Shown: positions 1 through 64,000 of the stretch, piece after piece | Position numbering within the stretch: the stretch's first letter is position 1 | Layout: each line of letters starts with the position of its first letter | From: Rhodococcoides kyotonense | GTDB taxonomy: Bacteria; Actinomycetota; Actinomycetes; Mycobacteriales; Mycobacteriaceae | NCBI RefSeq assembly: GCF_900188125.1 | Contig: NZ_FZOW01000013.1 | Coordinates: 1-64,000, forward strand | Direction: 5' to 3' | DNA: 64,000 bases | Translations under genes and position numbers: made by a program | Notes under the pieces: model-generated | Told to the model about the DNA's origin: nothing | The model's input: only the letters and a program-made list of their open reading frames with translations | The model's database searches: none

Positions 1-1038
1 TTCGGTCATCAGGACGAGTGTGGGTTGTCGACGATGAGCGGGGTGGTCGATGCGGAGTTGCGGGCGTACATGGAGGCGGTGTTCTCGAAGTTCGCTAAGC
101 CCGGCAAGTGCAACCCTGCGGACGACAAGCCCGACGTGGACGGACCCGACGACGACTCAGACGCAGACGACAATCCAGGCGACGACGCCGACAGCACTGG
201 CGGCGGGCAGGAGGGGCCGACGCTGTTCGACGACCCCGACGACAACCCAGACGATCCAGACGATGACCCAGACGATGACACCGCCGCTATCGCTACCGGT
301 ACCGCCGGTCCTGGTGCGGCCGATGCCGATTCTGCTGGTGGGTCGGAGACATCTACGTCCGAGAAGGCTCGGGCCGAGGTCGATGCCGAACTCCGGGCTG
401 TGCGTGATCTCCGGGGTCAGGGGCGACGTCAGCATGATGCGTTGAAGGTCGTGTTGCGGCAGATGTTGGCGTCGGGGAAGCTGGGGCAGCATCGGGGTCT
501 GCCGGTGACGGCGGTGGTGACGATGACGTTGAAGGACCTCGAGGCGGGGACCGGTCATGCGTTCACCGCGACCGGGTCGATGGTGAAGATGCGCGATGCG
601 ATCCGGATGGCCTCGCATGCGCATCATTATCTGGTGATCTTCGACAACGATGGTCGGCCTTTGCATCTGGGCCGGTCGAAACGTCTCGCCTCGAAAGATC
701 AGCGGATCGTGTTGATGGCTGCCGATCGTGGGTGCAGTCATCCGGGGTGCAGTCGGCCGGCGACGTGGTCGCAGGTGCATCATGTGAACGAGTGGGCGAA
801 GGGTGGTTGCACCGATATCGAGGATTTGACGTTCGGGTGCGATCAGCATCATCGGTTGGTCGGCCCGGACGATACCGATTGGGCGACAACGAAAGCCGGA
901 CCCGAGCACCAGTATCCTGGTCGGACGTTGTGGCATGCACCGGCGACGGTCGATCCCAGTCGACGGGGGCGGGTCAATCATTATCACCACCCAGGTGAGT
1001 ATCTCGACCCGGAACGATCCGGCGCCCCGCCCACCTGA
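1..1038 (+). CDS. DUF222/HNH endonuclease, 5'-truncated by the window edge
   Basis: The frame is open from base 1, so the N-terminal half of a DUF222 (13E12-repeat type) domain lies outside the window; the ATG at 34 is internal. What is visible is the end of one DUF222 segment, a strongly acidic Asp/Pro-rich linker (about 125-290), a second helical DUF222 segment, and a C-terminal HNH nuclease domain around 720-870. That domain has a zinc-knuckle-like CSHPGCSRP, the HH of the HNH core (QVHHVNEW) and a closing DQHHRL. This family is multicopy in Rhodococcus and mycobacteria and is often carried on mobile DNA; its cellular role is unknown. The family call is sure; activity is inferred. Confidence 0.9.
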   Translation, partial: FGHQDECGLSTMSGVVDAELRAYMEAVFSKFAKPGKCNPADDKPDVDGPDDDSDADDNPGDDADSTGGGQEGPTLFDDPDDNPDDPDDDPDDDTAAIATGTAGPGAADADSAGGSETSTSEKARAEVDAELRAVRDLRGQGRRQHDALKVVLRQMLASGKLGQHRGLPVTAVVTMTLKDLEAGTGHAFTATGSMVKMRDAIRMASHAHHYLVIFDNDGRPLHLGRSKRLASKDQRIVLMAADRGCSHPGCSRPATWSQVHHVNEWAKGGCTDIEDLTFGCDQHHRLVGPDDTDWATTKAGPEHQYPGRTLWHAPATVDPSRRGRVNHYHHPGEYLDPERSGAPPT

Positions 1039-1311
1039 CCCGAGGGCGGCACCTGAACAGGCACCTGAATAGACACCGTGAGCGGCACAGAAGCACCACC
1101 TGTGCCGCCTACAGTGCTGCGCTGGGATGGTTCTGGGCAGGTCACCGCCAATTCGGCTGTGCCAGAAGGCCGGACGGGCATATGAAGGGCGCATCCGGGG
1201 ACCACCACGGACGTCGCGAGGAAGTGCCGACCACTAAATGTGAGCGACTCTCTGCCCGAGTAGTTCTGGCGCCCACGCAAACGCATGTGCATTTACGTGG
1301 CAGGGCGGGGC
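1039..1311. other. Intergenic region, no gene seen
   Basis: This is a convergent intergenic stretch between the HNH gene and the zinc-ribbon gene on the other strand. I see no convincing reading frame, terminator hairpin with a U-run, or RNA gene in it. Confidence 0.5.
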
Positions 1312-1515
1312 TCACGCCTCGACAGCTGTACCGCAGATTCCGCACTGTTCGAACTGCGAACGCTTCCAACGCGCGATGGGGACGAAGAACACCGTGAATT
1401 GGTTGTACTGACGCATACGCGACCACTGCGTGGTGTTGTGGCATCGCGGGCAGGTTCGAGTCGCGCCCGGGCCGAGTGGTTTTCGCTTGACGCCGTAACC
1501 GAAGAGGAAGAACAC
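1312..1515 (-). CDS. Zinc-ribbon family protein
   Basis: A 67-residue protein with the layout of a small zinc-ribbon family: an N-terminal MFFLFGYG stretch, a first knuckle CPRCHN, a hydrophobic middle segment (FTVFFVPIARW) and a second knuckle CGICG near the C-terminus. The two CxxC pairs should bind one zinc ion. Such proteins are common in actinobacteria and have no assigned function. It is transcribed away from the WXG gene set. The opposite strand is also open here (a 5' extension of the WXG100 frame), but the paired cysteines and family layout favour the minus-strand gene. Confidence 0.75.
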   Translation of the reverse strand: MFFLFGYGVKRKPLGPGATRTCPRCHNTTQWSRMRQYNQFTVFFVPIARWKRSQFEQCGICGTAVEA

Positions 1516-1587
1516 AACGCCAGCATAGGTGCGTTCATGCGACTACGCTGTGGCGCGGGGTTTCGTCGATCGCTGCAGGGGGCGAAA

Positions 1588-1914
1588 GTGTCGGACGGAT
1601 TTTCGGTGGACAGTTCTGTCGTGTGGGAGGCCGCGGCGCGGACTCGGGTCGTCGCACAGGACGCGGATGACGCACTCGCGTCGCAAGAATCGGTGCTGCG
1701 GGACTGTCATGCAGGCTGGTCGGTGCGGAGCCGTCGTGAGTTCGAGAACTTTCTGGACCACTCGACCGCGCGTCGAACAGGATTGAACGCCGCTCTCACG
1801 CGCCTGGACGACGGGCTGCGCCACGCCGCCTATTCCTACGAACAGACCGACGCGAGTGCTGCTGCCGTCGTCGAATCGTCGAAACCCGGGGATGGTCCGC
1901 TTCTGTCTTGGTGA
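1588..1914 (+). CDS. WXG100/ESAT-6-like small helical protein
   Basis: Start chosen at GTG 1588, preceded at good distance by a purine-rich CAGGGGG; the frame is open further upstream but that part overlaps the zinc-ribbon gene. The 108-residue product has the size and two-helix pattern of WXG100 proteins, with a mid-protein W-S-V turn (HAGWSVRSRREF) in place of a perfect W-x-G and a C-terminal helix rich in Ala and small residues. Such proteins are type VII (ESX) secretion substrates or partners. It lies 58 bases before a larger protein with its own WXG-like N-terminus, which suggests a secreted pair. No ESX machinery gene is in the window. Confidence 0.6.
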   Translation: MSDGFSVDSSVVWEAAARTRVVAQDADDALASQESVLRDCHAGWSVRSRREFENFLDHSTARRTGLNAALTRLDDGLRHAAYSYEQTDASAAAVVESSKPGDGPLLSW

Positions 1915-1972
1915 CGTGTCGGACCCTGTGTGTACTCTGATTTTCGGCTTCCTGGGGAGGGGTCAGGCGGGG

Positions 1973-3673
1973 GTGGGGATGGATCTGCAGGCGATCGACG
2001 CATGGGACGTCGGCGCGCTCGAAGCCGCGATCAGCGCGTTGACGGCGCGGGTGCGCGCGCTCACCGATGTGCAAGACCAACTTCGGTCGATCTCGGCTCT
2101 GCCGGGGTGGGAGGGCGACGCGGCCGCGGCGGCACGCGACGCTGGAATCGTGACGCAAGATCAAATCAATAGGGATGCAACCGAAATCGGAGCCGCACTC
2201 ACGGTGACACGGCAGACTGCGGATGCCGTCGTACATCTGAAGACGCAACTGCAAGCGCTACGGGACCGGGCCGCCGCGAACGCGCTGCTGCTGTTGCCGT
2301 CGGGCAAGGTTGTGGATCTTCCGTCCACGGCATTGCCGACCGACCCGGTGGACGTCGCCGCCCGGAACGCGCTGAAAACCGATATCGAGGATGTTGCTCG
2401 CGCACTGATTGCGCAGGCGTCGGACATCGATTCCGATGCGGCACAGGTGTTTGCGAATATCGCCGACGGCAGTATCGCCGTCGGCGGTGTGGATCTCGAG
2501 ACTAGTCTGGCTGCGGGGACCGGGCAGGGGAGGTTGACCGCGCCGTTTCCGCCGGAGGGCGCGTCGGCGGAGCAGGTCAACGCGTATTGGGACGCGCTGC
2601 CGGAAGGTCAACGCGCCGAGATGATCGGCGAACATCCCGAGCTCATCGGCAACCTCGACGGCATCCCGTCGGCGGCGCGTAGCGAGGCGAATATCAGTCG
2701 GATTCCCGAGGATCGGGAGCAACTCGAAAAGCTTGCAGCAGACTTGCGAATGAAGCTGGAGAACAACATGTTCGGAGGATGGCTGTCCAACGACGATGCG
2801 GGTTTGGGGATGGTCGAACACAAGCTTGCCGATCTCGACGCGATCGAACAGGCACTTCGTGAGGACCCCGAAGCGCTGCTGACGGTGTACGACATGACGA
2901 GTCACGAACGCGGGCTCGCTGCCATCGCGATCGGGAATCCCGATGTCGCGGACCACATCACCGTCACCACGCCCGGACTCGGAACCAATGTCGGAGAGTC
3001 GATGGGGTCGATGACCGACGAGGCGACTCAGCTGGGCCGCGAGATGCGCAACCAACTCGCGCAGTCGGGACACGGCGACCAGACCGTCGCCAACATCGCC
3101 TGGATCGGCTATCAACCGCCTGAGCTGGGCGGGGTCAGCTGGTGGGACAGCGTCTCGGGGGTTGGCGATGTCTCCTCGGACGACATCGCGGAGGACGGCG
3201 GTGCGGCGTTGGCGTCGTACTACCAAGGTCTCGACGCGGCATCCGACAAACCTGATCCGCACATCAGCGCGTTCGGCCACTCCTACGGTTCGCTGACCAC
3301 GTCGGAGGCGCTGCAGCAGGGTGGCGCATCGGTGGTCGACGACGCAGTCCTCTACGGGTCCCCCGGGTTGAACGCGCAGTCGCCGTCCGACATGGGCATG
3401 CCGTACGAGAACGTGTGGGTGATGGATGCGGAGGGCGATCATGTGACGAATGTCGGCAGGCTCGGACCATTCTCGGCGTTCGACGAAGGACCGTACAACG
3501 GTAATTACCAACAACTTTCGACGGCCGATGCAGTGACGCCGGACGGTGTGTCGCGTGAGGGTGCGTACGGGCACTCGGGCTACCCACGATCCGGCGACAA
3601 CGGATTCCTGCGAACCTCGGGCTACAACCTCGCGGTCATCGGGATCGGCCGACCGGATCTGGTGGTGAAATGA
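1973..3673 (+). CDS. WXG-like domain plus DUF1023-type alpha/beta hydrolase
   Basis: About 566 residues from GTG 1973 (ATG 1979 is an alternative; GGAGGGG at 1956-1962 fits the GTG better). Residues about 1-130 form a helical WXG-like region containing LPGWEGDAA. The C-terminal third is an alpha/beta hydrolase of the DUF1023 type, with the nucleophile elbow GHSYGS near residue 437 preceded by HISAF. This architecture is common in Nocardiaceae and mycobacteria next to WXG100 proteins and fits a type VII-exported hydrolase or toxin. It overlaps the following lipoprotein gene by four bases (ATGA). Substrate unknown. Confidence 0.85.
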   Translation: MGMDLQAIDAWDVGALEAAISALTARVRALTDVQDQLRSISALPGWEGDAAAAARDAGIVTQDQINRDATEIGAALTVTRQTADAVVHLKTQLQALRDRAAANALLLLPSGKVVDLPSTALPTDPVDVAARNALKTDIEDVARALIAQASDIDSDAAQVFANIADGSIAVGGVDLETSLAAGTGQGRLTAPFPPEGASAEQVNAYWDALPEGQRAEMIGEHPELIGNLDGIPSAARSEANISRIPEDREQLEKLAADLRMKLENNMFGGWLSNDDAGLGMVEHKLADLDAIEQALREDPEALLTVYDMTSHERGLAAIAIGNPDVADHITVTTPGLGTNVGESMGSMTDEATQLGREMRNQLAQSGHGDQTVANIAWIGYQPPELGGVSWWDSVSGVGDVSSDDIAEDGGAALASYYQGLDAASDKPDPHISAFGHSYGSLTTSEALQQGGASVVDDAVLYGSPGLNAQSPSDMGMPYENVWVMDAEGDHVTNVGRLGPFSAFDEGPYNGNYQQLSTADAVTPDGVSREGAYGHSGYPRSGDNGFLRTSGYNLAVIGIGRPDLVVK

Positions 3674-4221
3674 TCCGTTCGGCAAAGATATTCGGGGCAG
3701 TGGTGTGCACGGTCGCGCTGATGGCCGGTTGTGCACGTGAGAGCGAAGGGCCGACAGTGAATGCACAACAGATTGCAGAGATCAAAGACGCTCTGCGCGC
3801 GAAGGGGCCGGTCGAGGACGAGCTACGACGGCTCGACCCGGTCGTCCTCGAGATGGCAGAGGCCGTGTCGGCGGTAGTCGGAGGGCTGACGTGGACTCGC
3901 ATCACCGAGGGTCGTCGGCTGCCGTGCGAGGCGGTCCCGGGGGATCCGGGAAGCGCGTCGGCGTGGACGGTGGACACCGTCGCGTTCGACGGGCCGATCC
4001 CCGACGCACTGTGGACCGACGCAGTGGCGCGGGTGCAGGGCATTGCTGTGCGCGTCGGCAGCAGTGAACTCGTTGTGCGCGTGGACAAGCCGGGGCATCA
4101 CGACGTGCAGTTCGTTGCGTCGGACAAGACACAGTTCGGCCTCGCGTCCCGGGAGGCGGCGGCGATCTTCGCTCAGACCGGGTGTTTCCTGAATCTCTCG
4201 GACCAGGGTTCGGGGGCTTGA
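3670..4221 (+). CDS. Secreted lipoprotein (LppA-like)
   Basis: A 183-residue protein with a short basic N-terminus, a hydrophobic segment and the lipobox LMAGC, so it should be lipid-anchored outside the membrane. The mature part contains CEAVPG and a late GCFLNL, giving two further cysteines that could pair; the layout resembles actinobacterial LppA-type lipoproteins. The ATG overlaps the stop of the hydrolase gene, so the two are translationally coupled. In that position it could be an immunity-type partner or a cofactor of the exported hydrolase; this is inference from context. Confidence 0.75.
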   Translation: MIRSAKIFGAVVCTVALMAGCARESEGPTVNAQQIAEIKDALRAKGPVEDELRRLDPVVLEMAEAVSAVVGGLTWTRITEGRRLPCEAVPGDPGSASAWTVDTVAFDGPIPDALWTDAVARVQGIAVRVGSSELVVRVDKPGHHDVQFVASDKTQFGLASREAAAIFAQTGCFLNLSDQGSGA

Positions 4222-4222
4222 G

Positions 4223-4930
4223 CTATGCGCTTTCTGTGTCGTCGTCGAGTGAGCCCTGGTTGTGCACGATGTCGTGAGCCAGGTCCGAGACCGGCTTCGA
4301 CTCGGCGAACGCCCGGGCACGCAATCTCGCCGACGCCTCCTCCGGTGCCACTCGCAGCGTCGCCGCCAGAATTCCTACCGCAATGCTGACGTCGGTCCGT
4401 GCCAGGTTGAACGGACCGTCGCTCGGTCGAAACGTTCCCTCTTCGATCGAACGTGCGTACGTCACCAGTTCGACCACCACCGCCATACCCAGCGCCGCGG
4501 ACGCACGTTCGGCGGCAGCGTACTGCTCGTCGGTCAGGGGCGCGGGTTCCCGGCGGTAGAGCTCGAGGACCCCGAGCTTCGCGTTGCCGCTGAGCAGAGG
4601 GAACGCGAAAACGCTGTGGATGTTCAGCTCGGTGGTGAGTTCGGTCGCGAAACTCGGCCAGACCGTCGAGGTGCCGATGTCCGCATGGAGCTCGGGTTCA
4701 CCCCGAAGGAAAGCCTGCAGGCAGGGACCTTCGCCGGTCGTGAACTGCAGCTCGTCGATCCGCGCGGCAGCCTCGTCGGTGGAGTGGAGGAGGTCACGCT
4801 CGCCGGCGTCGTCGGTCAGGACCGCGACGGCAGCACCGTCGACATCGACCTCGGTGAGGCAGCGTTCGGTGATCCGGACGATCCGCTCCAGTGCATCCAG
4901 CTGCGGATCGCCTGTCTTTTCCTCGGTCAC
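4223..4930 (-). CDS. GAF-ANTAR RNA-binding antiterminator
   Basis: 235 residues. A GAF sensor domain (about 15-155) includes the common TTGEGPCLQAF segment and WPSFA. It is followed by an ANTAR domain (about 165-225) with the pattern TDVSIAVGILAATLRVAPEEA. ANTAR proteins bind paired hairpins in leader RNAs and prevent termination; in actinobacteria the GAF part senses an unknown signal. It runs in the same direction as the c-di-GMP protein gene upstream of it, about 100 bases away, so co-expression is possible. It is one of three GAF-ANTAR genes in this window. Confidence 0.9.
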   Translation of the reverse strand: MTEEKTGDPQLDALERIVRITERCLTEVDVDGAAVAVLTDDAGERDLLHSTDEAAARIDELQFTTGEGPCLQAFLRGEPELHADIGTSTVWPSFATELTTELNIHSVFAFPLLSGNAKLGVLELYRREPAPLTDEQYAAAERASAALGMAVVVELVTYARSIEEGTFRPSDGPFNLARTDVSIAVGILAATLRVAPEEASARLRARAFAESKPVSDLAHDIVHNQGSLDDDTESA

Positions 4931-5029
4931 CTGGTCTCACTCCCGTCGGCGTGCGCGTCGTACCGTCCTGTACCCCGAAGGTGCGCAAAGCTAACGTGCC
5001 GATGTCAGGCGTGGGCAGGGGCCGGGGAG

Positions 5030-7213
5030 CTACGCGAGGAGTGCGGTGAGATCATCCGCGACCATGGGCCGCCCGAAGAGATAACCCTGCGCGATGTCGC
5101 ATCCCGTGGCGGCGAGTGCGTCGAGCTGATCCTGAGTTTCGACACCCTCGCCGACGACGGTCACCTTGAACGCCTTGGCGAGCGACACGATTGCGGTGAC
5201 GACGGCGATCGCGCGGGGCGCCGGGAGTGCACCGATGAACGACTTGTCGATCTTGAAGCATTCGAACATCGGATAGCGGTCCAGGTAGGAGATGGAACTG
5301 TGGCCCTTGCCGAGGTCGTCGAGCAGCAGTGACACGCCCATGGTGTGCAAGGCGGTGAGTGTGTCGGCCACGCGGGCGGTGTCGGCGACCCACACCGTCT
5401 CCGTGATCTCCAGGCCCAGAGCCTGCGGCGGAAGGTTGGTCTCCTTCAGTACTATCGCGACTTCGTCGGGGAACATCGGGTTACGGAGTTGCAGCGCGCT
5501 GACATTCACGCGAATCTCGATGTCGGAGAAGCTGCGCCACTTCGCTGCCTGCGAGCATGCCGTGCGCAGCGCCCAGGATCCGAGTGCCGTTGCAAGGCCG
5601 GTCCTTTCGGCGACGGCGACGAACTCGCTCGGATCGACGAGTCCGTGCATCGGATGCTGCCACCGTGCGAGCGCCTCGACGGCGACGATCTTGCCCGTTG
5701 TGATCTGCACCAGCGGCTGATAGGCAAGCGTCAATTCGCCTCGGGTGAGGGCATTTCGGAGGTCGATCGACAACGATCGCACGCGGTCCGCGTCGTACAG
5801 ATCCCCCGTGTCGAACACGGCGTAACCGCCGCCGCTGTCCTTGGCGCGATACATCGCCAAATCCGCTTGGTGGACAAGCTGTCTCCGCGTCGACGTCGGT
5901 TCCGACACGGCGATTCCGATGCTGCCACTGAGCGGGACGGGTGCCTCGGCCGTCGACACCGGGGCTGCGATGGACGTCGTGATTCGACGTGCAAGGGCCT
6001 CTGCGTGTTTGGCGTCGTCGATGCGCTCGCAGATGATCAGGAACTCGTCGCCGCCGAGGCGAGCGACGGTGTCCTCCGGTCGAACACTGCCCGCGAGTCG
6101 GTGGCTGAATCGCACCAACGCGCGGTCGCCTGCGTCGTGGCCGAGGCTGTCGTTGATGATCTTGAAGTCGTCGATATCGAGCAACAACAAAGCGACAGAG
6201 CCGGATTCGTCCTTCGCGCGTGCGAGGGCGTCGTCGATGATCTCGTACGCCAAGGTGCGATTCGGGAGGCCGGTGAGGGCGTCGTGCATGGAGCGTCGCC
6301 GGAGTTCTCGATCGAGATCGATGCGCTTGAGAGCCGTCGACAGCACACTGGTGACGGCGGTGAGAAACTCGATTTCCTGATCGCTGTAGTCGCGACTCTC
6401 GGCGCTGTAGACGGACAGGGCGCCCCACGGGTCGGGGGACGAGATCGGGACCGGCACGGCCATGCCGCTGTGCAGCCCGAGAGCTTTCATCGCTGACGTG
6501 TCGAAGCGGTTCTCGCGGCCGACGTCCGTGCAGACGATCGCAGAATTGTGCGCAATCGCGTACCCGGCCAGCGACTTGTCACCCGCAGGTACGACGGGAC
6601 TGTCGCCCATCGTGCGCGTCACCGCGTCGATCCTCAGGAAAGTGTCCGACGGGTGTGCGTGGCGTGCGATGGCAGCGGATTCGACGCCGATGAGCATCGA
6701 CGCAGCCGCCGCGGCCGCGTCGAGCAGCTCGGGGAGTTCACCGGACACCGCGAGACGGCTGAGATCCGCAAGTGCGTGCTTCTCTGCCGCGCTGCGACGC
6801 GCCTCGACGACGGACTCCTCGAGCTGGCGGTCGCGTCGAACACCTTCGGTGCGGTCGCGGATGATCGACGCGATGAGGTCGGGTTTGTCACCGTCGCGGC
6901 GGATGACGAACGTCGTGATCGCGACGGGAATGCCGGCCCCGCTGACGTGATGGCGTAACTCGCTCATGCCCTGCCAGAACCCGATGGTGCTCAGGCCGTC
7001 CTCGACTTCCGGGGCGACGTCCAGGCCTTGCTGGGTGAAGAAGTCTGCCGTCGTCAGGAATGGTTCTTCCGGTAGCGCGGCACGACCGATCAGGCCGAGA
7101 CCGGCCTCGTTGACGAAAACCACGCGTCCCGAGAACTCCGACAACGACACGAAGTCCGGCGAGTTCTCGAGCAGGGCCCGCAGAATCACGGGGTCTTCCG
7201 TGGGGTCGGGCAT
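5030..7213 (-). CDS. PAS-GAF-GGDEF-EAL cyclic-di-GMP protein
   Basis: 727 residues in the order PAS (about 5-120), GAF (about 155-300), GGDEF (about 315-465) and EAL (about 480-725). The GGDEF site is intact (RLGGDEF), so diguanylate cyclase activity is expected. The EAL domain has EALARW, NVSALQLRNP, EITE, FKIDKSF and VGEGVET, most of the metal and catalytic set. Loop 6, normally DFGTGYSS, reads DDLGKGHSS, which may weaken phosphodiesterase activity or its regulation. The protein is predicted to be cytosolic, with no membrane segment. Hybrid proteins of this layout are common in Rhodococcus and mycobacteria. Confidence 0.93.
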   Translation of the reverse strand: MPDPTEDPVILRALLENSPDFVSLSEFSGRVVFVNEAGLGLIGRAALPEEPFLTTADFFTQQGLDVAPEVEDGLSTIGFWQGMSELRHHVSGAGIPVAITTFVIRRDGDKPDLIASIIRDRTEGVRRDRQLEESVVEARRSAAEKHALADLSRLAVSGELPELLDAAAAAASMLIGVESAAIARHAHPSDTFLRIDAVTRTMGDSPVVPAGDKSLAGYAIAHNSAIVCTDVGRENRFDTSAMKALGLHSGMAVPVPISSPDPWGALSVYSAESRDYSDQEIEFLTAVTSVLSTALKRIDLDRELRRRSMHDALTGLPNRTLAYEIIDDALARAKDESGSVALLLLDIDDFKIINDSLGHDAGDRALVRFSHRLAGSVRPEDTVARLGGDEFLIICERIDDAKHAEALARRITTSIAAPVSTAEAPVPLSGSIGIAVSEPTSTRRQLVHQADLAMYRAKDSGGGYAVFDTGDLYDADRVRSLSIDLRNALTRGELTLAYQPLVQITTGKIVAVEALARWQHPMHGLVDPSEFVAVAERTGLATALGSWALRTACSQAAKWRSFSDIEIRVNVSALQLRNPMFPDEVAIVLKETNLPPQALGLEITETVWVADTARVADTLTALHTMGVSLLLDDLGKGHSSISYLDRYPMFECFKIDKSFIGALPAPRAIAVVTAIVSLAKAFKVTVVGEGVETQDQLDALAATGCDIAQGYLFGRPMVADDLTALLA

Positions 7214-7404
7214 CGGGTATCCGTTCGGATAGGTCTCTGGGCGTCTCAGGTCGGAGTCGATCCTTTCCGGTCGACATGCTCGAGTCCATACAACAGCACG
7301 CAGGGGTCGATGGCGCGCATTGTGGCTGCTTACCCCTTTCGTGTGGGGGCTACGCCCCAGGTCCGGTCATTCGTTCGAACGACAGATGGGGCAGTATTGC
7401 GCTC

Positions 7405-8391
7405 ATGGCCCACCCTGTCGAGATCGTGTACGACGCGTCGACCGACGTCGACCTCTGGGCTCAGCGTCACGCCAACGGCGAGGTGCCCGACCGATTCCCC
7501 TACGGACTCGACCGAATTGCCAACCACGGGTTGGACGTCGACGTGCGCAGGTCGAAGGACCCGCTCGTCGGCATACCAGGGCGCCTGGAGCGACGGCTGG
7601 ATCACGCGTGGCGACAAGGTGCCACGCTCGCCCGCGGCGGCCCGGTGCTCAGCTGGGACGAGCGAGCAGGCATCCCCGCGGTGCTGACGACGCGCAGACC
7701 CGTTGTCACAGGAGCTATCTGGGTCAACGACGACCCCTACCGGCTTGCATCCTTCGCGCTGCCGAAAGCGGCTGCGGTGTGGGCGTTGTCGACGGCGCAG
7801 CTGCCCGCGTTGCGTGAGATCGGCGTCAAGAAACCGGTGTACGTGCCCATGGGAATCGACGCCGACTTCTTCACGCCGGAGCCGCAGTCGACAGAGCGAA
7901 CGGTACTCGGCGTGGGCAACGACAAACATCGAGACCACGCGACGTTCTGCGCAGCGGCGAACCTGCTCGATGCGAAGGTCGAATTGGTGACGCGGCTGCA
8001 CGTGGAGGCGCCGGGACGCGTCGACGTCGTACCGCATCTCTCACACGCCGATCTGCGGGACAGATACCGACGCGCACGCGTCGTCGCGCTGGCGTTGAAG
8101 CCGAACTTGCATGTGTCCGGCGTGACGGCCCTGCTCGAGGCGATGGCGTGTGCTCGGCCGGTCGTCATCACCGACAATCCGGGGATTCGCGAATATGTCG
8201 ACGACGGGGTGACGGGCATCATCGTGCCTCCGGGTGACGCCGAGGCCATGGCTACAGCTGTGCGAACGCTGCTCGACGACCCCGCGAAGGGCGACGACAT
8301 GGGCCGTCGTAGCAGGGACGCAGTCGACGCGAAGTTCACGACGGAGATTCAGGCTCGGGCGCTCGCGGGTCTGGTGAGGGCGGTTGCGTGA
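7405..8391 (+). CDS. Glycosyltransferase family 4
   Basis: 328 residues from ATG 7405; the frame is open upstream but the fold begins at MAHPVEIVYDAS. The C-terminal half has the GT4 signature: a second Rossmann region with VGNDKHRDH, and HVSGVTALLEAMACARPVV with the conserved acidic residue of the nucleotide-sugar site, followed by TDNPGIREYV. It probably transfers a sugar from a nucleotide donor to a lipid or small molecule at the inner face of the membrane. It is a single gene with no other cell-envelope genes beside it, so the acceptor cannot be inferred. Confidence 0.85.
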   Translation: MAHPVEIVYDASTDVDLWAQRHANGEVPDRFPYGLDRIANHGLDVDVRRSKDPLVGIPGRLERRLDHAWRQGATLARGGPVLSWDERAGIPAVLTTRRPVVTGAIWVNDDPYRLASFALPKAAAVWALSTAQLPALREIGVKKPVYVPMGIDADFFTPEPQSTERTVLGVGNDKHRDHATFCAAANLLDAKVELVTRLHVEAPGRVDVVPHLSHADLRDRYRRARVVALALKPNLHVSGVTALLEAMACARPVVITDNPGIREYVDDGVTGIIVPPGDAEAMATAVRTLLDDPAKGDDMGRRSRDAVDAKFTTEIQARALAGLVRAVA

Positions 8392-8456
8392 TGCGGATTG
8401 GTGCAAAACCGGCAGCCGGATAGGTTTTTGGGCCGTTTTTCTGTCAGAATGACGAA

Positions 8457-8570
8457 ATGGTCTGGTGGATAGTAGGCATCGCCGCGGTGTGGATCCTGTT
8501 GGCCCTGGTCGTCGCCTTGCGCGTCGGGCGGGGGTTCGGGTCCCTGCGTCAGGAGGATGACGACGATTAG
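8457..8570 (+). CDS. Small single-span membrane protein
   Basis: A 37-residue frame starting MVWWIVGIAAVW, continuing through one hydrophobic helix, then Arg-containing residues and an acidic tail of four Asp. Its TAG stop shares a base with the GTG of the next gene (TAGTG), which suggests translational coupling to the ZIP-type transporter. Its position, membrane character and overlap support a real gene. Function unknown; a small accessory subunit of the transporter is one possibility. Confidence 0.55.
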   Translation: MVWWIVGIAAVWILLALVVALRVGRGFGSLRQEDDDD

Positions 8571-9331
8571 TGCACTCACGATCGCCGTTTGAACTGTCTC
8601 CATCCTGGCGATTCGTGAGCGGTGAACGGACCTCTGTCTTGACCGCGCTCGGAGCTGCACTCTATGGGCTGGGCACCGCCCTTCCTCTGGTCATCGGGGC
8701 TGCCGTGGGACTGCGCTGGTCGCTGCCCAAGCCGTTGCTGGCCGCGATGATGGCCTTCGGCGCAGGCACGATGATCGCAGCCGTGTCGTCGGAACTGTTC
8801 ACACCGGCGTTCGAGCAGGCGGGCATCGTCATCGCAGGCGGAGCCCTTTTCCTCGGCGCGGGGGTGTACGTCGTCGCGAATCATCTGATCGAGAACAAAC
8901 TCGGGCCGGCCGCGATCGGGTGGGCATTGATGCTCGGAACCGTGCTCGACGGCGTACCCGAGAACACCGCGTTAGGGGTGTCTCTGACCAGCGGCGGAGG
9001 GATAGTGCTGTTGGTGGCCGTCGCGGTCGGCAACGTGCCCGAAGCTGTCGGCGGTGCTGCACTGATGCGCGACCAGCACAATTTCAGCCACTCCCGGGCG
9101 CTCGGATTGTGGACCGCGACTGCCGTCGTACTCGTCGGAGTCACCGTCGTGGGATACCTGCTGTCCGACGTCATCCCGGACACCGGCATCTCGACGGTCC
9201 AGGCCTTCGCCGGTGGTGCGACGCTGGCAGTCCTCGCAGACTCCCTGATGCCCGAGGCCTACCGAGACGGCGGCTGGTGGGTCGGCATGGCAACGGCAGC
9301 GGGGTTCCTCGTGGCCTTCGCGCTCGGGTGA
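8570..9331 (+). CDS. ZIP-family metal transporter
   Basis: Up to 253 residues from GTG 8570, with AGGAGG at 8551-8556; GTG 8615 would give a shorter N-terminus. Seven to eight hydrophobic segments are visible. The two ZIP core motifs are present in changed form: DGVPENTALG in helix IV, where the usual first residue is His, and GNVPEAVGG in helix V, where His-x-x-x-Glu is usual. Both keep Pro-Glu, so metal transport is likely, but specificity (zinc, iron or other) is open. It is coupled to the small membrane protein upstream. Confidence 0.8.
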   Translation: MHSRSPFELSPSWRFVSGERTSVLTALGAALYGLGTALPLVIGAAVGLRWSLPKPLLAAMMAFGAGTMIAAVSSELFTPAFEQAGIVIAGGALFLGAGVYVVANHLIENKLGPAAIGWALMLGTVLDGVPENTALGVSLTSGGGIVLLVAVAVGNVPEAVGGAALMRDQHNFSHSRALGLWTATAVVLVGVTVVGYLLSDVIPDTGISTVQAFAGGATLAVLADSLMPEAYRDGGWWVGMATAAGFLVAFALG

Positions 9332-9355
9332 GAGTCCGGTTTAGGGTCTTCAGCC

Positions 9356-10405
9356 ATGGGCGTCGTATCGATCTTCCGGGCTGTCAGGCTTGCGCGTGGA
9401 TCGAGGCTAGGCGTCGTCGTGCTGGTGTTGCTCGTATCGGGGTGCGGCGTCGGACGATCGGTTCTCGGTATCGATACGGTGTCGTATCGACCTCCCAATG
9501 CTGAGGTCGTCGCCGCTGCAGAGTGCTTGTCCGAGAACATCTATACCGCCTTGACCGGCCTAGGTCCGTGGGATCCGGCGTTGACTGCCAACGCGCCCGA
9601 GCCGGGATACCCATTCGCGCTCTTCGAACCAGTGGCGGTGGTGCGTTGCGAACGAGGTATCGACGACGCCGGGAAGCTGAGCGTGGACACGGTTCGCCTT
9701 GACGGCGACATCGATGCGGTGACGAGGGCATTCGCGGCTGATTCCGAGCGGTTCGCGGACCACATTTTTGCGGAGTGCGCGTACTTCTCGGAACTGCCGG
9801 CCGGTCTGTGGCTCGTGGACGAGTCCGGACGAGCGCTCAGGCCGGCGTGGCCGACGATTCCGTGCGGAATGCAGCAGGCGCCGCTGGACGCGTTGCGCGC
9901 CCTCGAAGAAGTGTCCCGAACCTCCCATCCCACCGGCGTCGACGTCGCCGCGCTGTCCTGTGGAGGGGAACCCGGAATCGAATTCGAGACTACGACAGCC
10001 GAATACGTCGACGCCGCGGTGGAGCGCGAGCGTGCGGACGGTCGGATGCTGGCCCCCGCCCTGGCAATGCCCACCGACGACGTTCGAGCGCTCAGTGTGT
10101 GCCGGTACCCCGTTCTGCCGAACCAGGATCCGCCCGAGTACGTGCCTGGGTCGACGCTCGTCCTCGGGGGCGACGAGAGTGTGTCGGTCGTCGACGCATT
10201 GTTGAATGCCCCTATCGCGCAACCATGTTCGGACGTGGCGACGCGTCTGGCGTCGGCGGACCTGTTGCGGGCCGACGGGTCCGGAGGTGCCTACGTAGTT
10301 GTCGAGCTCGACGGGTGCCGGCGGGTCTCGGGGTTCGGCGCGTACCGTCAGGCGCCGGATGGAGTGGTCGACGCGCTGGCCCGGATCCCCTTCGACGCGA
10401 AATAA
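9356..10405 (+). CDS. Secreted lipoprotein, function unknown
   Basis: 349 residues: a basic N-terminus, a hydrophobic helix and the lipobox LLVSGC near residue 30. The mature part carries at least six more cysteines (in ECLSE, VVRCERG, FAECAYF, TIPCGM, LSCGG, QPCSD), which suggests disulfides outside the cell. No enzyme motif is recognisable. The last codons and the TAA stop run into the left arm of a 72-bp palindrome. A fragment resembling its C-terminus recurs about 1.08 kb downstream, also joined to a palindrome. Confidence 0.7.
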   Translation: MGVVSIFRAVRLARGSRLGVVVLVLLVSGCGVGRSVLGIDTVSYRPPNAEVVAAAECLSENIYTALTGLGPWDPALTANAPEPGYPFALFEPVAVVRCERGIDDAGKLSVDTVRLDGDIDAVTRAFAADSERFADHIFAECAYFSELPAGLWLVDESGRALRPAWPTIPCGMQQAPLDALRALEEVSRTSHPTGVDVAALSCGGEPGIEFETTTAEYVDAAVERERADGRMLAPALAMPTDDVRALSVCRYPVLPNQDPPEYVPGSTLVLGGDESVSVVDALLNAPIAQPCSDVATRLASADLLRADGSGGAYVVVELDGCRRVSGFGAYRQAPDGVVDALARIPFDAK

Positions 10406-10470
10406 CCTCCCCTATTTGGGATCCGAACCCCCTGCAGAAGGTTCGGATCCCAAATAGGGGAGGTTATTTC
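10399..10470. repeat. 72-bp palindromic repeat, family A copy 1
   Basis: Two perfect 31-base inverted arms (10399-10429 and 10440-10470) enclose a 10-base loop containing CTGCAG. The arms begin GAAATAACC and contain TTTGGGATCC. The left arm contains the TAA stop of the upstream lipoprotein gene; the right arm ends 13 bases before the stop of the convergent gene. RNA from either strand would form a very stable hairpin, so a bidirectional terminator or 3'-end stabiliser is likely. There is no U-run. Other copies are at 11479-11550 and 24405-24476. Confidence 0.9.
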
Positions 10471-10483
10471 GGGCGCGCGCAGG

Positions 10484-11434
10484 CTACCGACGCCTGGTGT
10501 CGGAATACGTCCCGCCCGGCGCGCTGTGTTTGGCGGCACGGGCGAAGGCGGCTTCGAAACGCGCTCGGAGCAGCTGTGGTGACTCGAGCTCGTCCCACTC
10601 CCAGCGAACCACTGTCCACCCGAGGTCGACCAGGCGGTTCTCGCGGTTCTTCTCCGCTATCGCTACGTCGTCCGCCTTGGACTTGTACTTGAGCCTTCCG
10701 TCGAACTCGCCGATGACTCCGAGCTCAGGCCACAGGAAGTCGACCCGTGCGACGAATTTGCCTGCGCCGTCGTAGACCCATTGATTCAACAGAGGAGTGG
10801 GGATCTGCATGGCACCGAGCAGCAGACGGCTTCGCGACTCGCCGACACTTTCGCTGCGACTGGACATGAGCCCCACAGCGTGGCGGGCTTGCGCTATTCC
10901 AGTTTTGCCGTGTGCGGATGCCAACGCCTCGTCGAGCTCGGTGGCCGTGGTCAACCGCCTGTTCAGAGCGTAGTCGCCGACCGATACCGCCTGTGCCGGC
11001 GTCGTCGAGAGCGCCAGGTCGACCACGGTTCTGGCCGGTGTTGTCACACGGAGCCCATCGGTCGTCGTCCACTCGCCGGCGTCGATGGATGTCCCGTGCA
11101 GGATGCGTCGTCGACCCTTCTTGCCTGCATAGCTGCGTCCGATGGTGAGGTTCACCTTGTCCAACGGAATGTTCCATGTATCCATCCCATGGACCACAGC
11201 GGCGGATACGTGGCTGAGAACGGCTTCGTTGCCGGACTCCTGGTACACGGCCCTCGACAGAAGCGAATGCTGTTGGTGCGCCGTCATTTCGCGATACAAC
11301 GCAGTGCGGATGAAGTAACCCCTGCGGACTGTGACGATCGTTCCCGTTGCACGTCCTCTACGTAGATCGTCGTCCGTGAATCCGGTCGCCAGGGCTTCTG
11401 CGCGGGTGAACATGCCGGGTTGATCGAATTCCAT
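10484..11434 (-). CDS. AbiEi-type HTH antitoxin domain fused to DUF559 nuclease-like domain
   Basis: 316 residues. The N-terminal region (FTRAEALATGFTDDDLRR, then GYF) matches the winged-helix of AbiEi-family antitoxins; the middle has SAAVVHGMD. The C-terminal part resembles DUF559/Vsr-type PD-(D/E)xK nucleases: VDFLWPELGVIGEFDG followed by K-rich sequence and NRLVDLGWTVVRWEWDEL. Proteins of this kind are numerous in actinobacteria without an adjacent AbiEii toxin, and none is seen here. The gene sits between two copies of the family A palindrome exactly 1080 bases apart, suggesting it moved in as a unit. Confidence 0.8.
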   Translation of the reverse strand: MEFDQPGMFTRAEALATGFTDDDLRRGRATGTIVTVRRGYFIRTALYREMTAHQQHSLLSRAVYQESGNEAVLSHVSAAVVHGMDTWNIPLDKVNLTIGRSYAGKKGRRRILHGTSIDAGEWTTTDGLRVTTPARTVVDLALSTTPAQAVSVGDYALNRRLTTATELDEALASAHGKTGIAQARHAVGLMSSRSESVGESRSRLLLGAMQIPTPLLNQWVYDGAGKFVARVDFLWPELGVIGEFDGRLKYKSKADDVAIAEKNRENRLVDLGWTVVRWEWDELESPQLLRARFEAAFARAAKHSAPGGTYSDTRRR

Positions 11435-11437
11435 ACC

Positions 11438-11485
11438 GTGTTCGACGCGCTGGACTGCGCTACGGATCCGTTCGGCGCGAAATAA
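11438..11485 (+). pseudogene. Remnant of a lipoprotein-gene 3' end
   Basis: Read on the plus strand this stretch encodes VFDALDCATDPFGAK and a TAA that lies in palindrome copy 2. The lipoprotein at 9356-10405 ends VVDALARIPFDAK, with its TAA in palindrome copy 1. The DNA matches over GTCGACGCGCTGG-like and CGGATCC-TTCG-CGCGAAATAA segments with a small indel. I read this as the leftover end of a paralogous or duplicated gene, separated from its body by the AbiEi/DUF559 gene. The match is short, so chance cannot be fully excluded. Confidence 0.45.
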
Positions 11486-11550
11486 CCTCCTCTATTTGGG
11501 ATCCGAACCCTCTGCAGGGGGTTCGGATCCCAAATAGGGGAGGCTATTTC
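11479..11550. repeat. 72-bp palindromic repeat, family A copy 2
   Basis: Same length and design as copy 1: 31-base arms with two mismatches (11479-11509 and 11520-11550) around a 10-base loop with CTGCAG. It lies five bases beyond the stop of the minus-strand TetR gene and upstream of the AbiEi/DUF559 gene start, so it can terminate the former's transcript. Mismatches at AATAACC/AATAGCC and CCTCCT/CCTCCC show drift from copy 1. Confidence 0.88.
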
Positions 11551-11555
11551 CATCG

Positions 11556-12152
11556 CTACATGTTTGCGCGCACGAGGGCGACGCCCGCCCGCGCGATCTT
11601 CAGTAACTGACTGCTGCTCGCTCCGTCTCTGGCTTGGACCGACATTCCTTGAATCAGGGCCGCGAGGGTGCGCGCGAGGCCGTCGACATCAGCGGCCGGG
11701 TCGAGCTCGCCGTCGACAACGGCCGTGTGAAGGCGGTCGCGCAGTGAGGAGAGGGCCCGATCTCGTTCGGCTTCGACCACGGCTGCGGCAACCTTGCTGT
11801 CTGGGCTGGTGGCCAGTAGTCCTGTCGAGACCAAGCAGCCTCGGCCGGGTTCGGTAGTGAACTCGCGGGCGGCGCGTTCGAGGTACTCGGTGACGGCGTC
11901 GGGCAGGGGGAGATCCGACCGAATACCGAACCCGTATTGCTCTTGGTAGCGCTGCACGGCGCGTTCGAAGAGTCGTTCTTTCGAGTCGAATGCCCTGTAC
12001 AGGGAGGGTGCCGACAGCGAGGTGGCCTCTTGTAGCTGGGCGATGCTGGCGCCGTCGTATCCGTGTTGCCAGAAAACCATGAGAGCGCGTTCGAGCGCCT
12101 CGTCCGGATCGAACGAGCGGGGCCGGCCTGCCTTGCGAACATCGGATTCCAT
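11556..12152 (-). CDS. TetR/AcrR family regulator
   Basis: 198 residues from ATG 12152 (an alternative in-frame ATG lies at 12179, inside the operator). The N-terminal HTH is clear: DPDEALERALMVFWQHGYDG, then SLSAPSLYRAFDSKERLF. The C-terminal half is a ligand-binding helical domain with CLVSTGLLA, of the TetR_C type often paired with oxidoreductases. It is divergent from an SDR gene with an inverted repeat between them, so it probably represses that gene and itself. Ligand unknown. Confidence 0.88.
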   Translation of the reverse strand: MESDVRKAGRPRSFDPDEALERALMVFWQHGYDGASIAQLQEATSLSAPSLYRAFDSKERLFERAVQRYQEQYGFGIRSDLPLPDAVTEYLERAAREFTTEPGRGCLVSTGLLATSPDSKVAAAVVEAERDRALSSLRDRLHTAVVDGELDPAADVDGLARTLAALIQGMSVQARDGASSSQLLKIARAGVALVRANM

Positions 12153-12153
12153 A

Positions 12154-12193
12154 GTGATTGCTACGATATCGTGCGGCATTTCGTAACGATCAC
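12154..12193. promoter_or_regulatory. Predicted TetR operator in divergent promoter
   Basis: Imperfect inverted repeat GTGATTGCTACGA (12154-12166) and TCGTAACGATCAC (12181-12193), matching at 11 of 13 positions around a 14-base spacer that includes ATATCGT. It fills the gap between the TetR and SDR genes and touches the TetR start region, as expected for an autoregulated pair. Confidence 0.55.
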
Positions 12194-12205
12194 TACGGAG
12201 GAACG

Positions 12206-12964
12206 ATGGAGCGGTCAACCGCTTTGATCACGGGTGCATCCCGAGGAATAGGCGCGGCAATTGCTGAAGCTCTCGCCGAAGAAGGCGTCTCGCTCATCGG
12301 TGTGCACTACGGGCACGATCGTTCGGCCGCCCTCCGAACGGCAGAGCGGATCGAGAAGCTAGGCGCGACGGCTGTGCTCATCGAAGTCGACTTGTCGTCG
12401 GGGGTGACGGCCGGCGTGCGAATCGCCGAAGCATGGCGGGCAGCCGTGGCCGAGTACGGATACTCGGGCACTGACATCTTCGTCAGTAATGCGGGGATGA
12501 ACGGGGCCCAATCGCTGTCGGATCTCGACGGCGAGACATACGCGAACGTGCTGGACGTCAACCTCACTGCTCCATTGTTTCTGCTGCACAGCCTCGTTGA
12601 GCACATCAACGAAGGAGGGCGCGTTATCGGAGTGTCGACGGGTTATGTGCGCATCGCAGCACCTACGCACGTTGCGTATTCCGCGTCGAAAGCAGGCTTC
12701 GAAGGCGCATTCCGCTCTGTGGCACCGGAGTTGGCGCGTCGAGGTATCACCGTCAACGTCGTGAGGCCGGGGGTGATAGACACCGATATCAACGCGGACT
12801 GGATCGACCTGCCCGGTGCGAGGGAAGGTGCTGCAGGGCTGTCTGCCTTCAACGGTGTCGGGAAACCGAAAGATGTTGCCGGGGTGGTCCGCTGGCTCGC
12901 CGGCGATGCTGGTGGTTGGGTTACGGGGCAGGCCATAGACGTGACCGGAGGGACTGGGTTGTAG
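12206..12964 (+). CDS. SDR-family oxidoreductase
   Basis: 252 residues from ATG 12206 with GGAGG at 12197-12201. Classical short-chain dehydrogenase: the NADP-type nucleotide motif TGASRGIG at residues 8-15, the NAG motif, a catalytic Ser in GVSTGYV, YSASK for the Tyr/Lys pair, and a C-terminal TGQAIDVTGG. It is probably an NAD(P)H-dependent ketoreductase; the substrate is not predictable. Control by the divergent TetR is inferred from the operator between them. Confidence 0.92.
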   Translation: MERSTALITGASRGIGAAIAEALAEEGVSLIGVHYGHDRSAALRTAERIEKLGATAVLIEVDLSSGVTAGVRIAEAWRAAVAEYGYSGTDIFVSNAGMNGAQSLSDLDGETYANVLDVNLTAPLFLLHSLVEHINEGGRVIGVSTGYVRIAAPTHVAYSASKAGFEGAFRSVAPELARRGITVNVVRPGVIDTDINADWIDLPGAREGAAGLSAFNGVGKPKDVAGVVRWLAGDAGGWVTGQAIDVTGGTGL

Positions 12965-13037
12965 GCGCCCACTATGGGTCCACAGGCTGATCGACGGCCG
13001 TTGGATTGAGGTGCTGACAGGCTGTAGCTGACGACGC

Positions 13038-13970
13038 TCAGCCGAGGGCGACGGGGAGAAGGCCTCCCGGAGTCTTGGATGCAATGTCGCTCAGGGCGTT
13101 CGGCAGAGTGGAGTGTTCGAACTGGAATCCGCTGTCCATCAATACATGTGGATGGACCCACCGGCTCTTCAGCACGAGCTCCGCTTCGGTGCGGATGATG
13201 CGCGCACCGAATCGGAGTAGCCATGCGGGAGTCGGCAGACCGTGTTTACGACCCAGAGCATTGCGTAAGTGGTGCATCAGTTCGTCGTTGGTGACCGGGT
13301 TACATGTTGCGACATTGACCGGCCCCGAGATGTCCGAATGCGCGTAGATGTGGTCGATAGCGCGGGCGACGTCGCCGACGTGCACCCAGCTGAACATCTG
13401 ACCACCGTCGCCCTGTTTGCCCCCGAGACCGACTCGCGCCAAGTTGATCAGCGGATTCACCGCGCCACCGCCCGCTCCGAGCACTATCGAAAGTCGAAGT
13501 GCGACTGTGCGTATCGGGACTTCGGCGTCGAACATCTCGCGTTCCCACGCCCGCGCGACCTCGACCGAGAATCCGCTGCCGTTGTCGCCGGTACGTTCGT
13601 CCATCGGACGGTCTCGCGCGTCGCGATAGATCGTTCCCGTGCTGGAGTTGACCCACAGCTCAGGTGGTCGAGTTGTATCTTTCAGTGCACGAGCGAGTGC
13701 GGCGGTGGTCTGAACGCGGGAAGAGAAAATGGCGTCGGCGTTGGATTTGTTGTATCGGCAGCTGACCGAACGTCCAGCGAGGTTGACGACGAGGTCCGAG
13801 CCATCGAGTGCCCGTACGAGGCTGTCGTGATCGGACCATGTCGCGGTGTTCGCACTGCTGCGTCCGATGGTGCGTACTCGACTTCCGAGCTCCTCGTAAT
13901 GTCGGCGCAGATGGTGGCCGATGTAACCCGTCGCGCCACAGATGGCGACGACGGAGGGCGAATTCGTCAC
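13038..13970 (-). CDS. NAD-dependent epimerase, TIGR01777/DUF1731 type
   Basis: 310 residues from GTG 13970, which overlaps the TGA of the upstream TetR gene by four bases (GTGA). The N-terminal GATGYIGHHL is the dinucleotide-binding motif, followed by LVNLAGRSVSCRYN, VNSSTGTIYRD and SWVHVGDVARAI. The C-terminal part (LLRFGARIIRTEAELVLKSRWVHP, shown here as landmarks LLRFGA and SRWVHP) fits the DUF1731 tail. This family, related to YfcH and the SulA group, has no established reaction. It forms an operon with the TetR gene. Confidence 0.88.
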   Translation of the reverse strand: MTNSPSVVAICGATGYIGHHLRRHYEELGSRVRTIGRSSANTATWSDHDSLVRALDGSDLVVNLAGRSVSCRYNKSNADAIFSSRVQTTAALARALKDTTRPPELWVNSSTGTIYRDARDRPMDERTGDNGSGFSVEVARAWEREMFDAEVPIRTVALRLSIVLGAGGGAVNPLINLARVGLGGKQGDGGQMFSWVHVGDVARAIDHIYAHSDISGPVNVATCNPVTNDELMHHLRNALGRKHGLPTPAWLLRFGARIIRTEAELVLKSRWVHPHVLMDSGFQFEHSTLPNALSDIASKTPGGLLPVALG

Positions 13971-14629
13971 GGCTGCTTGTCCTCTCGTGTCGTCATTCGG
14001 TGCAGGAGATCGGCGACGTCGGTGACCAGCCCTCGCGCCACCGGAAGGCGCGCCAAACGAACAGCTTTCGCGACGACGGGAACAAGGCCGTCGATCAGCG
14101 CCCTGGTGCGCGCTTGGTCGTCGGACGAATCGGTCACCCAATGCAGGGTGACGGCCAGGTAGGTCGTCCAGAGCAAGGTCGGCAGGCTGTCGTCGAGCGA
14201 CTTGGGGAGCTTCTGTCTCGATGCCGTGAGCGCGGTTCGCATGAGGTCGATCGCCATGGAACGGGCGTCGGACGATTCGTCTGAGAACGGACTGGAACTG
14301 GACTTCGTCGGCAGCGCCAACTGAAGGAACGAGCCACCGAACGCGTGATAGGGAGCCATCACGTCGATCCCTCGATGCAACACGGTGGCCAAGTTGTCCG
14401 CGAGGGAGGCGCCCTCGACGATCGCGGGCAGCGCGAGGTCACGGTGTTCGCGCTGAATCACCATGTACAGCTCGCGTACCAAGTCGTCCTTGCCGGCGAA
14501 GTAGTAGTACGCGTTGCCGAGGGACACGCCTGCTTCGTCGGCGATCCGGCGCATGGTGGTGGCCTGGAAGCCGTCCTCGCGGAACAGCCTCAGTGCGGTG
14601 TCGACCACCCTGTCACGCGTATCGGCCAC
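13967..14629 (-). CDS. TetR family regulator
   Basis: 220 residues from GTG 14629. The N-terminal HTH is clear (TALRLFREDGFQATTMRRI, then GVSLGNAYYYFAGKDDLV), and the C-terminal half is a helical effector domain. It is translationally coupled to the epimerase gene. Two perfect copies of a 14-bp palindrome lie directly upstream, so autoregulation and control of the divergent EEP gene are likely. Confidence 0.9.
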   Translation of the reverse strand: MADTRDRVVDTALRLFREDGFQATTMRRIADEAGVSLGNAYYYFAGKDDLVRELYMVIQREHRDLALPAIVEGASLADNLATVLHRGIDVMAPYHAFGGSFLQLALPTKSSSSPFSDESSDARSMAIDLMRTALTASRQKLPKSLDDSLPTLLWTTYLAVTLHWVTDSSDDQARTRALIDGLVPVVAKAVRLARLPVARGLVTDVADLLHRMTTREDKQP

Positions 14630-14644
14630 GAATCGGCTCCCTTC

Positions 14645-14690
14645 TTGAACATGTTCAAACGAACCTACGCGCAGATTTGAACATGTTCAA
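14645..14690. promoter_or_regulatory. Two tandem TetR operators TTGAACATGTTCAA
   Basis: The perfect 14-bp palindrome TTGAACATGTTCAA occurs at 14645-14658 and again at 14677-14690. The copies are 32 bp apart, about three helical turns, so two dimers could bind the same face of the DNA. The sites lie 16 bases upstream of the TetR start and about 60 bases upstream of the divergent EEP gene. Confidence 0.8.
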
Positions 14691-14696
14691 GAGGTC

Positions 14697-14736
14697 GTGA
14701 GTGGCAATGTATAGAGGGGTACACATTTTCGCGCAC
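14697..14736. repeat. 40-bp palindromic repeat, family B copy 1
   Basis: Imperfect palindrome with arms related to GTGAGTGAAAATGTGTA. It is the reverse complement of the element at 54583-54622 apart from a few changes. It lies between the TetR operators and the ribosome binding site (GAGGGG, 14737-14742) of the EEP gene, so it would be in the 5' leader or promoter of that gene rather than at a gene end. Confidence 0.75.
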
Positions 14737-14750
14737 GAGGGGTACTGGGT

Positions 14751-15722
14751 ATGAGCTTCCTGACCGACAACGTTGCCGCGCGCCGGGTCGCGCAGGTGGC
14801 CGGGCTGTCGGGAGTCGCCGCGGGAGCCGCTGCTGTCGCCGCGATGTTCACCGACCGCCCGATCAACCCGCTGATCGCGCTCGCGTCGTTCGTGCCGATC
14901 CTGCTCACCGTCACGCTGGTGGCTGCGCTGATCTGTCTGGTGTTCCGTCGGTGGGTTCTGCTGACCGTCTCGGCGATCCTCCTCGGACTCGGCGCCACGG
15001 TGATCAGTCCGCTGTACATCGCGAACGGACAGGACATCGACGCACCGACCGTCCGTGTGATGCAGGCGAACCTGCTGTTCGGGGCGGCCGATCCCGTCGG
15101 GCTCACCGACTCGGTGCGCACCCGGAGCGTCGACATCCTCACTGTTCAGGAGCTGACGGTCACGTTGGCCGGATCGTTGCGGGAGCAGGGGCTCGAACAA
15201 CTCCTGCCGTACCAGTACCTGATGCCCGACGAGAACGGCGGCGGTGGGGCCGGCATCTACAGTCGCTATCCCCTCACCGAGACGCGCGAGCTCGACGGCT
15301 ATTACGGTCCCACCAATCTTGCAGCGCAGGTGCAGTTTTCGACTCCGTTCACGCTCTTCAACGTGCATCCCGGTCCCGCCGTCGTCACACCTCCCGACGT
15401 CTGGACCGCGGAACTGACGAGCCTGCGCGACGCGTTGGCCGGGGCCGCCACCGCAGACGACGCCGTCGTCGTCAGCGGTGACTTCAACACCACGTACACG
15501 CACAAGCAGTTTCGTGATCTGCTCGACGCCGGATATGTCGATGCCGCAGACCGTTTGGGTATGGGGATCGTGCCGACATATCCGGCTGACAAGCCGTACC
15601 CGGCGATCGTGGGCATCGACCATGTGTTGACGCGAGGTGCGGAGCCGAAGTCGTTGGAGCGCATCGTGATCCAAGGTTCCGACCATCACGGGTTGATCGT
15701 CGACGTGGCGGTGCCCGACTGA
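14751..15722 (+). CDS. Membrane-anchored endonuclease/exonuclease/phosphatase family protein
   Basis: 323 residues. Three hydrophobic segments fill the first 100 residues (AGAAAVAAMF, LTVTLVAALICLVF and LLTVSAILLGLGA), followed by an EEP domain. Metal and catalytic motifs are visible: MQANLLFG, VQEL, GAGIYSRYP, NVHPGP, VVSGDFNTT, GIDHVL and SDHHGL. It is probably a Mg-dependent phosphoesterase facing the outside of the membrane. It lies downstream of a TetR operator pair and a family B palindrome. Confidence 0.9.
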   Translation: MSFLTDNVAARRVAQVAGLSGVAAGAAAVAAMFTDRPINPLIALASFVPILLTVTLVAALICLVFRRWVLLTVSAILLGLGATVISPLYIANGQDIDAPTVRVMQANLLFGAADPVGLTDSVRTRSVDILTVQELTVTLAGSLREQGLEQLLPYQYLMPDENGGGGAGIYSRYPLTETRELDGYYGPTNLAAQVQFSTPFTLFNVHPGPAVVTPPDVWTAELTSLRDALAGAATADDAVVVSGDFNTTYTHKQFRDLLDAGYVDAADRLGMGIVPTYPADKPYPAIVGIDHVLTRGAEPKSLERIVIQGSDHHGLIVDVAVPD

Positions 15723-15723
15723 C

Positions 15724-17199
15724 TCACGGTGCCGGGCAGGTCACATCTTCGTCCGGCATGGTGCCGTCGACCAGGTAATCGGTGATGACGTCCTGGGCGC
15801 ACGGGTTCTTGCCCAGGTTGTACACGCCGTGGCCGCTCCCGTCGACGGTGAGCAATCGGGACCGGTCGCCGAACTTGTCGTCGATCAGTTCGCCGTTCAG
15901 CATCGGAGTGACCGGGTCGCGCTGATGCTGTGCGACAAGGATATTCGTCGGGCCGTCGTCGTTCACCTCGACGGGCGGTTCCGTCTGATCTATCTGCCAG
16001 TACGCGCACGGCATGATGTTCGCGGCCGCGGCACCGAACAGCGGGTACTCGGTGCGGTCTTCCTTCACGGCCTGCTGGTAGGCCGCGGGGTCGTCGGGCC
16101 ATTTTACGTCGTTGCACGTCACCGCCAGGAACACCGACCAGTTGTTGTCCATCTGTGGGGCCAGCGAGCTGATCGCGGACACCTGATCCGAGGGTGGAGC
16201 TTGCCGCAGATATGCCCAATTCTCCGCTGCCGCATCGTAGGACGCCGGGTTGTACAGCGTGACGAATGCCGCCAAGCGGAAGGCGCGCCCGTCGACTCCT
16301 TCGACCGGGGTGCGGTCGAGCTTGTCGGCGAGGGAGAAGTAGGTATCGCGTACCTGTTCCGGCGTACTTCCCAAGCCGTACTGCTCGTTTCGCTGTGCTG
16401 CCCAGTTCTCGAAATCCGGGAAGGTGTCCTCCATGCCCACGGCGTAGCTTCGCATACCGTCCTGATCGAGATGGGTGTCACCGATGTTGCTGTCCAACAC
16501 GATTCGGTCGGATGTGTCCGGGAACAGCGATGCGTACGCGGCGCCGAGTGCGGTGCCGTACGAGTATCCGAGAAAGTTTCCCTTCTCCTCGCCCAATGCC
16601 GCACGGATGCTGTCGAGGTCGCGCGCCATGTTCGCCGTCGTCACATGTTGCGTGCGCCCGTCGTTGTTGGCCGCACACCGATCGGCAACCTCCTCAGCGG
16701 TTTTCGCCTGCTCGGCGAATGCCGCATCGTCGAATGCATAGGGTGGGACGGCGCCGTAGTACTCAACGTCGTCGGTGAATCCACAACTGATCGGCGACGA
16801 GTGACCGATGCCGCGGGTATCGATGCCGATGAGATCGTAGGAATCCAGCACTTCCTGCGGCATTCCCTGCTGAACAAGGAAATTGGGTTGGTCCAATCCG
16901 GTGCCACCGGGTCCTCCCGGGTTGAGCATGAGCGAACCGCGTCGTTCATCGGGGTTCTCGGACTGCAGGCGGGAGATCGTGAGGTCGATCTGTTCGCCGT
17001 CGGGATCGTCGTAGTCCAAAGGCACAGGAACTGTGGCGCACTGCAATCGGGGCGGTCCCGTTTCCGGATTCTCGACGCCGTCGGGACATGTGGTCCACTG
17101 CAGGTCGGCGGGTTCGGGGGCTGCCTGCGTGCTCGTTTGCGCGCAGCCGGCGGCGAGGATGGCCGTTAACGCAACGGCTGGGATCAATCGGGATCTCAT
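15724..17199 (-). CDS. Secreted TAP-like peptidase lipoprotein, alpha/beta hydrolase
   Basis: 491 residues from ATG 17199. The signal peptide ends in the lipobox LAAGC. The alpha/beta hydrolase core shows MLNPGGPGGTG, IGIDTRGIGHSS and the nucleophile elbow FLGYSYGTALG, followed by a C-terminal TAP-like domain with QHQRDPVTP and DGSGHGVY carrying the presumed Asp and His. Relatives are tripeptidyl aminopeptidases and mycobacterial SlpD/CaeA-type exported hydrolases. It converges on the EEP gene, with stops almost touching, and lies downstream of the membrane protein gene at 17223-17858. Confidence 0.9.
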   Translation of the reverse strand: MRSRLIPAVALTAILAAGCAQTSTQAAPEPADLQWTTCPDGVENPETGPPRLQCATVPVPLDYDDPDGEQIDLTISRLQSENPDERRGSLMLNPGGPGGTGLDQPNFLVQQGMPQEVLDSYDLIGIDTRGIGHSSPISCGFTDDVEYYGAVPPYAFDDAAFAEQAKTAEEVADRCAANNDGRTQHVTTANMARDLDSIRAALGEEKGNFLGYSYGTALGAAYASLFPDTSDRIVLDSNIGDTHLDQDGMRSYAVGMEDTFPDFENWAAQRNEQYGLGSTPEQVRDTYFSLADKLDRTPVEGVDGRAFRLAAFVTLYNPASYDAAAENWAYLRQAPPSDQVSAISSLAPQMDNNWSVFLAVTCNDVKWPDDPAAYQQAVKEDRTEYPLFGAAAANIMPCAYWQIDQTEPPVEVNDDGPTNILVAQHQRDPVTPMLNGELIDDKFGDRSRLLTVDGSGHGVYNLGKNPCAQDVITDYLVDGTMPDEDVTCPAP

Positions 17200-17222
17200 G
17201 GTGTACCTTTCCGGAGGTCGTG

Positions 17223-17858
17223 TCAGGTGCCGACTGCATCGAGCAGCCAGTGGTACCGAAGTCGAAGCGAGCGCTCGACGCTGCCGATCACTGCACCTGC
17301 GCCGAGTGCGATGTTGAGCCACAGGGGCAGATCGATCGGAGACGTGAACGTGCCGATGGAGTCCGCTATCGGTGGGATACGCGAAATGGGTTCCGCCACT
17401 TGCAGAATCAGGAGTGCAACGCCGACGACGAGCATGGCTACCGAGACGATCCCGATGAGCCGACTGGTCGCCGGGTGATTCTGTTCGAGGCGAGCGCGAC
17501 GACCTTCCGCCGACGCGGGGTCCGGACGGAGTTGATGCTCGGTTCCGTCGTCGGCGATGTAGTGGCATCGTTTGACGCCGGAGCCGCTCATGGCCACCTC
17601 GACGGTGCCGCTCTCGACGGGGAACGCGGCCGGCAGTTTCGATTGCGCGACGTGTCGGCCGTCCTGGTAGAGGTTGGCCTTCACCTCGCCGGAGCTCTGG
17701 TTCTGCCAGTGTCGGACATCCACTGCATAGGTCTCGCGGAGCGAGAGGTGGAACAGCGCACGGCCGGGCAGTTGCCACCATCGGAACGGCTGGAGTGCGC
17801 GTCCGTCGCCGGGTTGTAGGCGCTTGGCCGCTCGCTGACGCTTCCACTGCTCGAGCAT
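17223..17858 (-). CDS. Membrane protein of unknown function
   Basis: 211 residues from ATG 17858 with a strong AGGAGG upstream. The N-terminal 120 residues are soluble and basic (RWWQLPGRALFHLSL, DVRHWQNQS). They are followed by a charged linker and two hydrophobic helices (IGIVSVAMLVVGVALLIL and LNIALGAGAVIGS) near the C-terminus. I do not recognise the family. It is divergent from a TetR gene with three operator-like repeats between them, which suggests that it and possibly the peptidase gene are the TetR targets. Confidence 0.75.
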   Translation of the reverse strand: MLEQWKRQRAAKRLQPGDGRALQPFRWWQLPGRALFHLSLRETYAVDVRHWQNQSSGEVKANLYQDGRHVAQSKLPAAFPVESGTVEVAMSGSGVKRCHYIADDGTEHQLRPDPASAEGRRARLEQNHPATSRLIGIVSVAMLVVGVALLILQVAEPISRIPPIADSIGTFTSPIDLPLWLNIALGAGAVIGSVERSLRLRYHWLLDAVGT

Positions 17859-17881
17859 TGGATCCCTCCTGTTCGACGGAC

Positions 17882-17945
17882 TAGCACGCTGTACTATTGC
17901 GGTCGGTGACACGACAGTAGCACAGTGTGCTAGCACAGCGTGCTA
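17882..17945. promoter_or_regulatory. Three TetR operators TAGCAC-N3-GTGCTA
   Basis: Three copies of one palindrome: TAGCACGCTGTACTA (17882-17896, one mismatch), TAGCACAGTGTGCTA (17918-17932) and TAGCACAGCGTGCTA (17931-17945). The last two share two bases. They span the whole promoter gap between the membrane protein gene and the divergent TetR gene, as expected for tight autoregulation and repression of both directions. Confidence 0.8.
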
Positions 17946-17996
17946 GTCCGCTGATTCACGCGAACGCATAAGCGTGTGCGTGGGAGAGGGAGAGCG

Positions 17997-18602
17997 ATGG
18001 CAGAGCAGAAGAAGGTGCTCGATTCCAGGGCCAAGGTCATCATCGCGGCGTGCGAGATGATCGGCGAAGATCCGGCATCGACGCTGAGTGTGCGGGCCGT
18101 GGCGTCGCGCGCCGGGGTCAGTATGGGGTCGCTGCGGCATCATTTCCCCACGCAGCGCGCGCTACGGGACGCGGTCCTGCAAACGATCTACGACGTGGCG
18201 ACGCCCGACGACCAGATCATTCACGACGAGTCGGTTCCCGCCTCCGAACGGCTCGTCCAGTGTCTTCGGCAGATTCTCGCCCCGCAGGTCGGCGAGAAGG
18301 CGCGCGACGCCTGGATCAAGGTGTTCGACGCTTTCATCCGGCCCGATCCCACGGAACAGATGCGCACGACCTACACGGCCATGTCGAACGAGGGACTGAG
18401 TCGGATGGAGCACTGGCTGACCGTGCTCGACAAGGAGGGCGTCGTCGCCGACGGTGACGTCGCCAAGCAGGCGGGTTTTCTCAACGCCGTCATCACGGGC
18501 ATCTCGATCGAGCGGGCTCTGCCCGGCGACCTGTCGGCACTCGAACGGGAGAACGCAATCCTGTACACGGCCGTCGACGCGGTCTTGAAGTCGCCCAGGT
18601 GA
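17997..18602 (+). CDS. TetR family regulator
   Basis: 201 residues from ATG 17997 behind a purine-rich GGGAGAGGGAGAG. The HTH reads LSVRAVASRAGVSMGSLRHH followed by FPTQRALRDAVL. The C-terminal domain is helical and resembles the TetR_C_6/BetI-like group. The three operator repeats upstream make autoregulation likely. The stop abuts the stop of the convergent small gene. Confidence 0.9.
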   Translation: MAEQKKVLDSRAKVIIAACEMIGEDPASTLSVRAVASRAGVSMGSLRHHFPTQRALRDAVLQTIYDVATPDDQIIHDESVPASERLVQCLRQILAPQVGEKARDAWIKVFDAFIRPDPTEQMRTTYTAMSNEGLSRMEHWLTVLDKEGVVADGDVAKQAGFLNAVITGISIERALPGDLSALERENAILYTAVDAVLKSPR

Positions 18603-18707
18603 CTACACGCCGGGGATCGGAAACTTCCAGATAGCCAGGACGACGAGGGTCATGATCGCTGCGGTGTACGCGACCGTGCCCAGCGCGTGCGATACGGCTT
18701 TGATCAC
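18603..18707 (-). CDS. Small single-span membrane protein
   Basis: 34 residues from GTG 18707, with an excellent AGGAGA seven bases upstream. The sequence starts VIKAVSHALG, passes through one hydrophobic helix (AAIMTLVVLAIW) and ends KFPIPGV. It begins right after the stop of the TetR gene on the other strand. Small proteins of this sort are common in Rhodococcus and rarely studied. Function unknown. Confidence 0.5.
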   Translation of the reverse strand: MIKAVSHALGTVAYTAAIMTLVVLAIWKFPIPGV

Positions 18708-18966
18708 GTCTTTTCTCCTCACTGGTTCCGTCGCTGGAATGCCCCACGATCGCCGAACCACGTCACGATGTGCATCGGCCGATATACCTGTTTGCATACC
18801 TGTTATCGAGTTGGGCGCGCCCCGAACGGAATTCGGCAAACAAACCGACTTGTATCGACGTCGTGAAGAACAGGTACCTCACCCCGCCGAATGGACGGTT
18901 ACAGACGGGTGTGCGTGGGCGAGCATGGGGATACCCCCCGATTCGAACCGTCCTCCCGAGGCCCCG
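18708..18966. other. Intergenic region, no clear gene
   Basis: Upstream region shared by the small membrane protein (minus) and the DUF3263-like gene (plus). Frames are open on both strands but lack good starts or a recognisable product. GGTTCGAATCG on the minus strand near 18940-18950 recalls a tRNA T-arm but is not flanked by a matching stem or acceptor. Confidence 0.4.
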
Positions 18967-19359
18967 ATGCACCTGACGCTTGTTCCACCGCTGCAAGAAC
19001 CGAAGCCTCGACGGCAGTCGGCACCGACCGACGCAGTCACGCGCGCCCCCGACCTCGGATGGGTACGGCGCTCGCTCGGCTGGTGTGACCTTCTCTCCCG
19101 TGAACGGTCGCTCACGGGTTCCGACCAGGCGCTTGTCGCCTTCGCTATCGAATGGGCGCCGTACGGCGGTGCCGATGCAGAGAGCGTGTTCGTCAAATTC
19201 GGCGTTCAGCGCACCAGATTTCTGCATCTTCTGCAGGCGGCCATGATGCCTCGACCCACCGAGCCCCGACGGTTCCGCGGCATCAAGGCCGACCTGTGTC
19301 GCGAGCTGTTGCTCGCGTGGCAACCTGCGGTCCGGCCGACTGCCCGGCCCACTGCATGA
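18967..19359 (+). CDS. DUF3263-like small protein
   Basis: 130 residues from ATG 18967; the frame is open upstream, so a longer N-terminus is possible. Residues about 50-100 (LTGSDQALVAFAIEWAPYG, then FVKFGVQRTRFLHLLQ) resemble the DUF3263 pattern of actinobacteria, a short HTH-like domain of unknown role, here without its usual tryptophan pair. The C-terminus is Pro/Thr-rich and ends two bases before the stop of the convergent kinase-regulator gene. Confidence 0.5.
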   Translation: MHLTLVPPLQEPKPRRQSAPTDAVTRAPDLGWVRRSLGWCDLLSRERSLTGSDQALVAFAIEWAPYGGADAESVFVKFGVQRTRFLHLLQAAMMPRPTEPRRFRGIKADLCRELLLAWQPAVRPTARPTA

Positions 19360-19360
19360 C

Positions 19361-22300
19361 TCAGTCTCGCGTCTGATCCGCAACCCATGCCGCGACCTGC
19401 GCCCGCGACGTGAACCCGAGCTTCGCCAGAATATGTTCGACGTGTCCCTGCGCGGTGCGAGGCGAAATCACCAACCGTTCGGCGATGCCCTGATTGGTGA
19501 GACCTTCGGTGACGAGGTCGGCAACTTGCTGTTCCCGCTTGGTGAGTGGGGTCGTCTCCGGGGTGTGGGAGGCTCCCGACGAAGATTCACGCAACGCGTA
19601 CGCAATGGCGTCGCCGAGGTCGAAGTGCTCGCCCCGCCGGTAGGCGACGTCGAATGCCTTGTCTCCCAAGTCGTGACGCGTCCGAACCTCGCAATTCTTG
19701 TGGAATACGAAAAGATTGGGATGTATCACCGGCGAGCTACCGAACGAGTGCGCCACACCGTCTGCTGCGCCGAGTAGAACTGCTGCACGGACAGCATCGT
19801 GTTCGACGGCGATCCACGCCAACGTAGCGAGTGACGACGTGGTGATGCGTGGATTCCGCAATTGGCGCGCCAGTTCCAACGCCTCGTCGAGTAGCCCGAC
19901 CGCTCGATCTGCGTCACCCATCCGCCAGACGTCGATACCCATGGCCCACAACGACCGTGACCGGTACATCTTCTCGCCGTACCGCTTGGTGACGGCGAGA
20001 ACATGTTCGTGGCATTCGATGGCCTTGTCCAGCTGCCCGCTCAGGCCGTACGCGAGCCCCAGCAGATGCATGGCACTCGTCTCGAGTGTCCGCTGACCTC
20101 GAGCGCCGAACTCCTCGATTGCGGACTCGAAAAATGCTGGAGCCGAGCGGATGTCACCGCTGTGCAACGCGACGGTTCCGTCCGCGTTCGCGATCAACGC
20201 GCGCATCATCGGGTCGTCGGCATTCTCGGACAGTGCGTGGGCCTGCTCGACGAGAGCAACTCCGGAGTGATGGTCGCCCTGCACGTTCGCCATGGCGGCG
20301 GCGAAACACAGTGCCTTGACCCACTCGATCGTCGGCGGACCGCTCTGGTGGGGGAGGAGTCGGGCGAGCCAATGCCTCGCGTCGGTGTAGAGGCCCTGGG
20401 AAAGCCCGAACCAGTACAGCGTCGTCACGATGCGGAGACCTGCGGAGGGGTCGTCGTCGATGCAGAATTCGAGGGCCTCGCGAAAGTTGGGCCGTTCCCG
20501 CTTCAATCGGGCGACCCAGTCCACTTGGCGCGAACTGATCCAGTCGTTCTCGGCGTCGGACGCCAGTTTCTCGTACCACGCGCGATGACGTCGACGCATG
20601 AGCAAGGTTTCACCCGTCAGCTCGAGCTTCTCGTACGCGTACTGGCGGATCGTCTCGAGCATCCGAAACCGCACCACGGACCCCATTCGCTCCCTGATGA
20701 GAATCGACTTCTCGGCGAGGGAGGTCAGGGCGTCGAGCAATTCGTCGGATTCGAGTCCCGCACCGCACACTTGCTCTGCCGCGTCGAGTTCGAACGTCGC
20801 AGCGAAGACGGACAGCCGACCCCACACCAATTGCTCTGTAGCAGTGCACAGTTCGAAACTCCAGTCGATGCACAGCCGCAGCGTCTGCTGACGATCCGGC
20901 GCACCTCGGTTTCCCCGTGTCAGCAGCGCGTACCTGTCGGTGAGCCGATCGAGAATCTGTTCGGGCGACATCACCCGCAGCCGAGCGGCAGCCAATTCGA
21001 TCGGCAACGGCAAACCGTCGAGGCGAAGGCAGATGCCCGTCACCGCGTCCGTGTTCTCGTCGGTCAGCGTGAATCCGGGAGCCGCAGCGGCGGCGCGTTC
21101 CACGAACAGCGTCACCGCGTCGTACTTGGACACCGAACGCAGCGACGGCCGCAGTTCCGGATTCGGAACGGTCAACGGTGGAACCCTCAGCACTGCTTCG
21201 CCGGCGATGCCGAGAGCCTCCCGGCTGGTCGCGAGGATCCGCAGTTGTGGACAGATCTGCAGCAGCGTCTCGCTCAGCTTCGCGACGGCGGACACCATCT
21301 GCTCACAGTTGTCGAGAACGAGGAGCAGCTCTTTCGGCGCGAGAAACTCGATCAGTACGTCGCGCAGCGGTCGGACGGACTGATCTCGCAATCCGACGGC
21401 AGCGCTCACCGCGTCGATCAGCGACGACGTCTCGCGAAGATCGGCCAACTCGACCAGATGCGCGCCGCCCGCGTAGTCCCGCTGTACAGCAGAGGCGATC
21501 CGCACTGCCAGCCGCGTCTTGCCGACGCCTCCGATGCCCGTCAGCGTCACCAGACGGGAACTCGACAGCTGGTTCTTCGCCGCCGTGAGTTCCTGACGAC
21601 GGCCGACGAAACTCGTCAGATCCAGGGGCAGACTGCCCGTCGTGCCACTGAGTCCAGTGGGAACTCTCGGCCGCGATTGCGTCCGGGTCGGGGCCGCAGG
21701 CTCACGAGGTTCCACGACGGGATCCGTACGCAGTGCCATCTCGTCGACGACAAGCTCATGGTCCCGTTGCAACCGTCGCAACTCCTCGCCGAAGTCGGCC
21801 GCCGAGACCGGACGCTCCTCCGGAACGCGCGACATCGCACGGGCGATCGCGGCCGCCACGTCGTCGGGAATGCCCTGCTCTCGAAGGTCGGGTACCGACT
21901 GCTGCGTTATCCGGAGAAACTGGGCGACGACCTGCTCGCCGCTCCGACGCTCGAACGCGGCGTGGCCGGTCAGGGCGCTGAACACCGTGGAGCCGAGGCT
22001 GTAGACGTCGGCCGCCGGTGTCGGCGGATTGCCCGCGAGCACTTCGGGGGCGGTGTAGGCAGGGGACCCGGTGACCGCCCCGGACGTCGTCTGGAAGCCG
22101 CCGGTGATGTGCGCGATCCCGAAGTCTGCGAGCTCGGGTTCGCCGTAATCGGTGACCAGGATGTTCGCGGGCTTGATGTCTCTGTGCAGGATCCCGAGTC
22201 GATGCGCAGTCTCCACCGCACCGGCGATCTTCACCCCCAGCCGAAGGGCCTGGTCCAACGGAAGCGCGCCCCCGCGACGGATCAACACGTCGACGGAATC

Positions 22301-22621
22301 ATGCTGGTGGTACGGCATGACGATGAACGGGCGACCACTTTCAGTGGCTCCGACCTGCAAAATGTTCACGATGTTCGGGTGGCCGGTCAGCCGTCCCATC
22401 GCCCGCTGCTCCCGGAAGAAGCGAGAACGATTCTCCTCGTCGAGTTCGACGGTGAGAACCTTGACCGCGACGGTCCGACTCAGCTCGCCCTGAACGCAGC
22501 GGTAGACGACGCCGAAGCCACCATGGCCGATCTCCTCGGCGTCGTCGAAACCGATCTCGGCCAACTCCGCAGCAGGTGACGGCGGGTACCTCTGCGTGTC
22601 AACCGGTTCGTCAGGGCACAT
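19361..22621 (-). CDS. PknK-like Ser/Thr kinase, NB-ARC ATPase and LuxR HTH protein
   Basis: About 1086 residues from ATG 22621; no clear SD precedes it, so the start is uncertain. Domains in order: Ser/Thr kinase (about 25-290) with the Gly loop GHGGFGVVY, AVKVL lysine, HRDIKPANI catalytic loop, DFG and APEVL; then an NB-ARC/AAA-type ATPase with P-loop GIGGVGKTRLA and Walker B LLLVLDNCEQM; a helical TPR-like region; and a C-terminal LuxR HTH (LTKREQQVADLVTEGLTNQ). Size and kinase-ATPase layout recall M. tuberculosis PknK; the C-terminal HTH implies direct DNA binding. No membrane segment. Confidence 0.88.
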   Translation of the reverse strand: MCPDEPVDTQRYPPSPAAELAEIGFDDAEEIGHGGFGVVYRCVQGELSRTVAVKVLTVELDEENRSRFFREQRAMGRLTGHPNIVNILQVGATESGRPFIVMPYHQHDSVDVLIRRGGALPLDQALRLGVKIAGAVETAHRLGILHRDIKPANILVTDYGEPELADFGIAHITGGFQTTSGAVTGSPAYTAPEVLAGNPPTPAADVYSLGSTVFSALTGHAAFERRSGEQVVAQFLRITQQSVPDLREQGIPDDVAAAIARAMSRVPEERPVSAADFGEELRRLQRDHELVVDEMALRTDPVVEPREPAAPTRTQSRPRVPTGLSGTTGSLPLDLTSFVGRRQELTAAKNQLSSSRLVTLTGIGGVGKTRLAVRIASAVQRDYAGGAHLVELADLRETSSLIDAVSAAVGLRDQSVRPLRDVLIEFLAPKELLLVLDNCEQMVSAVAKLSETLLQICPQLRILATSREALGIAGEAVLRVPPLTVPNPELRPSLRSVSKYDAVTLFVERAAAAAPGFTLTDENTDAVTGICLRLDGLPLPIELAAARLRVMSPEQILDRLTDRYALLTRGNRGAPDRQQTLRLCIDWSFELCTATEQLVWGRLSVFAATFELDAAEQVCGAGLESDELLDALTSLAEKSILIRERMGSVVRFRMLETIRQYAYEKLELTGETLLMRRRHRAWYEKLASDAENDWISSRQVDWVARLKRERPNFREALEFCIDDDPSAGLRIVTTLYWFGLSQGLYTDARHWLARLLPHQSGPPTIEWVKALCFAAAMANVQGDHHSGVALVEQAHALSENADDPMMRALIANADGTVALHSGDIRSAPAFFESAIEEFGARGQRTLETSAMHLLGLAYGLSGQLDKAIECHEHVLAVTKRYGEKMYRSRSLWAMGIDVWRMGDADRAVGLLDEALELARQLRNPRITTSSLATLAWIAVEHDAVRAAVLLGAADGVAHSFGSSPVIHPNLFVFHKNCEVRTRHDLGDKAFDVAYRRGEHFDLGDAIAYALRESSSGASHTPETTPLTKREQQVADLVTEGLTNQGIAERLVISPRTAQGHVEHILAKLGFTSRAQVAAWVADQTRD

Positions 22622-22807
22622 CGGGGGGCTGCTCACTGTCGTCGGACTGCGGCTCCCACACTGGTCCCGACGGCACGACCAGCATGGCTGCACCGTGGGC
22701 TTTCCTCTCGGCACCGTATCTCCAGAGTAATCTTTTCGGCTCCCGATGGCCCGGAATGGGCAGCTGAAATACGACCGCACCGAGTCGCAGGGACCGGGCA
22801 GTCGGCT

Positions 22808-24307
22808 TCACCTCTGCAGGGGCCCGCACCTGACGTCGAAACGCTCGCGCACTGTGTCCAGCGTCTTTCTGTGGTGTTCGCGGTCCCGGTGATGTGTCCG
22901 CAGGAAGGCGAGGGTGCCGATCATCCTGCGGTGCACGGGGTACCAACGATCGAAATTCAGGCCGCAGTCCTGAAAGACTTTCTGCGGGACAGCGTCGAAG
23001 ATGACGCTCAGGTTGTGTTGGTTCAATGCAAGCGCGGTCCACACCAAAGTCTCTTTCGCCTTGCGAGTGAGGTCCTCGGCGTCGAGCTCGTACAGCGGTA
23101 CTTCGTCGAGCTTGCCGAGAAGCAAGAGATGCGTCAGGAAGTATCCCGCGAACGAACTGAAACCAATTGTCACGGAACGCGTATTGATCGACACGGCGGT
23201 GCCACGAGATGAGACGTATGGCTCGTAGGCCGAGTTGTCTCGGAAAATGTAGCCCGAGCAGTTGACCAGCCAGCTACCAGGCGGGATGTGCCGTGTTCTG
23301 CCACTCCGGTAGCGAAGTTCGATTCCGTCGGGGTGGTCGATCGCGTCCTCGAAATACTCCATGTCCACGGTAGATACCTTGGAAGAGATTGCTTCTGCTT
23401 CCGACTTCGACAGTAGACCGTTGAAGAACTGACGTGACGGTCGAACTGGCTGGACTGCGTAGTCCGACTGGAACCACTCCCTGACGTCGTCCTCGTTCGT
23501 CCCATCGAAACGAAGCGCGGCTGTGTTGAACAGGCGAGTTGGAAGCGTCCCGCTCAGCAGTCGTCGAGTTCCGTTGGGTACCAACTTGTCTCGGTCGATG
23601 AAGTAAGTTCCCTGTCCAGCGATGATGTTGACCTCTCGGCCGGGATACTCGGTGACCGCGAGGTGAGCGGTATCCATCGCCGTCTTCCCGCCGCCGACGA
23701 TCCAGATCGGTGCGCGACTCCCTCGCATGTCGTGGCCGCGGAAATCGAAGTAGTCCGGTGAGACGGAATGAATACGGCTGCTGGACACCTGAAGTGGCTG
23801 TTTGGGGTTGATCTCGAGCCCGCTCGCCTTGATCACTCGCTGAGCTTGGATCGTAAGGCGCTGCCCTGAAATCGATTTCGCTGTCAGGCGGTTGCCGGAT
23901 TCCGACTCGACGTGGTCATCGACTGTCCATCCGTAGTATTCGACCAAGGAGACGCGCTGCTCGATGACGTCGATGCAGTGGTCGAAGTGGTCCAGGACTT
24001 CGGACTTCGTCGCTAAGTGCGAGCGATCCTCATCCAGAGTCCACTCGATGTTCCCCGCAGTGAACAGTGGGTGCGGCTGGTGCAGGCGAACATAGGGGTA
24101 GGTGTCGACCCACATCCCGCCGGATCTGGGACGACGGTCGACGAGGACGATCTTCTGGTCTCGCGACAGATACTGCGATGCGACCGCCGCAGCATTCAGC
24201 CCGGCGATACCGGCACCGACGATGCAGATGTCGCAGGTTTCGATCAGGTCTTCACGCTGGGGTTCGGATGCATCGTTCAAGGATTCCACGGTCCTTTTCC
24301 TTCGCAT
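22808..24307 (-). CDS. FAD-dependent oxidoreductase, FMO-like
   Basis: 499 residues from ATG 24307 (GTG 24290 is an alternative). The first FAD motif reads CIVGAGIAGLNAA, followed by an acidic-ended strand (VLVDRRPRSGGMW) and a second dinucleotide motif IWIVGGGKTAMDTA, as in flavin-containing monooxygenases and related NAD(P)H oxidoreductases. A late motif LVNCSGYIF precedes the C-terminal helical region. It is a stand-alone gene; a family A palindrome lies upstream, between it and folD. Codon use looks slightly less GC-biased than its neighbours. Substrate unknown. Confidence 0.8.
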   Translation of the reverse strand: MRRKRTVESLNDASEPQREDLIETCDICIVGAGIAGLNAAAVASQYLSRDQKIVLVDRRPRSGGMWVDTYPYVRLHQPHPLFTAGNIEWTLDEDRSHLATKSEVLDHFDHCIDVIEQRVSLVEYYGWTVDDHVESESGNRLTAKSISGQRLTIQAQRVIKASGLEINPKQPLQVSSSRIHSVSPDYFDFRGHDMRGSRAPIWIVGGGKTAMDTAHLAVTEYPGREVNIIAGQGTYFIDRDKLVPNGTRRLLSGTLPTRLFNTAALRFDGTNEDDVREWFQSDYAVQPVRPSRQFFNGLLSKSEAEAISSKVSTVDMEYFEDAIDHPDGIELRYRSGRTRHIPPGSWLVNCSGYIFRDNSAYEPYVSSRGTAVSINTRSVTIGFSSFAGYFLTHLLLLGKLDEVPLYELDAEDLTRKAKETLVWTALALNQHNLSVIFDAVPQKVFQDCGLNFDRWYPVHRRMIGTLAFLRTHHRDREHHRKTLDTVRERFDVRCGPLQR

Positions 24308-24404
24308 CAGTAAATGTGAAGTGTCTGAAGCCTTTCCGTACCCAATTCTGCCCGAGCGCCCAGCGAAAATCTCCGGTAGTCGACGATTCGCGGCGTTGAC
24401 CGTC

Positions 24405-24476
24405 GAAAAACCTCCTCTATTTGGGATCCGAACCCCCTGCAGAGGGTTCGGATCCCAAATAGAGGAGGCTATTTTC
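24405..24476. repeat. 72-bp palindromic repeat, family A copy 3
   Basis: Arms of about 30-32 bases (24405-24434 and 24445-24476) with a 10-base loop containing CTGCAG; the arms share CCTCCTCTATTTGGGATCC with the other copies. The right arm includes part of the minus-strand TGA stop of folD (24475-24477), so the element forms the immediate 3' end of folD and could terminate its transcript. It is about 13 kb from copies 1 and 2. Confidence 0.9.
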
Positions 24477-25323
24477 ACCGAACGTCAGCCAGGGCCTTCG
24501 CAGCCTGAACTGTCTGGTCGAGCAGCACTGCGATTGTCATCGGACCGACCCCTCCTGGAACCGGAGTGATGAGGCCGGCGCGCTCGGCCGCGGCGCTGAA
24601 TTCGACGTCGCCGATATTGCCCTCGTTGTACCCCGCGTCGATGACGACGGCTCCCGGCTTGATCCAGTCGCCGCGGATGAACTCCGGCCGCCCGACAGCT
24701 GCAATGACGACATCCGCGCGTCGGACCTCGTCGGCGAGATCGGTGGTTTTGGAGTGACAGAGAGTGACTGTGGCATCGGCGGCAAGGAGCAACATCCCGA
24801 CGGGTTTGCCCAGGATTGGGCTCCGGCCGATGACCACGGCGGATGCGCCGGCGAGCTGGACGTTGTCGGCGTCGAGGAGTCTCATGATTCCGCCGGGAGT
24901 GGCGGAGCTGAAGCCGGGCTCACCGAAAGCCATCTGCGCGAACGACGTTCGCGTCACGCCGTCGACATCCTTGCGTGGATCGATGGCTTCGAATGCCGCG
25001 CGCTCGTCGATGTGTGCGGGGACCGGGTGCTGAAGCAGAATGGCGTCGACTGCCGGGTCGGAGGAGAGGTCGTGGAGGACCGACAGTAGTTCGCCCGTCG
25101 TGGTCGACTCGGGGAGGTCGATGCGACGCGAATCGATCCCGACTTTCCGCGAACGGTTCACCTTCATGCGTACGTAGACGTGCGAGGACGGGTCGTCGCC
25201 GACCAGGACCGTCGCGAGGCACGGCTTACGTCCGGTCGATGCGGCGAAGTCGACTGCCTCAGCGGAGACGGTCTCCAACGTGGATGCGGCGAGGGAAACG
25301 CCGTCGAGCAATCTTGCGGGCAT
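24475..25323 (-). CDS. folD: Methylenetetrahydrofolate dehydrogenase/cyclohydrolase, divergent FolD
   Basis: 282 residues, the usual FolD length. It should interconvert 5,10-methylene-, 5,10-methenyl- and 10-formyl-tetrahydrofolate in the cytosol. The catalytic Tyr-x3-Lys segment is present (VYVRMK), as are AIDPRKDVDG and the NADP-binding VVIGRSPILGKPVGMLL and the late TPVPGGVGPMTIA. Several normally fixed positions differ: QHPVP where FolD usually has QLPLP, DGVTR for DGFHP, and SATPGG for PCTPxG. It therefore looks like a second, diverged FolD rather than the housekeeping copy. A ZTP riboswitch directly precedes it. Confidence 0.88.
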   Translation of the reverse strand: MPARLLDGVSLAASTLETVSAEAVDFAASTGRKPCLATVLVGDDPSSHVYVRMKVNRSRKVGIDSRRIDLPESTTTGELLSVLHDLSSDPAVDAILLQHPVPAHIDERAAFEAIDPRKDVDGVTRTSFAQMAFGEPGFSSATPGGIMRLLDADNVQLAGASAVVIGRSPILGKPVGMLLLAADATVTLCHSKTTDLADEVRRADVVIAAVGRPEFIRGDWIKPGAVVIDAGYNEGNIGDVEFSAAAERAGLITPVPGGVGPMTIAVLLDQTVQAAKALADVR

Positions 25324-25327
25324 GCAG

Positions 25328-25420
25328 TTCTCCGCTCTGTGCGGAGAACGCCCAGGCGGACGACGTCCTCGACTTCACTCCCCGGTAGTTCCCTACCTGC
25401 GCCAGTCGTGTCGGTTCGAC
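25328..25420 (-). promoter_or_regulatory. ZTP (pfl) riboswitch with SD-sequestering hairpin
   Basis: On the minus strand the leader of folD carries the conserved pieces of the ZTP/ZMP aptamer in order: GACTGGCG, a short hairpin closed by GGTAGGGAACTACC, GGGGAGTGAA, then after a linker CCGCCTGGGCG (25349-25359). Directly after the aptamer a hairpin (arms TTCTCCGC 25341-25348 and GCGGAGAA 25328-25335) holds the GGAG ribosome binding site, six bases from the ATG. No U-run follows, so control of translation start is the likely mechanism. ZTP binding should raise FolD synthesis when 10-formyl-folate is short. Confidence 0.88.
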
Positions 25421-25611
25421 TCTAGCGCCCAGGATTAGCTATCTGCGGCCCGAACGTCAGCCGTGGGCGTTCGGTGGCGGTCCAAGCGGCGTTTCAGTGG
25501 GAAGGATCGACGACAATCGGCACCATCGCGTGTAGCGTGGCTATCAGCGCTCAACCTTTCCCAATGGATTGGCTAGGCGCTAGCCGCCCCCCAGGTGACA
25601 CTGGGGGGCCT
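25421..25611. other. Intergenic region with GC hairpin
   Basis: No gene is visible. A strong hairpin (CCCCCCAG at 25587-25594, CTGGGGGG at 25601-25608, six-base loop) lies four bases beyond the stop of the minus-strand DUF3800 gene, preceded by a second inverted repeat GGCTAG/CTAGCC (25571-25585). There is no long U-run, so this is a probable but not classic terminator for that gene. Confidence 0.5.
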
Positions 25612-26373
25612 TTACTTGCGCAGCACGACGCCAGGAGCGCCCCGTCTGGTCAAACCGTTGACAGCCTTGTGGGTTGCGTCGCCAAGGTTCTTCCACATGT
25701 CCGAGGGGCAGACCTGTGCGACCTTCGCGCTCGGCGCCATATAGGTGCGCCAACCTGCATAAGCGAACATGTCCGCGATTTGGATGAAGTGGGAATTGTG
25801 CGAGGCTCGAGACACCGGATCATCGAGAAAAAGTGTGCCCTTCGATCTGACATGGCCCGTTCCGAACGCACTGCCTGCGGTCAGGTAGCGACGAGCCTTT
25901 CGAAACTCTCGCCTGACTGCGTGATCCTCTCCTTCGTCATGGAATACCATCAAGGTCGATTTCTCCTTGGTGCTCGTCCGCTCCAAGCGATTCATCATCG
26001 TCTCCCACGCCAGGTGGAAGCAATCCTGGCCGGAAAGAGACAGAGCATTCTTGTCTACTACGACGGAAAATGCTCGAGCATTCAACTCTTGAAGTATTCG
26101 TAGATGACCTCGATATACGAGATGGCGAACGGCAGGGGGTAGCCCTAGTTGCTTCAATGGTCCGCCGCCACGAATGAGGAAATTAGCCTTCAGCTCCCAC
26201 CGCTGGTTGATGCTGTACGTCGTCGATAGTCGATTGCGAAACGCAAGCAGGCTGTCGAACGCCTTCGGCCACTGCGAGTCCTCGATCAGCACACATCCAA
26301 GGGCATAGCAGTTGGTACCGCCATTCGAAATCAAGCCGGTGTCGCCAGTTTCGTCTATATAAGCCATCAGCAC
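25612..26373 (-). CDS. DUF3800 domain protein
   Basis: 253 residues. The N-terminal YIDETGDTG is the signature of DUF3800, a family with an RNase H-like fold that keeps acidic residues; further Asp/Glu appear in VVVDKNAL, FHDEGED and HFIQIADMFAYA. DUF3800 genes are frequent in phages, mobile elements and defence islands, but their activity is not settled. Base composition is clearly lower in GC than its surroundings, which points to recent transfer. It is monocistronic with a hairpin at its 3' end. Confidence 0.85.
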   Translation of the reverse strand: MLMAYIDETGDTGLISNGGTNCYALGCVLIEDSQWPKAFDSLLAFRNRLSTTYSINQRWELKANFLIRGGGPLKQLGLPPAVRHLVYRGHLRILQELNARAFSVVVDKNALSLSGQDCFHLAWETMMNRLERTSTKEKSTLMVFHDEGEDHAVRREFRKARRYLTAGSAFGTGHVRSKGTLFLDDPVSRASHNSHFIQIADMFAYAGWRTYMAPSAKVAQVCPSDMWKNLGDATHKAVNGLTRRGAPGVVLRK

Positions 26374-26531
26374 GCAGAGAGTATGGCGAAGGCCGCCGAC
26401 ACTGTTGCAAACGGGGCTGTCGGTATTCTATCGACCGCGAGAACTGCTACATCCGCGCCAAGGATTCCAGTCGTCGGTAGTCGGATCGATCGCGACCGGT
26501 GAAAATTGCTGCCGTCGCAGGTCTACCTCGC
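26374..26531. promoter_or_regulatory. Divergent promoter region, no motif identified
   Basis: Gap of 158 bases between the divergent DUF3800 and monooxygenase genes. It should hold promoters for both. I find no inverted repeat or regulatory RNA in it. Confidence 0.35.
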
Positions 26532-26801
26532 ATGATCATCGTTGCCGGACATCTGATAGTGAGTGACAGGGACGTCTACCTCGCGGGCTGCGACGACGTC
26601 GTACGGCTCGCGCGGGAGGCCGAGGGCTGTCTGGACTTCGCGCTGGGGGCCGACCTCGTCGACTCGTCGCGCATCAATGTGTACGAGCGTTGGGTCGGGC
26701 GTGACGAGCTGATGGCGTTCCGCGGATCGGGACCGGATTCCGATCAACAGGCCGCGATTCTCGACGCCGATGTCCGCGAATTCGATACGACGGGAGAGTG
26801 A
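26532..26801 (+). CDS. ABM-domain (antibiotic biosynthesis monooxygenase-like) protein
   Basis: 89 residues from ATG 26532; an upstream ATG at 26499 would add eleven. The fold is the small dimeric alpha/beta barrel family: a first strand IIVAGHLIV, a helix with [12 protein letters not shown], a strand LDFALGADL, then [12 protein letters not shown] and a terminal strand. Such proteins include cofactor-free monooxygenases and stress proteins. It is two bases ahead of the DUF1905 gene, so the two form an operon, perhaps with the methyltransferase gene. Confidence 0.8.
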
Positions 26802-26803
26802 AC

Positions 26804-27082
26804 ATGCCTGGCCCGCTGGATATTCGGTTCTCTGCCGTGCTCGGGAAGGCTCAGGAGGGTGACACGTGGACGTGCGTGAAACTTCCCGATTCGGCGACCA
26901 TCTTCGGAACCCGAGGCCTCGTCAAGGTGACGGGGACCGTCGATGGCCACCCGTTCCAAGGCGCGTTCATGGCGCTCGGCGACGGTACGCACAAGCTTCC
27001 GATCAACGCCGCGGTCCGCAAGGCGATCGGGAAGGCCGACGGAGATTCGGTGATCGTCCACCTCACCGAGCGTCGGAACTGA
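26804..27082 (+). CDS. DUF1905 domain protein
   Basis: 92 residues from ATG 26804 (a GTG at 26798 overlaps the previous stop). It matches the DUF1905 layout: [20 protein letters not shown], then [30 protein letters not shown] and [14 protein letters not shown]. This small beta-rich domain is usually fused to a YdeI-type helical domain and has no known activity. It is co-transcribed with the ABM protein. Confidence 0.85.
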
Positions 27083-27124
27083 CCGCGCCCAAATCTGTCG
27101 GTGCCCGGTTGTACCTTCTGCGCC

Positions 27125-27730
27125 ATGACGCATTCGGGTGAGGCTGTTGCTGCTGCATATTCCAGCCGCGCGACGGAATACGTGGACCTCTTCGGGACGA
27201 TGGAATCGGTGCATCCCGACGACCACACTGTCGTCCTGACCTGGGCGCGTGGGCTCAAAGGCCCTGTCGTCGACGCCGGATGCGGCCCGGGGCATTGGAC
27301 CCATCTGTTGGCCGAACAGGGCGTCGAGATCGAAGGCGTCGACCTGAGCGAGCAGTTCATCGAACACGCGCGTCGGCAATACCCGGGCCGGGGATTTCGC
27401 GTCGGCGACATCTCTGCTCTCGGTGTCGCCGATGGTTCACTCGGCGGAATTCTCAGCTGGTACTCGACGATCCATTACACCCCCGACACGCTGCGGGAAC
27501 CGCTCACCGAGTTCGCTCGTGCACTCGCGCCAGGAGGTGGTGTGCTGCTGGGATTTTTCGAGGGACCAGAGGTCGAGAGCTTCGAGCACGCCGTCATCAC
27601 CGCGTACCGATGGCCGGCCGCGCGATTGGCCGAGGAGGTAGAGGGCGCCGGGTTCGAGGTTGTCGAAACCCATACGAGGCAAGACCCAGGAACCAGGCCG
27701 CACGGCTCTTTGATCGCGCGTCGGCTCTGA
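27125..27730 (+). CDS. Class I SAM-dependent methyltransferase
   Basis: 201 residues from ATG 27125. SAM-binding motif I is VVDAGCGPGHWT (about residue 52), motif II covers EGVDLSEQFIEHAR, and a later GDISALGVADGSLGG and LAPGGGVLLGFFEG complete a methyltransferase-11 type fold. A small-molecule substrate is likely but not identifiable. It starts 42 bases after the DUF1905 gene. Confidence 0.88.
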   Translation: MTHSGEAVAAAYSSRATEYVDLFGTMESVHPDDHTVVLTWARGLKGPVVDAGCGPGHWTHLLAEQGVEIEGVDLSEQFIEHARRQYPGRGFRVGDISALGVADGSLGGILSWYSTIHYTPDTLREPLTEFARALAPGGGVLLGFFEGPEVESFEHAVITAYRWPAARLAEEVEGAGFEVVETHTRQDPGTRPHGSLIARRL

Positions 27731-27740
27731 CGGCTTGCGA

Positions 27741-27842
27741 CTACTGGGACTCCGCGTCGTCGCGGTTCTCGGCGTCGAGGAACATCTGCAGGAAAGACGT
27801 GGGACGAGGTTCGGTGTCGTCGTCGTGCTCCGGGCTTGTCAT
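27741..27842 (-). CDS. Small acidic protein
   Basis: 33 residues from ATG 27842, with a good AGAAGGGA seven bases upstream. The sequence MTSPEHDDDTEPRPTSF followed by LQMFLDAENRDDAES is highly acidic and probably folds as a single helix at best. It lies downstream of the AHSA1-type gene on the same strand. It may be real given its ribosome binding site and clean start, but there is no family match to lean on. Confidence 0.4.
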   Translation of the reverse strand: MTSPEHDDDTEPRPTSFLQMFLDAENRDDAESQ

Positions 27843-27958
27843 CGGATTCCCTTCTCGCGTGCGGACATTCTGCACACGAGCTTGGCAGCGCGAAGTCTCC
27901 GGATCGGAACCCGAATGGCAACGGAGAGGTAACGAGATGGCGTCGAGGCTATAACGCT

Positions 27959-28429
27959 CTACTTGTAGAAGCCGTCGCGCAGATTGATGCCGTGCTCGAC
28001 CCACACCTTGAGTGCCGCAAGCATTCCCGTCCATCCCTGGCAGTTGCCGAAGGCGTTCTTGGCGCCGGTTGCGGTCGGCCTCCACGAGGATTCGGTGATG
28101 GTGACGAGGGTGCGAGTGTCGTCGTCGAGCGACTCGAACTCGAAAGTCGTTGTGGTGTGGCCGTCTTCGGCGGACGAACCCTCGCCCTCCCAGCGAATCA
28201 CGATGCGTTTCGGTGGATCGGCCTCGACGACCTGAACCGGGAACGCGCCAGGGAAGTCGTGGAAATCCCACGACACCTCGGCCCCGGGTTCGAGTCGCCC
28301 GCGCGCGCCGCCGGTGGTGAAGTACTTGGACAACTGCGCGGGATCGGCCACTGCCTCGTAGACCTCTGCGATCGGACGTGAGATCCGCCCCGACACGGTG
28401 AAGGATAGTTCCGTCAGATTTTCAGTCAT
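27959..28429 (-). CDS. SRPBCC/AHSA1-type protein
   Basis: 156 residues. The START-like fold of the AHSA1 group is shown by FTVSGRISRPIAEVYEAVAD, WDFHDFPGAFPVQVVEADPPK, a central EFESLDDDTRTLVTITES and the C-terminal helix GWTGMLAALKVWVEHG. These proteins bind small hydrophobic ligands, and many are encoded next to ArsR regulators, as here. Its ATG lies inside a palindrome shared with the ArsR start, so the two are under common control. Confidence 0.9.
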   Translation of the reverse strand: MTENLTELSFTVSGRISRPIAEVYEAVADPAQLSKYFTTGGARGRLEPGAEVSWDFHDFPGAFPVQVVEADPPKRIVIRWEGEGSSAEDGHTTTTFEFESLDDDTRTLVTITESSWRPTATGAKNAFGNCQGWTGMLAALKVWVEHGINLRDGFYK

Positions 28430-28448
28430 GTTGTATTTTTACAACATG
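28427..28448. promoter_or_regulatory. Perfect palindrome spanning both divergent start codons (ArsR operator)
   Basis: CATGTTGTA (28427-28435) and TACAACATG (28440-28448) flank four T bases. The left CAT is the start codon of the AHSA1 gene on the minus strand, and the right ATG is the start of arsR. Only 16 bases separate the start codons, so transcripts from here would be nearly leaderless unless promoters lie inside the opposite gene. Bound ArsR would block both. Confidence 0.7.
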
Positions 28449-28766
28449 TCGCATTCCGAGCACAAGACCGACGACGACGATCGGGTCTTCAAAGCCCTCG
28501 CGTCGCCGATCCGTCGTCGCATGCTCGACATCCTCAAGGAAGCGCCCCGCACGACGGGCGAGCTGTGCGCTTTGCTCGTCGAAGTGGATCGGACGACGGC
28601 TCTGCAGCATCTGCGTGTGCTCGAGAAGGCCGAGCTGGTGACGGGCCGCAAGGTGGGCAGGGAGCGTCATCTCTCGCTCGCGCCCCTGCCGATCAAGCGC
28701 ATCTCGGACCGGTGGATCGGCGAGTACGCGCGGGCGGCGGTCGAGCTGCTGGACCGGCTCGAGTAG
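28446..28766 (+). CDS. ArsR family regulator
   Basis: 106 residues from ATG 28446. Winged-helix motifs are clear: VFKALASPIRRRMLDIL, then TTGELCALLVEVDRTTALQH in the recognition helix region and LEKAELVTGRKVGRERHLSL in the wing. No metal-binding cysteine pair is present, so it belongs to the non-metal group commonly paired with SRPBCC proteins. An upstream ATG at 28398 is in frame but would read through the operator. Confidence 0.9.
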   Translation: MSHSEHKTDDDDRVFKALASPIRRRMLDILKEAPRTTGELCALLVEVDRTTALQHLRVLEKAELVTGRKVGRERHLSLAPLPIKRISDRWIGEYARAAVELLDRLE

Positions 28767-28780
28767 GTGGGCTCCGCCCG

Positions 28781-28860
28781 CATGTGCACGAAAATGCACT
28801 GGGTCTTCTGGTCGCTCCGCAGGCTACGCTCCAGGCCCTCTATGTATTTCCGTGCACGTG
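28781..28860. repeat. 80-bp palindromic repeat, family B long form (copy 2)
   Basis: Outer arms are related to CATGTGCACGGAAATACATAG with several mismatches. The centre contains CTCCGCAGGCTACGCTCC, nearly the same as the centre of the element at 33513-33586. It starts 14 bases after the arsR stop. The long form looks like the parent of the shorter B elements, which lack the centre. Confidence 0.8.
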
Positions 28861-29032
28861 ACAAGTATACATCAGAGAGGTCTGTGAACCGCTTATTGTA
28901 AAGACGAGGTTTCGTAGAACACGCTCAAAGTAACGTACAAGTGCCTTTATGTTGCATTCCGTCAATTCCCTCTCATGTGTACAACGTCTGCTGTTAAATG
29001 CATGAAGACAGCACGAGATGGGATGGAAGTAC
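28861..29032. promoter_or_regulatory. AT-richer promoter region of the ABC transporter operon
   Basis: About 170 bases, noticeably lower in GC than the rest of the window, without a credible gene. GTATAC occurs at 28865-28870, and an inverted repeat TGCTGT/ACAGCA spans 28989-29013, 20 bases before the ATPase start; either could be a GntR site. No riboswitch consensus was found. Confidence 0.4.
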
Positions 29033-29860
29033 ATGGCCGATACAGGTTCCGGGCTTGCGGTGAGAGACAGCGTCGCGCAGCTCGTAGATTGCTCAGTCGT
29101 TTTCCCCGATACCGGGTCCGGCGCCTACACGGCCGTTCGGGATATCAACCTCTCGATCCAACGAGGCAAGTTGGTGACGGTCGTCGGGCCGACGGGATCG
29201 GGCAAGTCGACGATCCTCAACATGGTGGCCGGGCTGCTGCAGCCGGCGTCGGGCATGGTCTTCTCCAATGGAACGACGCTGAACGGCCTCAACACGAGTG
29301 CCGGCTACCTGTTCCAGCGGGACACGCTTCTGCCGTGGCGCAAGGCCGTCGACAACGTCGCACTGTCGCTCGACTATCGCGGCGCGAACCGTCGGGAATC
29401 GCGGGAGCTGGCGCGTGACTGGTTGCGCAAGGTCGGGCTCGCCGGGTTCGAGGACCGCTACCCGTCGCAGCTGAGTGGCGGGCAGCGTCGCCGAGTCTCT
29501 TTGGCGCAGATGTGGATCACCGACCCCGACCTGATTCTGATGGACGAACCGTTCTCGTCGCTCGACGCGCAGACGCGCCTGATCATGCAGCAGGAGGTGC
29601 TGCGGGTGTGGCAGACGTCGGGCGCAGGCGCGTTGTTCATCACCCACGACCTCGACGAGGCCGTCGCTCTGTCCGACGAAATCTACGTTCTCAGTGCAGG
29701 TCCCGCGAGTACGTTCGCCGGCCGGTTCGACGTGCCGATCGAGCGTCCACGCGATCTGCTCGACATCAAGCAGAGCCCCGAATACCAACAGATCTACGAG
29801 GAGGTGTGGTCCTGCCTGAAAAAGGAAGTGCTGCACACGTACTCGTCCACGTCGGCGTGA
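29033..29860 (+). CDS. ABC transporter ATP-binding protein, NitT/TauT type
   Basis: 275 residues from ATG 29033, with GGATGGA upstream. Walker A is GPTGSGKST at residues 52-60, then the Q-loop in YLFQRDTLLPW, signature LSGGQRRR, Walker B LILMDEP and a switch His in FITHDLDEA. It is closest in layout to SsuB/TauB/ThiZ-type ATPases that energise uptake of sulfonates, nitrate or small heterocycles. It heads an operon with a permease, a binding protein, a zinc dehydrogenase and a GntR regulator. Confidence 0.92.
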   Translation: MADTGSGLAVRDSVAQLVDCSVVFPDTGSGAYTAVRDINLSIQRGKLVTVVGPTGSGKSTILNMVAGLLQPASGMVFSNGTTLNGLNTSAGYLFQRDTLLPWRKAVDNVALSLDYRGANRRESRELARDWLRKVGLAGFEDRYPSQLSGGQRRRVSLAQMWITDPDLILMDEPFSSLDAQTRLIMQQEVLRVWQTSGAGALFITHDLDEAVALSDEIYVLSAGPASTFAGRFDVPIERPRDLLDIKQSPEYQQIYEEVWSCLKKEVLHTYSSTSA

Positions 29861-29873
29861 AGGAAGGCCAACG

Positions 29874-30707
29874 ATGACAGTGATGGACAGTGCCCTGAAG
29901 ACCCGCGACAACGCCAAGACTCGGGCGCCACGGAAGCGACGCCTCGGCAGTCCGGTGATGATCGCCTGCCAGATCGCGTTGGGCGTGGCGATCCTGGCAT
30001 TCTGGCAAATCGGCGCCAGCACAGGGTTTCTCGATCCCTTCTTCTTCAGTGACCCGGTGTCGGTGGCGACGCGGATCTACGACTGGTTCACGTCGGGATC
30101 CATCTACACACACCTGATCGCGACGGGCCAGGCGACGTTGCTCAGCTTCGTCATCGGTGCCGTGCTCGGTCTGTTGTTCGGAACCTTGCTCGGCCGTGTG
30201 CATTTCCTCGAGCGGCTGTTCGACCCATACATCAAGATGTTCAACGCCATGCCGCGTCTGCTGCTCGCGCCGATCTTCTTGCTGTGGTTCGGACTCGGCA
30301 TCGGATCGAAGATCGCGCTCGGCGTCACGCTGGTGTTCTTCCTGGTCTTCTTCAACACTCTCGAAGCGATGAAGGGTGTATCGCGTCCACTGATCGACAA
30401 CTCCCGCATGCTCGGTGCGAGCGAATGGCAACTGCTGAAGACCGTCTACCTGCCGAGTGCGCTGGGACTGATCTTCTCGAGCCTGCATTCGAGTATCGGC
30501 TTCGCGATCATCGGCGTAGTCACCGGCGAGTACATGGGTGCGTTCCGCGGCATCGGGTACGTAATCGCGCAATCTCAAGGAACTTTCGACACCACAGGTG
30601 TCTTCGCAGGCATGGTGACGCTGATGGTGTTCGTCCTCGTCATCGAATTCTTCATCGGCAAGGCCGAACGCAGGCTACTGGCTTGGCGCTCCGTCGGACG
30701 CAACTGA
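29874..30707 (+). CDS. ABC transporter permease, NitT/TauT type
   Basis: 277 residues from ATG 29874, with AAGGAAGG upstream. About six hydrophobic segments are visible. The BPD_transp_1 EAA region reads LIDNSRMLGASEWQLLKTVYLPSALG (landmarks RMLGASEWQLLKTV). It starts 14 bases after the ATPase gene and pairs with it as a homodimeric channel. Substrate depends on the binding protein that follows. Confidence 0.92.
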   Translation: MTVMDSALKTRDNAKTRAPRKRRLGSPVMIACQIALGVAILAFWQIGASTGFLDPFFFSDPVSVATRIYDWFTSGSIYTHLIATGQATLLSFVIGAVLGLLFGTLLGRVHFLERLFDPYIKMFNAMPRLLLAPIFLLWFGLGIGSKIALGVTLVFFLVFFNTLEAMKGVSRPLIDNSRMLGASEWQLLKTVYLPSALGLIFSSLHSSIGFAIIGVVTGEYMGAFRGIGYVIAQSQGTFDTTGVFAGMVTLMVFVLVIEFFIGKAERRLLAWRSVGRN

Positions 30708-30730
30708 AACCACGAAAAGGCATATACGAC

Positions 30731-31747
30731 ATGACGATCCATTCGGTACTGAAGAAGGCAGCCATCGCCGCGGGTGCGGCTGCGCTGTTGACCACCACCG
30801 CCTGTGCGCAGGGAGGCGCGGCCGGCTCGCCCGGTGAAGTGAACATCGCCGTCGCCGGCCTCACCAACTTGCACAACGTGCCTCTCGTCGTCGCCGACGA
30901 GCTCGGATACTTCGACGAAGCAGGCGTTAACGTCTCGCTGACCGACATGCAGTCGGGCACCAAAGCATTGGAGGCCGTGGCGTCGGGCAGCGCCGACGTG
31001 GCCGCCAGCTTCTTCGACCACACGCTCCGTATGCAGTCGAAAGGCCAAGCGCTGACGGCATTCACGGTTCTGTCCGACAGCCCGGGTGCAGTGCTCGCGG
31101 TGCCGCCGTCGAGCTCGGGCAGCGTCACCACCGTCGGGGATCTGAAGGGCAAGCCCGTCGGCGTCGCAGCACCCGGCTCCGCCGAGGACGCGTACTTCGC
31201 CTTGGTGCTCGGCCAGGCAGGCTTGTCCATGAGCGACGTCAGCAGCGTCAGCACCGGCACCGGAGCGAGCGCGGTCGCGGCGTTGGAATCGGGACAGGTC
31301 GACGCGGGCTGGATGTACGAGCCGGCATTCAGCCAGTTCGAGCAGCGCAACCCCGGCACGTCGACGCTCATCGACACGCGTACCGTCGAGGGCAACAAGC
31401 AGATGTTCGGCGACGGTGGCTACGCCGCGGAGACCCTGTACGCGAAATCGGCCTGGGTCGACGAGCGTAGCGACGACGCGGGCAAGGTGGCCTCTGCCGT
31501 CAAGCGCGCCCTCGAATGGATGAGCACGCACACCGCAGCCGAGATCACCGAGGTCATGCCCGAGAACCTCACCGGCACCGACCGCGAGATGTACACCCGC
31601 GTTCTCGACGGCACACTGCCGATGTTCACCAAGGACGGCAAGATGCCGACCGACGGCTACGTCGCCAACGTCGAACTGCTGGAACAGTCGCAGGGCCTGC
31701 AGAATCTCGACGCCACGAAGGCCTACACCAACGAGTTCGTGGAATGA
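30731..31747 (+). CDS. ABC transporter substrate-binding lipoprotein, NitT/TauT type
   Basis: 338 residues from ATG 30731. The signal peptide ends at LLTTTAC, a slightly unusual lipobox. The mature protein has the NMT1/ThiY-like pattern: VPLVVADELGYFDEAGVNV, then GTKALEAVASGSADVAA, and VGVAAPGSAEDAYFALVLG. Relatives bind alkanesulfonates, taurine, nitrate or pyrimidine-type thiamine precursors. Its stop overlaps the dehydrogenase start (ATGA), tying transport to that enzyme. Confidence 0.9.
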   Translation: MTIHSVLKKAAIAAGAAALLTTTACAQGGAAGSPGEVNIAVAGLTNLHNVPLVVADELGYFDEAGVNVSLTDMQSGTKALEAVASGSADVAASFFDHTLRMQSKGQALTAFTVLSDSPGAVLAVPPSSSGSVTTVGDLKGKPVGVAAPGSAEDAYFALVLGQAGLSMSDVSSVSTGTGASAVAALESGQVDAGWMYEPAFSQFEQRNPGTSTLIDTRTVEGNKQMFGDGGYAAETLYAKSAWVDERSDDAGKVASAVKRALEWMSTHTAAEITEVMPENLTGTDREMYTRVLDGTLPMFTKDGKMPTDGYVANVELLEQSQGLQNLDATKAYTNEFVE

Positions 31748-32850
31748 CCGCAACAACGCTCGCGGCGGTCACCGTTGGATACGGCGAACCGATCGAACTA
31801 CGAGAAGTACCGCTGCCCGACGAGCTCGAGCCCGGTGCGCTTCTCGTCGAGATGCTCGCCAGCTCCATCTGCGGCACCGACGTACACGGGTGGAAAGGGC
31901 ACCTGACCATACCGGCCGCGCTGCCCAGCATCCAGGGCCACGAGATGGTCGGCCGGATCACCGGATTCGGCGACGGTCCGCAGACCGACTCGTTCGGCGA
32001 ACCACTCGAGATCGGCGACCGAGTCATCTGGTCGCACGCGTCGTGCGGGCATTGTCCCGCGTGCATGACGCGTCGGGACTCTGCTTTGTGCGAAAACCCG
32101 CGCATGTACGGGTATGCGAACGTCGACGCGTATCCCTATGTGCTGGGCGGATTCTCGACGCACGCATACGTGCTGCCGAACAGCGGACGCGTCAAGGTCC
32201 CCGATGCCGTTCCCGACGAGCTCGCCAGCGTGGCGGCATGTGCGGTCCGGTCGGCGGCCAATGCCGTCGAGAAGCTCGGTGCTGTTGCGCCCGGTGCGTG
32301 CATCCTCGTGCAGGGCGCAGGGCCGGTGGGACTGTTCGCGACGGCCATGCTGTCCCTGACGCCCGCGCGGCACTTGATCGTCGTCGGCGGGCCCGACTCG
32401 CGGCTCGAGATGGCTCGCGAGTTCGGCGCGACATCCGTGGTCAGCATCGACGAATTCCCGACGACCGAAGCACGGCGGGACGAGATCCTCCGCATCACCG
32501 GCGGAGTCCGTCCCGACCTGCTCGTCGAAATGTCCGGCGGTCCGACGGCGTTTGCCGAAGGCCTCGACATCGCCGCGAAAGGCGCACGCTACGTGCTGAT
32601 GGGGCAGGTGTCGGCGACCGAGTCGTCCGTCGTCGCCAGCCGGATCACGATGAAGAACCTCGAAGTCGTCGGCGCATTCTCGGGCTCGATCGCCTACTAC
32701 AAGCAGGCGCTCGACTTCCTCGCACTCACCGGCGAGCGGTTCGGATTCGACCGTATGATCTCCGGGCGATTCGCACTTGCCGATATCAACGACGCCATCG
32801 CTGGAATGATCGACATGACACAGACGAAACCGGTGATCAGGTTTCACTGA
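31744..32850 (+). CDS. Zinc-binding alcohol dehydrogenase family protein
   Basis: 368 residues. Catalytic zinc ligands are visible as Cys in SSICGTDVHGW and the GHEMVG histidine. The four structural-zinc cysteines lie in CGHCPACMTRRDSALC. The nucleotide-binding motif is VQGAGPVGLFA. It should oxidise or reduce an alcohol or aldehyde with NAD(P). Translational coupling to the ABC binding protein suggests it acts on the imported compound or its first product. Confidence 0.9.
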   Translation: MTATTLAAVTVGYGEPIELREVPLPDELEPGALLVEMLASSICGTDVHGWKGHLTIPAALPSIQGHEMVGRITGFGDGPQTDSFGEPLEIGDRVIWSHASCGHCPACMTRRDSALCENPRMYGYANVDAYPYVLGGFSTHAYVLPNSGRVKVPDAVPDELASVAACAVRSAANAVEKLGAVAPGACILVQGAGPVGLFATAMLSLTPARHLIVVGGPDSRLEMAREFGATSVVSIDEFPTTEARRDEILRITGGVRPDLLVEMSGGPTAFAEGLDIAAKGARYVLMGQVSATESSVVASRITMKNLEVVGAFSGSIAYYKQALDFLALTGERFGFDRMISGRFALADINDAIAGMIDMTQTKPVIRFH

Positions 32851-32868
32851 GCTGAAGGAGGGAGCGTC

Positions 32869-33516
32869 ATGACGCTTGGTCGATCGGTGGAAGCGTCACT
32901 ACTGGACAAGCTCCGAGAACTGGTGCTGAGCGGGGAATACCCGCCCGGCAGTCCCATTTCCGAGCAGCGGCTGACGGAGGCGTTCCACGTCAGCCGCACT
33001 CCGGTGCGTGAGGCGCTGAAACAACTTCAGAACGAAGGTCTCGTCGAGATCAGGTCGAAGGTCGGCACGTTCGTTCGTGAGCCTACGCGTCGGGAAGTCG
33101 CCGAACTGTTTGAGGTCAAGGAGGCGCTCGAAGGGTTGGCCGCGGGCCTGATGGCCAAGCGTGGGCCGATCGAGGAACTCGACATCCTGCGAGCGAATCT
33201 CGCCGAATCCGACGCGGCGGTGCGGGCCAACAACGTCACCAAGTACGTCGCGCTGGTCAAGCAGTTCCACGAGACCATCGTGGAAGGTAGCGACAACTCG
33301 AAGCTCGTCGAGCATTACCGTCGGCTCATGAATCAGCTGGCGTATCAGCGGTTGGTGCTACGGACGGTCGAACATCCTGGACGGCTTGCAGTATCGACCG
33401 CCGAGCACCAACGGGTCGTGGATCTGATCGAGGCGAAAGACTCCTGGGGTGCGGAGCGGGCGATGCGCATGCACGTCCAGGCGTCGTCGCAGGAGGCGTT
33501 GAACGTCCCGTCGTGA
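32869..33516 (+). CDS. GntR family regulator, FCD type
   Basis: 215 residues. The winged-helix part reads RLTEAFHVSRTPVREALKQLQ and EGLVEIRSKVGTFV; the FCD effector domain follows (LFEVKEALEGLAAGLMA and a metal-type His pattern around KQFHETIVEGSDN). It is strikingly similar to the GntR at 36708-37388 through both domains, so the two are paralogs. It ends the transporter operon, and its TGA is inside a family B palindrome. It probably controls this operon in response to the pathway substrate. Confidence 0.92.
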   Translation: MTLGRSVEASLLDKLRELVLSGEYPPGSPISEQRLTEAFHVSRTPVREALKQLQNEGLVEIRSKVGTFVREPTRREVAELFEVKEALEGLAAGLMAKRGPIEELDILRANLAESDAAVRANNVTKYVALVKQFHETIVEGSDNSKLVEHYRRLMNQLAYQRLVLRTVEHPGRLAVSTAEHQRVVDLIEAKDSWGAERAMRMHVQASSQEALNVPS

Positions 33517-33586
33517 GCGAAAATGTATAGCGCCTTCGGGTCACTCCGCAGGCTACGCTCCTGGCCCGCTATACATTTTCGCTCAC
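33513..33586. repeat. 74-bp palindromic repeat, family B long form (copy 3)
   Basis: Arms GTGAGCGAAAATGTATAGCG (33513-33532) and its exact complement at 33567-33586, with a 34-base centre containing CACTCCGCAGGCTACGCTCC. The element lies exactly between convergent genes: the gntR TGA (33514-33516) is in the left arm and the ribBA TGA (33583-33585, minus strand) is in the right arm. It can form a hairpin in either transcript and probably acts as a shared terminator. Confidence 0.9.
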
Positions 33587-34791
33587 GTGAGGAGTGCGTG
33601 CCCCAGCCTCTCGGCCTTGGTGAGCAGATAGCGGTGGTTGTCATCGTGGGCCTCGACGTGCAGTGGGGTGGTCCGCAGAACGTCGGTGCCGTACGACGTC
33701 AGACCCGACACCTTGTGCGGATTGTTCGTCATCAGGTTGACGGACCTGATGCCCAGCGTGTCGAGAATCCGCGCTGCACAACCGAAGTCACGAGCGTCGA
33801 TAGGTAGGCCGAGTGCGGTGTTGGCGTCGACGGTGTCGTACCCGCGTTCCTGTAGTTCGTATGCGCGCAGCTTCTGCAGCAACCCGATGCCGCGACCCTC
33901 GTGGCCACGGAGGTACACCACGACACCTGTTCCGACGCGGGCGATCTCGGCGAGGGCGCGGTCGAGTTGCGGACCGCAATCGCAGCGACGCGACCCGAAC
34001 ACGTCCCCGGTGAGGCACTCGGAATGCACGCGCACGAGTACATCGTCCTGACCCTCGATGTCACCGAGTGCGAGTACCGCGTGTTCGAGCCCGCTCTCGT
34101 CGGTGACCGCCGTCATCTGGAACACTGCATGTTCGGTGGGGAGCGCCACGGTCGGACTGATCGTCAGTGCGCTCGTCCACCTGCGGTAGCGGACGATATC
34201 CGCGATGGCCAGATTGTTCAATCCATGTGTGGCACAGAAGGAGTCGAGTTCGTCGCCGCGCATCATGGTGCCGTCGTCGTTGACGATCTCGCAGATGGCG
34301 CCGGCGGGGTGTAGCCCGGCGAGGGACGTGAGATCGACGGCGGCCTCGGTGTGTCCCGGCCGCTCGAGTACGCCACCCTCCCGTGCACGGAGTGGGAAGA
34401 CGTGGCCGGGGCGGGTCAGCTGCTCGGCCCGAGTGTCGCCGGCTCCGAGCAAGCGCAGGGTGCGTGCACGGTCGGCCGCCGAAATGCCGGTGCTGACGCC
34501 GGTGCGGGCGTCGACACTGATCGTGTACGCGGTGCCCTTGGGATCTTCGTTGTCCGACACCATCGGTGGGAGATTCAGTGCGTCGAGGCGATCTCCTCGC
34601 ATCGGTACGCACAGCACGCCGGAACCGTGGCGGATCGTGAACGCGACCAGTTCCGCAGTGGCATGTTCGGCGGCGAAGATCAGGTCGCCTTCGTTCTCGC
34701 GGTCGTGATCGTCGACTACGACGACGGCTCGCCCGGCCGCGATATCGGCAACGGCGCGTTCGACTTCCGTGACGAACGACGGTGTGCTCAT
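33583..34791 (-). CDS. ribBA: Bifunctional 3,4-dihydroxy-2-butanone-4-phosphate synthase/GTP cyclohydrolase II
   Basis: 402 residues from ATG 34791. RibB half: [25 protein letters not shown] and [10 protein letters not shown] with the HTEAA acidic/His site. RibA half: the zinc cysteines in [29 protein letters not shown], and the late TNNPHK. Both reactions start riboflavin synthesis. The gene overlaps the upstream permease gene by four bases (ATGA), so it is expressed with it rather than with a rib operon. Beside a flavin reductase and an LLM monooxygenase, a dedicated flavin supply is a reasonable reading. Confidence 0.95.
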
Positions 34792-36218
34792 GACGTCACG
34801 CTCGCCTTCTGCGTCGTCGTGGACTTGGTGCCTCGACGGAGACCGGGCAGCATGTACGTCAGCATGTACACCACTGCGGCGACGGCGAATCCGACGATGT
34901 AGGTCAGGTCGCCCCACTCCGGATGATGGACCGTGACCCAGCCCTTGTAGAACGACAGGTTCCAGAACGGGATCGACGCGACGACGCCGACGACCCAGGC
35001 AGCGAAGCCCCAGTTGACGATGCGGGTCTCGTCGTACAGTTCTTCGATGCGTGTCTTGTCCTTGCGTCCGCCGACGAAGTAGTCGAGCAGCAGCGCGGCG
35101 CCGAACGGTGCGATCAGGTACGCGCCGAGGAACAGGAAGTTCTTGAACTTGGCCTCGAAACCTTCACCGGCCCACAGGCTGATGACGTACGCGAGGACGC
35201 AGATGACGACCACCGCGGTACGACGACTTACCGGAATCCGCAGTGTCTGAACGGAAATCGCGCCGCCGTAGACGTTGAGGAAGTTCTGTGAGAACGACGA
35301 GAGCATGACGACGATGAGAGCGACCGGCGCCCACGAACCGGTCAGGCGTGCGAGTGCGCCGATCGGTTCCTCGCCGGTGACCGCGGACGCGCCGAGCAGC
35401 GCACCGGCGATGCCGAGCCAGCTGAGCGTCAAGAAATTGCCCGCGAGAGTGTAAAGGCCTGCGCGAGTGGCGGTCTTGTCGTCGTCGGGCAGATAACGCG
35501 AGTAGTCGGATGCGAACGGCCACCAGGCGATCAGGAACGACATGAAGAATCCGGCGACGGTGATCCATCCGCCGACACCGCCGATGTAGAAGGGCGCCGA
35601 GGTGTCCGCGTCGAAACCGAGGGTGTCGCTGTTGACGATCGACACGACCGTGATCAGCACGAATCCGAAGAACAGTACGAACGACAGAATCTTCTGCAGG
35701 AAGTGAATCATGTTGTAGCCGAACACTGCTACGACGAGCTGAATGCTGACGAGCACGAGCGCCGACAGCCAGAAGGGGATGCCCGGGGCGAGTTCGTGCA
35801 AGGCTTGTGCGCCGAGGATGATCGTCACTGCGGCCCAGCCGATTCCAGCAAAGATGTTGATGTACGCCACGGGGATGAAGTTGCCGAAGAATCCGAGTGG
35901 TCCGCGAGCCTGGATCTGTTGCGGAACGCCGAGTCGGGCGCCCATCTGCGACAGCACGCCCATGACGACGGCTCCGATGAGCGATCCGGCGACGATCGCG
36001 CTGACGGCCGACGTCAGAGACAGTCCGAAGCTGACAGCCGAGAATCCGAGGACCATGATCGGGAAGTTCATACCGGCGGCGAACCAGATCGAGAACTGGG
36101 ATCGAGCCGTTCCGTGACGTTCGACGTCGGGAATGTGGTCGACGCCGTACGGCTCGACCGCGGCGATCTTGCTTCGATACTGGCGATCTGCGGTATCCGC
36201 CGAGGGAGTGTCTGACAT
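34788..36218 (-). CDS. NCS1-family nucleobase/heterocycle permease
   Basis: 476 residues from ATG 36218, with about twelve hydrophobic segments. It fits the purine-cytosine permease branch of NCS1: [20 protein letters not shown]-like start (here [12 protein letters not shown]), FGARLG-type loop as [20 protein letters not shown], and [18 protein letters not shown], which matches the conserved cation/substrate site region. Relatives carry cytosine, purines, allantoin, hydantoins, thiamine or pyridoxine. Coupling to ribBA and position in the catabolic island suggest uptake of the pathway's nitrogen heterocycle. Confidence 0.92.
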
Positions 36219-36243
36219 TGAGAATCTCACTTCTTGCCATGAT

Positions 36244-36271
36244 GTATGGCAGTAGATCGTATACGGATCAC
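36244..36271. promoter_or_regulatory. Candidate GntR operator upstream of the permease-ribBA operon
   Basis: An almost perfect palindrome ATCGTATACGGAT (36256-36268) with a GTATAC core, the usual centre of FCD-GntR sites, lies about 40 bases upstream of the permease start. Beside it is GTATGGCA (36244-36251), which recurs as TGCCATAC at 36672-36679 upstream of the gntR gene and at 39897-39904 over the BCCT start. Assignment to either GntR is inference. Confidence 0.35.
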
Positions 36272-36353
36272 ACTTGTCTTTTCGCCGCCGGAAGTCAACC
36301 CCCGTGGGCGTGAAAATGCTTCGGCTGCACAGACTTTTGGATTTCTTTACGTA

Positions 36354-36644
36354 TCAGTACGTCTGGGAATCGGCGTCGTCGCAGATCACCGTCACCGGCG
36401 GGTCCACGAAGCCTGCAACCGCAACGACATTCGCGAGAGCGGGATCTGCGAGAAACTCGTCGACGCTGCGTCGATCGGGGAAGTGCGTCAGGACCGTGAT
36501 GTCGTTCCCGTCCCGGTAGATGCGATGGCCGGTTGCGCCGTGTGCTCGACGGTTGTCCTGGTGGCCCGCAAAGGCGTTGTGCCATTGTTCGTAATCTCGA
36601 ACACGGTGGCGCGTGATGAGCGTGGTCATGAGCGGTACGTCCAT
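36354..36644 (-). CDS. Small ABM-like/cyclase-type protein
   Basis: Up to 96 residues from ATG 36644; ATG 36629 gives 91. The sequence TLITRHRVRDYEQWHNAFAG, a central GHRIYRDGNDITVLTHFPDR and SVDEFLADPALANVV form the dimeric alpha/beta-barrel pattern of small monooxygenase or cyclase-like proteins. It is transcribed away from the gntR gene and lies between the two halves of the catabolic island, so a role in the same pathway is possible. No strong ribosome binding site is visible for either start. Confidence 0.6.
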   Translation of the reverse strand: MDVPLMTTLITRHRVRDYEQWHNAFAGHQDNRRAHGATGHRIYRDGNDITVLTHFPDRRSVDEFLADPALANVVAVAGFVDPPVTVICDDADSQTY

Positions 36645-36707
36645 ATCGGTAGGGGTTGTTGTGTAAGGTCGTGCCATACCAAGTGCCACAGAATCGAGGA
36701 ATTGTTC

Positions 36708-37388
36708 ATGGTGTCTGCGACTCCCCGAAAGCTCGTGACGGCCAACTTTCAGATGCAGGTCGCGTCCAGCCTCCGAACGATGATCATCGACGGCGAGCTC
36801 AACCCCGGCGACGCGTTGTCCGAAGTGGCGCTGGCCGAGACGTTCGGAATCTCTCGCACACCCGTCCGCGAAGCGCTGAAGCAGTTGCAGATCGAAGGTC
36901 TCGTCGAGATTCGTTCGCGTGTCGGCACATTCGTTGCACGGCCGTCGCGTCGGGAGATCAACGAGCTGTTCGAGATGAAGCAACTCCTCGAAGGCGCTGC
37001 CGCTCGGCTGATGGCAGCCCGCGGCAACATTCCCGAGTTGGACGCGATGAAGGCCAACGTCCGTGAGGCGGACGAGGCCGTCGAGGCCGGTGACACCGAA
37101 CGCTACGCCGAGCTGGTCCGCGACTTCCACGAGATCCTCATCGCCGGCGCCGACAACGGAAAGCTGTCCGCGCACTACCGCATTCTGATGAATCAGCTGT
37201 CCTACGGGCGTCTCGTGAAAACGTCGCTGTCGCAACCGGGTAGGTCCGTGGACTCGGAAACCGAACACCATCGTGTCCTCGAACTGATCGTCGCGAAGGA
37301 CGGTGCAGGCGCGGAGCGGTTGATGCGGCACCACGTCCAGGCCAGTCACCACGCGGTGATGGCGGGCCTGGACGCTGCGGACGCCTGA
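36708..37388 (+). CDS. GntR family regulator, FCD type (second copy)
   Basis: 226 residues from ATG 36708, with GAGGA seven bases upstream. HTH: LAETFGISRTPVREALKQLQ and GLVEIRSRVGTFVA; FCD domain: LFEMKQLLEGAAARLMAARG and VRDFHEILIAGADNGK. It matches the GntR at 32869-33516 almost residue for residue in the HTH and much of the FCD part. It is divergent from the small ABM-like gene and converges on the flavin reductase operon. It likely regulates the flavin-monooxygenase side of the island. Confidence 0.92.
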   Translation: MVSATPRKLVTANFQMQVASSLRTMIIDGELNPGDALSEVALAETFGISRTPVREALKQLQIEGLVEIRSRVGTFVARPSRREINELFEMKQLLEGAAARLMAARGNIPELDAMKANVREADEAVEAGDTERYAELVRDFHEILIAGADNGKLSAHYRILMNQLSYGRLVKTSLSQPGRSVDSETEHHRVLELIVAKDGAGAERLMRHHVQASHHAVMAGLDAADA

Positions 37389-37400
37389 TCCCCCTGGGGC

Positions 37401-37904
37401 TCAGACCAGGGCCTGCAGGGCGCCGCCGTCGAAGAACCCGCCCGCGCTGTAGACCATCGGTGCGATGTCGGTGACGTCGGCATGCCGGACGCGGCACACG
37501 AAGACGGTATGCGTGTTCGCCTGCAGCCGCTCCCGAATCTCGACCTCCATGACCGCGCTGCTACGCGCCAACAGCGGGCTGCCGTGCGGGCCGGGAGTCC
37601 AGTCGAGGCCGTCGAACTTGTCGGTTGCCTTCGACGCGAACGTTGCTGCCACATCGCCTTGTTCGACCGACAGAATGTTCACGGCGAGGTGCGACGACCG
37701 GAACAGGCTGTCGTGCGTGTTCGACGTCTTCTGTACACACACCATGATGGTCGGCGGCTCGAGCGAAACGCTGGTGAACGCGTTGACGGCGAGACCGCGT
37801 GGGGTGTCGTCGACCTGAGTCGTGATGACCGTGACCCCGGTGACGAACCGCCGGTTGACGGCCTTGACCAGATCCGGTGTGACGTCGGTGTCGAGCTGTG
37901 TCAT
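37401..37904 (-). CDS. Flavin reductase, two-component monooxygenase type
   Basis: 167 residues from ATG 37904, with GAAAGGA upstream. The HpaC/RutF-like flavin reductase fold is shown by RFVTGVTVITTQVDDTPRG, AVNAFTSVSLEPPTIMVCV, and the LAVNILS strand, plus a terminal VCRVRHADV region. It should reduce FMN or FAD with NAD(P)H and pass it to a partner oxygenase. The obvious partner in the window is the LLM protein at 43493-44536. It is the last gene of an operon behind BCCT and SnoaL-like genes. Confidence 0.9.
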   Translation of the reverse strand: MTQLDTDVTPDLVKAVNRRFVTGVTVITTQVDDTPRGLAVNAFTSVSLEPPTIMVCVQKTSNTHDSLFRSSHLAVNILSVEQGDVAATFASKATDKFDGLDWTPGPHGSPLLARSSAVMEVEIRERLQANTHTVFVCRVRHADVTDIAPMVYSAGGFFDGGALQALV

Positions 37905-37914
37905 GAGATTCCTT

Positions 37915-38331
37915 TCAGTCCTGGCCGACGGTGATGATGTTCAATGCGCTGAGCAGCGCCCGCGGGTCCCACGTGACGTGCTCCTCGGTGATGGTGTCGC
38001 CGTCGAACACGGCGAACGTGGCGCCGCTGACCTCCACGGTGCGACCGGTCGTCGGGATCCCCAGGAACGGGCCGGTGTGAGTGCCGGTGCTGTGCCAACG
38101 GATGGCCGCGCGGTCCCCGTCGATCAGGATGTCGTCGACGACCGTCGTCAAATCTGGGAACGCGGCCCGCGTCGAGACGATCGACGCCTTGAACGTGGCC
38201 CGGTCGGTGGTGTGGCCGTTGGATCCGTAGCGCACGTAGCCGGGCGCGAGGACCGCATCCAGAGCGTCGACGTCGCCGTTGTCCCATGCTGCGTTCCATG
38301 CCTGCTCGAGCTGCGAGCGTCGGGTGGTCAT
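37915..38331 (-). CDS. SnoaL/NTF2-like protein
   Basis: 138 residues; its ATG overlaps the BCCT stop (ATGA). The cone-shaped SnoaL fold is indicated by AWNAAWDNGDVDALDAVLAPGYV, DRATFKASIVSTRAAFPDL, and IRWHSTGTHTGPFLGIPTTG with the EVSGATFAVFDGDTI strand. Members are ester cyclases or small hydrolase/isomerase enzymes; here it may process a ring-opened or carbonyl intermediate. It lies ten bases upstream of the flavin reductase start in the same transcript. Confidence 0.88.
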   Translation of the reverse strand: MTTRRSQLEQAWNAAWDNGDVDALDAVLAPGYVRYGSNGHTTDRATFKASIVSTRAAFPDLTTVVDDILIDGDRAAIRWHSTGTHTGPFLGIPTTGRTVEVSGATFAVFDGDTITEEHVTWDPRALLSALNIITVGQD

Positions 38332-39902
38332 AGGAGTTCTTCCTTTCGATCGTTGGCAAGTTGTTTCCAGAGGGCCACCGTCAGCCCTGCGACGATCACC
38401 AGGAACGGCAACGACGTCACGATGACGGTGTTCTGCAGGACGTTCAGTCCGCCGGCGAACAGCAGGACGATGGCGGTGATTCCGGTCAGCACGCCCCACA
38501 TGACGAGCACCCAGCGCGGCGGTGTCAGCGATCCGTTGGTGGTCATCATCGACAGCACGTAGGTGTTGGCGTCGGCGCCGGAGATGAAGAAGACCGCGAC
38601 CAGCAGGATCGCCACCGCAGTGGTGATCGACGCGAAGGGGAAGTGCTCGAGCGTCGCGAAGAATGCGCTGTTGATGTCGGCGGCGGTGCGTGCGGCGATG
38701 TCGCCGCCTTGGTAGAGATCGATGTGGATGGCGGTGCCGCCGAACACCGTGAACCACGTGAAGAACACGATGCTGGGGACGACGAGCACGCCGAGGATGA
38801 ACCCGCGGATGGTGCGGCCGCGTGAGATACGGGCCAGGAACACACCGACGAATGCGCCCCACGACACCCACCACGCCAGCATGAAGTAAGTCCAACCCTG
38901 CATCCACTCGATATCGCCGAAAGCGCTGCCCTGCAGACTCATTCGCAGGAAGTCCGTGGCCCACATGCCGATCGACTCGGTGTAGAGGTTGATCACGAAG
39001 ATCGTCGGCCCGACGATCAGCATGAACACGAACAATGCGATCGCCATCCACGAGCTGGCATGGCTGAGGTACTTGATGCCGCGGCTGACGCCGGTCACCG
39101 CGGACATCGTGAACACCGCGGTCACGGCGGCAATGATGAGCACCTGCGAGGTGGAGTCGACGGGGATGCCGAACAGCACGTTGAATCCGTTGTTGATCTG
39201 CAGTGCGCCGAGCCCGAGTGACGTCGTCGTGCCGAACAGCGTCGAGAACACCGCGAGGACGTCGATGGTCTTGCCGATCGGGCCGTCGACCCGGTCGCCC
39301 AGGAGTGGCCGGAACAGCTGGCTGACCAGGGCGCGGCGCCCCTTACAGTGCGTCGAATAGGCGATGGCGAGGCCGAACACAGCGAAGATCGCCCACGCGT
39401 GCACTCCCCAGTCGAAGTACGAGTACTGCATCGCGCGCACCGCGGCCTCGGGGGTTCCCGGCCCGGCGAGCCCGTGCGGTGGCGTCGCGAAGTGGGAGAT
39501 CGGCTCGGCTACGCCATAGGAGATGAGGCCGATGCCCATCACGGCGCTGAGGATCATCATGAGCCAGCTGATGGTGGAGAACTCGGGCTTCTCGTCGGCA
39601 GGCCCGAGGCGACGGTCGCCTGCCGGGCTGAACGCGAGGAACACGAGAAACACCAGAACACCCAGCGTCACAGTCAGATACAGCCAACCGAAGGTCTGTG
39701 TCGTCCAATCGAGCGACGAGCTGATCACCGAGTTCAGGTTGTCGGTGAACGCAACTGCCCACGCGACGAACAACGCAGCGACCGCAACGGACGTCCAGAA
39801 GACGCTACCGAGTCGGCGTGTGCGCCCTGTCGGTGGCGTTTCGACCGGTGTCGGCCGTGATGCGATGGTGGCGCTGGAGGGAGACGATCCGTGCTCTGCC
39901 AT
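38328..39902 (-). CDS. BCCT-family transporter
   Basis: 524 residues from ATG 39902, with twelve or so hydrophobic segments. The BCCT signature region is present: SYGVAEPISHFATPP, SYFDWGVHAWAIFA with the conserved tryptophan run, HCKGRRALVSQLFRPLLG, and later LAWWVSWGAFVGVFLARISRGRT. BCCT proteins import quaternary amines such as betaine, choline or carnitine. With GntR control and catabolic neighbours, a quaternary or zwitterionic nitrogen compound is likely. Its promoter region is shared with the divergent DUF1185 operon. Confidence 0.93.
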   Translation of the reverse strand: MAEHGSSPSSATIASRPTPVETPPTGRTRRLGSVFWTSVAVAALFVAWAVAFTDNLNSVISSSLDWTTQTFGWLYLTVTLGVLVFLVFLAFSPAGDRRLGPADEKPEFSTISWLMMILSAVMGIGLISYGVAEPISHFATPPHGLAGPGTPEAAVRAMQYSYFDWGVHAWAIFAVFGLAIAYSTHCKGRRALVSQLFRPLLGDRVDGPIGKTIDVLAVFSTLFGTTTSLGLGALQINNGFNVLFGIPVDSTSQVLIIAAVTAVFTMSAVTGVSRGIKYLSHASSWMAIALFVFMLIVGPTIFVINLYTESIGMWATDFLRMSLQGSAFGDIEWMQGWTYFMLAWWVSWGAFVGVFLARISRGRTIRGFILGVLVVPSIVFFTWFTVFGGTAIHIDLYQGGDIAARTAADINSAFFATLEHFPFASITTAVAILLVAVFFISGADANTYVLSMMTTNGSLTPPRWVLVMWGVLTGITAIVLLFAGGLNVLQNTVIVTSLPFLVIVAGLTVALWKQLANDRKEELL

Positions 39903-40087
39903 ACAACAGAGTATGTGCTGGCTCACTTTTTCTTGTCAACACTGGATTTGAGTCGATGCGTAAACAGCAGTGACGGTCGTATTACAAAGGTGTTTCACCT
40001 GCAGCTTTACGACTGTGTGCGGGTCGAAGCATCATATTTTGGCGTCACCTGTTGACCGACTGTGGCTAGGGCCCTAATGTGTGTTGC
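39903..40087. promoter_or_regulatory. Divergent promoter with nested inverted repeat
   Basis: Separates the BCCT-SnoaL-reductase operon from the DUF1185-hydrolase-ALDH-LLM operon. A nested repeat runs GTCGTA (39976-39981) to TACGAC (40008-40013), with AGGTG-TTT-CACCT (39988-40000) inside. A second repeat CATAC-N6-GTATG starts at the BCCT start codon. Either could bind a GntR protein. Confidence 0.45.
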
Positions 40088-40711
40088 ATGCAAGAGCAGA
40101 AGCGATACGGCGACACCGAGGCAATCCGTCGCGTAGTGGTCTACCGAGAAGAGACCATCACCGAAGCCGGCACTGCCCCGATTCGGCCGGTCTCCCGCGC
40201 GAGTGTTGCTGTGGTGGTGCGTAATCCGTGGATCGGCACCGGGCCGGATACCGACCTGTCCGATGCTGTGATCGACCTGGCGCCTGCGTTGGCGACACTG
40301 ATCTCGGACCGTCTCGGCGAGGCGCTCGGCGGATCGGACAACATCGAGGCATTCGGCAAAGCTGCGATCGTCGGAACGGCCGGAGAGATCGAACATGGTG
40401 GGGCGCTGATACATACGCCCTACTTCGGCAACCTCCTGCGTGAATTCCTGCAGGGCGAGTCGATCATCTGTTTCGCCGACGCGCGTGCCGATGCCGGGCA
40501 GGAGCTCGTCGTCCCGCTCTGGCACAAGCTCCATGCTGCGACCCGCAGCCACTATCAGACCGTCAGCACCCGGGTTTCCGACGCGCCTCGCGCCGACGAG
40601 ATCGTCGTCGTAGCCGCGGCGTCGACCGGCCCACGTCCACATCCACGAATCGGCGACCGAAAATCCGATCCCGCCGTCAGCACGCACACATTGGAGGCAG
40701 CACTTTCATGA
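40088..40711 (+). CDS. DUF1185 (amino acid synthesis family) protein, copy 1
   Basis: 207 residues from ATG 40088. It shares the DUF1185 pattern with the next gene: VVVYREETITEAG, VAVVVRNPWIGTG, EAFGKAAIVGTAGEIEHGGALIHTPYFG (landmarks GKAAIVG and EHGGALIHT) and SHYQTVSTRVSDAPR. The family has crystal structures but no established reaction. It is found beside aldehyde dehydrogenases and flavin monooxygenases in catabolic clusters. Its stop overlaps the next start (ATGA). Confidence 0.85.
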   Translation: MQEQKRYGDTEAIRRVVVYREETITEAGTAPIRPVSRASVAVVVRNPWIGTGPDTDLSDAVIDLAPALATLISDRLGEALGGSDNIEAFGKAAIVGTAGEIEHGGALIHTPYFGNLLREFLQGESIICFADARADAGQELVVPLWHKLHAATRSHYQTVSTRVSDAPRADEIVVVAAASTGPRPHPRIGDRKSDPAVSTHTLEAALS

Positions 40712-41259
40712 ACGTCCGCAAGATCATCACCGTCGTCGAGGACATCCTGACCGAAGGCGGACGCCCGGTTTCTCCTGCCTACCGCGTCGCCGTCGTCGCG
40801 GCCGTGATCGACAACCCTTGGGCCGGTCAGGGATTCGTCGAGGACCTGGCACCCGGAATCGACGCGACGGCATCCGATCTGGGTGCGTTGCTGGCTCCTC
40901 GCGTCGTCGAGGCTCTCGGTGCTACCGTCGAGGCCTACGGTAAGGGCGCGATTGTGGGACTGGACGGCGAAATCGAACATGGATCCGCGCTGATCCACAC
41001 GCTCAAGTTCGGTGACCACTTCCGCAAGGCCACATCGGCGACGACGCTGTTGCCCGCGGTGGAGAAGCGCGGCCCGGCCGGAGTGTTGTTCGACATTCCG
41101 CTCAAGCACATCACCGACGCGACCATCCGCTCGCACCACCAGACCGTCGAGGTCAGGATCGCCGACGCGCCGCACCCCGGCGAGATCCTCGTCGCTCTGG
41201 CCGCATCGTCCGCAGGCCGCCCGCAGCAGCGTCTGGCCGCATTGTCCACCGAGCAGTAA
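40708..41259 (+). CDS. DUF1185 (amino acid synthesis family) protein, copy 2
   Basis: 183 residues, paralogous to the preceding protein: VVEDILTEGGRPV, AAVIDNPWAGQG, EAYGKGAIVGLDGEIEHGSALIHT and RSHHQTVEVRIADAPH. The two probably form a hetero-oligomer, since both keep the same motifs and are translationally coupled. His in EHG and SHHQTV are invariant between the copies and are candidates for catalysis or metal binding. The call is firm as a family; function is unknown. Confidence 0.87.
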   Translation: MNVRKIITVVEDILTEGGRPVSPAYRVAVVAAVIDNPWAGQGFVEDLAPGIDATASDLGALLAPRVVEALGATVEAYGKGAIVGLDGEIEHGSALIHTLKFGDHFRKATSATTLLPAVEKRGPAGVLFDIPLKHITDATIRSHHQTVEVRIADAPHPGEILVALAASSAGRPQQRLAALSTEQ

Positions 41260-41269
41260 GGCGTTTCTC

Positions 41270-41998
41270 GTGACACCGACAGTGGTACTGCTTCACGGTG
41301 TCGGACTCGACCACCGGATGTGGGAGCCCGTCACCGAGATCTTGGGCGACGGCTACGACGTCGTCACGCCTGATCTTCTCGGTCACGGCGACGAGGCTCC
41401 CGCGCCGGAGGGAACAACGCTCGACGACCTGGTCGACGCGGTCCTCGGGCGAATTCCCGACGGCGCGCACGTGGTCGGCTTCTCGCTCGGAGCGCTTGTG
41501 GCGCAAAGGATTGCGCTTCGCTTTCCGGATCGGGTGGCTTCTCTGACGTCGGTGGCGTCGGTGTGCAGACGGACCGAATCCGAACGTGCGTCGGTGCTTG
41601 CGCGCTACGAGGTCGCGAAAAGTGACTATCGTGCGAGCATCGACGCGTCGGTCGCGCGGTGGTACGACGGTTCGGACTTGCCGCGGAAGTGGGTCGACTG
41701 GACGCGAGAGACGTTGGAAGGCAACGACGTCGACTCGTTCCTGAACTGCTACCGCGTGTTCGCGACCGGCGACGCGGAGGTCGGTCCTCATCTGGGCGAC
41801 ATTGCCGTGCCCGCACTTGCGGTGACGGGCGCTGCGGACCCGGGTTCGACGCCGGAGATGACGTCTCGTCTCGAGGCCGCTGTTCCAGGGTGTCGTGCGG
41901 TGATCGTCGACGGAGCTCGCCACATGCTTCCGGTCGAACGTCCAACCGAATTAGCAACAGTCATAGTCGAGTTCATCGGAGGTCTCATCCATGTCTGA
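41270..41998 (+). CDS. Alpha/beta hydrolase
   Basis: 242 residues from GTG 41270, with TAAGG upstream. Oxyanion region LLHGVGLDHRMW, nucleophile elbow GFSLGALVA, acid in VTGAADPGSTPE and His in DGARHMLPVE complete a catalytic triad. It resembles RutD/PcaD-type hydrolases that act on carbamates, lactones or amides. It overlaps the ALDH gene by eight bases, so both are made together. Confidence 0.9.
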   Translation: MTPTVVLLHGVGLDHRMWEPVTEILGDGYDVVTPDLLGHGDEAPAPEGTTLDDLVDAVLGRIPDGAHVVGFSLGALVAQRIALRFPDRVASLTSVASVCRRTESERASVLARYEVAKSDYRASIDASVARWYDGSDLPRKWVDWTRETLEGNDVDSFLNCYRVFATGDAEVGPHLGDIAVPALAVTGAADPGSTPEMTSRLEAAVPGCRAVIVDGARHMLPVERPTELATVIVEFIGGLIHV

Positions 41999-43472
41999 GC
42001 TGCACCACTTCATCGGTGGTAAGCCTGTTGCGCCGTCGTCGGGCGAGTACTTCCCGAGTATCAACCCGGCGAACCGTGAGGTTCTGTACCACGCGGCGCG
42101 CGGAAATGCCGAGGACGTCGACCGCGCGGTGACCGCCGCCCGAGCTGCGTTCGAGGAGCCGTCGTGGCGTGATATGAGCAACACCGCCCGTGGACGTCTG
42201 CTGCGTCGTCTCGGAGATCTGGTGGGGGAGAACGCCGAAGAGTTGGCGCGGCTCGAGGTGCTCGACAACGGAAAGCTGTTGCGCGAGATGCGCGGTCAGC
42301 TGGCCTCCGTGCCCGAATACTATTACTACTACGCAGGTTTGGCCGACAAGATCCAGGGCGACGTGATTCCGACGTCGGACAAGCGAGTCCTGAACTACAC
42401 GACGCGCGAACCCCTCGGCGTCGTCGGCGCGATCACGCCGTGGAATTCGCCGCTGACGCTCACGACGAGCAAGCTGGCGCCCGCATTGTGTGCGGGCAAC
42501 ACCATAGTCATCAAGCCGTCGGAGTACACGTCGCGCTCTGCGTTGCGTTTGGCGGAATTGGCGTCCGAAGCCGGATTCCCCGACGGCACAGTCAATGTCG
42601 TCACCGGATTCGGTGCCGAAGCGGGCCAGGCGTTGGTCGATCACCGCAGTCTCGCGAAGATCTCGTTCACCGGTAGTACCGGGACGGGTTCGCGCATCGC
42701 GGCAGCGACGGCAAGCCGGTTCATCGGATCGACACTCGAACTCGGTGGCAAGTCACCCAACATCGTCTTCGGTGACGCCGATGTCGCCAATGCGGCGATG
42801 GGCGTCGTCGCCGGAATCTTCGCTGCCGCAGGACAAACGTGCATCGCAGGTAGTCGCGTGTTCGCGCACGCGTCGGTCTACGACGAGTTGTTGGAACGCG
42901 TCAGCGAACGCGCACGGACCATCAAGATCGGCGACCCGCTGCTCGACGACACCGAGTTGGGTCCGCTGGCATTCGAGAGTCAGCACGAGAAGGTCGCAGG
43001 CTACGTCGATCTCGGGCGCAGCGAGGGTGCACGCGTCGTCACCGGTGGCCACGCGTCCGACGGCGGTGGACTCGGCGGGTTCTTCTACGAGCCGACCGTG
43101 CTGGTCGACGTCGACAACGACATGCGCGTCGTCCGCGAGGAGATCTTCGGACCTGTTGCGGCAGTGATGAAGTTCGAGTCCGAGGACGAGGTCGTCGCCC
43201 TGGCGAACGACACCGAATTCGGTCTCGCAGCAGGTGTCTGGACGAAGGACCTGTCGCGCGCACACCGGATGGCGTCGCGACTCGATGCAGGCACCGTTTG
43301 GGTCAACACCTACCGCGCGATGTCGCCGATGTCGCCGCGCCAAGGATTCAAGAGCAGTGGCGTCGGCGTCGAACACGGCACCGAGACCATCCGCGAGTAC
43401 ACCCGTTTGAAGAGCGTGTGGATCAACACGAACGAGGACCCCGTAGCGGATCCCTTCGTCATGCGCAGCTGA
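41991..43472 (+). CDS. Aldehyde dehydrogenase
   Basis: 493 residues. Catalytic Cys284 lies in AAGQTCIAGSR and the general base Glu250 in LELGGKSPNIV. Other conserved pieces are ITPWNSPL, the KPSEYT lysine and a GSTGTGSRI nucleotide loop. It should oxidise an aldehyde to an acid with NAD(P)+, perhaps the aldehyde formed by ring cleavage. It lies between the hydrolase and the LLM monooxygenase genes. Confidence 0.95.
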   Translation: MSELHHFIGGKPVAPSSGEYFPSINPANREVLYHAARGNAEDVDRAVTAARAAFEEPSWRDMSNTARGRLLRRLGDLVGENAEELARLEVLDNGKLLREMRGQLASVPEYYYYYAGLADKIQGDVIPTSDKRVLNYTTREPLGVVGAITPWNSPLTLTTSKLAPALCAGNTIVIKPSEYTSRSALRLAELASEAGFPDGTVNVVTGFGAEAGQALVDHRSLAKISFTGSTGTGSRIAAATASRFIGSTLELGGKSPNIVFGDADVANAAMGVVAGIFAAAGQTCIAGSRVFAHASVYDELLERVSERARTIKIGDPLLDDTELGPLAFESQHEKVAGYVDLGRSEGARVVTGGHASDGGGLGGFFYEPTVLVDVDNDMRVVREEIFGPVAAVMKFESEDEVVALANDTEFGLAAGVWTKDLSRAHRMASRLDAGTVWVNTYRAMSPMSPRQGFKSSGVGVEHGTETIREYTRLKSVWINTNEDPVADPFVMRS

Positions 43473-43492
43473 GTTCGAGGAAAGGAAATCAC

Positions 43493-44536
43493 ATGAGGTT
43501 CTCACTGTTCGCGCACATGGAGCGCTGGGACGAAAGCGTCGGCCACCGAGAGCTTTTCGAGAATCTGGCCGAGCTGACCACGATCGCCGAAGCGGGCGGA
43601 TTCGAGACCGTCTGGATCGGCGAACATCATGCGATGGAATACGTCATCTCGCCGAGTCCGATGCCGTTGCTCGCCTACCTGGCGGGACAGACGTCGACGA
43701 TCCGGCTCGGTGCCGGAACCATCATCGCGCCGTTCTGGAACCCCATTCGCGTTGCAGGTGAATGCGCGTTGCTCGACGTGATCAGCAACGGTCGTGCCGA
43801 GATCGGATTGGCGCGTGGCGCTTACCAATTCGAGTTCGACCGTCTCGCCGACGGCCTGCCTGCAGCCGACGGTGGCAAGCACCTACGCGAGCTCGTGCCC
43901 GCCGTCCGTGCATTGTGGCAGGGCGACTACGCGCACGACGGCGAGATCTGGAGCTTCCCGACGTCGACCAGCGTGCCGAAGCCCGTGCAGAGGCCGACGC
44001 CGCCGATGTGGGTTGCGGCGCGCGACCCGTCGTCGCACGATTTTGCCGTCGCCAACGGTTGTAATGTCATGGTGACGCCGCTGATGAAGGGCGACGAGGA
44101 GGTCGAAGACCTCAAGAACAAATTCGAGACCGCCGTCGACGCGCACCCCGAGGTGGATCGGCCGGAGATCATGGTGCTGCGGCACACGTACGTGCATCCG
44201 GTGTCCGACCCGGACGGGTGGCGGCCCGCTGCCGACGGAATCCAGAAGTACTACCGCACGTTCGACGCCTGGTTCGGCAACAAGACCGAGACCGTCAACG
44301 GTTTCAAGGAGCCGAGCCCGGAGTCGAAGTTCGCCGAGCGGCCCGAGTTCACGCCGGACTCGCTGCACAAGACCGCGATGATCGGTACACCCGAGGAAAT
44401 CGTCGAGCGTCTGAAGCACTACGAAGCTCTCGGCATCGACGAGTTCAGCTACTGGACCGACAACACCCTCACCCACGAGCAGAAGCGCGCGTCGCTGAAG
44501 CTGTTCATCGACGAGGTTGTTCCGGCGTTCAAGTAG
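43493..44536 (+). CDS. LLM class flavin-dependent oxidoreductase
   Basis: 347 residues from ATG 43493, with AGGAAAGGAAA upstream. Bacterial luciferase-like TIM barrel: FETVWIGEHHAMEY, IRLGAGTIIAPFWNPIRVA, EIGLARGAYQFEFDR, and MIGTPEEIVERL near the end. It uses reduced FMN and oxygen, so it needs the flavin reductase encoded at 37401-37904. Relatives open pyrimidine or pyridine rings or oxidise sulfonates and aldehydes. It is the terminal gene of the plus-strand operon; a family B palindrome follows its stop. Confidence 0.92.
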   Translation: MRFSLFAHMERWDESVGHRELFENLAELTTIAEAGGFETVWIGEHHAMEYVISPSPMPLLAYLAGQTSTIRLGAGTIIAPFWNPIRVAGECALLDVISNGRAEIGLARGAYQFEFDRLADGLPAADGGKHLRELVPAVRALWQGDYAHDGEIWSFPTSTSVPKPVQRPTPPMWVAARDPSSHDFAVANGCNVMVTPLMKGDEEVEDLKNKFETAVDAHPEVDRPEIMVLRHTYVHPVSDPDGWRPAADGIQKYYRTFDAWFGNKTETVNGFKEPSPESKFAERPEFTPDSLHKTAMIGTPEEIVERLKHYEALGIDEFSYWTDNTLTHEQKRASLKLFIDEVVPAFK

Positions 44537-44548
44537 GCGCCTCCGTCG

Positions 44549-44594
44549 CATGTGCATGGAAATACATAGAGCGCTATGTATTTCCATGCACATG
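44549..44594. repeat. 46-bp perfect palindrome, family B (copy 4)
   Basis: Two perfect 21-base arms (44549-44569 and 44574-44594), containing TGCATGGAAATACATAG, around the four-base loop AGCG. It lies 12 bases after the LLM stop and seven bases before the stop of the convergent binding-protein gene, so it probably terminates both. Nearly the same element occurs at 52699-52742. Confidence 0.92.
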
Positions 44595-44601
44595 GGGTGG
44601 G

Positions 44602-45855
44602 TCAGTTGAGCTCGGTGGCCCAGTCGTACGTCTCCAGGAACGGATCCGGTTCGATCGGTGCCGGTGACTCCCATACTTGGTAGATCAGTCCGTCGGGCCG
44701 GACCTCGCCGATTCGTGCGGTCTTGGTGACATGGTGGTTGTCGCCATCGACGACGACGTCACCTTCGGGCGCCGCGAAACTGACGCCGTCGGCCGCGGCC
44801 TGGATCGCGCCGACGTCGAACGAACCGGCCTTCTCTGCCATCGCTTTCCACAGGTGCACAGCCGTGTATGCCGATTCCATCGGATCCGAAGTCACTCGGG
44901 CGTCCCCATAGGCGCTCTTGAAATCCGACACGAACGTCGTGTTGTCCGGTGTGTCGAGGGTCTGGTAGTAATTCCACGCCGACCACTGGCCCGCGATGTT
45001 CTCGACACCGATACCGGCCACTTCTTCCTCACCGACGCACATCGACATCACCGGCATGTCCGCAGCAGTGAGACCTGCATTGGTGTACTCACGGAAGAAC
45101 GCGACCAGGGAATCGCCCACGACCACGTTGAACACCGCATCAGCGTCCGCTGCACGCATCTTGTTGACGATCGTCGAGAAGTCCGTAGACCCGAGCGGGG
45201 TGTAGTCCTCACCCTTGATCTCGATGCCGTTCTCGGCGGCGTACGCCTTGACGATTGCGTTGGACGTGCGCGGGAAGACATAGTCGCTACCGACGAGGTA
45301 CAGCGACTTGACGCCTTGTTCCTTCAGGTAGTCGAGCGATGGGATGATCTGCTGGTTGGTCGTTGCGCCGGTGTAGAAGATGTTGTCCGACGCCTCCAGT
45401 CCTTCGTATTGCTGGCCGTAGTACAACAGCGCATTGTTGTCCTCGAACACCGGCAGCATCGCTTTGCGACTCGCCGAGGTGTAGCCGCCGAACACCGCCG
45501 CGACACAGTCGTTGCTGATCAGCTTCTGCGCTTTCTCTGCGAACACGGTCGGCTCCGACGCACCGTCTTCGGCGAGCAGATCCAGTTGCTTACCGAGTAC
45601 GCCGCCGGACGCGTTGATCTCGTCGACGGCCATCGTGATGGCGTCGCGGATCACGGTCTCGTTGATCGCTGTCGGACCCGACAGCGAATTGATGGCGCCG
45701 ACTTTGATGCTGCTGCCGGACGTATCGACGCAGCTCGGCGCCGCCGTGCCGGAGGTCGAGGTGTCGTCGCCTGCCCTGCTTCCGCATGAGGTGACGATCA
45801 GTGTGACGCCGAGCAGCAGTGCAGTCGCTGCCGTGCGATGTGAGATGCGTTTCAT
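44602..45855 (-). CDS. Urea/short-chain amide-type ABC binding lipoprotein (UrtA/FmdD-like), orphan
   Basis: 417 residues from ATG 45855. The signal peptide ends in the lipobox VTSCG. The mature protein is a type I periplasmic binding fold of the UrtA/FmdD group: GAINSLSGPTAINET, INASGGVLGKQLD, VFGGYTSASRKAMLPVFE, LLYYGQQYEG and LVGSDYVFPRTSNAIV. It is the last gene of the urease operon, but no urtB-E permease or ATPase genes accompany it. It may serve a transporter encoded elsewhere or act as a sensor. Confidence 0.9.
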   Translation of the reverse strand: MKRISHRTAATALLLGVTLIVTSCGSRAGDDTSTSGTAAPSCVDTSGSSIKVGAINSLSGPTAINETVIRDAITMAVDEINASGGVLGKQLDLLAEDGASEPTVFAEKAQKLISNDCVAAVFGGYTSASRKAMLPVFEDNNALLYYGQQYEGLEASDNIFYTGATTNQQIIPSLDYLKEQGVKSLYLVGSDYVFPRTSNAIVKAYAAENGIEIKGEDYTPLGSTDFSTIVNKMRAADADAVFNVVVGDSLVAFFREYTNAGLTAADMPVMSMCVGEEEVAGIGVENIAGQWSAWNYYQTLDTPDNTTFVSDFKSAYGDARVTSDPMESAYTAVHLWKAMAEKAGSFDVGAIQAAADGVSFAAPEGDVVVDGDNHHVTKTARIGEVRPDGLIYQVWESPAPIEPDPFLETYDWATELN

Positions 45856-45872
45856 GACAGTGCCTTTCCAGA

Positions 45873-46562
45873 TCAGGTTGTGAAGAGCCTCGATGAGTTG
45901 GTTTCGTGCTGCATGGCATAGATGTCGAGTTCTGGGGCGAAAGCCATGGCGTCGTCCCAGTCGGTTCTGATCGCGCGTTCGGCGCAGGTTTCGAGAAAGT
46001 AGCGGTCGTCGAACAGCTGCTGTTGCACCCACATCGGGCCTGCGCGCCCGAGACGGACTGCAGCAGAGAGCAATCCGGAGTAGGACGACCTCACGAAGCC
46101 CAGGACTGCCAGATGTCTGTCGATGCCGAGGCGCCGATGCACGATGCCCTCGACGACCGCCTGGTTTCCAGGTGCCTGGCTGGCGAGGACATGAGTGAGG
46201 TAGTCCGACGACGACGTAGGGGAGAGAACCCGCTGGGCGACCAGAGCCAGTTGTCGCCCGCACGCTGTGGACGACAGACGGCCTGACTCCGACAGTTTGT
46301 GAGCGGAGAGAGCTCGGTCGAGCACCAGAGAGTCATCGAGATGGTCGTGAGTCCACGCCCATGCCAGCGCGACGGCATCGAGCGTGGTCACCGACTCGGA
46401 GACGTACGCCTGAGCCACCGTAGCAATGTCGCGTTCTCGCGCCCCAGGGTTGCCTGCGAGCCATGCCTCGAGTCCGTTGGAGTGAACGAACCTTCCCGAT
46501 GGAAATGCGCTGTCGCACAGCTGGATCCAGTTGAGGAAGGTGATGGCCTGTGTGTCAGTCAT
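45873..46562 (-). CDS. ureF: Urease accessory protein UreF
   Basis: 229 residues. UreF features: LNWIQLCDSAFPSGRFVHSNGLE near the start (compare the usual LLQLxDSxFPxGxFxHSxGLE), LSPTSSSDY, and a C-terminal LDIYAMQHETNSSRLF containing the conserved RLF end. UreF acts with UreD and UreG as the gatekeeper of nickel insertion and lysine carbamylation. Its start overlaps the ureE end by eight bases. Confidence 0.92.
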   Translation of the reverse strand: MTDTQAITFLNWIQLCDSAFPSGRFVHSNGLEAWLAGNPGARERDIATVAQAYVSESVTTLDAVALAWAWTHDHLDDSLVLDRALSAHKLSESGRLSSTACGRQLALVAQRVLSPTSSSDYLTHVLASQAPGNQAVVEGIVHRRLGIDRHLAVLGFVRSSYSGLLSAAVRLGRAGPMWVQQQLFDDRYFLETCAERAIRTDWDDAMAFAPELDIYAMQHETNSSRLFTT

Positions 46563-47049
46563 GACTGTGGCCGTGGTGATGATCGGCCGACGTGTTGGAC
46601 CATCCGTTGAGCGCCAGCGCGACTTGCGACACCTGACCTGTCACGTGCAGTGCCCTCAATGTAGCTTCGGCTGTCTCGGGGCCGGTCATCAAGGGCGTCG
46701 CGACGCGATCGACCGTCACATCGAGTGGCGCGTGTTGATTTCCCAGGAGGTAACCCAGAAGCAATGCACGTCGGACTGCGTCGGTGCCGACGTTGTCTGC
46801 GAACTCGACGACGATGGCATCCTCCGCGGGCCGCTCGACTGCGACGATGGTCTCGCCGTCGTCCCACAGCACTGTGTCCGCGGCCAGGAATGACCCACGT
46901 GGGAGCTGCAGGGCGAGCTCGCGGTCGGCTGCCGTGCGCACGAGTTGGCGGTGTTTCTTGGCGTCGCCCCATGGAATACGAACTGGGTCGACGACCCGGC
47001 CGCGGTACCTCTCGTCCGTGCGTGAGCCGAGAATTTCTGTTGTTTCCAT
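46555..47049 (-). CDS. ureE: Urease accessory protein UreE
   Basis: 164 residues. The N-terminal domain contains RVPWG-like VRIPWGDAKKHRQLVRT and LPRGSFLAADTVLW. The C-terminal metal-binding domain has YLLGNQHAPLD, where the HxP/H motif of UreE sits, and ends in a His-rich tail (DHHHGHSHD) that should bind nickel. It is a nickel chaperone for the apo-enzyme. The gene overlaps ureF and follows ureD by one base. Confidence 0.93.
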   Translation of the reverse strand: METTEILGSRTDERYRGRVVDPVRIPWGDAKKHRQLVRTAADRELALQLPRGSFLAADTVLWDDGETIVAVERPAEDAIVVEFADNVGTDAVRRALLLGYLLGNQHAPLDVTVDRVATPLMTGPETAEATLRALHVTGQVSQVALALNGWSNTSADHHHGHSHD

Positions 47050-47050
47050 G

Positions 47051-47890
47051 TCACATCCTGGGTGTCAGAGGGGAGCGGCCGAGAAGGACACGTCGGGCGA
47101 CGTCCCACAGTGCGTGGGTGGTCGCCTGCGTCGTCGGGGCTCGGTCGGTGAGAAATCGCGCCGAGACTCCGATCGAGTTCGGCAGCATGCTCGCCGCGCC
47201 CACGACATCGAGAGACTCGCGCAGAACGAAATTGAATTCTTTCTTCAGATAGTCGAGATCCCGTTGTGGAGCGACGACGAGGAAGCTCGAGTAATAGTTC
47301 CGGGACGCGACCGCGCCCAATCCTGTCGGTCGAGTACCGGGCTCGAGACGGACATTGTCCACGGCTTGGAGGGTGCCGTCGATCTCGATCGCCGTCCGTG
47401 ACTTGTAGGCATCGTACAGAAACCGTTCGCCATGGCCGATTCGGCCGGACGCAACGGATTCGGATCCGATGAACACCGAGTCGCCTGTCATGTCGATCGT
47501 GGTGGACTGCGTGAACCGTGAATGTGCGTGCGGGATAGCAACCTTCGGGAAGTGCTCGACGAGGCTGCCGTCGGACAAGGTGAAGCGGTAGTCGTGTGTC
47601 GACAACTCGTCTCCGGCGTAGATCTGCGTTGCCGACTGTGCTGTCAGATGCAGTCGGCAACCTGTCCCAACGCCGATGTCAGTCCGAATCCGGTCACGTG
47701 GGAAAGCCCCACCCGTGGGATTCTGTACGCACAGAAACGCCATCCCCGGATCTTCGGAATCCAAGTACATGGGGACCGTGATGCGTTGCGGGAAACGCTG
47801 TTCGAGCTTCGCTATCCGCGTTCGATTGTTGCGGCCACACACCACATCGATGGCGAGTTTACCCTCGACAGTGGGCGCGGCCGCGGTCAC
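47051..47890 (-). CDS. ureD: Urease accessory protein UreD
   Basis: 279 residues. UreD pattern: [42 protein letters not shown] with the GG-D-x metal-conduit region, [13 protein letters not shown], and [12 protein letters not shown]. It is the scaffold that binds the apo-enzyme and receives nickel through UreF/UreG. The start overlaps the ureG stop by four bases. Sequence is at the divergent end of the family, as is UreC. Confidence 0.88.
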
Positions 47891-48510
47891 GCGGGGACAT
47901 TCGGTGTCAACATCGCACCGCGTACGACGGCGTCGAAGACCTCGTCGAGGCCGGAGCCGTTTCGCAGGTCGGTGAAGATCGTTGGACGGTCGGGGCGAGC
48001 CACGGCACAGTCGCTGCGCATACGGTCCAGGTCGGCGCCGACCATCGGTGCGAGGTCGATCTTGTTCACTACCAACAGATCTGCCTGGAGTAGGCCAATT
48101 CCTTTCTTGCGGGGAATGTCGTCGCCCGCAGCAGTGTCGATGACGAAGATCCAGTAGTCGACAAGATCCGACGTGAACGTTGCGGCAAGGTTGTCGCCGC
48201 CGGACTCGATCAGCACCAACGACAGTTCGGGGTAAGTCTTCTGCAGCGTCATCACTGCACTGAGGTTGGCCGACGGATCCTCTCGGATAGCGGTGTGAGG
48301 GCAGGCGCCGGTTTCGACCCCTGCGACGCGTGCGGGATCGATCAATCCGCTGCGGCGTACTCGTTGCGCGTCTTCGTCGGTGACGAGATCGTTGGTGATC
48401 ACGGCCGTGTCGATACCGGCTGCCGTGAGCATCGGCAGCAGACGTTCGACGAGCCGGGTCTTTCCGGATCCGACTGGCCCGCCGATACCGATTCGGGTTG
48501 GTTCGTGCAT
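47887..48510 (-). CDS. ureG: Urease accessory GTPase UreG
   Basis: 207 residues from ATG 48510, with AGGAGGACGACGC upstream. P-loop [17 protein letters not shown], the metal-binding Cys-Pro-His in [32 protein letters not shown] and VNKIDLAP are all canonical. It hydrolyses GTP to drive nickel delivery. Its place directly after ureC, ahead of ureD-E-F, differs from the common ureABC-E-F-G-D order. Confidence 0.95.
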
Positions 48511-48523
48511 GTGCGTCGTCCTC

Positions 48524-50239
48524 CTATTTGATCGTGTAGCGGCGGCCCAGAGGGACACGCGTCATGGGCTGGCTGGTGCATACTTCGCCGTCGACCTCGA
48601 CTCGATAGGTGTCGGGGTCGATGGAGATCGAGGGCAGGTAGTCGTTGTGCAGCAGAGACGATTTGCTCAGTGACCGTGCGCCGATGCAGGGGACGAGCGG
48701 AGTATCGAGTCCGAGGCGGTCACCGAGGCCATCGGCGATCGCTGCCTGTGCCACGAAGTTGACCGAGACGTCCGACGGTGTCTTACCGAATGCTGCCCAT
48801 TGTGGGCGGTACTTCAGCGGCTCGCAGGTCATCAGTGACGCGTTCGATTCGCCCATGACCGACCATGCGGGAAACCCTCCTTTGAACACGACTTCGGGAC
48901 GAATGCCGAAGAATTTCGGGTCCCACAGCACGATGTCGGCCATCTTGCCGGGTTCGAGTGAACCGACCGTGTGATCGATGCCGAACATGCGTGCTGGGTT
49001 GATGGTGATCTTGGCGAGGTAACGCAGGATTCGTGCATTGTCGGCGCCAGTGCCGACATCGGCGGTCAAAGGGCCGCGAGTTGCCCGCATATGAGATGCC
49101 AACTGCCATGTGCGAGCGATGGTTTCACCGATTCTCCCCATGCCCTGGGAATCCGATCCCATTGCCGAGATGGCACCCATGTCGTGCAGAACATCCTCTG
49201 CTGCAATGGTTTCGCGGCGGATTCGTGATTCGGCGAACGCGACGTCCTCGGGAATTCGTGGATTCAGATGGTGGCATACCATCACCATGTCGAGATGCTC
49301 GTCGAATGTGTTGCGGGTATAAGGATTCGTGGGATTGGTCGACGACGGTAGGCAGTTGCTCTCGCCGACGACGCGCATGACGTCCGGCGCGTGGCCCCCG
49401 CCTGCGCCTTCGGCGTGATACGTGTGGATGACGCGTCCGGCGATGGCGCGCATCGTGTCCTCGAAGAACCCTCCTTCGTTGAGGGTGTCACTGTGAATCT
49501 GTATTTGCAGATCGAGTTCGTCACCAGCGTCGAGCGATGCACGGATCGCGGCCGCGGTGGCGCCCCAGTCCTCATGGATCTTGAATCCGATCGCACCGGC
49601 AAGGCCCTGCTCGACGATCGGCGCTGGATCTGCGGCGCTTCCGTTGCCGAGGAATCCGAAGTTCATCGGGAACGCCTCGACCGAGCGCATCATGCGTGCG
49701 AGATTGTTCGGACCCGAGCTGGTGATGCCGACAGTGACCGGACCGAGGCCGCCGCCGATCATCGTCGTGATGCCGCTGGAGATCGCTTCCTCGACAAGTC
49801 CGGCACTGTCGAAATGCACGTGTACGTCGATGGCTCCGGCTGTGGCGATCATGCCTTCACCGGATCGAACGTCGGTACCGGCGCCGATGATCAGATTCGG
49901 ATCGACACCGTCCATCAATCGTGGGTTGCCGGCGTTGCCAACCCCGGCAATGACGCCGTCCTTGATCCCTATGTCGGCCTTGCGAATTCCGAGTACCGCG
50001 TCCATGACGAGGACGTTCGTGATGACGAAGTCGAGCGCACCGTCCTCGTTGGTGATCGAATTGTGAACGGCCATGCCCTCGCGCATGGTCTTACCGCCGC
50101 CGAAAACTGCTTCGTCGCCGTAGACGGTGTCGTCGCGCTCGACCTTCGCTATGAGGTCGGTATCGGCAAGCCGAATTCTGTCGCCGACAGTGGGGCCGAA
50201 CAGCTCGGCATAGTGGCGTCGAGAAATGCGGAGCGCCAT
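48524..50239 (-). CDS. ureC: Urease alpha subunit UreC, divergent type
   Basis: 571 residues from ATG 50239, with GAAGGAGG upstream. All nickel and catalytic residues are in place: His140 and His142 (DVHVHF), carbamylated Lys220 and His222 (FKIHEDWG), His249 ([10 protein letters not shown]), His275 ([13 protein letters not shown]), flap Cys322/His323 (MVCHHLNP) and Asp363 ([10 protein letters not shown]). The loop after HVHF reads DSAGLVEEA instead of the classical ICPQQ type, and the GTHATTCTPGPW-type segment is replaced by [12 protein letters not shown] and is three residues shorter. It may be a true urease of a separate clade or hydrolyse a substituted urea. Confidence 0.93.
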
Positions 50240-50268
50240 CGGGCCTCCTTCGTGATTCGTGTTGGGTG

Positions 50269-50973
50269 TCAGTCGGATACTGCGCCGCGGAAGCCGACGG
50301 CATGGAGGGATTTCAGTTGGTCGATGGAGGGGCCTTGCTCGTCGATCGAGGTATTGGTCATGTTGTTGAGGCCGTACACCTCTCGGGTGCCACCGAAAGC
50401 CACGAGCCGGACCTCCCGTTCCTCGCCTGGCTCGAAACGGACAGCCGTTCCCGCTGGAATGTCGAGGCGCATGCCGTACCCGGTTGCTCGAGGAAAATCG
50501 AGTGCACGGTTGACCTCGTAGAAGTGGAAATGCGATCCGACCTGGACGGGCCGGTCGCCGGTATTCACCACCGTCGTCTCCGCGGTGGCTCGTCCGGCAT
50601 TGAGTTCGATCTCGCCGTCGTCGACGATGAGCTCACCGGGTTCCACCTCAGGGCTCGAGGAGTCGGTGCCAGGTCGGATGGGATCGTGGATCGTGACCAG
50701 CTTCTGGCCGTCGTCGAAGAATCCTTCGACTTGCACGGTTCCTACCAGCTCGGCGACACCGGGCAGCAGGTCGTCCTCAGTCAGGAGATTCGAGCCCAGC
50801 TCGGCCGCTTCGGGGACCGTCGCCCCTGATCGTGCTGCTTCGACGACCTCGTCTGCGATGAGCGCCCGTGCCTCCGGGTAACTCAACTGCAGACCGCGCC
50901 CACGGCGTTTGCGCGCGAGTTCGGCTGCGAGGAAGAGCATCAAACGATCCTCGTCCTTGGGTGTCAGGTGCAC
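50269..50973 (-). CDS. ureAB: Fused urease gamma-beta subunit UreAB
   Basis: 234 residues from GTG 50973. Residues 1-100 are UreA ([55 protein letters not shown]). After a short linker, residues about 110-220 are UreB ([29 protein letters not shown], here split as [13 protein letters not shown] and [17 protein letters not shown]). Gamma-beta fusions occur in some actinobacteria and, in another arrangement, in Helicobacter. It heads the operon, 29 bases before ureC. Confidence 0.93.
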
Positions 50974-51111
50974 CTGGTACCTCTTTCCGTCGTCATTTAC
51001 CCCCTAATGAAATATATCCATTTGAAAGTAAGTTCCATGAAAGTAAGGCACCCGCGACACTGCTGCAAGGTTGAGCGCCGGTATTCACAGACCGGTTACA
51101 CGGCGGAAATA
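50974..51111. promoter_or_regulatory. Probable urease operon promoter region
   Basis: 138 bases, lower in GC, between the AmiC-like gene and ureAB on the same strand. It has AT-rich tracts near 51000-51030. No clear hairpin or operator was identified; a promoter or a leader RNA target is possible. Confidence 0.35.
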
Positions 51112-52191
51112 TCAGATGCGAGAAAGGACTTCGAAGTCGTATCCGTCGGCGCGCGCAAGGTATATGTCGTGGAACCCCTGAGCGCCCTGGTACTGCATGA
51201 CTCCGCGTGGGCCGTCGTATGCAAGTCCGCCGATGGATGCCTTGATCGACGTCATGTCGGTCGATTGGGCTCGTGAGACAAGATGGGCGAGCGTGAGCAT
51301 GCCTTCGTAGCAACTCTCCGCGGTGTTGTTCAGCGTCGGCGCGAACGGTCCATGGAATGCGGCGTAGCGACTCTGCAGGTCCAATGTGTTGGCCGAGACG
51401 ATCGAACGAAAATATCCTGCAGAGGAATACAGGTTTGCGGTGCCGTCGATACCGCTACCCATCAACATGCTCTCGTCCATGAGTGGGCTGTACCGCAGTA
51501 TGTCCCGATCAAGACCTCGACGCGCGAACTCGCGATTGAACAGTACGGCATCCTGCCCCACGAGGAACATCGCTACCGCGTCGGGACTTTCCCGCTCGAT
51601 GGTGTCGAGGAGTGCGGAAATGGCCGGTTCGTCACCGAACGATGCGAATCCCAACGAAGACACGGTGATGCCGAGAGACGGTGCGATGTTCTCGACGAAC
51701 CCTGACGAAAAGCGTGGCCACACATAGTCGTTGCCGACGATCGACCAATTCGGTACAGCGAAGTTGTCGCACAACCAGGCAAGTGCGGGTGCAACCTGTG
51801 TCGTCGGAACCTCGCCGACCGTCACGACATCCTGAGTCGGTAGACCTTCGTGGAGTGCAGTGAAGATGTAGGGGATGCGGCCAGCCACGGCGGCGACGAT
51901 TGCGTCACGTACCAACGATGTGTGCCACCCGGTGACGGCATGCACGTAACCCTGACGGATCAGGCCGTCGAGTTCGCGTGCGACCATGCGGGGTGACCTG
52001 CCCGCATCGAGAACGACGAGCTCCACTTCACGCCCGAGAATACCTCCAGCGCTATTGATTTCGTGTACCGCAAGTTCGACTGTGGAGCGACACGATGGCC
52101 CGAAGATGCCCCCGGCGCCCTGCATCGGGATGGCGACACCGACGCCGAAGCGATCGCCATCGCCGGTCGGTTCGGTTGGAGTGGTCGCCAT
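51112..52191 (-). CDS. AmiC-like cytoplasmic amide/urea-sensing protein
   Basis: 359 residues starting MATTPTEPTGDGD with no signal peptide, then a complete type I periplasmic binding fold: GVAIPMQGAGGIFGPSC, INSAGGILGREVELVVLDAG, VVTVGEVPTT and IVGNDYVWPRFSSGF. The missing export signal sets it apart from the UrtA-like lipoprotein at the other end of the operon. AmiC of Pseudomonas is a cytoplasmic relative that senses amides and controls an ANTAR protein, so a regulatory role upstream of ureAB is plausible. No AmiR gene is adjacent. Confidence 0.82.
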   Translation of the reverse strand: MATTPTEPTGDGDRFGVGVAIPMQGAGGIFGPSCRSTVELAVHEINSAGGILGREVELVVLDAGRSPRMVARELDGLIRQGYVHAVTGWHTSLVRDAIVAAVAGRIPYIFTALHEGLPTQDVVTVGEVPTTQVAPALAWLCDNFAVPNWSIVGNDYVWPRFSSGFVENIAPSLGITVSSLGFASFGDEPAISALLDTIERESPDAVAMFLVGQDAVLFNREFARRGLDRDILRYSPLMDESMLMGSGIDGTANLYSSAGYFRSIVSANTLDLQSRYAAFHGPFAPTLNNTAESCYEGMLTLAHLVSRAQSTDMTSIKASIGGLAYDGPRGVMQYQGAQGFHDIYLARADGYDFEVLSRI

Positions 52192-52298
52192 CGTCGTCCG
52201 TTCGTCGTCTGGTCGAAAAGCCTAGGCCGACGGTGTGTCACCGGTGTTAAACATCTGTATCGTGGCTCGATAGATTCGAGTGGAACTATTCCGATTGG

Positions 52299-52718
52299 AT
52301 GCACATGAGCGGTGGAACGACCCGGCCGGTCGAACGGCCCACCTTGGCGCTCCTTCGTACGTCGCGTGCAATGTCCGAGGCGGTGAGCGTTGTGACGGCA
52401 CGATTCGGGTTGACCGTCGACCAATGGTTGTTGTTGGAGCTCTTGGTCGACCATCGAAGTAGCGGCTTGTCCATGACCGAACTGCGAGAGCTGACAGGTC
52501 TGACAGGTCCCACGTTGACACGCACAGTCGACCGCCTGATTTCGGATGCATTAGCGCACCGCGAGGTCGATGCGCATGACCGCCGTCGCGTGCTCGTTCA
52601 TGTCTCGACCGAGGGCAGGGCGGTCCATCGACGATCGGTCGCGTCCGTGGACAAGCTCGAGGAGGAGATGGGGTACGTGAGTGAGGGGGCTGCGCCCTAT
52701 GTGCATGGAAATACATAG
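52299..52718 (+). CDS. MarR family regulator, C-terminus supplied by a repeat
   Basis: 139 residues from ATG 52299 (ATG 52305 also possible). Winged helix: MTELRELTGLTGPTLTRTVDRL and AHREVDAHDRRRVLVHVSTEG. The last residues, PYVHGNT, and the TAG stop are encoded by the left arm of the family B palindrome that starts at 52699, so the original C-terminal helix may be shortened. It is divergent from the AmiC-like gene and probably regulates it and the urease operon. Confidence 0.85.
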   Translation: MHMSGGTTRPVERPTLALLRTSRAMSEAVSVVTARFGLTVDQWLLLELLVDHRSSGLSMTELRELTGLTGPTLTRTVDRLISDALAHREVDAHDRRRVLVHVSTEGRAVHRRSVASVDKLEEEMGYVSEGAAPYVHGNT

Positions 52719-52742
52719 AGGGCTATGTATTTCCATGCACAT
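52699..52742. repeat. 44-bp perfect palindrome, family B (copy 5)
   Basis: Perfect 20-base arms (52699-52718 and 52723-52742) containing TGCATGGAAATACATAG around the loop AGGG. It is almost the same as the element at 44549-44594. The TAG at 52716-52718 is the stop codon of the MarR gene, so insertion of the element fixed the current end of that protein. Confidence 0.92.
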
Positions 52743-52763
52743 GGGGTGGGTAGTGTCCCGGGA

Positions 52764-53537
52764 ATGTCGTATTTCGTTCGCCTGAGCCCCAGCGCTTTTC
52801 GCGCGACCGAGCACGTCGGTGGCGCCTGGGACATCGCTACCCAGCACATCGCTCCCGCGCTCGGATTGCTCGTTCACGCCGTCGAGCAGGATCGTGATGC
52901 GCGTCGGGACGATCGGTTGGTCGTCGCGCGGCTGTCTTACGACATCATGGGCACCGTCCCGATCGCCGACGTCGATGTCACGGTGACCGTGGTGCGGCCA
53001 GGTAGGACGATCGAGCTCGTCGAAGCTGTTCTGGAGCACGACGGGCGCGCGGCGGTTCGGCTACGTGCCTGGTTGATGCAGCCCGGCGTCACCGACGCCG
53101 TCGCGGGAAGTGCGTTGCCGCGGATCGCGCCGCCCGACGACATGGACGTCTGGGATGCGACGACCGTCTGGCAGGGCGGATTCATCGCATCGGCGGAAGT
53201 GCGACGGGCGCAGGTCGAACCGGGGCGAGCGCAGTTCTGGGTTCGGTCGTCGACGCCTCTGCTCGACGGCGAGGACGTCGGGCCGGTCGCGAATGTCGCC
53301 AGGCTGATGGACATCGCGAACGGAATGACGGTCCGGGCCGATCCGACGAAGGTGGTGTTTCCCAACGTCGACCTGACCGCGCACTTCTTCGACGAGCCGC
53401 GAGGGGAGTGGATCGGGTTCGACACGACGGTCTCGTTCGGTCCCGGTGGGCTCGGGTTGACCCAGAGCACGCTGCACGACGAGCGAGGGCCGATCGGGAC
53501 GATGTCTCAGATGCTGACGGTCCGACCTGGGTCTTGA
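52764..53537 (+). CDS. Acyl-CoA thioesterase-like double-hotdog protein
   Basis: 257 residues from ATG 52764, with CGGGA upstream. The TesB-like pattern has an N-terminal hotdog (VGGAWDIATQHIAPALGLLVHAVE, VARLSYDIMGTVPIADVDVTV) and a C-terminal half with NVARLMDIANGM, FPNVDLTAHFFDEPRGEWIGF and TTVSFGPGGLGLTQSTLHDERG. It is a probable thioesterase or acyl-ester hydrolase of unknown acyl chain. It stands alone downstream of a palindrome. Confidence 0.8.
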   Translation: MSYFVRLSPSAFRATEHVGGAWDIATQHIAPALGLLVHAVEQDRDARRDDRLVVARLSYDIMGTVPIADVDVTVTVVRPGRTIELVEAVLEHDGRAAVRLRAWLMQPGVTDAVAGSALPRIAPPDDMDVWDATTVWQGGFIASAEVRRAQVEPGRAQFWVRSSTPLLDGEDVGPVANVARLMDIANGMTVRADPTKVVFPNVDLTAHFFDEPRGEWIGFDTTVSFGPGGLGLTQSTLHDERGPIGTMSQMLTVRPGS

Positions 53538-53546
53538 GTGAAGCCG

Positions 53547-53720
53547 CTACTCCGGTTTCGGCGTCCTGAACAGCGTCTTCTCGTCGCGTTCGGAGTCGAG
53601 CCGCTCTTCGAACGCTTCGACCTTCCGGTCGACGTCGTCCTCGCTGGGGGCGTCGATCCCCGGATCGGCGGCGTCGATCGAATCGTCGTGACGGTGGCGG
53701 GGCAGGAACGGCTCGGTCAT
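53547..53720 (-). CDS. Small acidic hypothetical protein
   Basis: 57 residues from ATG 53720. The frame continues upstream to a TTG. The sequence MTEPFLPRHRHDDSIDAADP, then DVDRKVEAFEERLDSERDEK is charged and mostly helical. A GAGG lies very close to the ATG. No family is recognised. It is convergent with the thioesterase gene, whose stop is nine bases away. Confidence 0.4.
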   Translation of the reverse strand: MTEPFLPRHRHDDSIDAADPGIDAPSEDDVDRKVEAFEERLDSERDEKTLFRTPKPE

Positions 53721-53772
53721 GACCTCATGATCGAAACCGTCCACCGCTTGCGTCAACCAACGGCAGATGAAC

Positions 53773-53982
53773 TTATTCGCCTGCCAGCACAGATGCCGCG
53801 TGACGCTCGACGAACAGTGGGATGAAATCGCGGATCTTCGGGTCGTCGAACCGCTGGTGAGCCTCCGACACAGCCGAATCGACGGTGGCAGCGTCGGCGT
53901 GGGGGAACTTCTCGGTCAGCCGGGTACGGATCTCGTCCAGGGCGCGCTGTTCCTCGGGGGCGATGTCGGTGGTGGTAGCCAT
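53773..53982 (-). CDS. Three-helix bundle domain protein
   Basis: 69 residues from ATG 53982. Three helices can be read: PEEQRALDEIRTRLTEKFP, DAATVDSAVSEAHQRFDD and RDFIPLFVERHAASVLA. This matches the small three-helix bundle dimerization (DUF3562-type) proteins frequent in actinobacteria. Function unknown. It lies between the small acidic gene and the PaaI-type gene on the same strand. Confidence 0.7.
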   Translation of the reverse strand: MATTTDIAPEEQRALDEIRTRLTEKFPHADAATVDSAVSEAHQRFDDPKIRDFIPLFVERHAASVLAGE

Positions 53983-54099
53983 GGCTCCAGAATGCGCGGT
54001 CCATGGGTGAGATTTCAACCAGCATCGGTGACTTTCTTGACGACCGTTCCACTCGGCGCGACGTCAGCGCCAGCGTCGCCGAAACCGCAGCGACGAACG

Positions 54100-54528
54100 T
54101 CACGTTTGATACGGCACGATCGACTTCACCAGCTGCGCTCGAGCGGCCACGGCACCGTTCGAGCTGAGTGTGACGGCCACGAATGCCAACCGTCGAGTCC
54201 TCCGGTCGACCGTGCCCGACGTCCGCACGCGAGTGCCCACTGCGACTGCCGTGGACAGGTCGAGCGAGAACGAGTGCGTCACCGCATGCTCGTGCTCGCC
54301 GAGCTGCGGGAGCAGCGCGAGATAGCCCGCCAGTTCCATGCCCGCCGCCAACATCGAGGCGTGTGCCGAACCTGCGCCGTTGGACGCGTCGTGCAGAATC
54401 TCGAATGTCGCACCCAGCCAGGGCGCGTCGTCGTCGATCAGCCTGACGCCCAGGTTCTGCGCGACCGGGATCGACAACGCGAGTGCGGCACGGTCTGCCA
54501 GGGCTTTACCGGCGAGTGCGTTCGACAT
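54100..54528 (-). CDS. PaaI/DUF4442-type hotdog thioesterase
   Basis: 142 residues from ATG 54528. A single hotdog fold: ALSIPVAQNLGVRLIDDDAPW, GAGSAHASMLAAGMELAGYLAL around the central helix, and SLDLSTAVAVGTRVRTSGTV with RLAFVAVTLSSNG as later strands. Predicted to hydrolyse small acyl thioesters, probably as a tetramer. It is unlinked to a recognisable pathway; a family B palindrome lies upstream. Confidence 0.75.
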   Translation of the reverse strand: MSNALAGKALADRAALALSIPVAQNLGVRLIDDDAPWLGATFEILHDASNGAGSAHASMLAAGMELAGYLALLPQLGEHEHAVTHSFSLDLSTAVAVGTRVRTSGTVDRRTRRLAFVAVTLSSNGAVAARAQLVKSIVPYQT

Positions 54529-54582
54529 ACACCTCACGATGACCCGCCGATGTGAACTGTGGGCTGCGCCGGCATGAAGGTC

Positions 54583-54622
54583 GTGAGTGAAAATGTGTAC
54601 CCCTCTATACATTTTCGCTCAC
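54583..54622. repeat. 40-bp palindromic repeat, family B (copy 6)
   Basis: Arms GTGAGTGAAAATGTGTA and TATACATTTTCGCTCAC with two mismatches around CCCCTC. It is identical over 40 bases to the element at 54917-54956, and both are preceded by TC and followed by ATGG. It lies between divergent genes. Confidence 0.92.
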
Positions 54623-54662
54623 ATGGTGCATGAGCAGGGCGAGTTGCGGGTAGAGAATCTCG

Positions 54663-54902
54663 GTGGTGGTGAACAAGACGACACAATCGGCGTTATCGAT
54701 CATGGCGGTGTTCGTGATCGTCGGTGCTCTGTGGGGCGGAATCGGGTACGTCTACTCCGATCACAGCCTCACGAAGGCCGCGGTGTGGGGTGGTCTCGTG
54801 ATCGCGGTCGGGTGGACGGCCGTCGTGGTTGCGGGGGTGGTCAAGTATCAGCGCATCATGTCGAGGCGCCGCAAGAGCAACGAGACAGGCGACGACGGAT
54901 AG
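54663..54902 (+). CDS. Small two-span membrane protein
   Basis: 79 residues from one of three consecutive GTG codons at 54663-54671. Two hydrophobic helices (SIMAVFVIVGALWGGIGYVY and VWGGLVIAVGWTAVVVAGVV, each near 20 residues) precede a basic and then acidic C-terminal tail (KYQRIMSRRRKSNETGDDG). Such proteins are common in Rhodococcus genomes as single genes. It is bracketed by two identical family B palindromes 334 bases apart. Confidence 0.6.
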   Translation: MVVNKTTQSALSIMAVFVIVGALWGGIGYVYSDHSLTKAAVWGGLVIAVGWTAVVVAGVVKYQRIMSRRRKSNETGDDG

Positions 54903-54916
54903 CGCGTGAAGGTGTC

Positions 54917-54956
54917 GTGAGTGAAAATGTGTACCCCTCTATACATTTTCGCTCAC
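54917..54956. repeat. 40-bp palindromic repeat, family B (copy 7)
   Basis: Identical to copy 6. It starts 15 bases after the stop of the two-span membrane protein and 33 bases before the start of the anti-sigma-type ATPase, so it could end the upstream transcript. Confidence 0.92.
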
Positions 54957-54988
54957 ATGGTTTTGATTTTTCCGGGTATGGCTCAGAG

Positions 54989-55438
54989 GTGACCGCCGAA
55001 TTCGTGTTCTCGGATGTGCCCGCCGATGCGCGGGCCATCAGCGGAATCCGGCATGCCCTCGTCGGGTGGCTCGGCATCACCGAGTTCGACGACACTCGCG
55101 TCGCCGATATTTCGCTCGCCGTCTACGAAGCGATGGCCAACACCGTCGAACATGCCTACTCGCACACCGCTGCGGCGGGAACGCTGACGCTCCGCGCGGG
55201 GTACTCGTCGGTGGAGCGCGCGTTGCAAGTCGTCGTCCTCGATCACGGACGGTGGCAGGAAGATACGTCGGATCGACTGCGCGGCAACGGTATTCCTCTG
55301 ATGTCGGCATTGTGCGACGACGTGTCCGTCGATCACACCGACGCCGGAACGTCGGTGCTGATGCATTGGCTCGTCGACCGGAATCCAGGGCACTATCTGC
55401 CGCCGCTGTATCCGGTCGAGAGCCTCAGGGTGTCCTAG
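54989..55438 (+). CDS. Anti-sigma/RsbW-like histidine kinase-type ATPase
   Basis: 149 residues from GTG 54989; no ATG is in frame between the palindrome and the domain. HATPase_c_2 motifs: the N-box SLAVYEAMANTVEHAY with catalytic Glu and Asn, the G1 box VVLDHGRW and the G2-like GNGIPLMSALCDDVSV. RsbW-type proteins phosphorylate STAS antagonists and hold sigma factors. STAS proteins are encoded at 59857-60303 and 63632-64000, but no sigma gene is nearby. Confidence 0.82.
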   Translation: MTAEFVFSDVPADARAISGIRHALVGWLGITEFDDTRVADISLAVYEAMANTVEHAYSHTAAAGTLTLRAGYSSVERALQVVVLDHGRWQEDTSDRLRGNGIPLMSALCDDVSVDHTDAGTSVLMHWLVDRNPGHYLPPLYPVESLRVS

Positions 55439-55450
55439 CGGGCTTCGTTC

Positions 55451-56584
55451 TCACGCCGGGCGTCGACGCGGCCTCACCCTCAGGTGCTGGCCGGGATCGT
55501 GCAACCTGGTGACCGGCCTCGTGATCATTCCCCGGTACAGATGCACGTACGCATCCAGCATCGTCTCGGCCGAGCAACGCCGAATAGCGTGCTGGCGCGC
55601 GACCTTTCGCGACAGCGCTACCGTGCGCGGGATCGCAGCCGCCAGCGCGGCGACGTCGCCTGCCGGGACGAGCGTCGCGCAGTCCGGGGTGACGATCTCG
55701 GGTATGCCGCCCCGCGCGAACGCCGCGACCGGCGTGCCGCACGCCAACGCCTCGGCGACGACCAAACCGTAGGGTTCGTCCCATGTCGGCGTCACCAACG
55801 CCGCGGCAGCACCTCCCACCAGTGCGGCCAGTTCGCTCTGCTCCAGATGGCCTGCATAGGTGACGCCGTCGCCGAGACGCGGCTCGATCTCGCGCGCGAA
55901 GTAATGAGGATCGGATATCGGACCCGCGAGCCGGATCGGGTAGCCGGCACGCTCGGCGGCCTGAATCGCCAGGTGCGGGCCCTTCTCGGGAGTGAATCGG
56001 CCGGACCACGCCAGGTACGGCCCACCCGATCCTTCAGGCCAGTCGTGGACGTTCACACCGTTCTGCACGATGTCGATCTCGTCGATGATCCCGTTCCACA
56101 TCGACGCCGTGTGACGGCTGACCGCCGCAAAGCGAGTCCCGACGCCGTCACTCGCGGCCACCGCCGACTCGATCCACGGAGTCGGCGGGGTGTGCAGCGT
56201 CGTCAGGACCGGGGTCGCGAGCGTTCGCGCCATCGCAATGGGCAGGTAGTGCAGGCTGTGGTTGTGGACGACGTCGTAGTCGGTGTCGGCCGCCAGCTGC
56301 AGCATGAGGCGAAGATAGGCATGGTGATCCGACATGAACATGTCCGACGGCATCGACACATCGCCTCGGGCCTGAGGTGACAGTTCCAGAACCTGGACGT
56401 CGATGAACGTACTGTTCAGAGCCGGATCCGAACCCGGTCCCGCGAACAGTGTGACGTCGTGACCCGCCTTCGAGAGCGAGTGAGCAAGGTGCCACGTGTG
56501 CGCTTCGAGGCCACCTGCGAACGGTTGCCGGATGGGAAAGCGATTCGACGCGACGAGTGCGATGTGCAGCCTGTCTGTGCTCAC
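55451..56584 (-). CDS. Glycosyltransferase family 4
   Basis: 377 residues from GTG 56584. The N-terminal Rossmann domain has GGLEAHTWHLAHSLSKAGHDVTLF, then VVHNHSLHYLPIA. The C-terminal domain has LAWSGRFTPEKGPHLAIQAAE and PTWDEPYGLVVAEALACGTPV with the E-x7-E donor-site motif and GGIPEIV. A retaining transferase using a nucleotide sugar. Its acceptor is unknown. It converges on the anti-sigma-type ATPase gene. Confidence 0.9.
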   Translation of the reverse strand: MSTDRLHIALVASNRFPIRQPFAGGLEAHTWHLAHSLSKAGHDVTLFAGPGSDPALNSTFIDVQVLELSPQARGDVSMPSDMFMSDHHAYLRLMLQLAADTDYDVVHNHSLHYLPIAMARTLATPVLTTLHTPPTPWIESAVAASDGVGTRFAAVSRHTASMWNGIIDEIDIVQNGVNVHDWPEGSGGPYLAWSGRFTPEKGPHLAIQAAERAGYPIRLAGPISDPHYFAREIEPRLGDGVTYAGHLEQSELAALVGGAAAALVTPTWDEPYGLVVAEALACGTPVAAFARGGIPEIVTPDCATLVPAGDVAALAAAIPRTVALSRKVARQHAIRRCSAETMLDAYVHLYRGMITRPVTRLHDPGQHLRVRPRRRPA

Positions 56585-56716
56585 CGGCGCTCGCCGTGCA
56601 CTTCTTTGTTCAGCGCAGCGTGGAACACGCACACCCCTTGTCTCAGGTCGTAATTCGAAGCAATACGAGAGACGGTGATACCCCGGGGTGACGGCCGCAA
56701 ACCCGCCGGATTCGCC

Positions 56717-57424
56717 CTACGGGCGCTCCGCGTCCACAAGCTCCTGCGCGACGCGTCGCAGTGGCAGATTCTGTTGCTGCGACAGCTTGGCAAGAAGCTC
56801 GAAAGCCTGGGTGGCGTCGATCTTGTACCGCTCCATGACCATGCCCTTGGCCTGTCCGATGATGTCTCGGCTCGCCAGTCCGATCCGGAACTGCTCGTTG
56901 TCACGCGCACCCAACAACGCAACGGCAGCGTGAGCCGCCAACGCCTCACCTGCGGCAATGGCGTCGGGACCGAAGGCATTGGCACGGTTGCTGTACAGCA
57001 CCAGCGCGCCGACGTCGTCACCGTTGCTATAGAGCTGGAACGCGACGAGGGAACGTATGCCCTGATCGACGGCACCTGCGGCGAAGCTCGGCCACCTGCT
57101 CTCGACGCCCAGGTCGTCGGCGACGACGACCTGGAAATGGCGCACCTCGGTGGCGATCGGGCCTTCACCCGACTCGTACTGGCGACGGCACAGTTCTTCT
57201 GCGAGTTCGTCGGTTGCGGCGACGACCGTGCGTACGCCCTTGTCCAATGTCGTGATGCACCCGCTGTCGGCGCCCTCGACCAACCTGATGGACGACCGAA
57301 GTATCTCTTCGAGTGTGGCCGGGGTGGAACGGCTCGAGTCACGCAAGGTACGTGCGAACTCGGCAAGTAGTGCTGATACGCCCGCGGGGCGTGGTGACTG
57401 ATCATCTCCGGCGGCGTACGACAT
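56717..57424 (-). CDS. GAF-ANTAR RNA-binding antiterminator
   Basis: 235 residues from ATG 57424, with AAAGGA upstream. The GAF domain (about 35-165) includes YESGEGPIATEV and SRWPSFA. The ANTAR domain (about 170-230) reads RIGLASRDIIGQAKGMVMERY followed by DATQAFELLAKLSQQ, a canonical pattern. It lies downstream of another GAF-ANTAR gene with the same direction, 174 bases apart. Targets would be paired hairpins in leader RNAs elsewhere. Confidence 0.92.
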   Translation of the reverse strand: MSYAAGDDQSPRPAGVSALLAEFARTLRDSSRSTPATLEEILRSSIRLVEGADSGCITTLDKGVRTVVAATDELAEELCRRQYESGEGPIATEVRHFQVVVADDLGVESRWPSFAAGAVDQGIRSLVAFQLYSNGDDVGALVLYSNRANAFGPDAIAAGEALAAHAAVALLGARDNEQFRIGLASRDIIGQAKGMVMERYKIDATQAFELLAKLSQQQNLPLRRVAQELVDAERP

Positions 57425-57598
57425 CCAGACTGTCCTTTCGGAGGGGTTGCTCGCCGATTGCTGGACGCGTACGTCGGCGAGGTCGCTCTTCTCGGGCAAC
57501 TGAAAATTTATATACCAGAACCAGGACGCCGTCGCGGCGAGGTCGAATCACTGCGTCGGCCGCACCAGGTGGCGATTAGCCGGTGGTTCGCCCACATC

Positions 57599-58357
57599 TC
57601 AGTTCCTGGACGGTGTCACCGAACTCACGATCGAGGCGGCCAGCTCCGACACCTTGACGTTCTCGCGCTGAGATCGGCGCGTGAGTATCACGAATGCATC
57701 GTCGGCATCGACTCCCTTGTCGGCCATGATGACCCCTTTGGCTTGCTCGATCACCGCACGGGAGCGCATGGCGATGTTCAGCCCGTCGAGTTCGCTCTTG
57801 ATTCCTGCGGACGTCCTCGCGCTCGAGACGATGATGTTGATGCACGAGACATAAACCCGGAGCACTGCTTCGTCGACGGTTCCGAATCCATGGTCGGCAT
57901 AGCTGTAGAGATTGAGCGCAGCCGGTACCTCGCCCCCGCTGAGAATCGGGGACGACAGAAAGCTGTTGATCGGCGATCCAGCGCATTTCTCGGCGAACAG
58001 CGGCCACCGATCGCAGGCGTCGGATCGTGAAGCCCGTACGGTGGCTCGCTGGCTTGCCGCATCGAGACACGGGCCTTGACCTGCTTCGTACTGATCGAAA
58101 TCGACGTCACGAGCGACCTCGTCGGTGCACGCGGCCGTGGAACCGACACCGTGTTCGAGCAGTGTCACGGCAGCGAAATCGGCCCCGGCAATAGCCGATA
58201 CCGCCTGCTCGCACACCTGCTGCAGGACGGCGCCCAGGGGCAACTGTGTTTCGAGTACGGACGTCAACCGACCGATTGCCGCCGCAGCGTCGTCGTACTG
58301 GTCGATGACATCGCTTTGGAGTGGAAGCCGGGAGGTGTCCGAATTTCCGGCAGTCAT
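57599..58357 (-). CDS. GAF-ANTAR RNA-binding antiterminator
   Basis: 252 residues. GAF region with YEAGQGPCLDAASQ and RWPLFAEKCAGSPINSFLS; ANTAR region with IAMRSRAVIEQAKGVIMADK and DADDAFVILTRRSQRENVKV. It is a paralog of the neighbouring protein. Tandem copies may sense different ligands but read similar RNA hairpins. Confidence 0.92.
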   Translation of the reverse strand: MTAGNSDTSRLPLQSDVIDQYDDAAAAIGRLTSVLETQLPLGAVLQQVCEQAVSAIAGADFAAVTLLEHGVGSTAACTDEVARDVDFDQYEAGQGPCLDAASQRATVRASRSDACDRWPLFAEKCAGSPINSFLSSPILSGGEVPAALNLYSYADHGFGTVDEAVLRVYVSCINIIVSSARTSAGIKSELDGLNIAMRSRAVIEQAKGVIMADKGVDADDAFVILTRRSQRENVKVSELAASIVSSVTPSRN

Positions 58358-58465
58358 GAACGATCGCCCCTAGTCTGCCTGGGCGACAATCCGAACCAGC
58401 GGTCCACACTTGACCCAGGGCTCCGCGATCGACGGTACGCCCCTGCCAGCGATCTGTGTAGACAC

Positions 58466-59143
58466 TTACCGACGACGGCTGCGAATCACCGCCAATTCCT
58501 CATGGCGACAACCGATATCGATTTGATCGGTGGCCTCCAGCCACGACGCGCGCTCGTGCATGACGGGGCCGAAATCGATGGTCTGACGCCGTACGACCTC
58601 GGCGTCGAGCCCAGCGCTCCGCAGTTGTCTCAGCGACTCGTCGACATCGGCCAGTTCCGATTGCACGAAGACTGCAGTTCCACCGAGTGCGAGCAGGGCG
58701 GGCATGCTCGCACAGAGCAGATCCAGCACTGTGCGGCCTCGATCACCTGCGTCCCACGCCCGATTCAGACCCATTCCAACAGGCTCGTTGCGCGACGGCA
58801 CATACGGAGGATTGGAGACGACGACGTCGAACGGCCCTCGATGGAGCGCGTCGTCCAGTGTGCCGAGACAGACGTTCACCGTCGTTCCGTTGGCAGCGGA
58901 GTTCGCCTCGGCGCAGGCAACGGCCCGTTCGGAGATGTCGTAGGCGAAGACCTCGCGGGCGCCGTTGCGCGCGGCTTCGATGGCTGCGATACCGCTACCG
59001 GTACACAGATCGAGAACGCGAGCTCCGGGCAGAATGTCGAGTGAAACGATTTCCGAACACAAGAGGAACGAGTCCTCCTGGGGTGCGTACACACCGTCGT
59101 CGACGCTGATGGCGGGAAAAGTACGTTCTCGGGCTGCGGTCAC
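58466..59143 (-). CDS. HemK/PrmC-like methyltransferase
   Basis: 225 residues from GTG 59143, with GGAGG six bases upstream. SAM motif VLDLCTGSGIAAIEAAR and the catalytic NPPY in VVSNPPYVPSRNEP are those of the HemK group, which methylates glutamine in release factors or related targets. There is no N-terminal PrmC helical domain, so it is closer to the short HemK2-type proteins that are widespread in actinobacteria. Stand-alone gene. Confidence 0.87.
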   Translation of the reverse strand: MTAARERTFPAISVDDGVYAPQEDSFLLCSEIVSLDILPGARVLDLCTGSGIAAIEAARNGAREVFAYDISERAVACAEANSAANGTTVNVCLGTLDDALHRGPFDVVVSNPPYVPSRNEPVGMGLNRAWDAGDRGRTVLDLLCASMPALLALGGTAVFVQSELADVDESLRQLRSAGLDAEVVRRQTIDFGPVMHERASWLEATDQIDIGCRHEELAVIRSRRR

Positions 59144-59534
59144 TGATACCTCCGTAGTCGGTACTCGTGAGTGCCCGCGCCGGAGTGTTTCCAATCATCC
59201 GAGATCGTCGATCGGTCAGGCTGATTTTTTTGGTGACATCGGTGGAATTCGATTGCCGTCGGTGGGACGAATCCTTCTCTCGGGTTTCTGGTGATCTCCG
59301 AATACGACCGTGTCCCACCAGAATTGCCGCTTCTGAGATTCGGTCCAGATCACGTTCGGTAGGTTGTCGACCGCCATGAAAGCATCATCCCCTCGACCGA
59401 TACCGGTCAAGGAATCGGATCGTCGATTCGTCTGCCCACAAGGCTCGGGGCGACTCGGGGACCCGTCGCATCACGTGCAGCCCGAAAGCCCCGTCGGTAA
59501 CGACCCTACCCCTGTTCGGCCGGTTCCACGGGGA
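59144..59534. other. Poorly coding region
   Basis: Lower GC and no convincing gene. A minus-strand frame 59216-59377 (MAVDNLPNVIWTESQKRQFW, then WDTVVFGDH) has moderate codon bias but no ribosome binding site; I leave it as possible only. A run of seven T near 59224-59230 is the longest in the area. Confidence 0.4.
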
Positions 59535-59684
59535 ATGCTCGTGCTACGGTGCAGTGGCCTGGTCGAACACGTGCCGGCAGTCGACATTCGCATCGGCACC
59601 CACCACCGGGAACATCCCTGGTTCTTCCACGTCGAGTGCGATCCCCGCAACTGGAGATTCACAGTGCCATGGACGAACGCCTGA
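59535..59684 (+). CDS. Possible small protein overlapping the next gene
   Basis: 49 residues from ATG 59535, in a frame that is open upstream. The sequence MLVLRCSGLVEHVPAVDI, then HPWFFHVECDPRNWRFTVPW has high GC at third positions as expected for real genes here, and its stop overlaps the start of the following small gene by 16 bases. No family match; the ribosome binding site touches the ATG, which is unusual. Kept as low confidence. Confidence 0.3.
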   Translation: MLVLRCSGLVEHVPAVDIRIGTHHREHPWFFHVECDPRNWRFTVPWTNA

Positions 59685-59875
59685 TCGAAGAACTGGAAAA
59701 AATCTTCTACACCGAACGCCCGCCGAATACCATTCCGGCCGACACGATTCCAGCATTGTGCGCTCAGCTCGCCCTCCAGCGAGACATGTTGCGCAAAGCA
59801 GGACTTCACTCGGGTGCAGATCGCGCCGAGGAAGTGCTCGAAGAGTTGGCGTTGCTCTATTCCGCGAAATGCTGA
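59669..59875 (+). CDS. Small helical protein
   Basis: 68 residues from ATG 59669. The sequence MDERLIEELEKIFYTERPPN, then IPALCAQLALQRDMLRKAGLH and DRAEEVLEELALLYSAKC predicts three helices with an amphipathic pattern. The 3' end overlaps the convergent STAS gene by 19 bases. No family name can be given, but composition and helix pattern look like a genuine small protein, possibly a partner of the signalling proteins around it. Confidence 0.5.
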   Translation: MDERLIEELEKIFYTERPPNTIPADTIPALCAQLALQRDMLRKAGLHSGADRAEEVLEELALLYSAKC

Positions 59876-60303
59876 CGCGGTGGATTCGCGGTCCTCGGCA
59901 AGGCCGCGGTGATGGCATGCGCGAGGGTCTCGTGACAATCGAGCGCGCCGGCCAGGGAGGCGATTGCACGACGAGCGGAGGGGCGGCACGCGACCTGGAT
60001 GCAGAATCCGGGGGCCGATCGACCAGCAGCACGCGTCAGAATCGACGCTGCGTCGGTCGTGATGTGTTCGACGTCCAACAGGTCGACGACCAATCCCCGC
60101 TCGTACTCGAGCGCCGCGCCGATGCATTGCTCGAACTCACGCGTCGACGCGGGGTCGAAACCGCCGCAGACGCGGATGACGATGGGGCCGCCCGCCGGTT
60201 CGTCGACCGACATCGCAAATACGTTCGCGTCCAAGACGATCGGCGAACAGAACGACATTCGAATGGACGCCGGCGCCGTGTGCACCGAGTCGAGTAGCGT
60301 CAT
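59857..60303 (-). CDS. STAS-domain protein (anti-sigma antagonist-like)
   Basis: 148 residues. The STAS core is seen as VIRVCGGFDPASTREFEQCI, LVVDLLDVEHITTDAASIL and a final helix with SLAGALDCHETL. At the position of the phosphorylated Ser in SpoIIAA (DSSG) it has TDAAS, so the usual phosphosite is changed. It may bind the RsbW-like protein without being switched in the usual way. Single gene, convergent with the small helical protein. Confidence 0.72.
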   Translation of the reverse strand: MTLLDSVHTAPASIRMSFCSPIVLDANVFAMSVDEPAGGPIVIRVCGGFDPASTREFEQCIGAALEYERGLVVDLLDVEHITTDAASILTRAAGRSAPGFCIQVACRPSARRAIASLAGALDCHETLAHAITAALPRTANPPRQHFAE

Positions 60304-60456
60304 CGATACCCTCCGTGGTTAGTGGGACGGCGGGGTGCGCACGCAGCACACCGCAGTCCGATACTTCGACTACGGGCTACTCCTCAACCACGTTCTACCG
60401 AATACTACGGCCGTCGGCGAGTCGATGTCGTCGAACTCGTCGGTAATTTCGTCCGG

Positions 60457-61734
60457 CTAAGCACCCGTCGGCACGGGGGTGCGCGGCTTCGCGACGACGA
60501 TCGACAGTGCGGCAGCCAGAACGCACAACGCCGCGCCACCCCACCAGGCGTAGGTGTACGTGCCGAATGAATCCCGGACGACGCCTGCGCTGAATGCCGC
60601 TGCCGCTGCGCCGATCTGGTGGGCAGCGAAGACCCACCCGAACACGATGGAACTGCGCGAGCCGAAGATCTCTCGGCACAGCGCTGCAGTCGGAGGGACG
60701 GTAGCCACCCAATCGAGACCGTAGACGACGACGAACAGCAGCATGCTCGGATGCACGTGTTCGGCCAGCAACCACGGAAGCAGCAGCAAGCTCACGCCGC
60801 GGAACGCGTAATAACCGACGAGAAGTTTACGTGGATCGAACTTGTCGGTCAGCCAACCCGACGCGATGGTGCCGACGATGTCGAACACACCGACCGCCGC
60901 CAACAAGCCCGCGGCAGCAGGGGCGGGCATCCCGTGATCGTGTGCCGACGGGATGAAGTGAATACCGATGAGTCCGTTGGTCGTCGCACCGCAGATTGCG
61001 AACGCGATTGCCAGCGCCCAGAACGAGCGCGTGCGTGCCGCGACGGCGAGGCCGTCGAATGCGCGCGCAACGGCACCGCCGGACGTACGGGCTGGGGCGT
61101 CGTACGTCTTCGGGTCGGCCCCGAAGGGTAGGACGCCACGATCGGATGGGTAGTCGCGAATCATCAGCCAGACCAGAGGTGCTGCGACCAGCGCCGTCGC
61201 CGCGATGACGAGGGAAGCGGGCCGCCATCCGATGCCGTCGGCGAGAGCTGCGACGGGCGGGAGGATGACGAGCTGGCCCGTCGCGGCGCCCGCGGTCAGT
61301 ACGCCCATGACGAGCCCTCGACGCCGAACGAACCACCGATCGGCGATGGTGGCGGCGAACACCAACGCCATCGCTCCCGTGCCCGATCCGATCAGCAGGC
61401 CCCAGAAGACGAGCAGCTGCCACGACGCAGTCATCGCAATGCTGCCTGCGGCACCCGCAGCGACGAGCATCAGGGCCAGGCAGGCGATCAGGCGCATGCC
61501 GAAGCGGTCCATCAGTGCAGCAGCAAAGGGTGCGACGAGGCCGTAGAGCATCAGATTGAGGCTGACGGCCAGCGACATCGAACCCATCGACCAGCCGAAC
61601 TCGTCGTGCAGGGGGACCATCAACGCGCCGGGTGCGCCGCGGAAGCCCGCTGCCGCGAAGAGTGCCAGGAACGCGGCGGCCGCGACCAACCATGCGGGGT
61701 GGATGCGCGTCGACCGGGTCTGTTCGATCGTCAT
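60457..61734 (-). CDS. MFS transporter
   Basis: 425 residues with twelve hydrophobic segments. MFS signatures: AALMDRFGMRLIACLAL in loop 2-3 and SGWLTDKFDPRKLLVGYY in the second half. RWFVRRRGLVMGVLTAG recalls oxalate/formate antiporter and monocarboxylate-type MFS proteins. It is divergent from an HxlR regulator with an operator-like palindrome between, so the regulator probably controls it. Substrate unknown; an organic acid or drug is possible. Confidence 0.92.
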   Translation of the reverse strand: MTIEQTRSTRIHPAWLVAAAAFLALFAAAGFRGAPGALMVPLHDEFGWSMGSMSLAVSLNLMLYGLVAPFAAALMDRFGMRLIACLALMLVAAGAAGSIAMTASWQLLVFWGLLIGSGTGAMALVFAATIADRWFVRRRGLVMGVLTAGAATGQLVILPPVAALADGIGWRPASLVIAATALVAAPLVWLMIRDYPSDRGVLPFGADPKTYDAPARTSGGAVARAFDGLAVAARTRSFWALAIAFAICGATTNGLIGIHFIPSAHDHGMPAPAAAGLLAAVGVFDIVGTIASGWLTDKFDPRKLLVGYYAFRGVSLLLLPWLLAEHVHPSMLLFVVVYGLDWVATVPPTAALCREIFGSRSSIVFGWVFAAHQIGAAAAAFSAGVVRDSFGTYTYAWWGGAALCVLAAALSIVVAKPRTPVPTGA

Positions 61735-61742
61735 CGGCTGTA

Positions 61743-61761
61743 AACTTTCTTCAAGGAAGTT
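61743..61761. promoter_or_regulatory. Candidate HxlR operator
   Basis: AACTTTCTT-C-AAGGAAGTT, a 19-bp palindrome with one mismatched pair, nine bases upstream of the MFS start in the 72-base gap between the MFS and HxlR genes. Confidence 0.55.
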
Positions 61762-61806
61762 ATATGCTGGAGTGACAGTAACCGATATGCGAAGCGATGG
61801 AAAGCC

Positions 61807-62313
61807 ATGCCTCTACGTTCGGATTGGTCCGACGAGAACTGCCCGATTCGACGCGCGCTCGACGTCCTGGGAGACCCGTGGGTCCTGGTGATCATCCGCG
61901 ACGTCCTGCACGGCCGCGGTCGATTCGATTCTCTGCGTGACAATCTCGGAATCTCCGAGGCCGTCCTCAGTCGGCGTCTGAACGCGACGATCGACGCAGA
62001 TCTGCTCGTGCGCGTCGACTATTCCGACGGTGGGCGCACGCGCCAGGGGTACGCGGCGACAGAGGCTGCAGCCGAGCTGCTTCCTGTGCTGCAGCATCTC
62101 GCGCTGTGGGGCGAACGGCACACGGTCATGCCGTCGGGCGGCGGACACATGGCGTTGATCCACCGCGTGTGCGGCAACGAGACCACGCAGGGCGAGGTGT
62201 GCAGCGCGTGCGGACTCACGCTGCGGCCCGAAAAGATGACCTGGGTGAAGCCGTGGAAGAACAGCGCCGACGACCTCGTGCCTGCAGGGGTGCTGCGGGT
62301 GGCTACGCCGTGA
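61807..62313 (+). CDS. HxlR family regulator with zinc-ribbon-like tail
   Basis: 168 residues. HxlR winged helix: CPIRRALDVLGDPWVLVIIRDV, FDSLRDNLGISEAVLSRRLN and GRTRQGYAATEAAAELLPVL, including the redox-type N-terminal Cys. The C-terminal 50 residues add a CGNE...CSACG pattern, which may bind zinc or sense redox state. It is divergent from the MFS gene, and its 3' end overlaps the DICT gene by 11 bases. Confidence 0.9.
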   Translation: MPLRSDWSDENCPIRRALDVLGDPWVLVIIRDVLHGRGRFDSLRDNLGISEAVLSRRLNATIDADLLVRVDYSDGGRTRQGYAATEAAAELLPVLQHLALWGERHTVMPSGGGHMALIHRVCGNETTQGEVCSACGLTLRPEKMTWVKPWKNSADDLVPAGVLRVATP

Positions 62314-63538
62314 CGAACCGTCGCATGATCGAGTGCGCCGCTTGCACGACGGTGGTGCGGTCGTAGGTCTGGACGAAGTCGAACGTGCGCTCGAGGTCGG
62401 GGCCGTTGTCGTGTCGATCGCGTGCGGACAGCAGCGCGGAATGATGAGGACCGAGTACGACGACGGTCCACTCGTCGACCAGTTCGTCGTCGGGATCGAG
62501 TGGCGCGTGTTGAATCCGACCATCGAGCATGTGCGACAAGCCGACGCCGTAGACGCCTGCGAATCCGATGGACTCCGACATGTGACGCCACCGCTGGGCC
62601 GTGGTCGTAGTGAAATGCTCGGCACGCTGGAAAGTTCCGAGCACGAGCATCGACGACCCCATCGCGACGGCCTGGGACTCCAGCGTCTTGCTCATCTGCA
62701 CCAGCAGCCGCTTGGTTCCGCGTCGTGACTCCATGTTCTCCCGCACGATGTTGTACGGAGTCGAGGCATCGGTGGCCGGAGTGCTCCACACCGGCGAGTT
62801 GGGGATGGCAACGACGTTCTCGTGCAGCAACACCTTCGGATCGGACACTGCCGGATACAGCGCTCCGATGCCGTAGGTGGCGCCGATCGTGCGAGCCGAC
62901 AGACGCGCCGAATCGTCGTCGATGCCCTCGGCGATGACGACGGCGTGCGTTCGTTCCACGTAGGCGGCGAGCGCGTGCGCCAGTGATCCGATCTCGAAAT
63001 CGATTGTGCGAGTGATGAACTCACGTGCAGTGATGACGATGTCCGGTTCGACGAGCGACAGGAGTGTCGCGGCGTGCGCTTCCACGCCGACGCCGTCGAG
63101 TGCGATGAGGCGTCCGTGCGAGCGCGCGGCCTGCACGCGGCGGAGGGCGTCGTGGGGATTGGTCAACACGTCGCTGACGTTGACAGTGACGACGATGCGT
63201 TCCGGGCCGACCCCGGAGTCGAGAGCGATCTGCGACTGCGAGTCGACCGTGACGAGCAACGGCAGTTGCCCCGCGACGGCCGACGCGACGCTGCTTCGAG
63301 ATTTCGCGAGCTTCAAGCCGTCGTAGTCTGCGCGCTGGTCCATCATCTGGGCTGCACGACGTACCGCCTCAGCGGACGCGAGAGCCGTTCCGTCCGGGCC
63401 GCGCAGTTGCAGCTCGACGGCTGCCAGAGCAGCGTCATCGAGTCGCCGAACCGGCGCGAACTGCATCGAGACCTCCAGCCCGAGCAGTTCGGACGGTTCC
63501 TTGTCGAGCTGCGCAGCAGGTTTGCGAGCAGATGGCAT
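62303..63538 (-). CDS. EAL-like plus DICT sensory domain protein
   Basis: 411 residues from ATG 63538. The N-terminal 250 residues align in outline with an EAL barrel (EVSMQFAPVRRLDDAALAAVE, VTVNVSD, LIALDGVGVEAHAA, AVVIAEGIDD) but lack EAL itself and most metal ligands, so no phosphodiesterase activity is expected. The C-terminal part is a DICT domain (LLVQMSKTLESQAVAMGSSM, FTTTTAQRWRHMSESIGFAG, DPDDELVDEWTVVVLGPHHS). DICT domains occur with light- or stress-sensing proteins in actinobacteria and cyanobacteria. Confidence 0.82.
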   Translation of the reverse strand: MPSARKPAAQLDKEPSELLGLEVSMQFAPVRRLDDAALAAVELQLRGPDGTALASAEAVRRAAQMMDQRADYDGLKLAKSRSSVASAVAGQLPLLVTVDSQSQIALDSGVGPERIVVTVNVSDVLTNPHDALRRVQAARSHGRLIALDGVGVEAHAATLLSLVEPDIVITAREFITRTIDFEIGSLAHALAAYVERTHAVVIAEGIDDDSARLSARTIGATYGIGALYPAVSDPKVLLHENVVAIPNSPVWSTPATDASTPYNIVRENMESRRGTKRLLVQMSKTLESQAVAMGSSMLVLGTFQRAEHFTTTTAQRWRHMSESIGFAGVYGVGLSHMLDGRIQHAPLDPDDELVDEWTVVVLGPHHSALLSARDRHDNGPDLERTFDFVQTYDRTTVVQAAHSIMRRFVTA

Positions 63539-63631
63539 GTCGTGCAGCTCCCAGTGTCGGAAGGCCGTACGGGCAAGCACGGCGGATGTCGCGCCGGCTG
63601 CTCGACGCGACTCGATCCTACTGGTTTGTTT

Positions 63632-64000
63632 CTACTCGTCGACGAGTAGATATCCTCCGCCGAGAACGTCGAGAATCATGCGTACCGGCCGGGTGGGCGC
63701 GAAGACGCTCACGGTGCCGTCGTTGATCTGCGCGTTGTCGATGATCGCGTTGGCAACGCCGGAGTACATGAACGACACTTCGGAGAGGTCGACGCGGACG
63801 TGCTTGTTGTCCAGTGCCATGCGGTCGAGGGCCTGAACGAAATCGACCCGGGCGGACATGTCGAGCTCGCCCGACGCTCGCAGAACCGCGTAGTCGTTCG
63901 AGTAGGACTCCACGTCGATCGCGTAGCGCTGCGTGTGCTCGGGCGGGTCCTGGTCCGCGATGTGGGCGATGAAATCGGCGGTGGGTTCTGTAACGGTCAT
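63632..64000 (-). CDS. STAS-domain protein (anti-sigma antagonist-like)
   Basis: 122 residues starting MTVTEPTADF at the window edge; a longer upstream start cannot be excluded. STAS core: YAVLRASGELDMSARVDFVQAL, VRVDLSEVSFMYSGVANAI and FAPTRPVRMILDVLG. FMYSGV stands where FIDSSG is usual, leaving one Ser that could be phosphorylated. It is upstream of the DICT gene in the same direction, and the two may form a signalling operon. Confidence 0.8.
   Translation of the reverse strand: MTVTEPTADFIAHIADQDPPEHTQRYAIDVESYSNDYAVLRASGELDMSARVDFVQALDRMALDNKHVRVDLSEVSFMYSGVANAIIDNAQINDGTVSVFAPTRPVRMILDVLGGGYLLVDE

What the first reader, a model, noticed from the sequence alone, without database searches (positions are those of the whole stretch)
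24475..25420. ZTP riboswitch controlling a divergent FolD through the ribosome binding site
The folD leader has the conserved ZTP aptamer blocks (GACTGGCG, GGGGAGTGAA, CCGCCTGGGCG), followed directly by a hairpin whose 3' arm is the GGAG site. The FolD itself departs from the family at QHPVP, DGVTR and SATPGG, so this is likely a second FolD that is switched on when 10-formyl-folate is short. Known: ZTP riboswitches often control folate and purine genes. Inferred: translational mechanism and paralog status.
Basis: partly seen in the sequence, partly recalled or inferred. Interest (0 to 1): 0.72.

Follow-up and report, generated by a model that had tools for sequence, protein, structure and literature searches.

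The report
ZTP riboswitch on second FolD
A soil actinobacterium carries a spare copy of a folate enzyme behind an RNA switch that probably turns it on when formyl-folate runs low; switches of this type on this gene are already known, but the spare copy proves to be an accessory gene that is usually found with its switch, also on plasmids.

Summary
Window 25343-25419 (-) matches RF01750 at 45.4 bits (cut-off 39) and is the only ZTP riboswitch found in this Rhodococcus-like genome. The gene behind it is a FolD. A second, canonical folD lies elsewhere in the genome (46% identical), so the paralog claim passes its own test.

P3, extended to 9 bp, shares six nucleotides with a 9-bp hairpin holding GGAG, 6 nt before the ATG, so the two exclude each other. 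The layout recurs in 16 of 25 related folD leaders, with co-varying P3 pairs. I infer a translational ON switch, the counterpart of the known terminator switch. There are no ligand or expression data.

The 'divergent' motifs mark a FolD subfamily that includes Acinetobacter baumannii FolD, PDB 4b4u. In 401 family genomes, 25 of its 28 closest genes have the riboswitch directly upstream; each of the 24 genomes holding them has another folD match. Five of seven plasmid copies fetched have it.

ZTP with folD was in print in 2010. New member of a known kind; what is added is the accessory, mobile ZTP-folD2 unit and the covariation support for its switch.

The parts
25343..25419 (-). ZTP/ZMP riboswitch aptamer (RF01750), with GACTGGCG, GGGGAGTGAA and CCGCCTGGGCG; GGCG of the first block and CGCC of the last are complementary, as the known pseudoknot needs
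   Evidence: cmscan 45.4 bits, gathering 39; only match in the genome; the pseudoknot complementarity is read from the sequence
25344..25370 (-). extended P3: 5' arm GAGGACGUC (25370-25362), 9-nt loop GUCCGCCUG (25361-25353), 3' arm GGCGUUCUC (25352-25344); Rfam draws only 5 bp
   Evidence: 9 of 9 positions pair in the window; co-variation over 12 distinct P3 sequences
25327..25349 (-). Shine-Dalgarno-sequestering hairpin: GUUCUCCGC (25349-25341), loop ACAGA (25340-25336), GCGGAGAAC (25335-25327); 25349-25344 also belong to P3
   Evidence: z -3.17 against dinucleotide shuffles; a stem at this place in 16 of 16 hairpin-type folD leaders
25330..25333 (-). GGAG ribosome binding site, inside the 3' arm of the hairpin, 6 nt before the ATG
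   Evidence: sequence; predicted unpaired fraction 0.00 free, 0.52 with extended P3 forced
24475..25323 (-). folD2: second methylenetetrahydrofolate dehydrogenase/cyclohydrolase, 282 aa, QHPVP/DGVT/SATP subfamily
   Evidence: Pfam PF00763 and PF02882; nearest solved structure 4b4u; dN/dS about 0.1 by a simple Nei-Gojobori count against L017
24410..24469 (-). likely intrinsic terminator directly after folD2: 28-pair hairpin with 4-nt loop, followed by a T run
   Evidence: -57.1 kcal/mol for 24405-24480, z -11.3, 0 of 200 shuffles as good

Best explanation
This is a translational ZTP/ZMP riboswitch that turns on an accessory second FolD. Without ligand, the strand GUUCUC leaves P3 and completes a 9-bp hairpin that buries the GGAG site, so folD2 is poorly translated. 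When 10-formyl-THF runs short, ZMP/ZTP accumulates and binds the aptamer. Extended P3 (GAGGACGUC/GGCGUUCUC) is then locked, the hairpin loses six of the nine bases of its 5' arm, and the ribosome reaches GGAG. FolD2 then converts methylene-THF to 10-formyl-THF; no formate-THF ligase was found in this genome, so FolD is the likely main source. Shown by computation: the aptamer match, the second folD, the exclusive pairings with co-variation, the recurrent riboswitch-folD2 pairing and the plasmid copies. Inferred: ligand binding, direction of switching, translational level, enzyme activity and physiological role.
For: Aptamer above threshold. Two folD genes in the genome; no PF01268 match. P3 positions 1-8 pair in 90% of cells against 35-49% when slid; positions 4-8 pair in 83% against 70% when the 3' arms are permuted, 0 of 2000 permutations reaching the native value (12 distinct leaders). 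A stem of 6-11 bp sharing 2-8 nt with P3 in 16 of 16 hairpin-type leaders. The predicted unpaired fraction of the SD site rises on forcing extended P3 in 16 of 16. No T run follows the stem in the window. Riboswitch directly upstream of 25 of 28 folD2 genes. The published C. beijerinckii switch uses invasion of P3, with a terminator instead (PMC10085676, passages). Purifying selection on folD2.
Against: No ligand or expression data. P1 is weak and the aptamer stretch alone folds no better than shuffles. In the energy model, which knows no pseudoknot or ligand, the P3 state of the window is 10.9 kcal/mol worse than the hairpin state, so switching must be kinetic or strongly ligand-driven. The rise of SD accessibility is partly built in, because the two stems overlap. 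Permuted P3 arms still pair in 70%, so part of the signal is sequence conservation. 9 of the 25 folD2 leaders do not use this hairpin.
Confidence: 0.8

Rival explanations
1. The hairpin acts at transcription: ligand-free RNA forms a terminator-like stem, or exposes a Rho site, before the coding region, and translation is not the primary step.
For: The best-studied ZTP switches are terminators (PMC10085676, passages). Loss of translation could also reduce mRNA through polarity (recalled).
Against: No T run follows the stem: the sequence is UGCAUGCCCGC. The 3' arm lies about 1-10 nt before the start codon in 16 of 16 leaders (one start, L088, was placed two bases too far in that call), as expected for burying the ribosome site.
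Confidence: 0.12
2. The riboswitch is degenerate here: the weak P1 no longer binds ZTP well and folD2 is simply kept low by the hairpin.
For: 45.4 bits is near the low end for folD2 relatives (up to 56.9); four non-standard P1 pairs. Decay occurs in the genus: an aptamer without folD in G022 (L006), a split folD2 in G023, and a 28-residue remnant in G031.
Against: The conserved blocks are intact, and both exclusive stems are kept over 81% DNA identity with R. yunnanensis. FolD2 is under purifying selection.
Confidence: 0.12
3. FolD2 does not mainly supply 10-formyl-THF: it runs towards methylene-THF, or serves methyl-group breakdown as in the purU operons.
For: A close relative sits in a pabB / aminomethyl transferase / metF / purU / folD2 operon on a Rhodococcus opacus plasmid (L151).
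Against: That copy has no ZTP match, while the stand-alone copy in the window has one and no such operon around it. Published ZTP targets make or use 10-formyl-THF (PMC2864571, passages).
Confidence: 0.15

Closest known systems
ZTP/ZMP riboswitch, pfl motif (RF01750) on folD
   Same: Aptamer above the curated threshold; folD, purH, fhs, pfl and glyA are the genes named for the motif in 2010 (PMC2864571, passages read).
   Different: Here it stands on an accessory second folD and the expression platform hides the ribosome site; that paper stresses overlapping terminators in many cases.
Clostridium beijerinckii pfl ZTP riboswitch
   Same: An expression-platform strand competes for the 3' strand of P3, and ligand locks P3 (PMC10085676, passages read).
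   Different: There a terminator forms; here a stem over GGAG, with P3 lengthened to 9 bp.
Acinetobacter baumannii FolD (PDB 4b4u, 4b4v, 4b4w)
   Same: Best PDB match (E 1.8e-91); shares QHPVP, DGVT and SATP.
   Different: A different lineage of the same subfamily. That it is that organism's ordinary FolD is recalled, not checked.
Canonical FolD of the same genome (G000:C47)
   Same: Same two domains; Tyr, Lys, Gln and Asp of the active site are in both (alignment; residue roles recalled).
   Different: 46% identity; QLPLP and PCTP motifs; other side of a 100/99 supported branch; none of the 64 family ZTP sites is the upstream partner of a gene of this type among those inspected.

Membership tests
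ZTP/ZMP riboswitch (RF01750) | covariance-model score at or above the gathering threshold | tested here: met
   45.4 against 39 bits
ZTP/ZMP riboswitch (RF01750) | conserved blocks and the GGCG/CGCC pseudoknot complementarity | tested here: met
   read from the sequence and the Rfam alignment
ZTP/ZMP riboswitch (RF01750) | well-paired P1 | tested here: inconclusive
   four pairs marked non-standard in the alignment
ZTP/ZMP riboswitch (RF01750) | binds ZMP/ZTP | not testable with these tools
   needs in-line probing
translational riboswitch | aptamer helix and SD-sequestering stem mutually exclusive and conserved | tested here: met
   six shared nucleotides in the window; 2-8 shared in 16 of 16 hairpin-type leaders; P3 co-variation
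FolD (methylenetetrahydrofolate dehydrogenase/cyclohydrolase) | both Pfam domains above cut-off | tested here: met
   PF00763 119.9 bits against 32.8; PF02882 197.7 against 27
FolD (methylenetetrahydrofolate dehydrogenase/cyclohydrolase) | active-site Tyr, Lys, Gln, Asp (roles recalled) | tested here: met
   YVRMK, QHPVP, KDVDG align with the same residues of 4a5o and of the genome's own FolD
FolD (methylenetetrahydrofolate dehydrogenase/cyclohydrolase) | reaches the cut-off of an NCBIfam FolD model | tested here: not met
   30 models match; none of the 25 shown reaches its cut-off, best 365.8 against 475. These are narrow lineage models, so this bars naming a lineage, not the enzyme family
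FolD (methylenetetrahydrofolate dehydrogenase/cyclohydrolase) | dehydrogenase and cyclohydrolase activity | not testable with these tools
   needs enzyme assay

The most novel reading that the evidence does not exclude
The riboswitch and folD2 form one mobile unit: a self-contained, folate-stress-induced back-up FolD that moves among Actinobacteria on plasmids and insertion-rich DNA, is gained and lost quickly, and supplies 10-formyl-THF when the housekeeping FolD is limiting or inhibited, perhaps because its altered folate pocket escapes natural FolD inhibitors. When a copy is drawn into a methyl-group breakdown operon the riboswitch is dropped.
Probability: 0.25. Interest if true: 0.6.

Novelty: new member of a known kind. 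Interest (0 to 1): 0.38.

Why it matters
It gives a clean comparative case for how a ZTP riboswitch controls translation: the same six bases belong either to the aptamer or to the stem over the ribosome site. It also shows a riboswitch that goes with an accessory isozyme and was not found on the housekeeping copy, which makes the back-up-enzyme idea directly testable by deleting folD2. The link of ZTP with folD itself is not new.

Tried and rejected
Divergent or degenerate FolD: rejected. The odd motifs are subfamily motifs shared with 4b4u and with actinobacterial, proteobacterial, acidobacterial and Chloroflexota relatives, the active-site residues are kept, and selection is purifying.

A rule that ZTP riboswitches in this family always sit on spare copies: tested and not upheld. 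All 4 of 4 genomes with a ZTP-linked AICARFT gene have another, full-length match. But in 3 of the 7 genomes tested with a ZTP-linked glyA, the linked SHMT is the only match (G098, G332, G324).

A cassette that crosses phyla with its switch: not supported. The Variovorax plasmid copy does have a ZTP match, but in the tree it groups with proteobacterial and acidobacterial relatives, which points to a separate association. The eight subfamily loci from Pseudomonadota, Acidobacteriota and Chloroflexota (L048-L055) gave no ZTP match at the gathering score, although L054 has only 175 bases and L049 only 568 upstream.

Transcription terminator as platform: see rivals. A structure prediction was not run, because good solved relatives exist.

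Paper searches: no held paper has both 'ZTP riboswitch' and 'Rhodococcus'. A search for FolD2 gave seven papers; passages of one (PMC11064299) say that most bacteria have a single FolD, with exceptions. The 2015 ligand paper of Kim and colleagues is recalled only; it is not held.

Full report
The window comes from a Rhodococcus-like genome. The closest named record for this gene is Rhodococcus yunnanensis (86% protein identity), and the DNA around it is collinear with the window at 72-84% in four blocks. The genome itself is unnamed.

Observation. RF01750 matches 25419-25343 on the minus strand at 45.4 bits, gathering score 39. It is the only match in the genome. The open frame 25323-24475 is a FolD by both Pfam domains. 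Another FolD lies at G000:C47:2998-3828, 46% identical. No formate-THF ligase match was found in the genome (PF01268), while PurH and two SHMT matches are present.

Anatomy of the switch. Rfam draws P3 with five pairs. Counting outwards from the constant nine-nucleotide loop, the window pairs at 9 of 9 positions: GAGGACGUC (25370-25362) with GGCGUUCUC (25352-25344). The bases 25349-25344 (GUUCUC) are also the first six of GUUCUCCGC, which pairs with GCGGAGAAC (25335-25327). That second stem contains GGAG, six nucleotides before the ATG. The two stems cannot coexist in full. The hairpin region folds far better than shuffles (z -3.17), the aptamer stretch alone does not (z 0.08), and the whole leader is intermediate (z -1.40).

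Comparison. I collected 63 of the 64 ZTP sites found in 401 genomes of the family (one search used strict filters, so the counts are lower bounds). Twenty-five sites stand directly in front of an intact folD2. Sixteen of these 25 have a hairpin of 6-11 bp just before the start codon that shares 2-8 nucleotides with the 3' arm of P3. Among the 12 distinct P3 sequences of this set, positions 1-8 pair in 90% of cells, against 35-49% when one arm is slid. Positions 6-8, mostly beyond Rfam's P3, pair in 75% against 39-58%. For positions 4-8 the native arms pair in 83%, permuted arms in 70% on average, and 0 of 2000 permutations reach the native value. Forcing extended P3 raises the predicted openness of the SD site in 16 of 16, from 0.00 to 0.52 in the window. 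This is partly a consequence of the overlap. In that model the P3 state is 10.9 kcal/mol less stable in the window, without pseudoknot or ligand.

The other nine folD2 leaders differ. In eight of them the SD site reads CCAGGAG, whose CCAGG is complementary to the conserved CCUGG of the aptamer core, so there the core itself may hide the site; the ninth (L072) has a separate small hairpin. Most of the nine come from one genus, so this is one or few events.

Link with the paralog. In 401 genomes, 28 FolD matches score 262 bits or more to the window's FolD. Twenty-five have a ZTP match within 94 bases upstream on the same strand, in 24 genomes. Three do not: G279:C5, G035:C6 and G343:C42. A search at E up to 1 of the loci of those three found none either. 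Each of the 24 genomes has at least one further folD match. Within the genus, 8 of 37 genomes have any ZTP match. FolD2 is split in G023, reduced to 28 residues in G031, and the aptamer stands without folD in G022, which looks like fast turnover.

Tree. In a tree of 66 FolD proteins the subfamily with the window forms a 43-row side with support 100/99, apart from the canonical Rhodococcus FolDs. The ZTP label needs 5 changes, against 21.8 in shuffles. L047, labelled as without ZTP, has a ZTP match just under the threshold (37 bits), so the true number may be lower. L046 and L017 appear to be one strain. Copies without ZTP (L018, L126, L151, L153) group together (90/84). L151 lies in an annotated pabB / aminomethyl transferase / metF / purU / folD2 / dioxygenase operon on a Rhodococcus opacus plasmid.

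Plasmids. The FolD finds 333 plasmid records, 12 of them at 60% identity or more. I fetched seven of the 30 listed. Five have a ZTP match just upstream: R. qingshengii, Rhodococcus sp. 2G, R. pyridinivorans, Streptomyces aurantiacus and Variovorax paradoxus. Two do not: R. opacus and R. koreensis. Transposase genes lie within 4 kb in three of the five. The Variovorax copy groups outside the actinobacterial ones and is probably a separate association.

The enzyme. QHPVP, DGVT and SATP are shared with the A. baumannii FolD of PDB 4b4u, the best PDB match, and with relatives from several phyla. Active-site Tyr, Lys, Gln and Asp are kept (roles recalled). A simple count gives dN/dS of about 0.10 against L017 and 0.08 against L148, the latter with near-saturated dS.

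What is known. The 2010 paper that described the pfl motif already names folD, purH, fhs, pfl and glyA (PMC2864571, passages). Invasion of P3 by the expression platform is established for the C. beijerinckii terminator switch (PMC10085676, passages). I found no held paper with both 'ZTP riboswitch' and 'Rhodococcus', but most subscription papers are not held.

Conclusion. The finding is right and mostly ordinary. What is added is the exact shared strand with covariation support, the near-constant pairing of riboswitch and accessory folD2, and its presence on plasmids.

Noticed in passing
window 24410-24469: A 28-pair hairpin with a 4-nt loop and a T run follows folD2 (z -11.3). It is outside the block that is similar in R. 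yunnanensis and is unusually long for a terminator.
   Followed up: partly
window 49786-50087 (+): Rfam 5_ureB_sRNA matches at 52.3 bits, but antisense inside an ORF (48524-50239, -) that reads as the urease alpha subunit (by eye). Probably an echo of protein conservation, not a small RNA.
   Followed up: partly
L090, L099, L102, L106, L107, L111-L119: In one genus of the family (g8), 14 of the 64 ZTP sites precede an NDH-2-like flavoprotein (by eye; one representative, L090, confirmed as Pyr_redox_2). Why a folate-stress switch should control it is unexplained.
   Followed up: partly
L008, L010, L012, L014, L093, L100, L103: Seven ZTP leaders precede what looks like one GNAT acetyltransferase family (by eye; L008 confirmed; L100 shows no open frame). 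A possible unknown step in ZMP or folate metabolism.
   Followed up: partly
L009, L013: Two ZTP leaders precede a BenE-type benzoate transporter (L009 confirmed). Import of a benzoate-like folate precursor such as p-aminobenzoate is a guess.
   Followed up: partly
L121 2364-2442 and 8306-8382; L011, L079, L084, L085: A stand-alone AICAR transformylase-like gene follows a ZTP match in four genomes, in one of them (G036) about 6 kb from ZTP-folD2. The window's genome has no such second copy.
   Followed up: partly
L069, L070, L071, L074, L080, L082, L083, L109: In these eight folD2 leaders the ribosome site CCAGGAG is complementary to the conserved CCUGG of the aptamer core, a second possible way to hide it.
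   Followed up: partly
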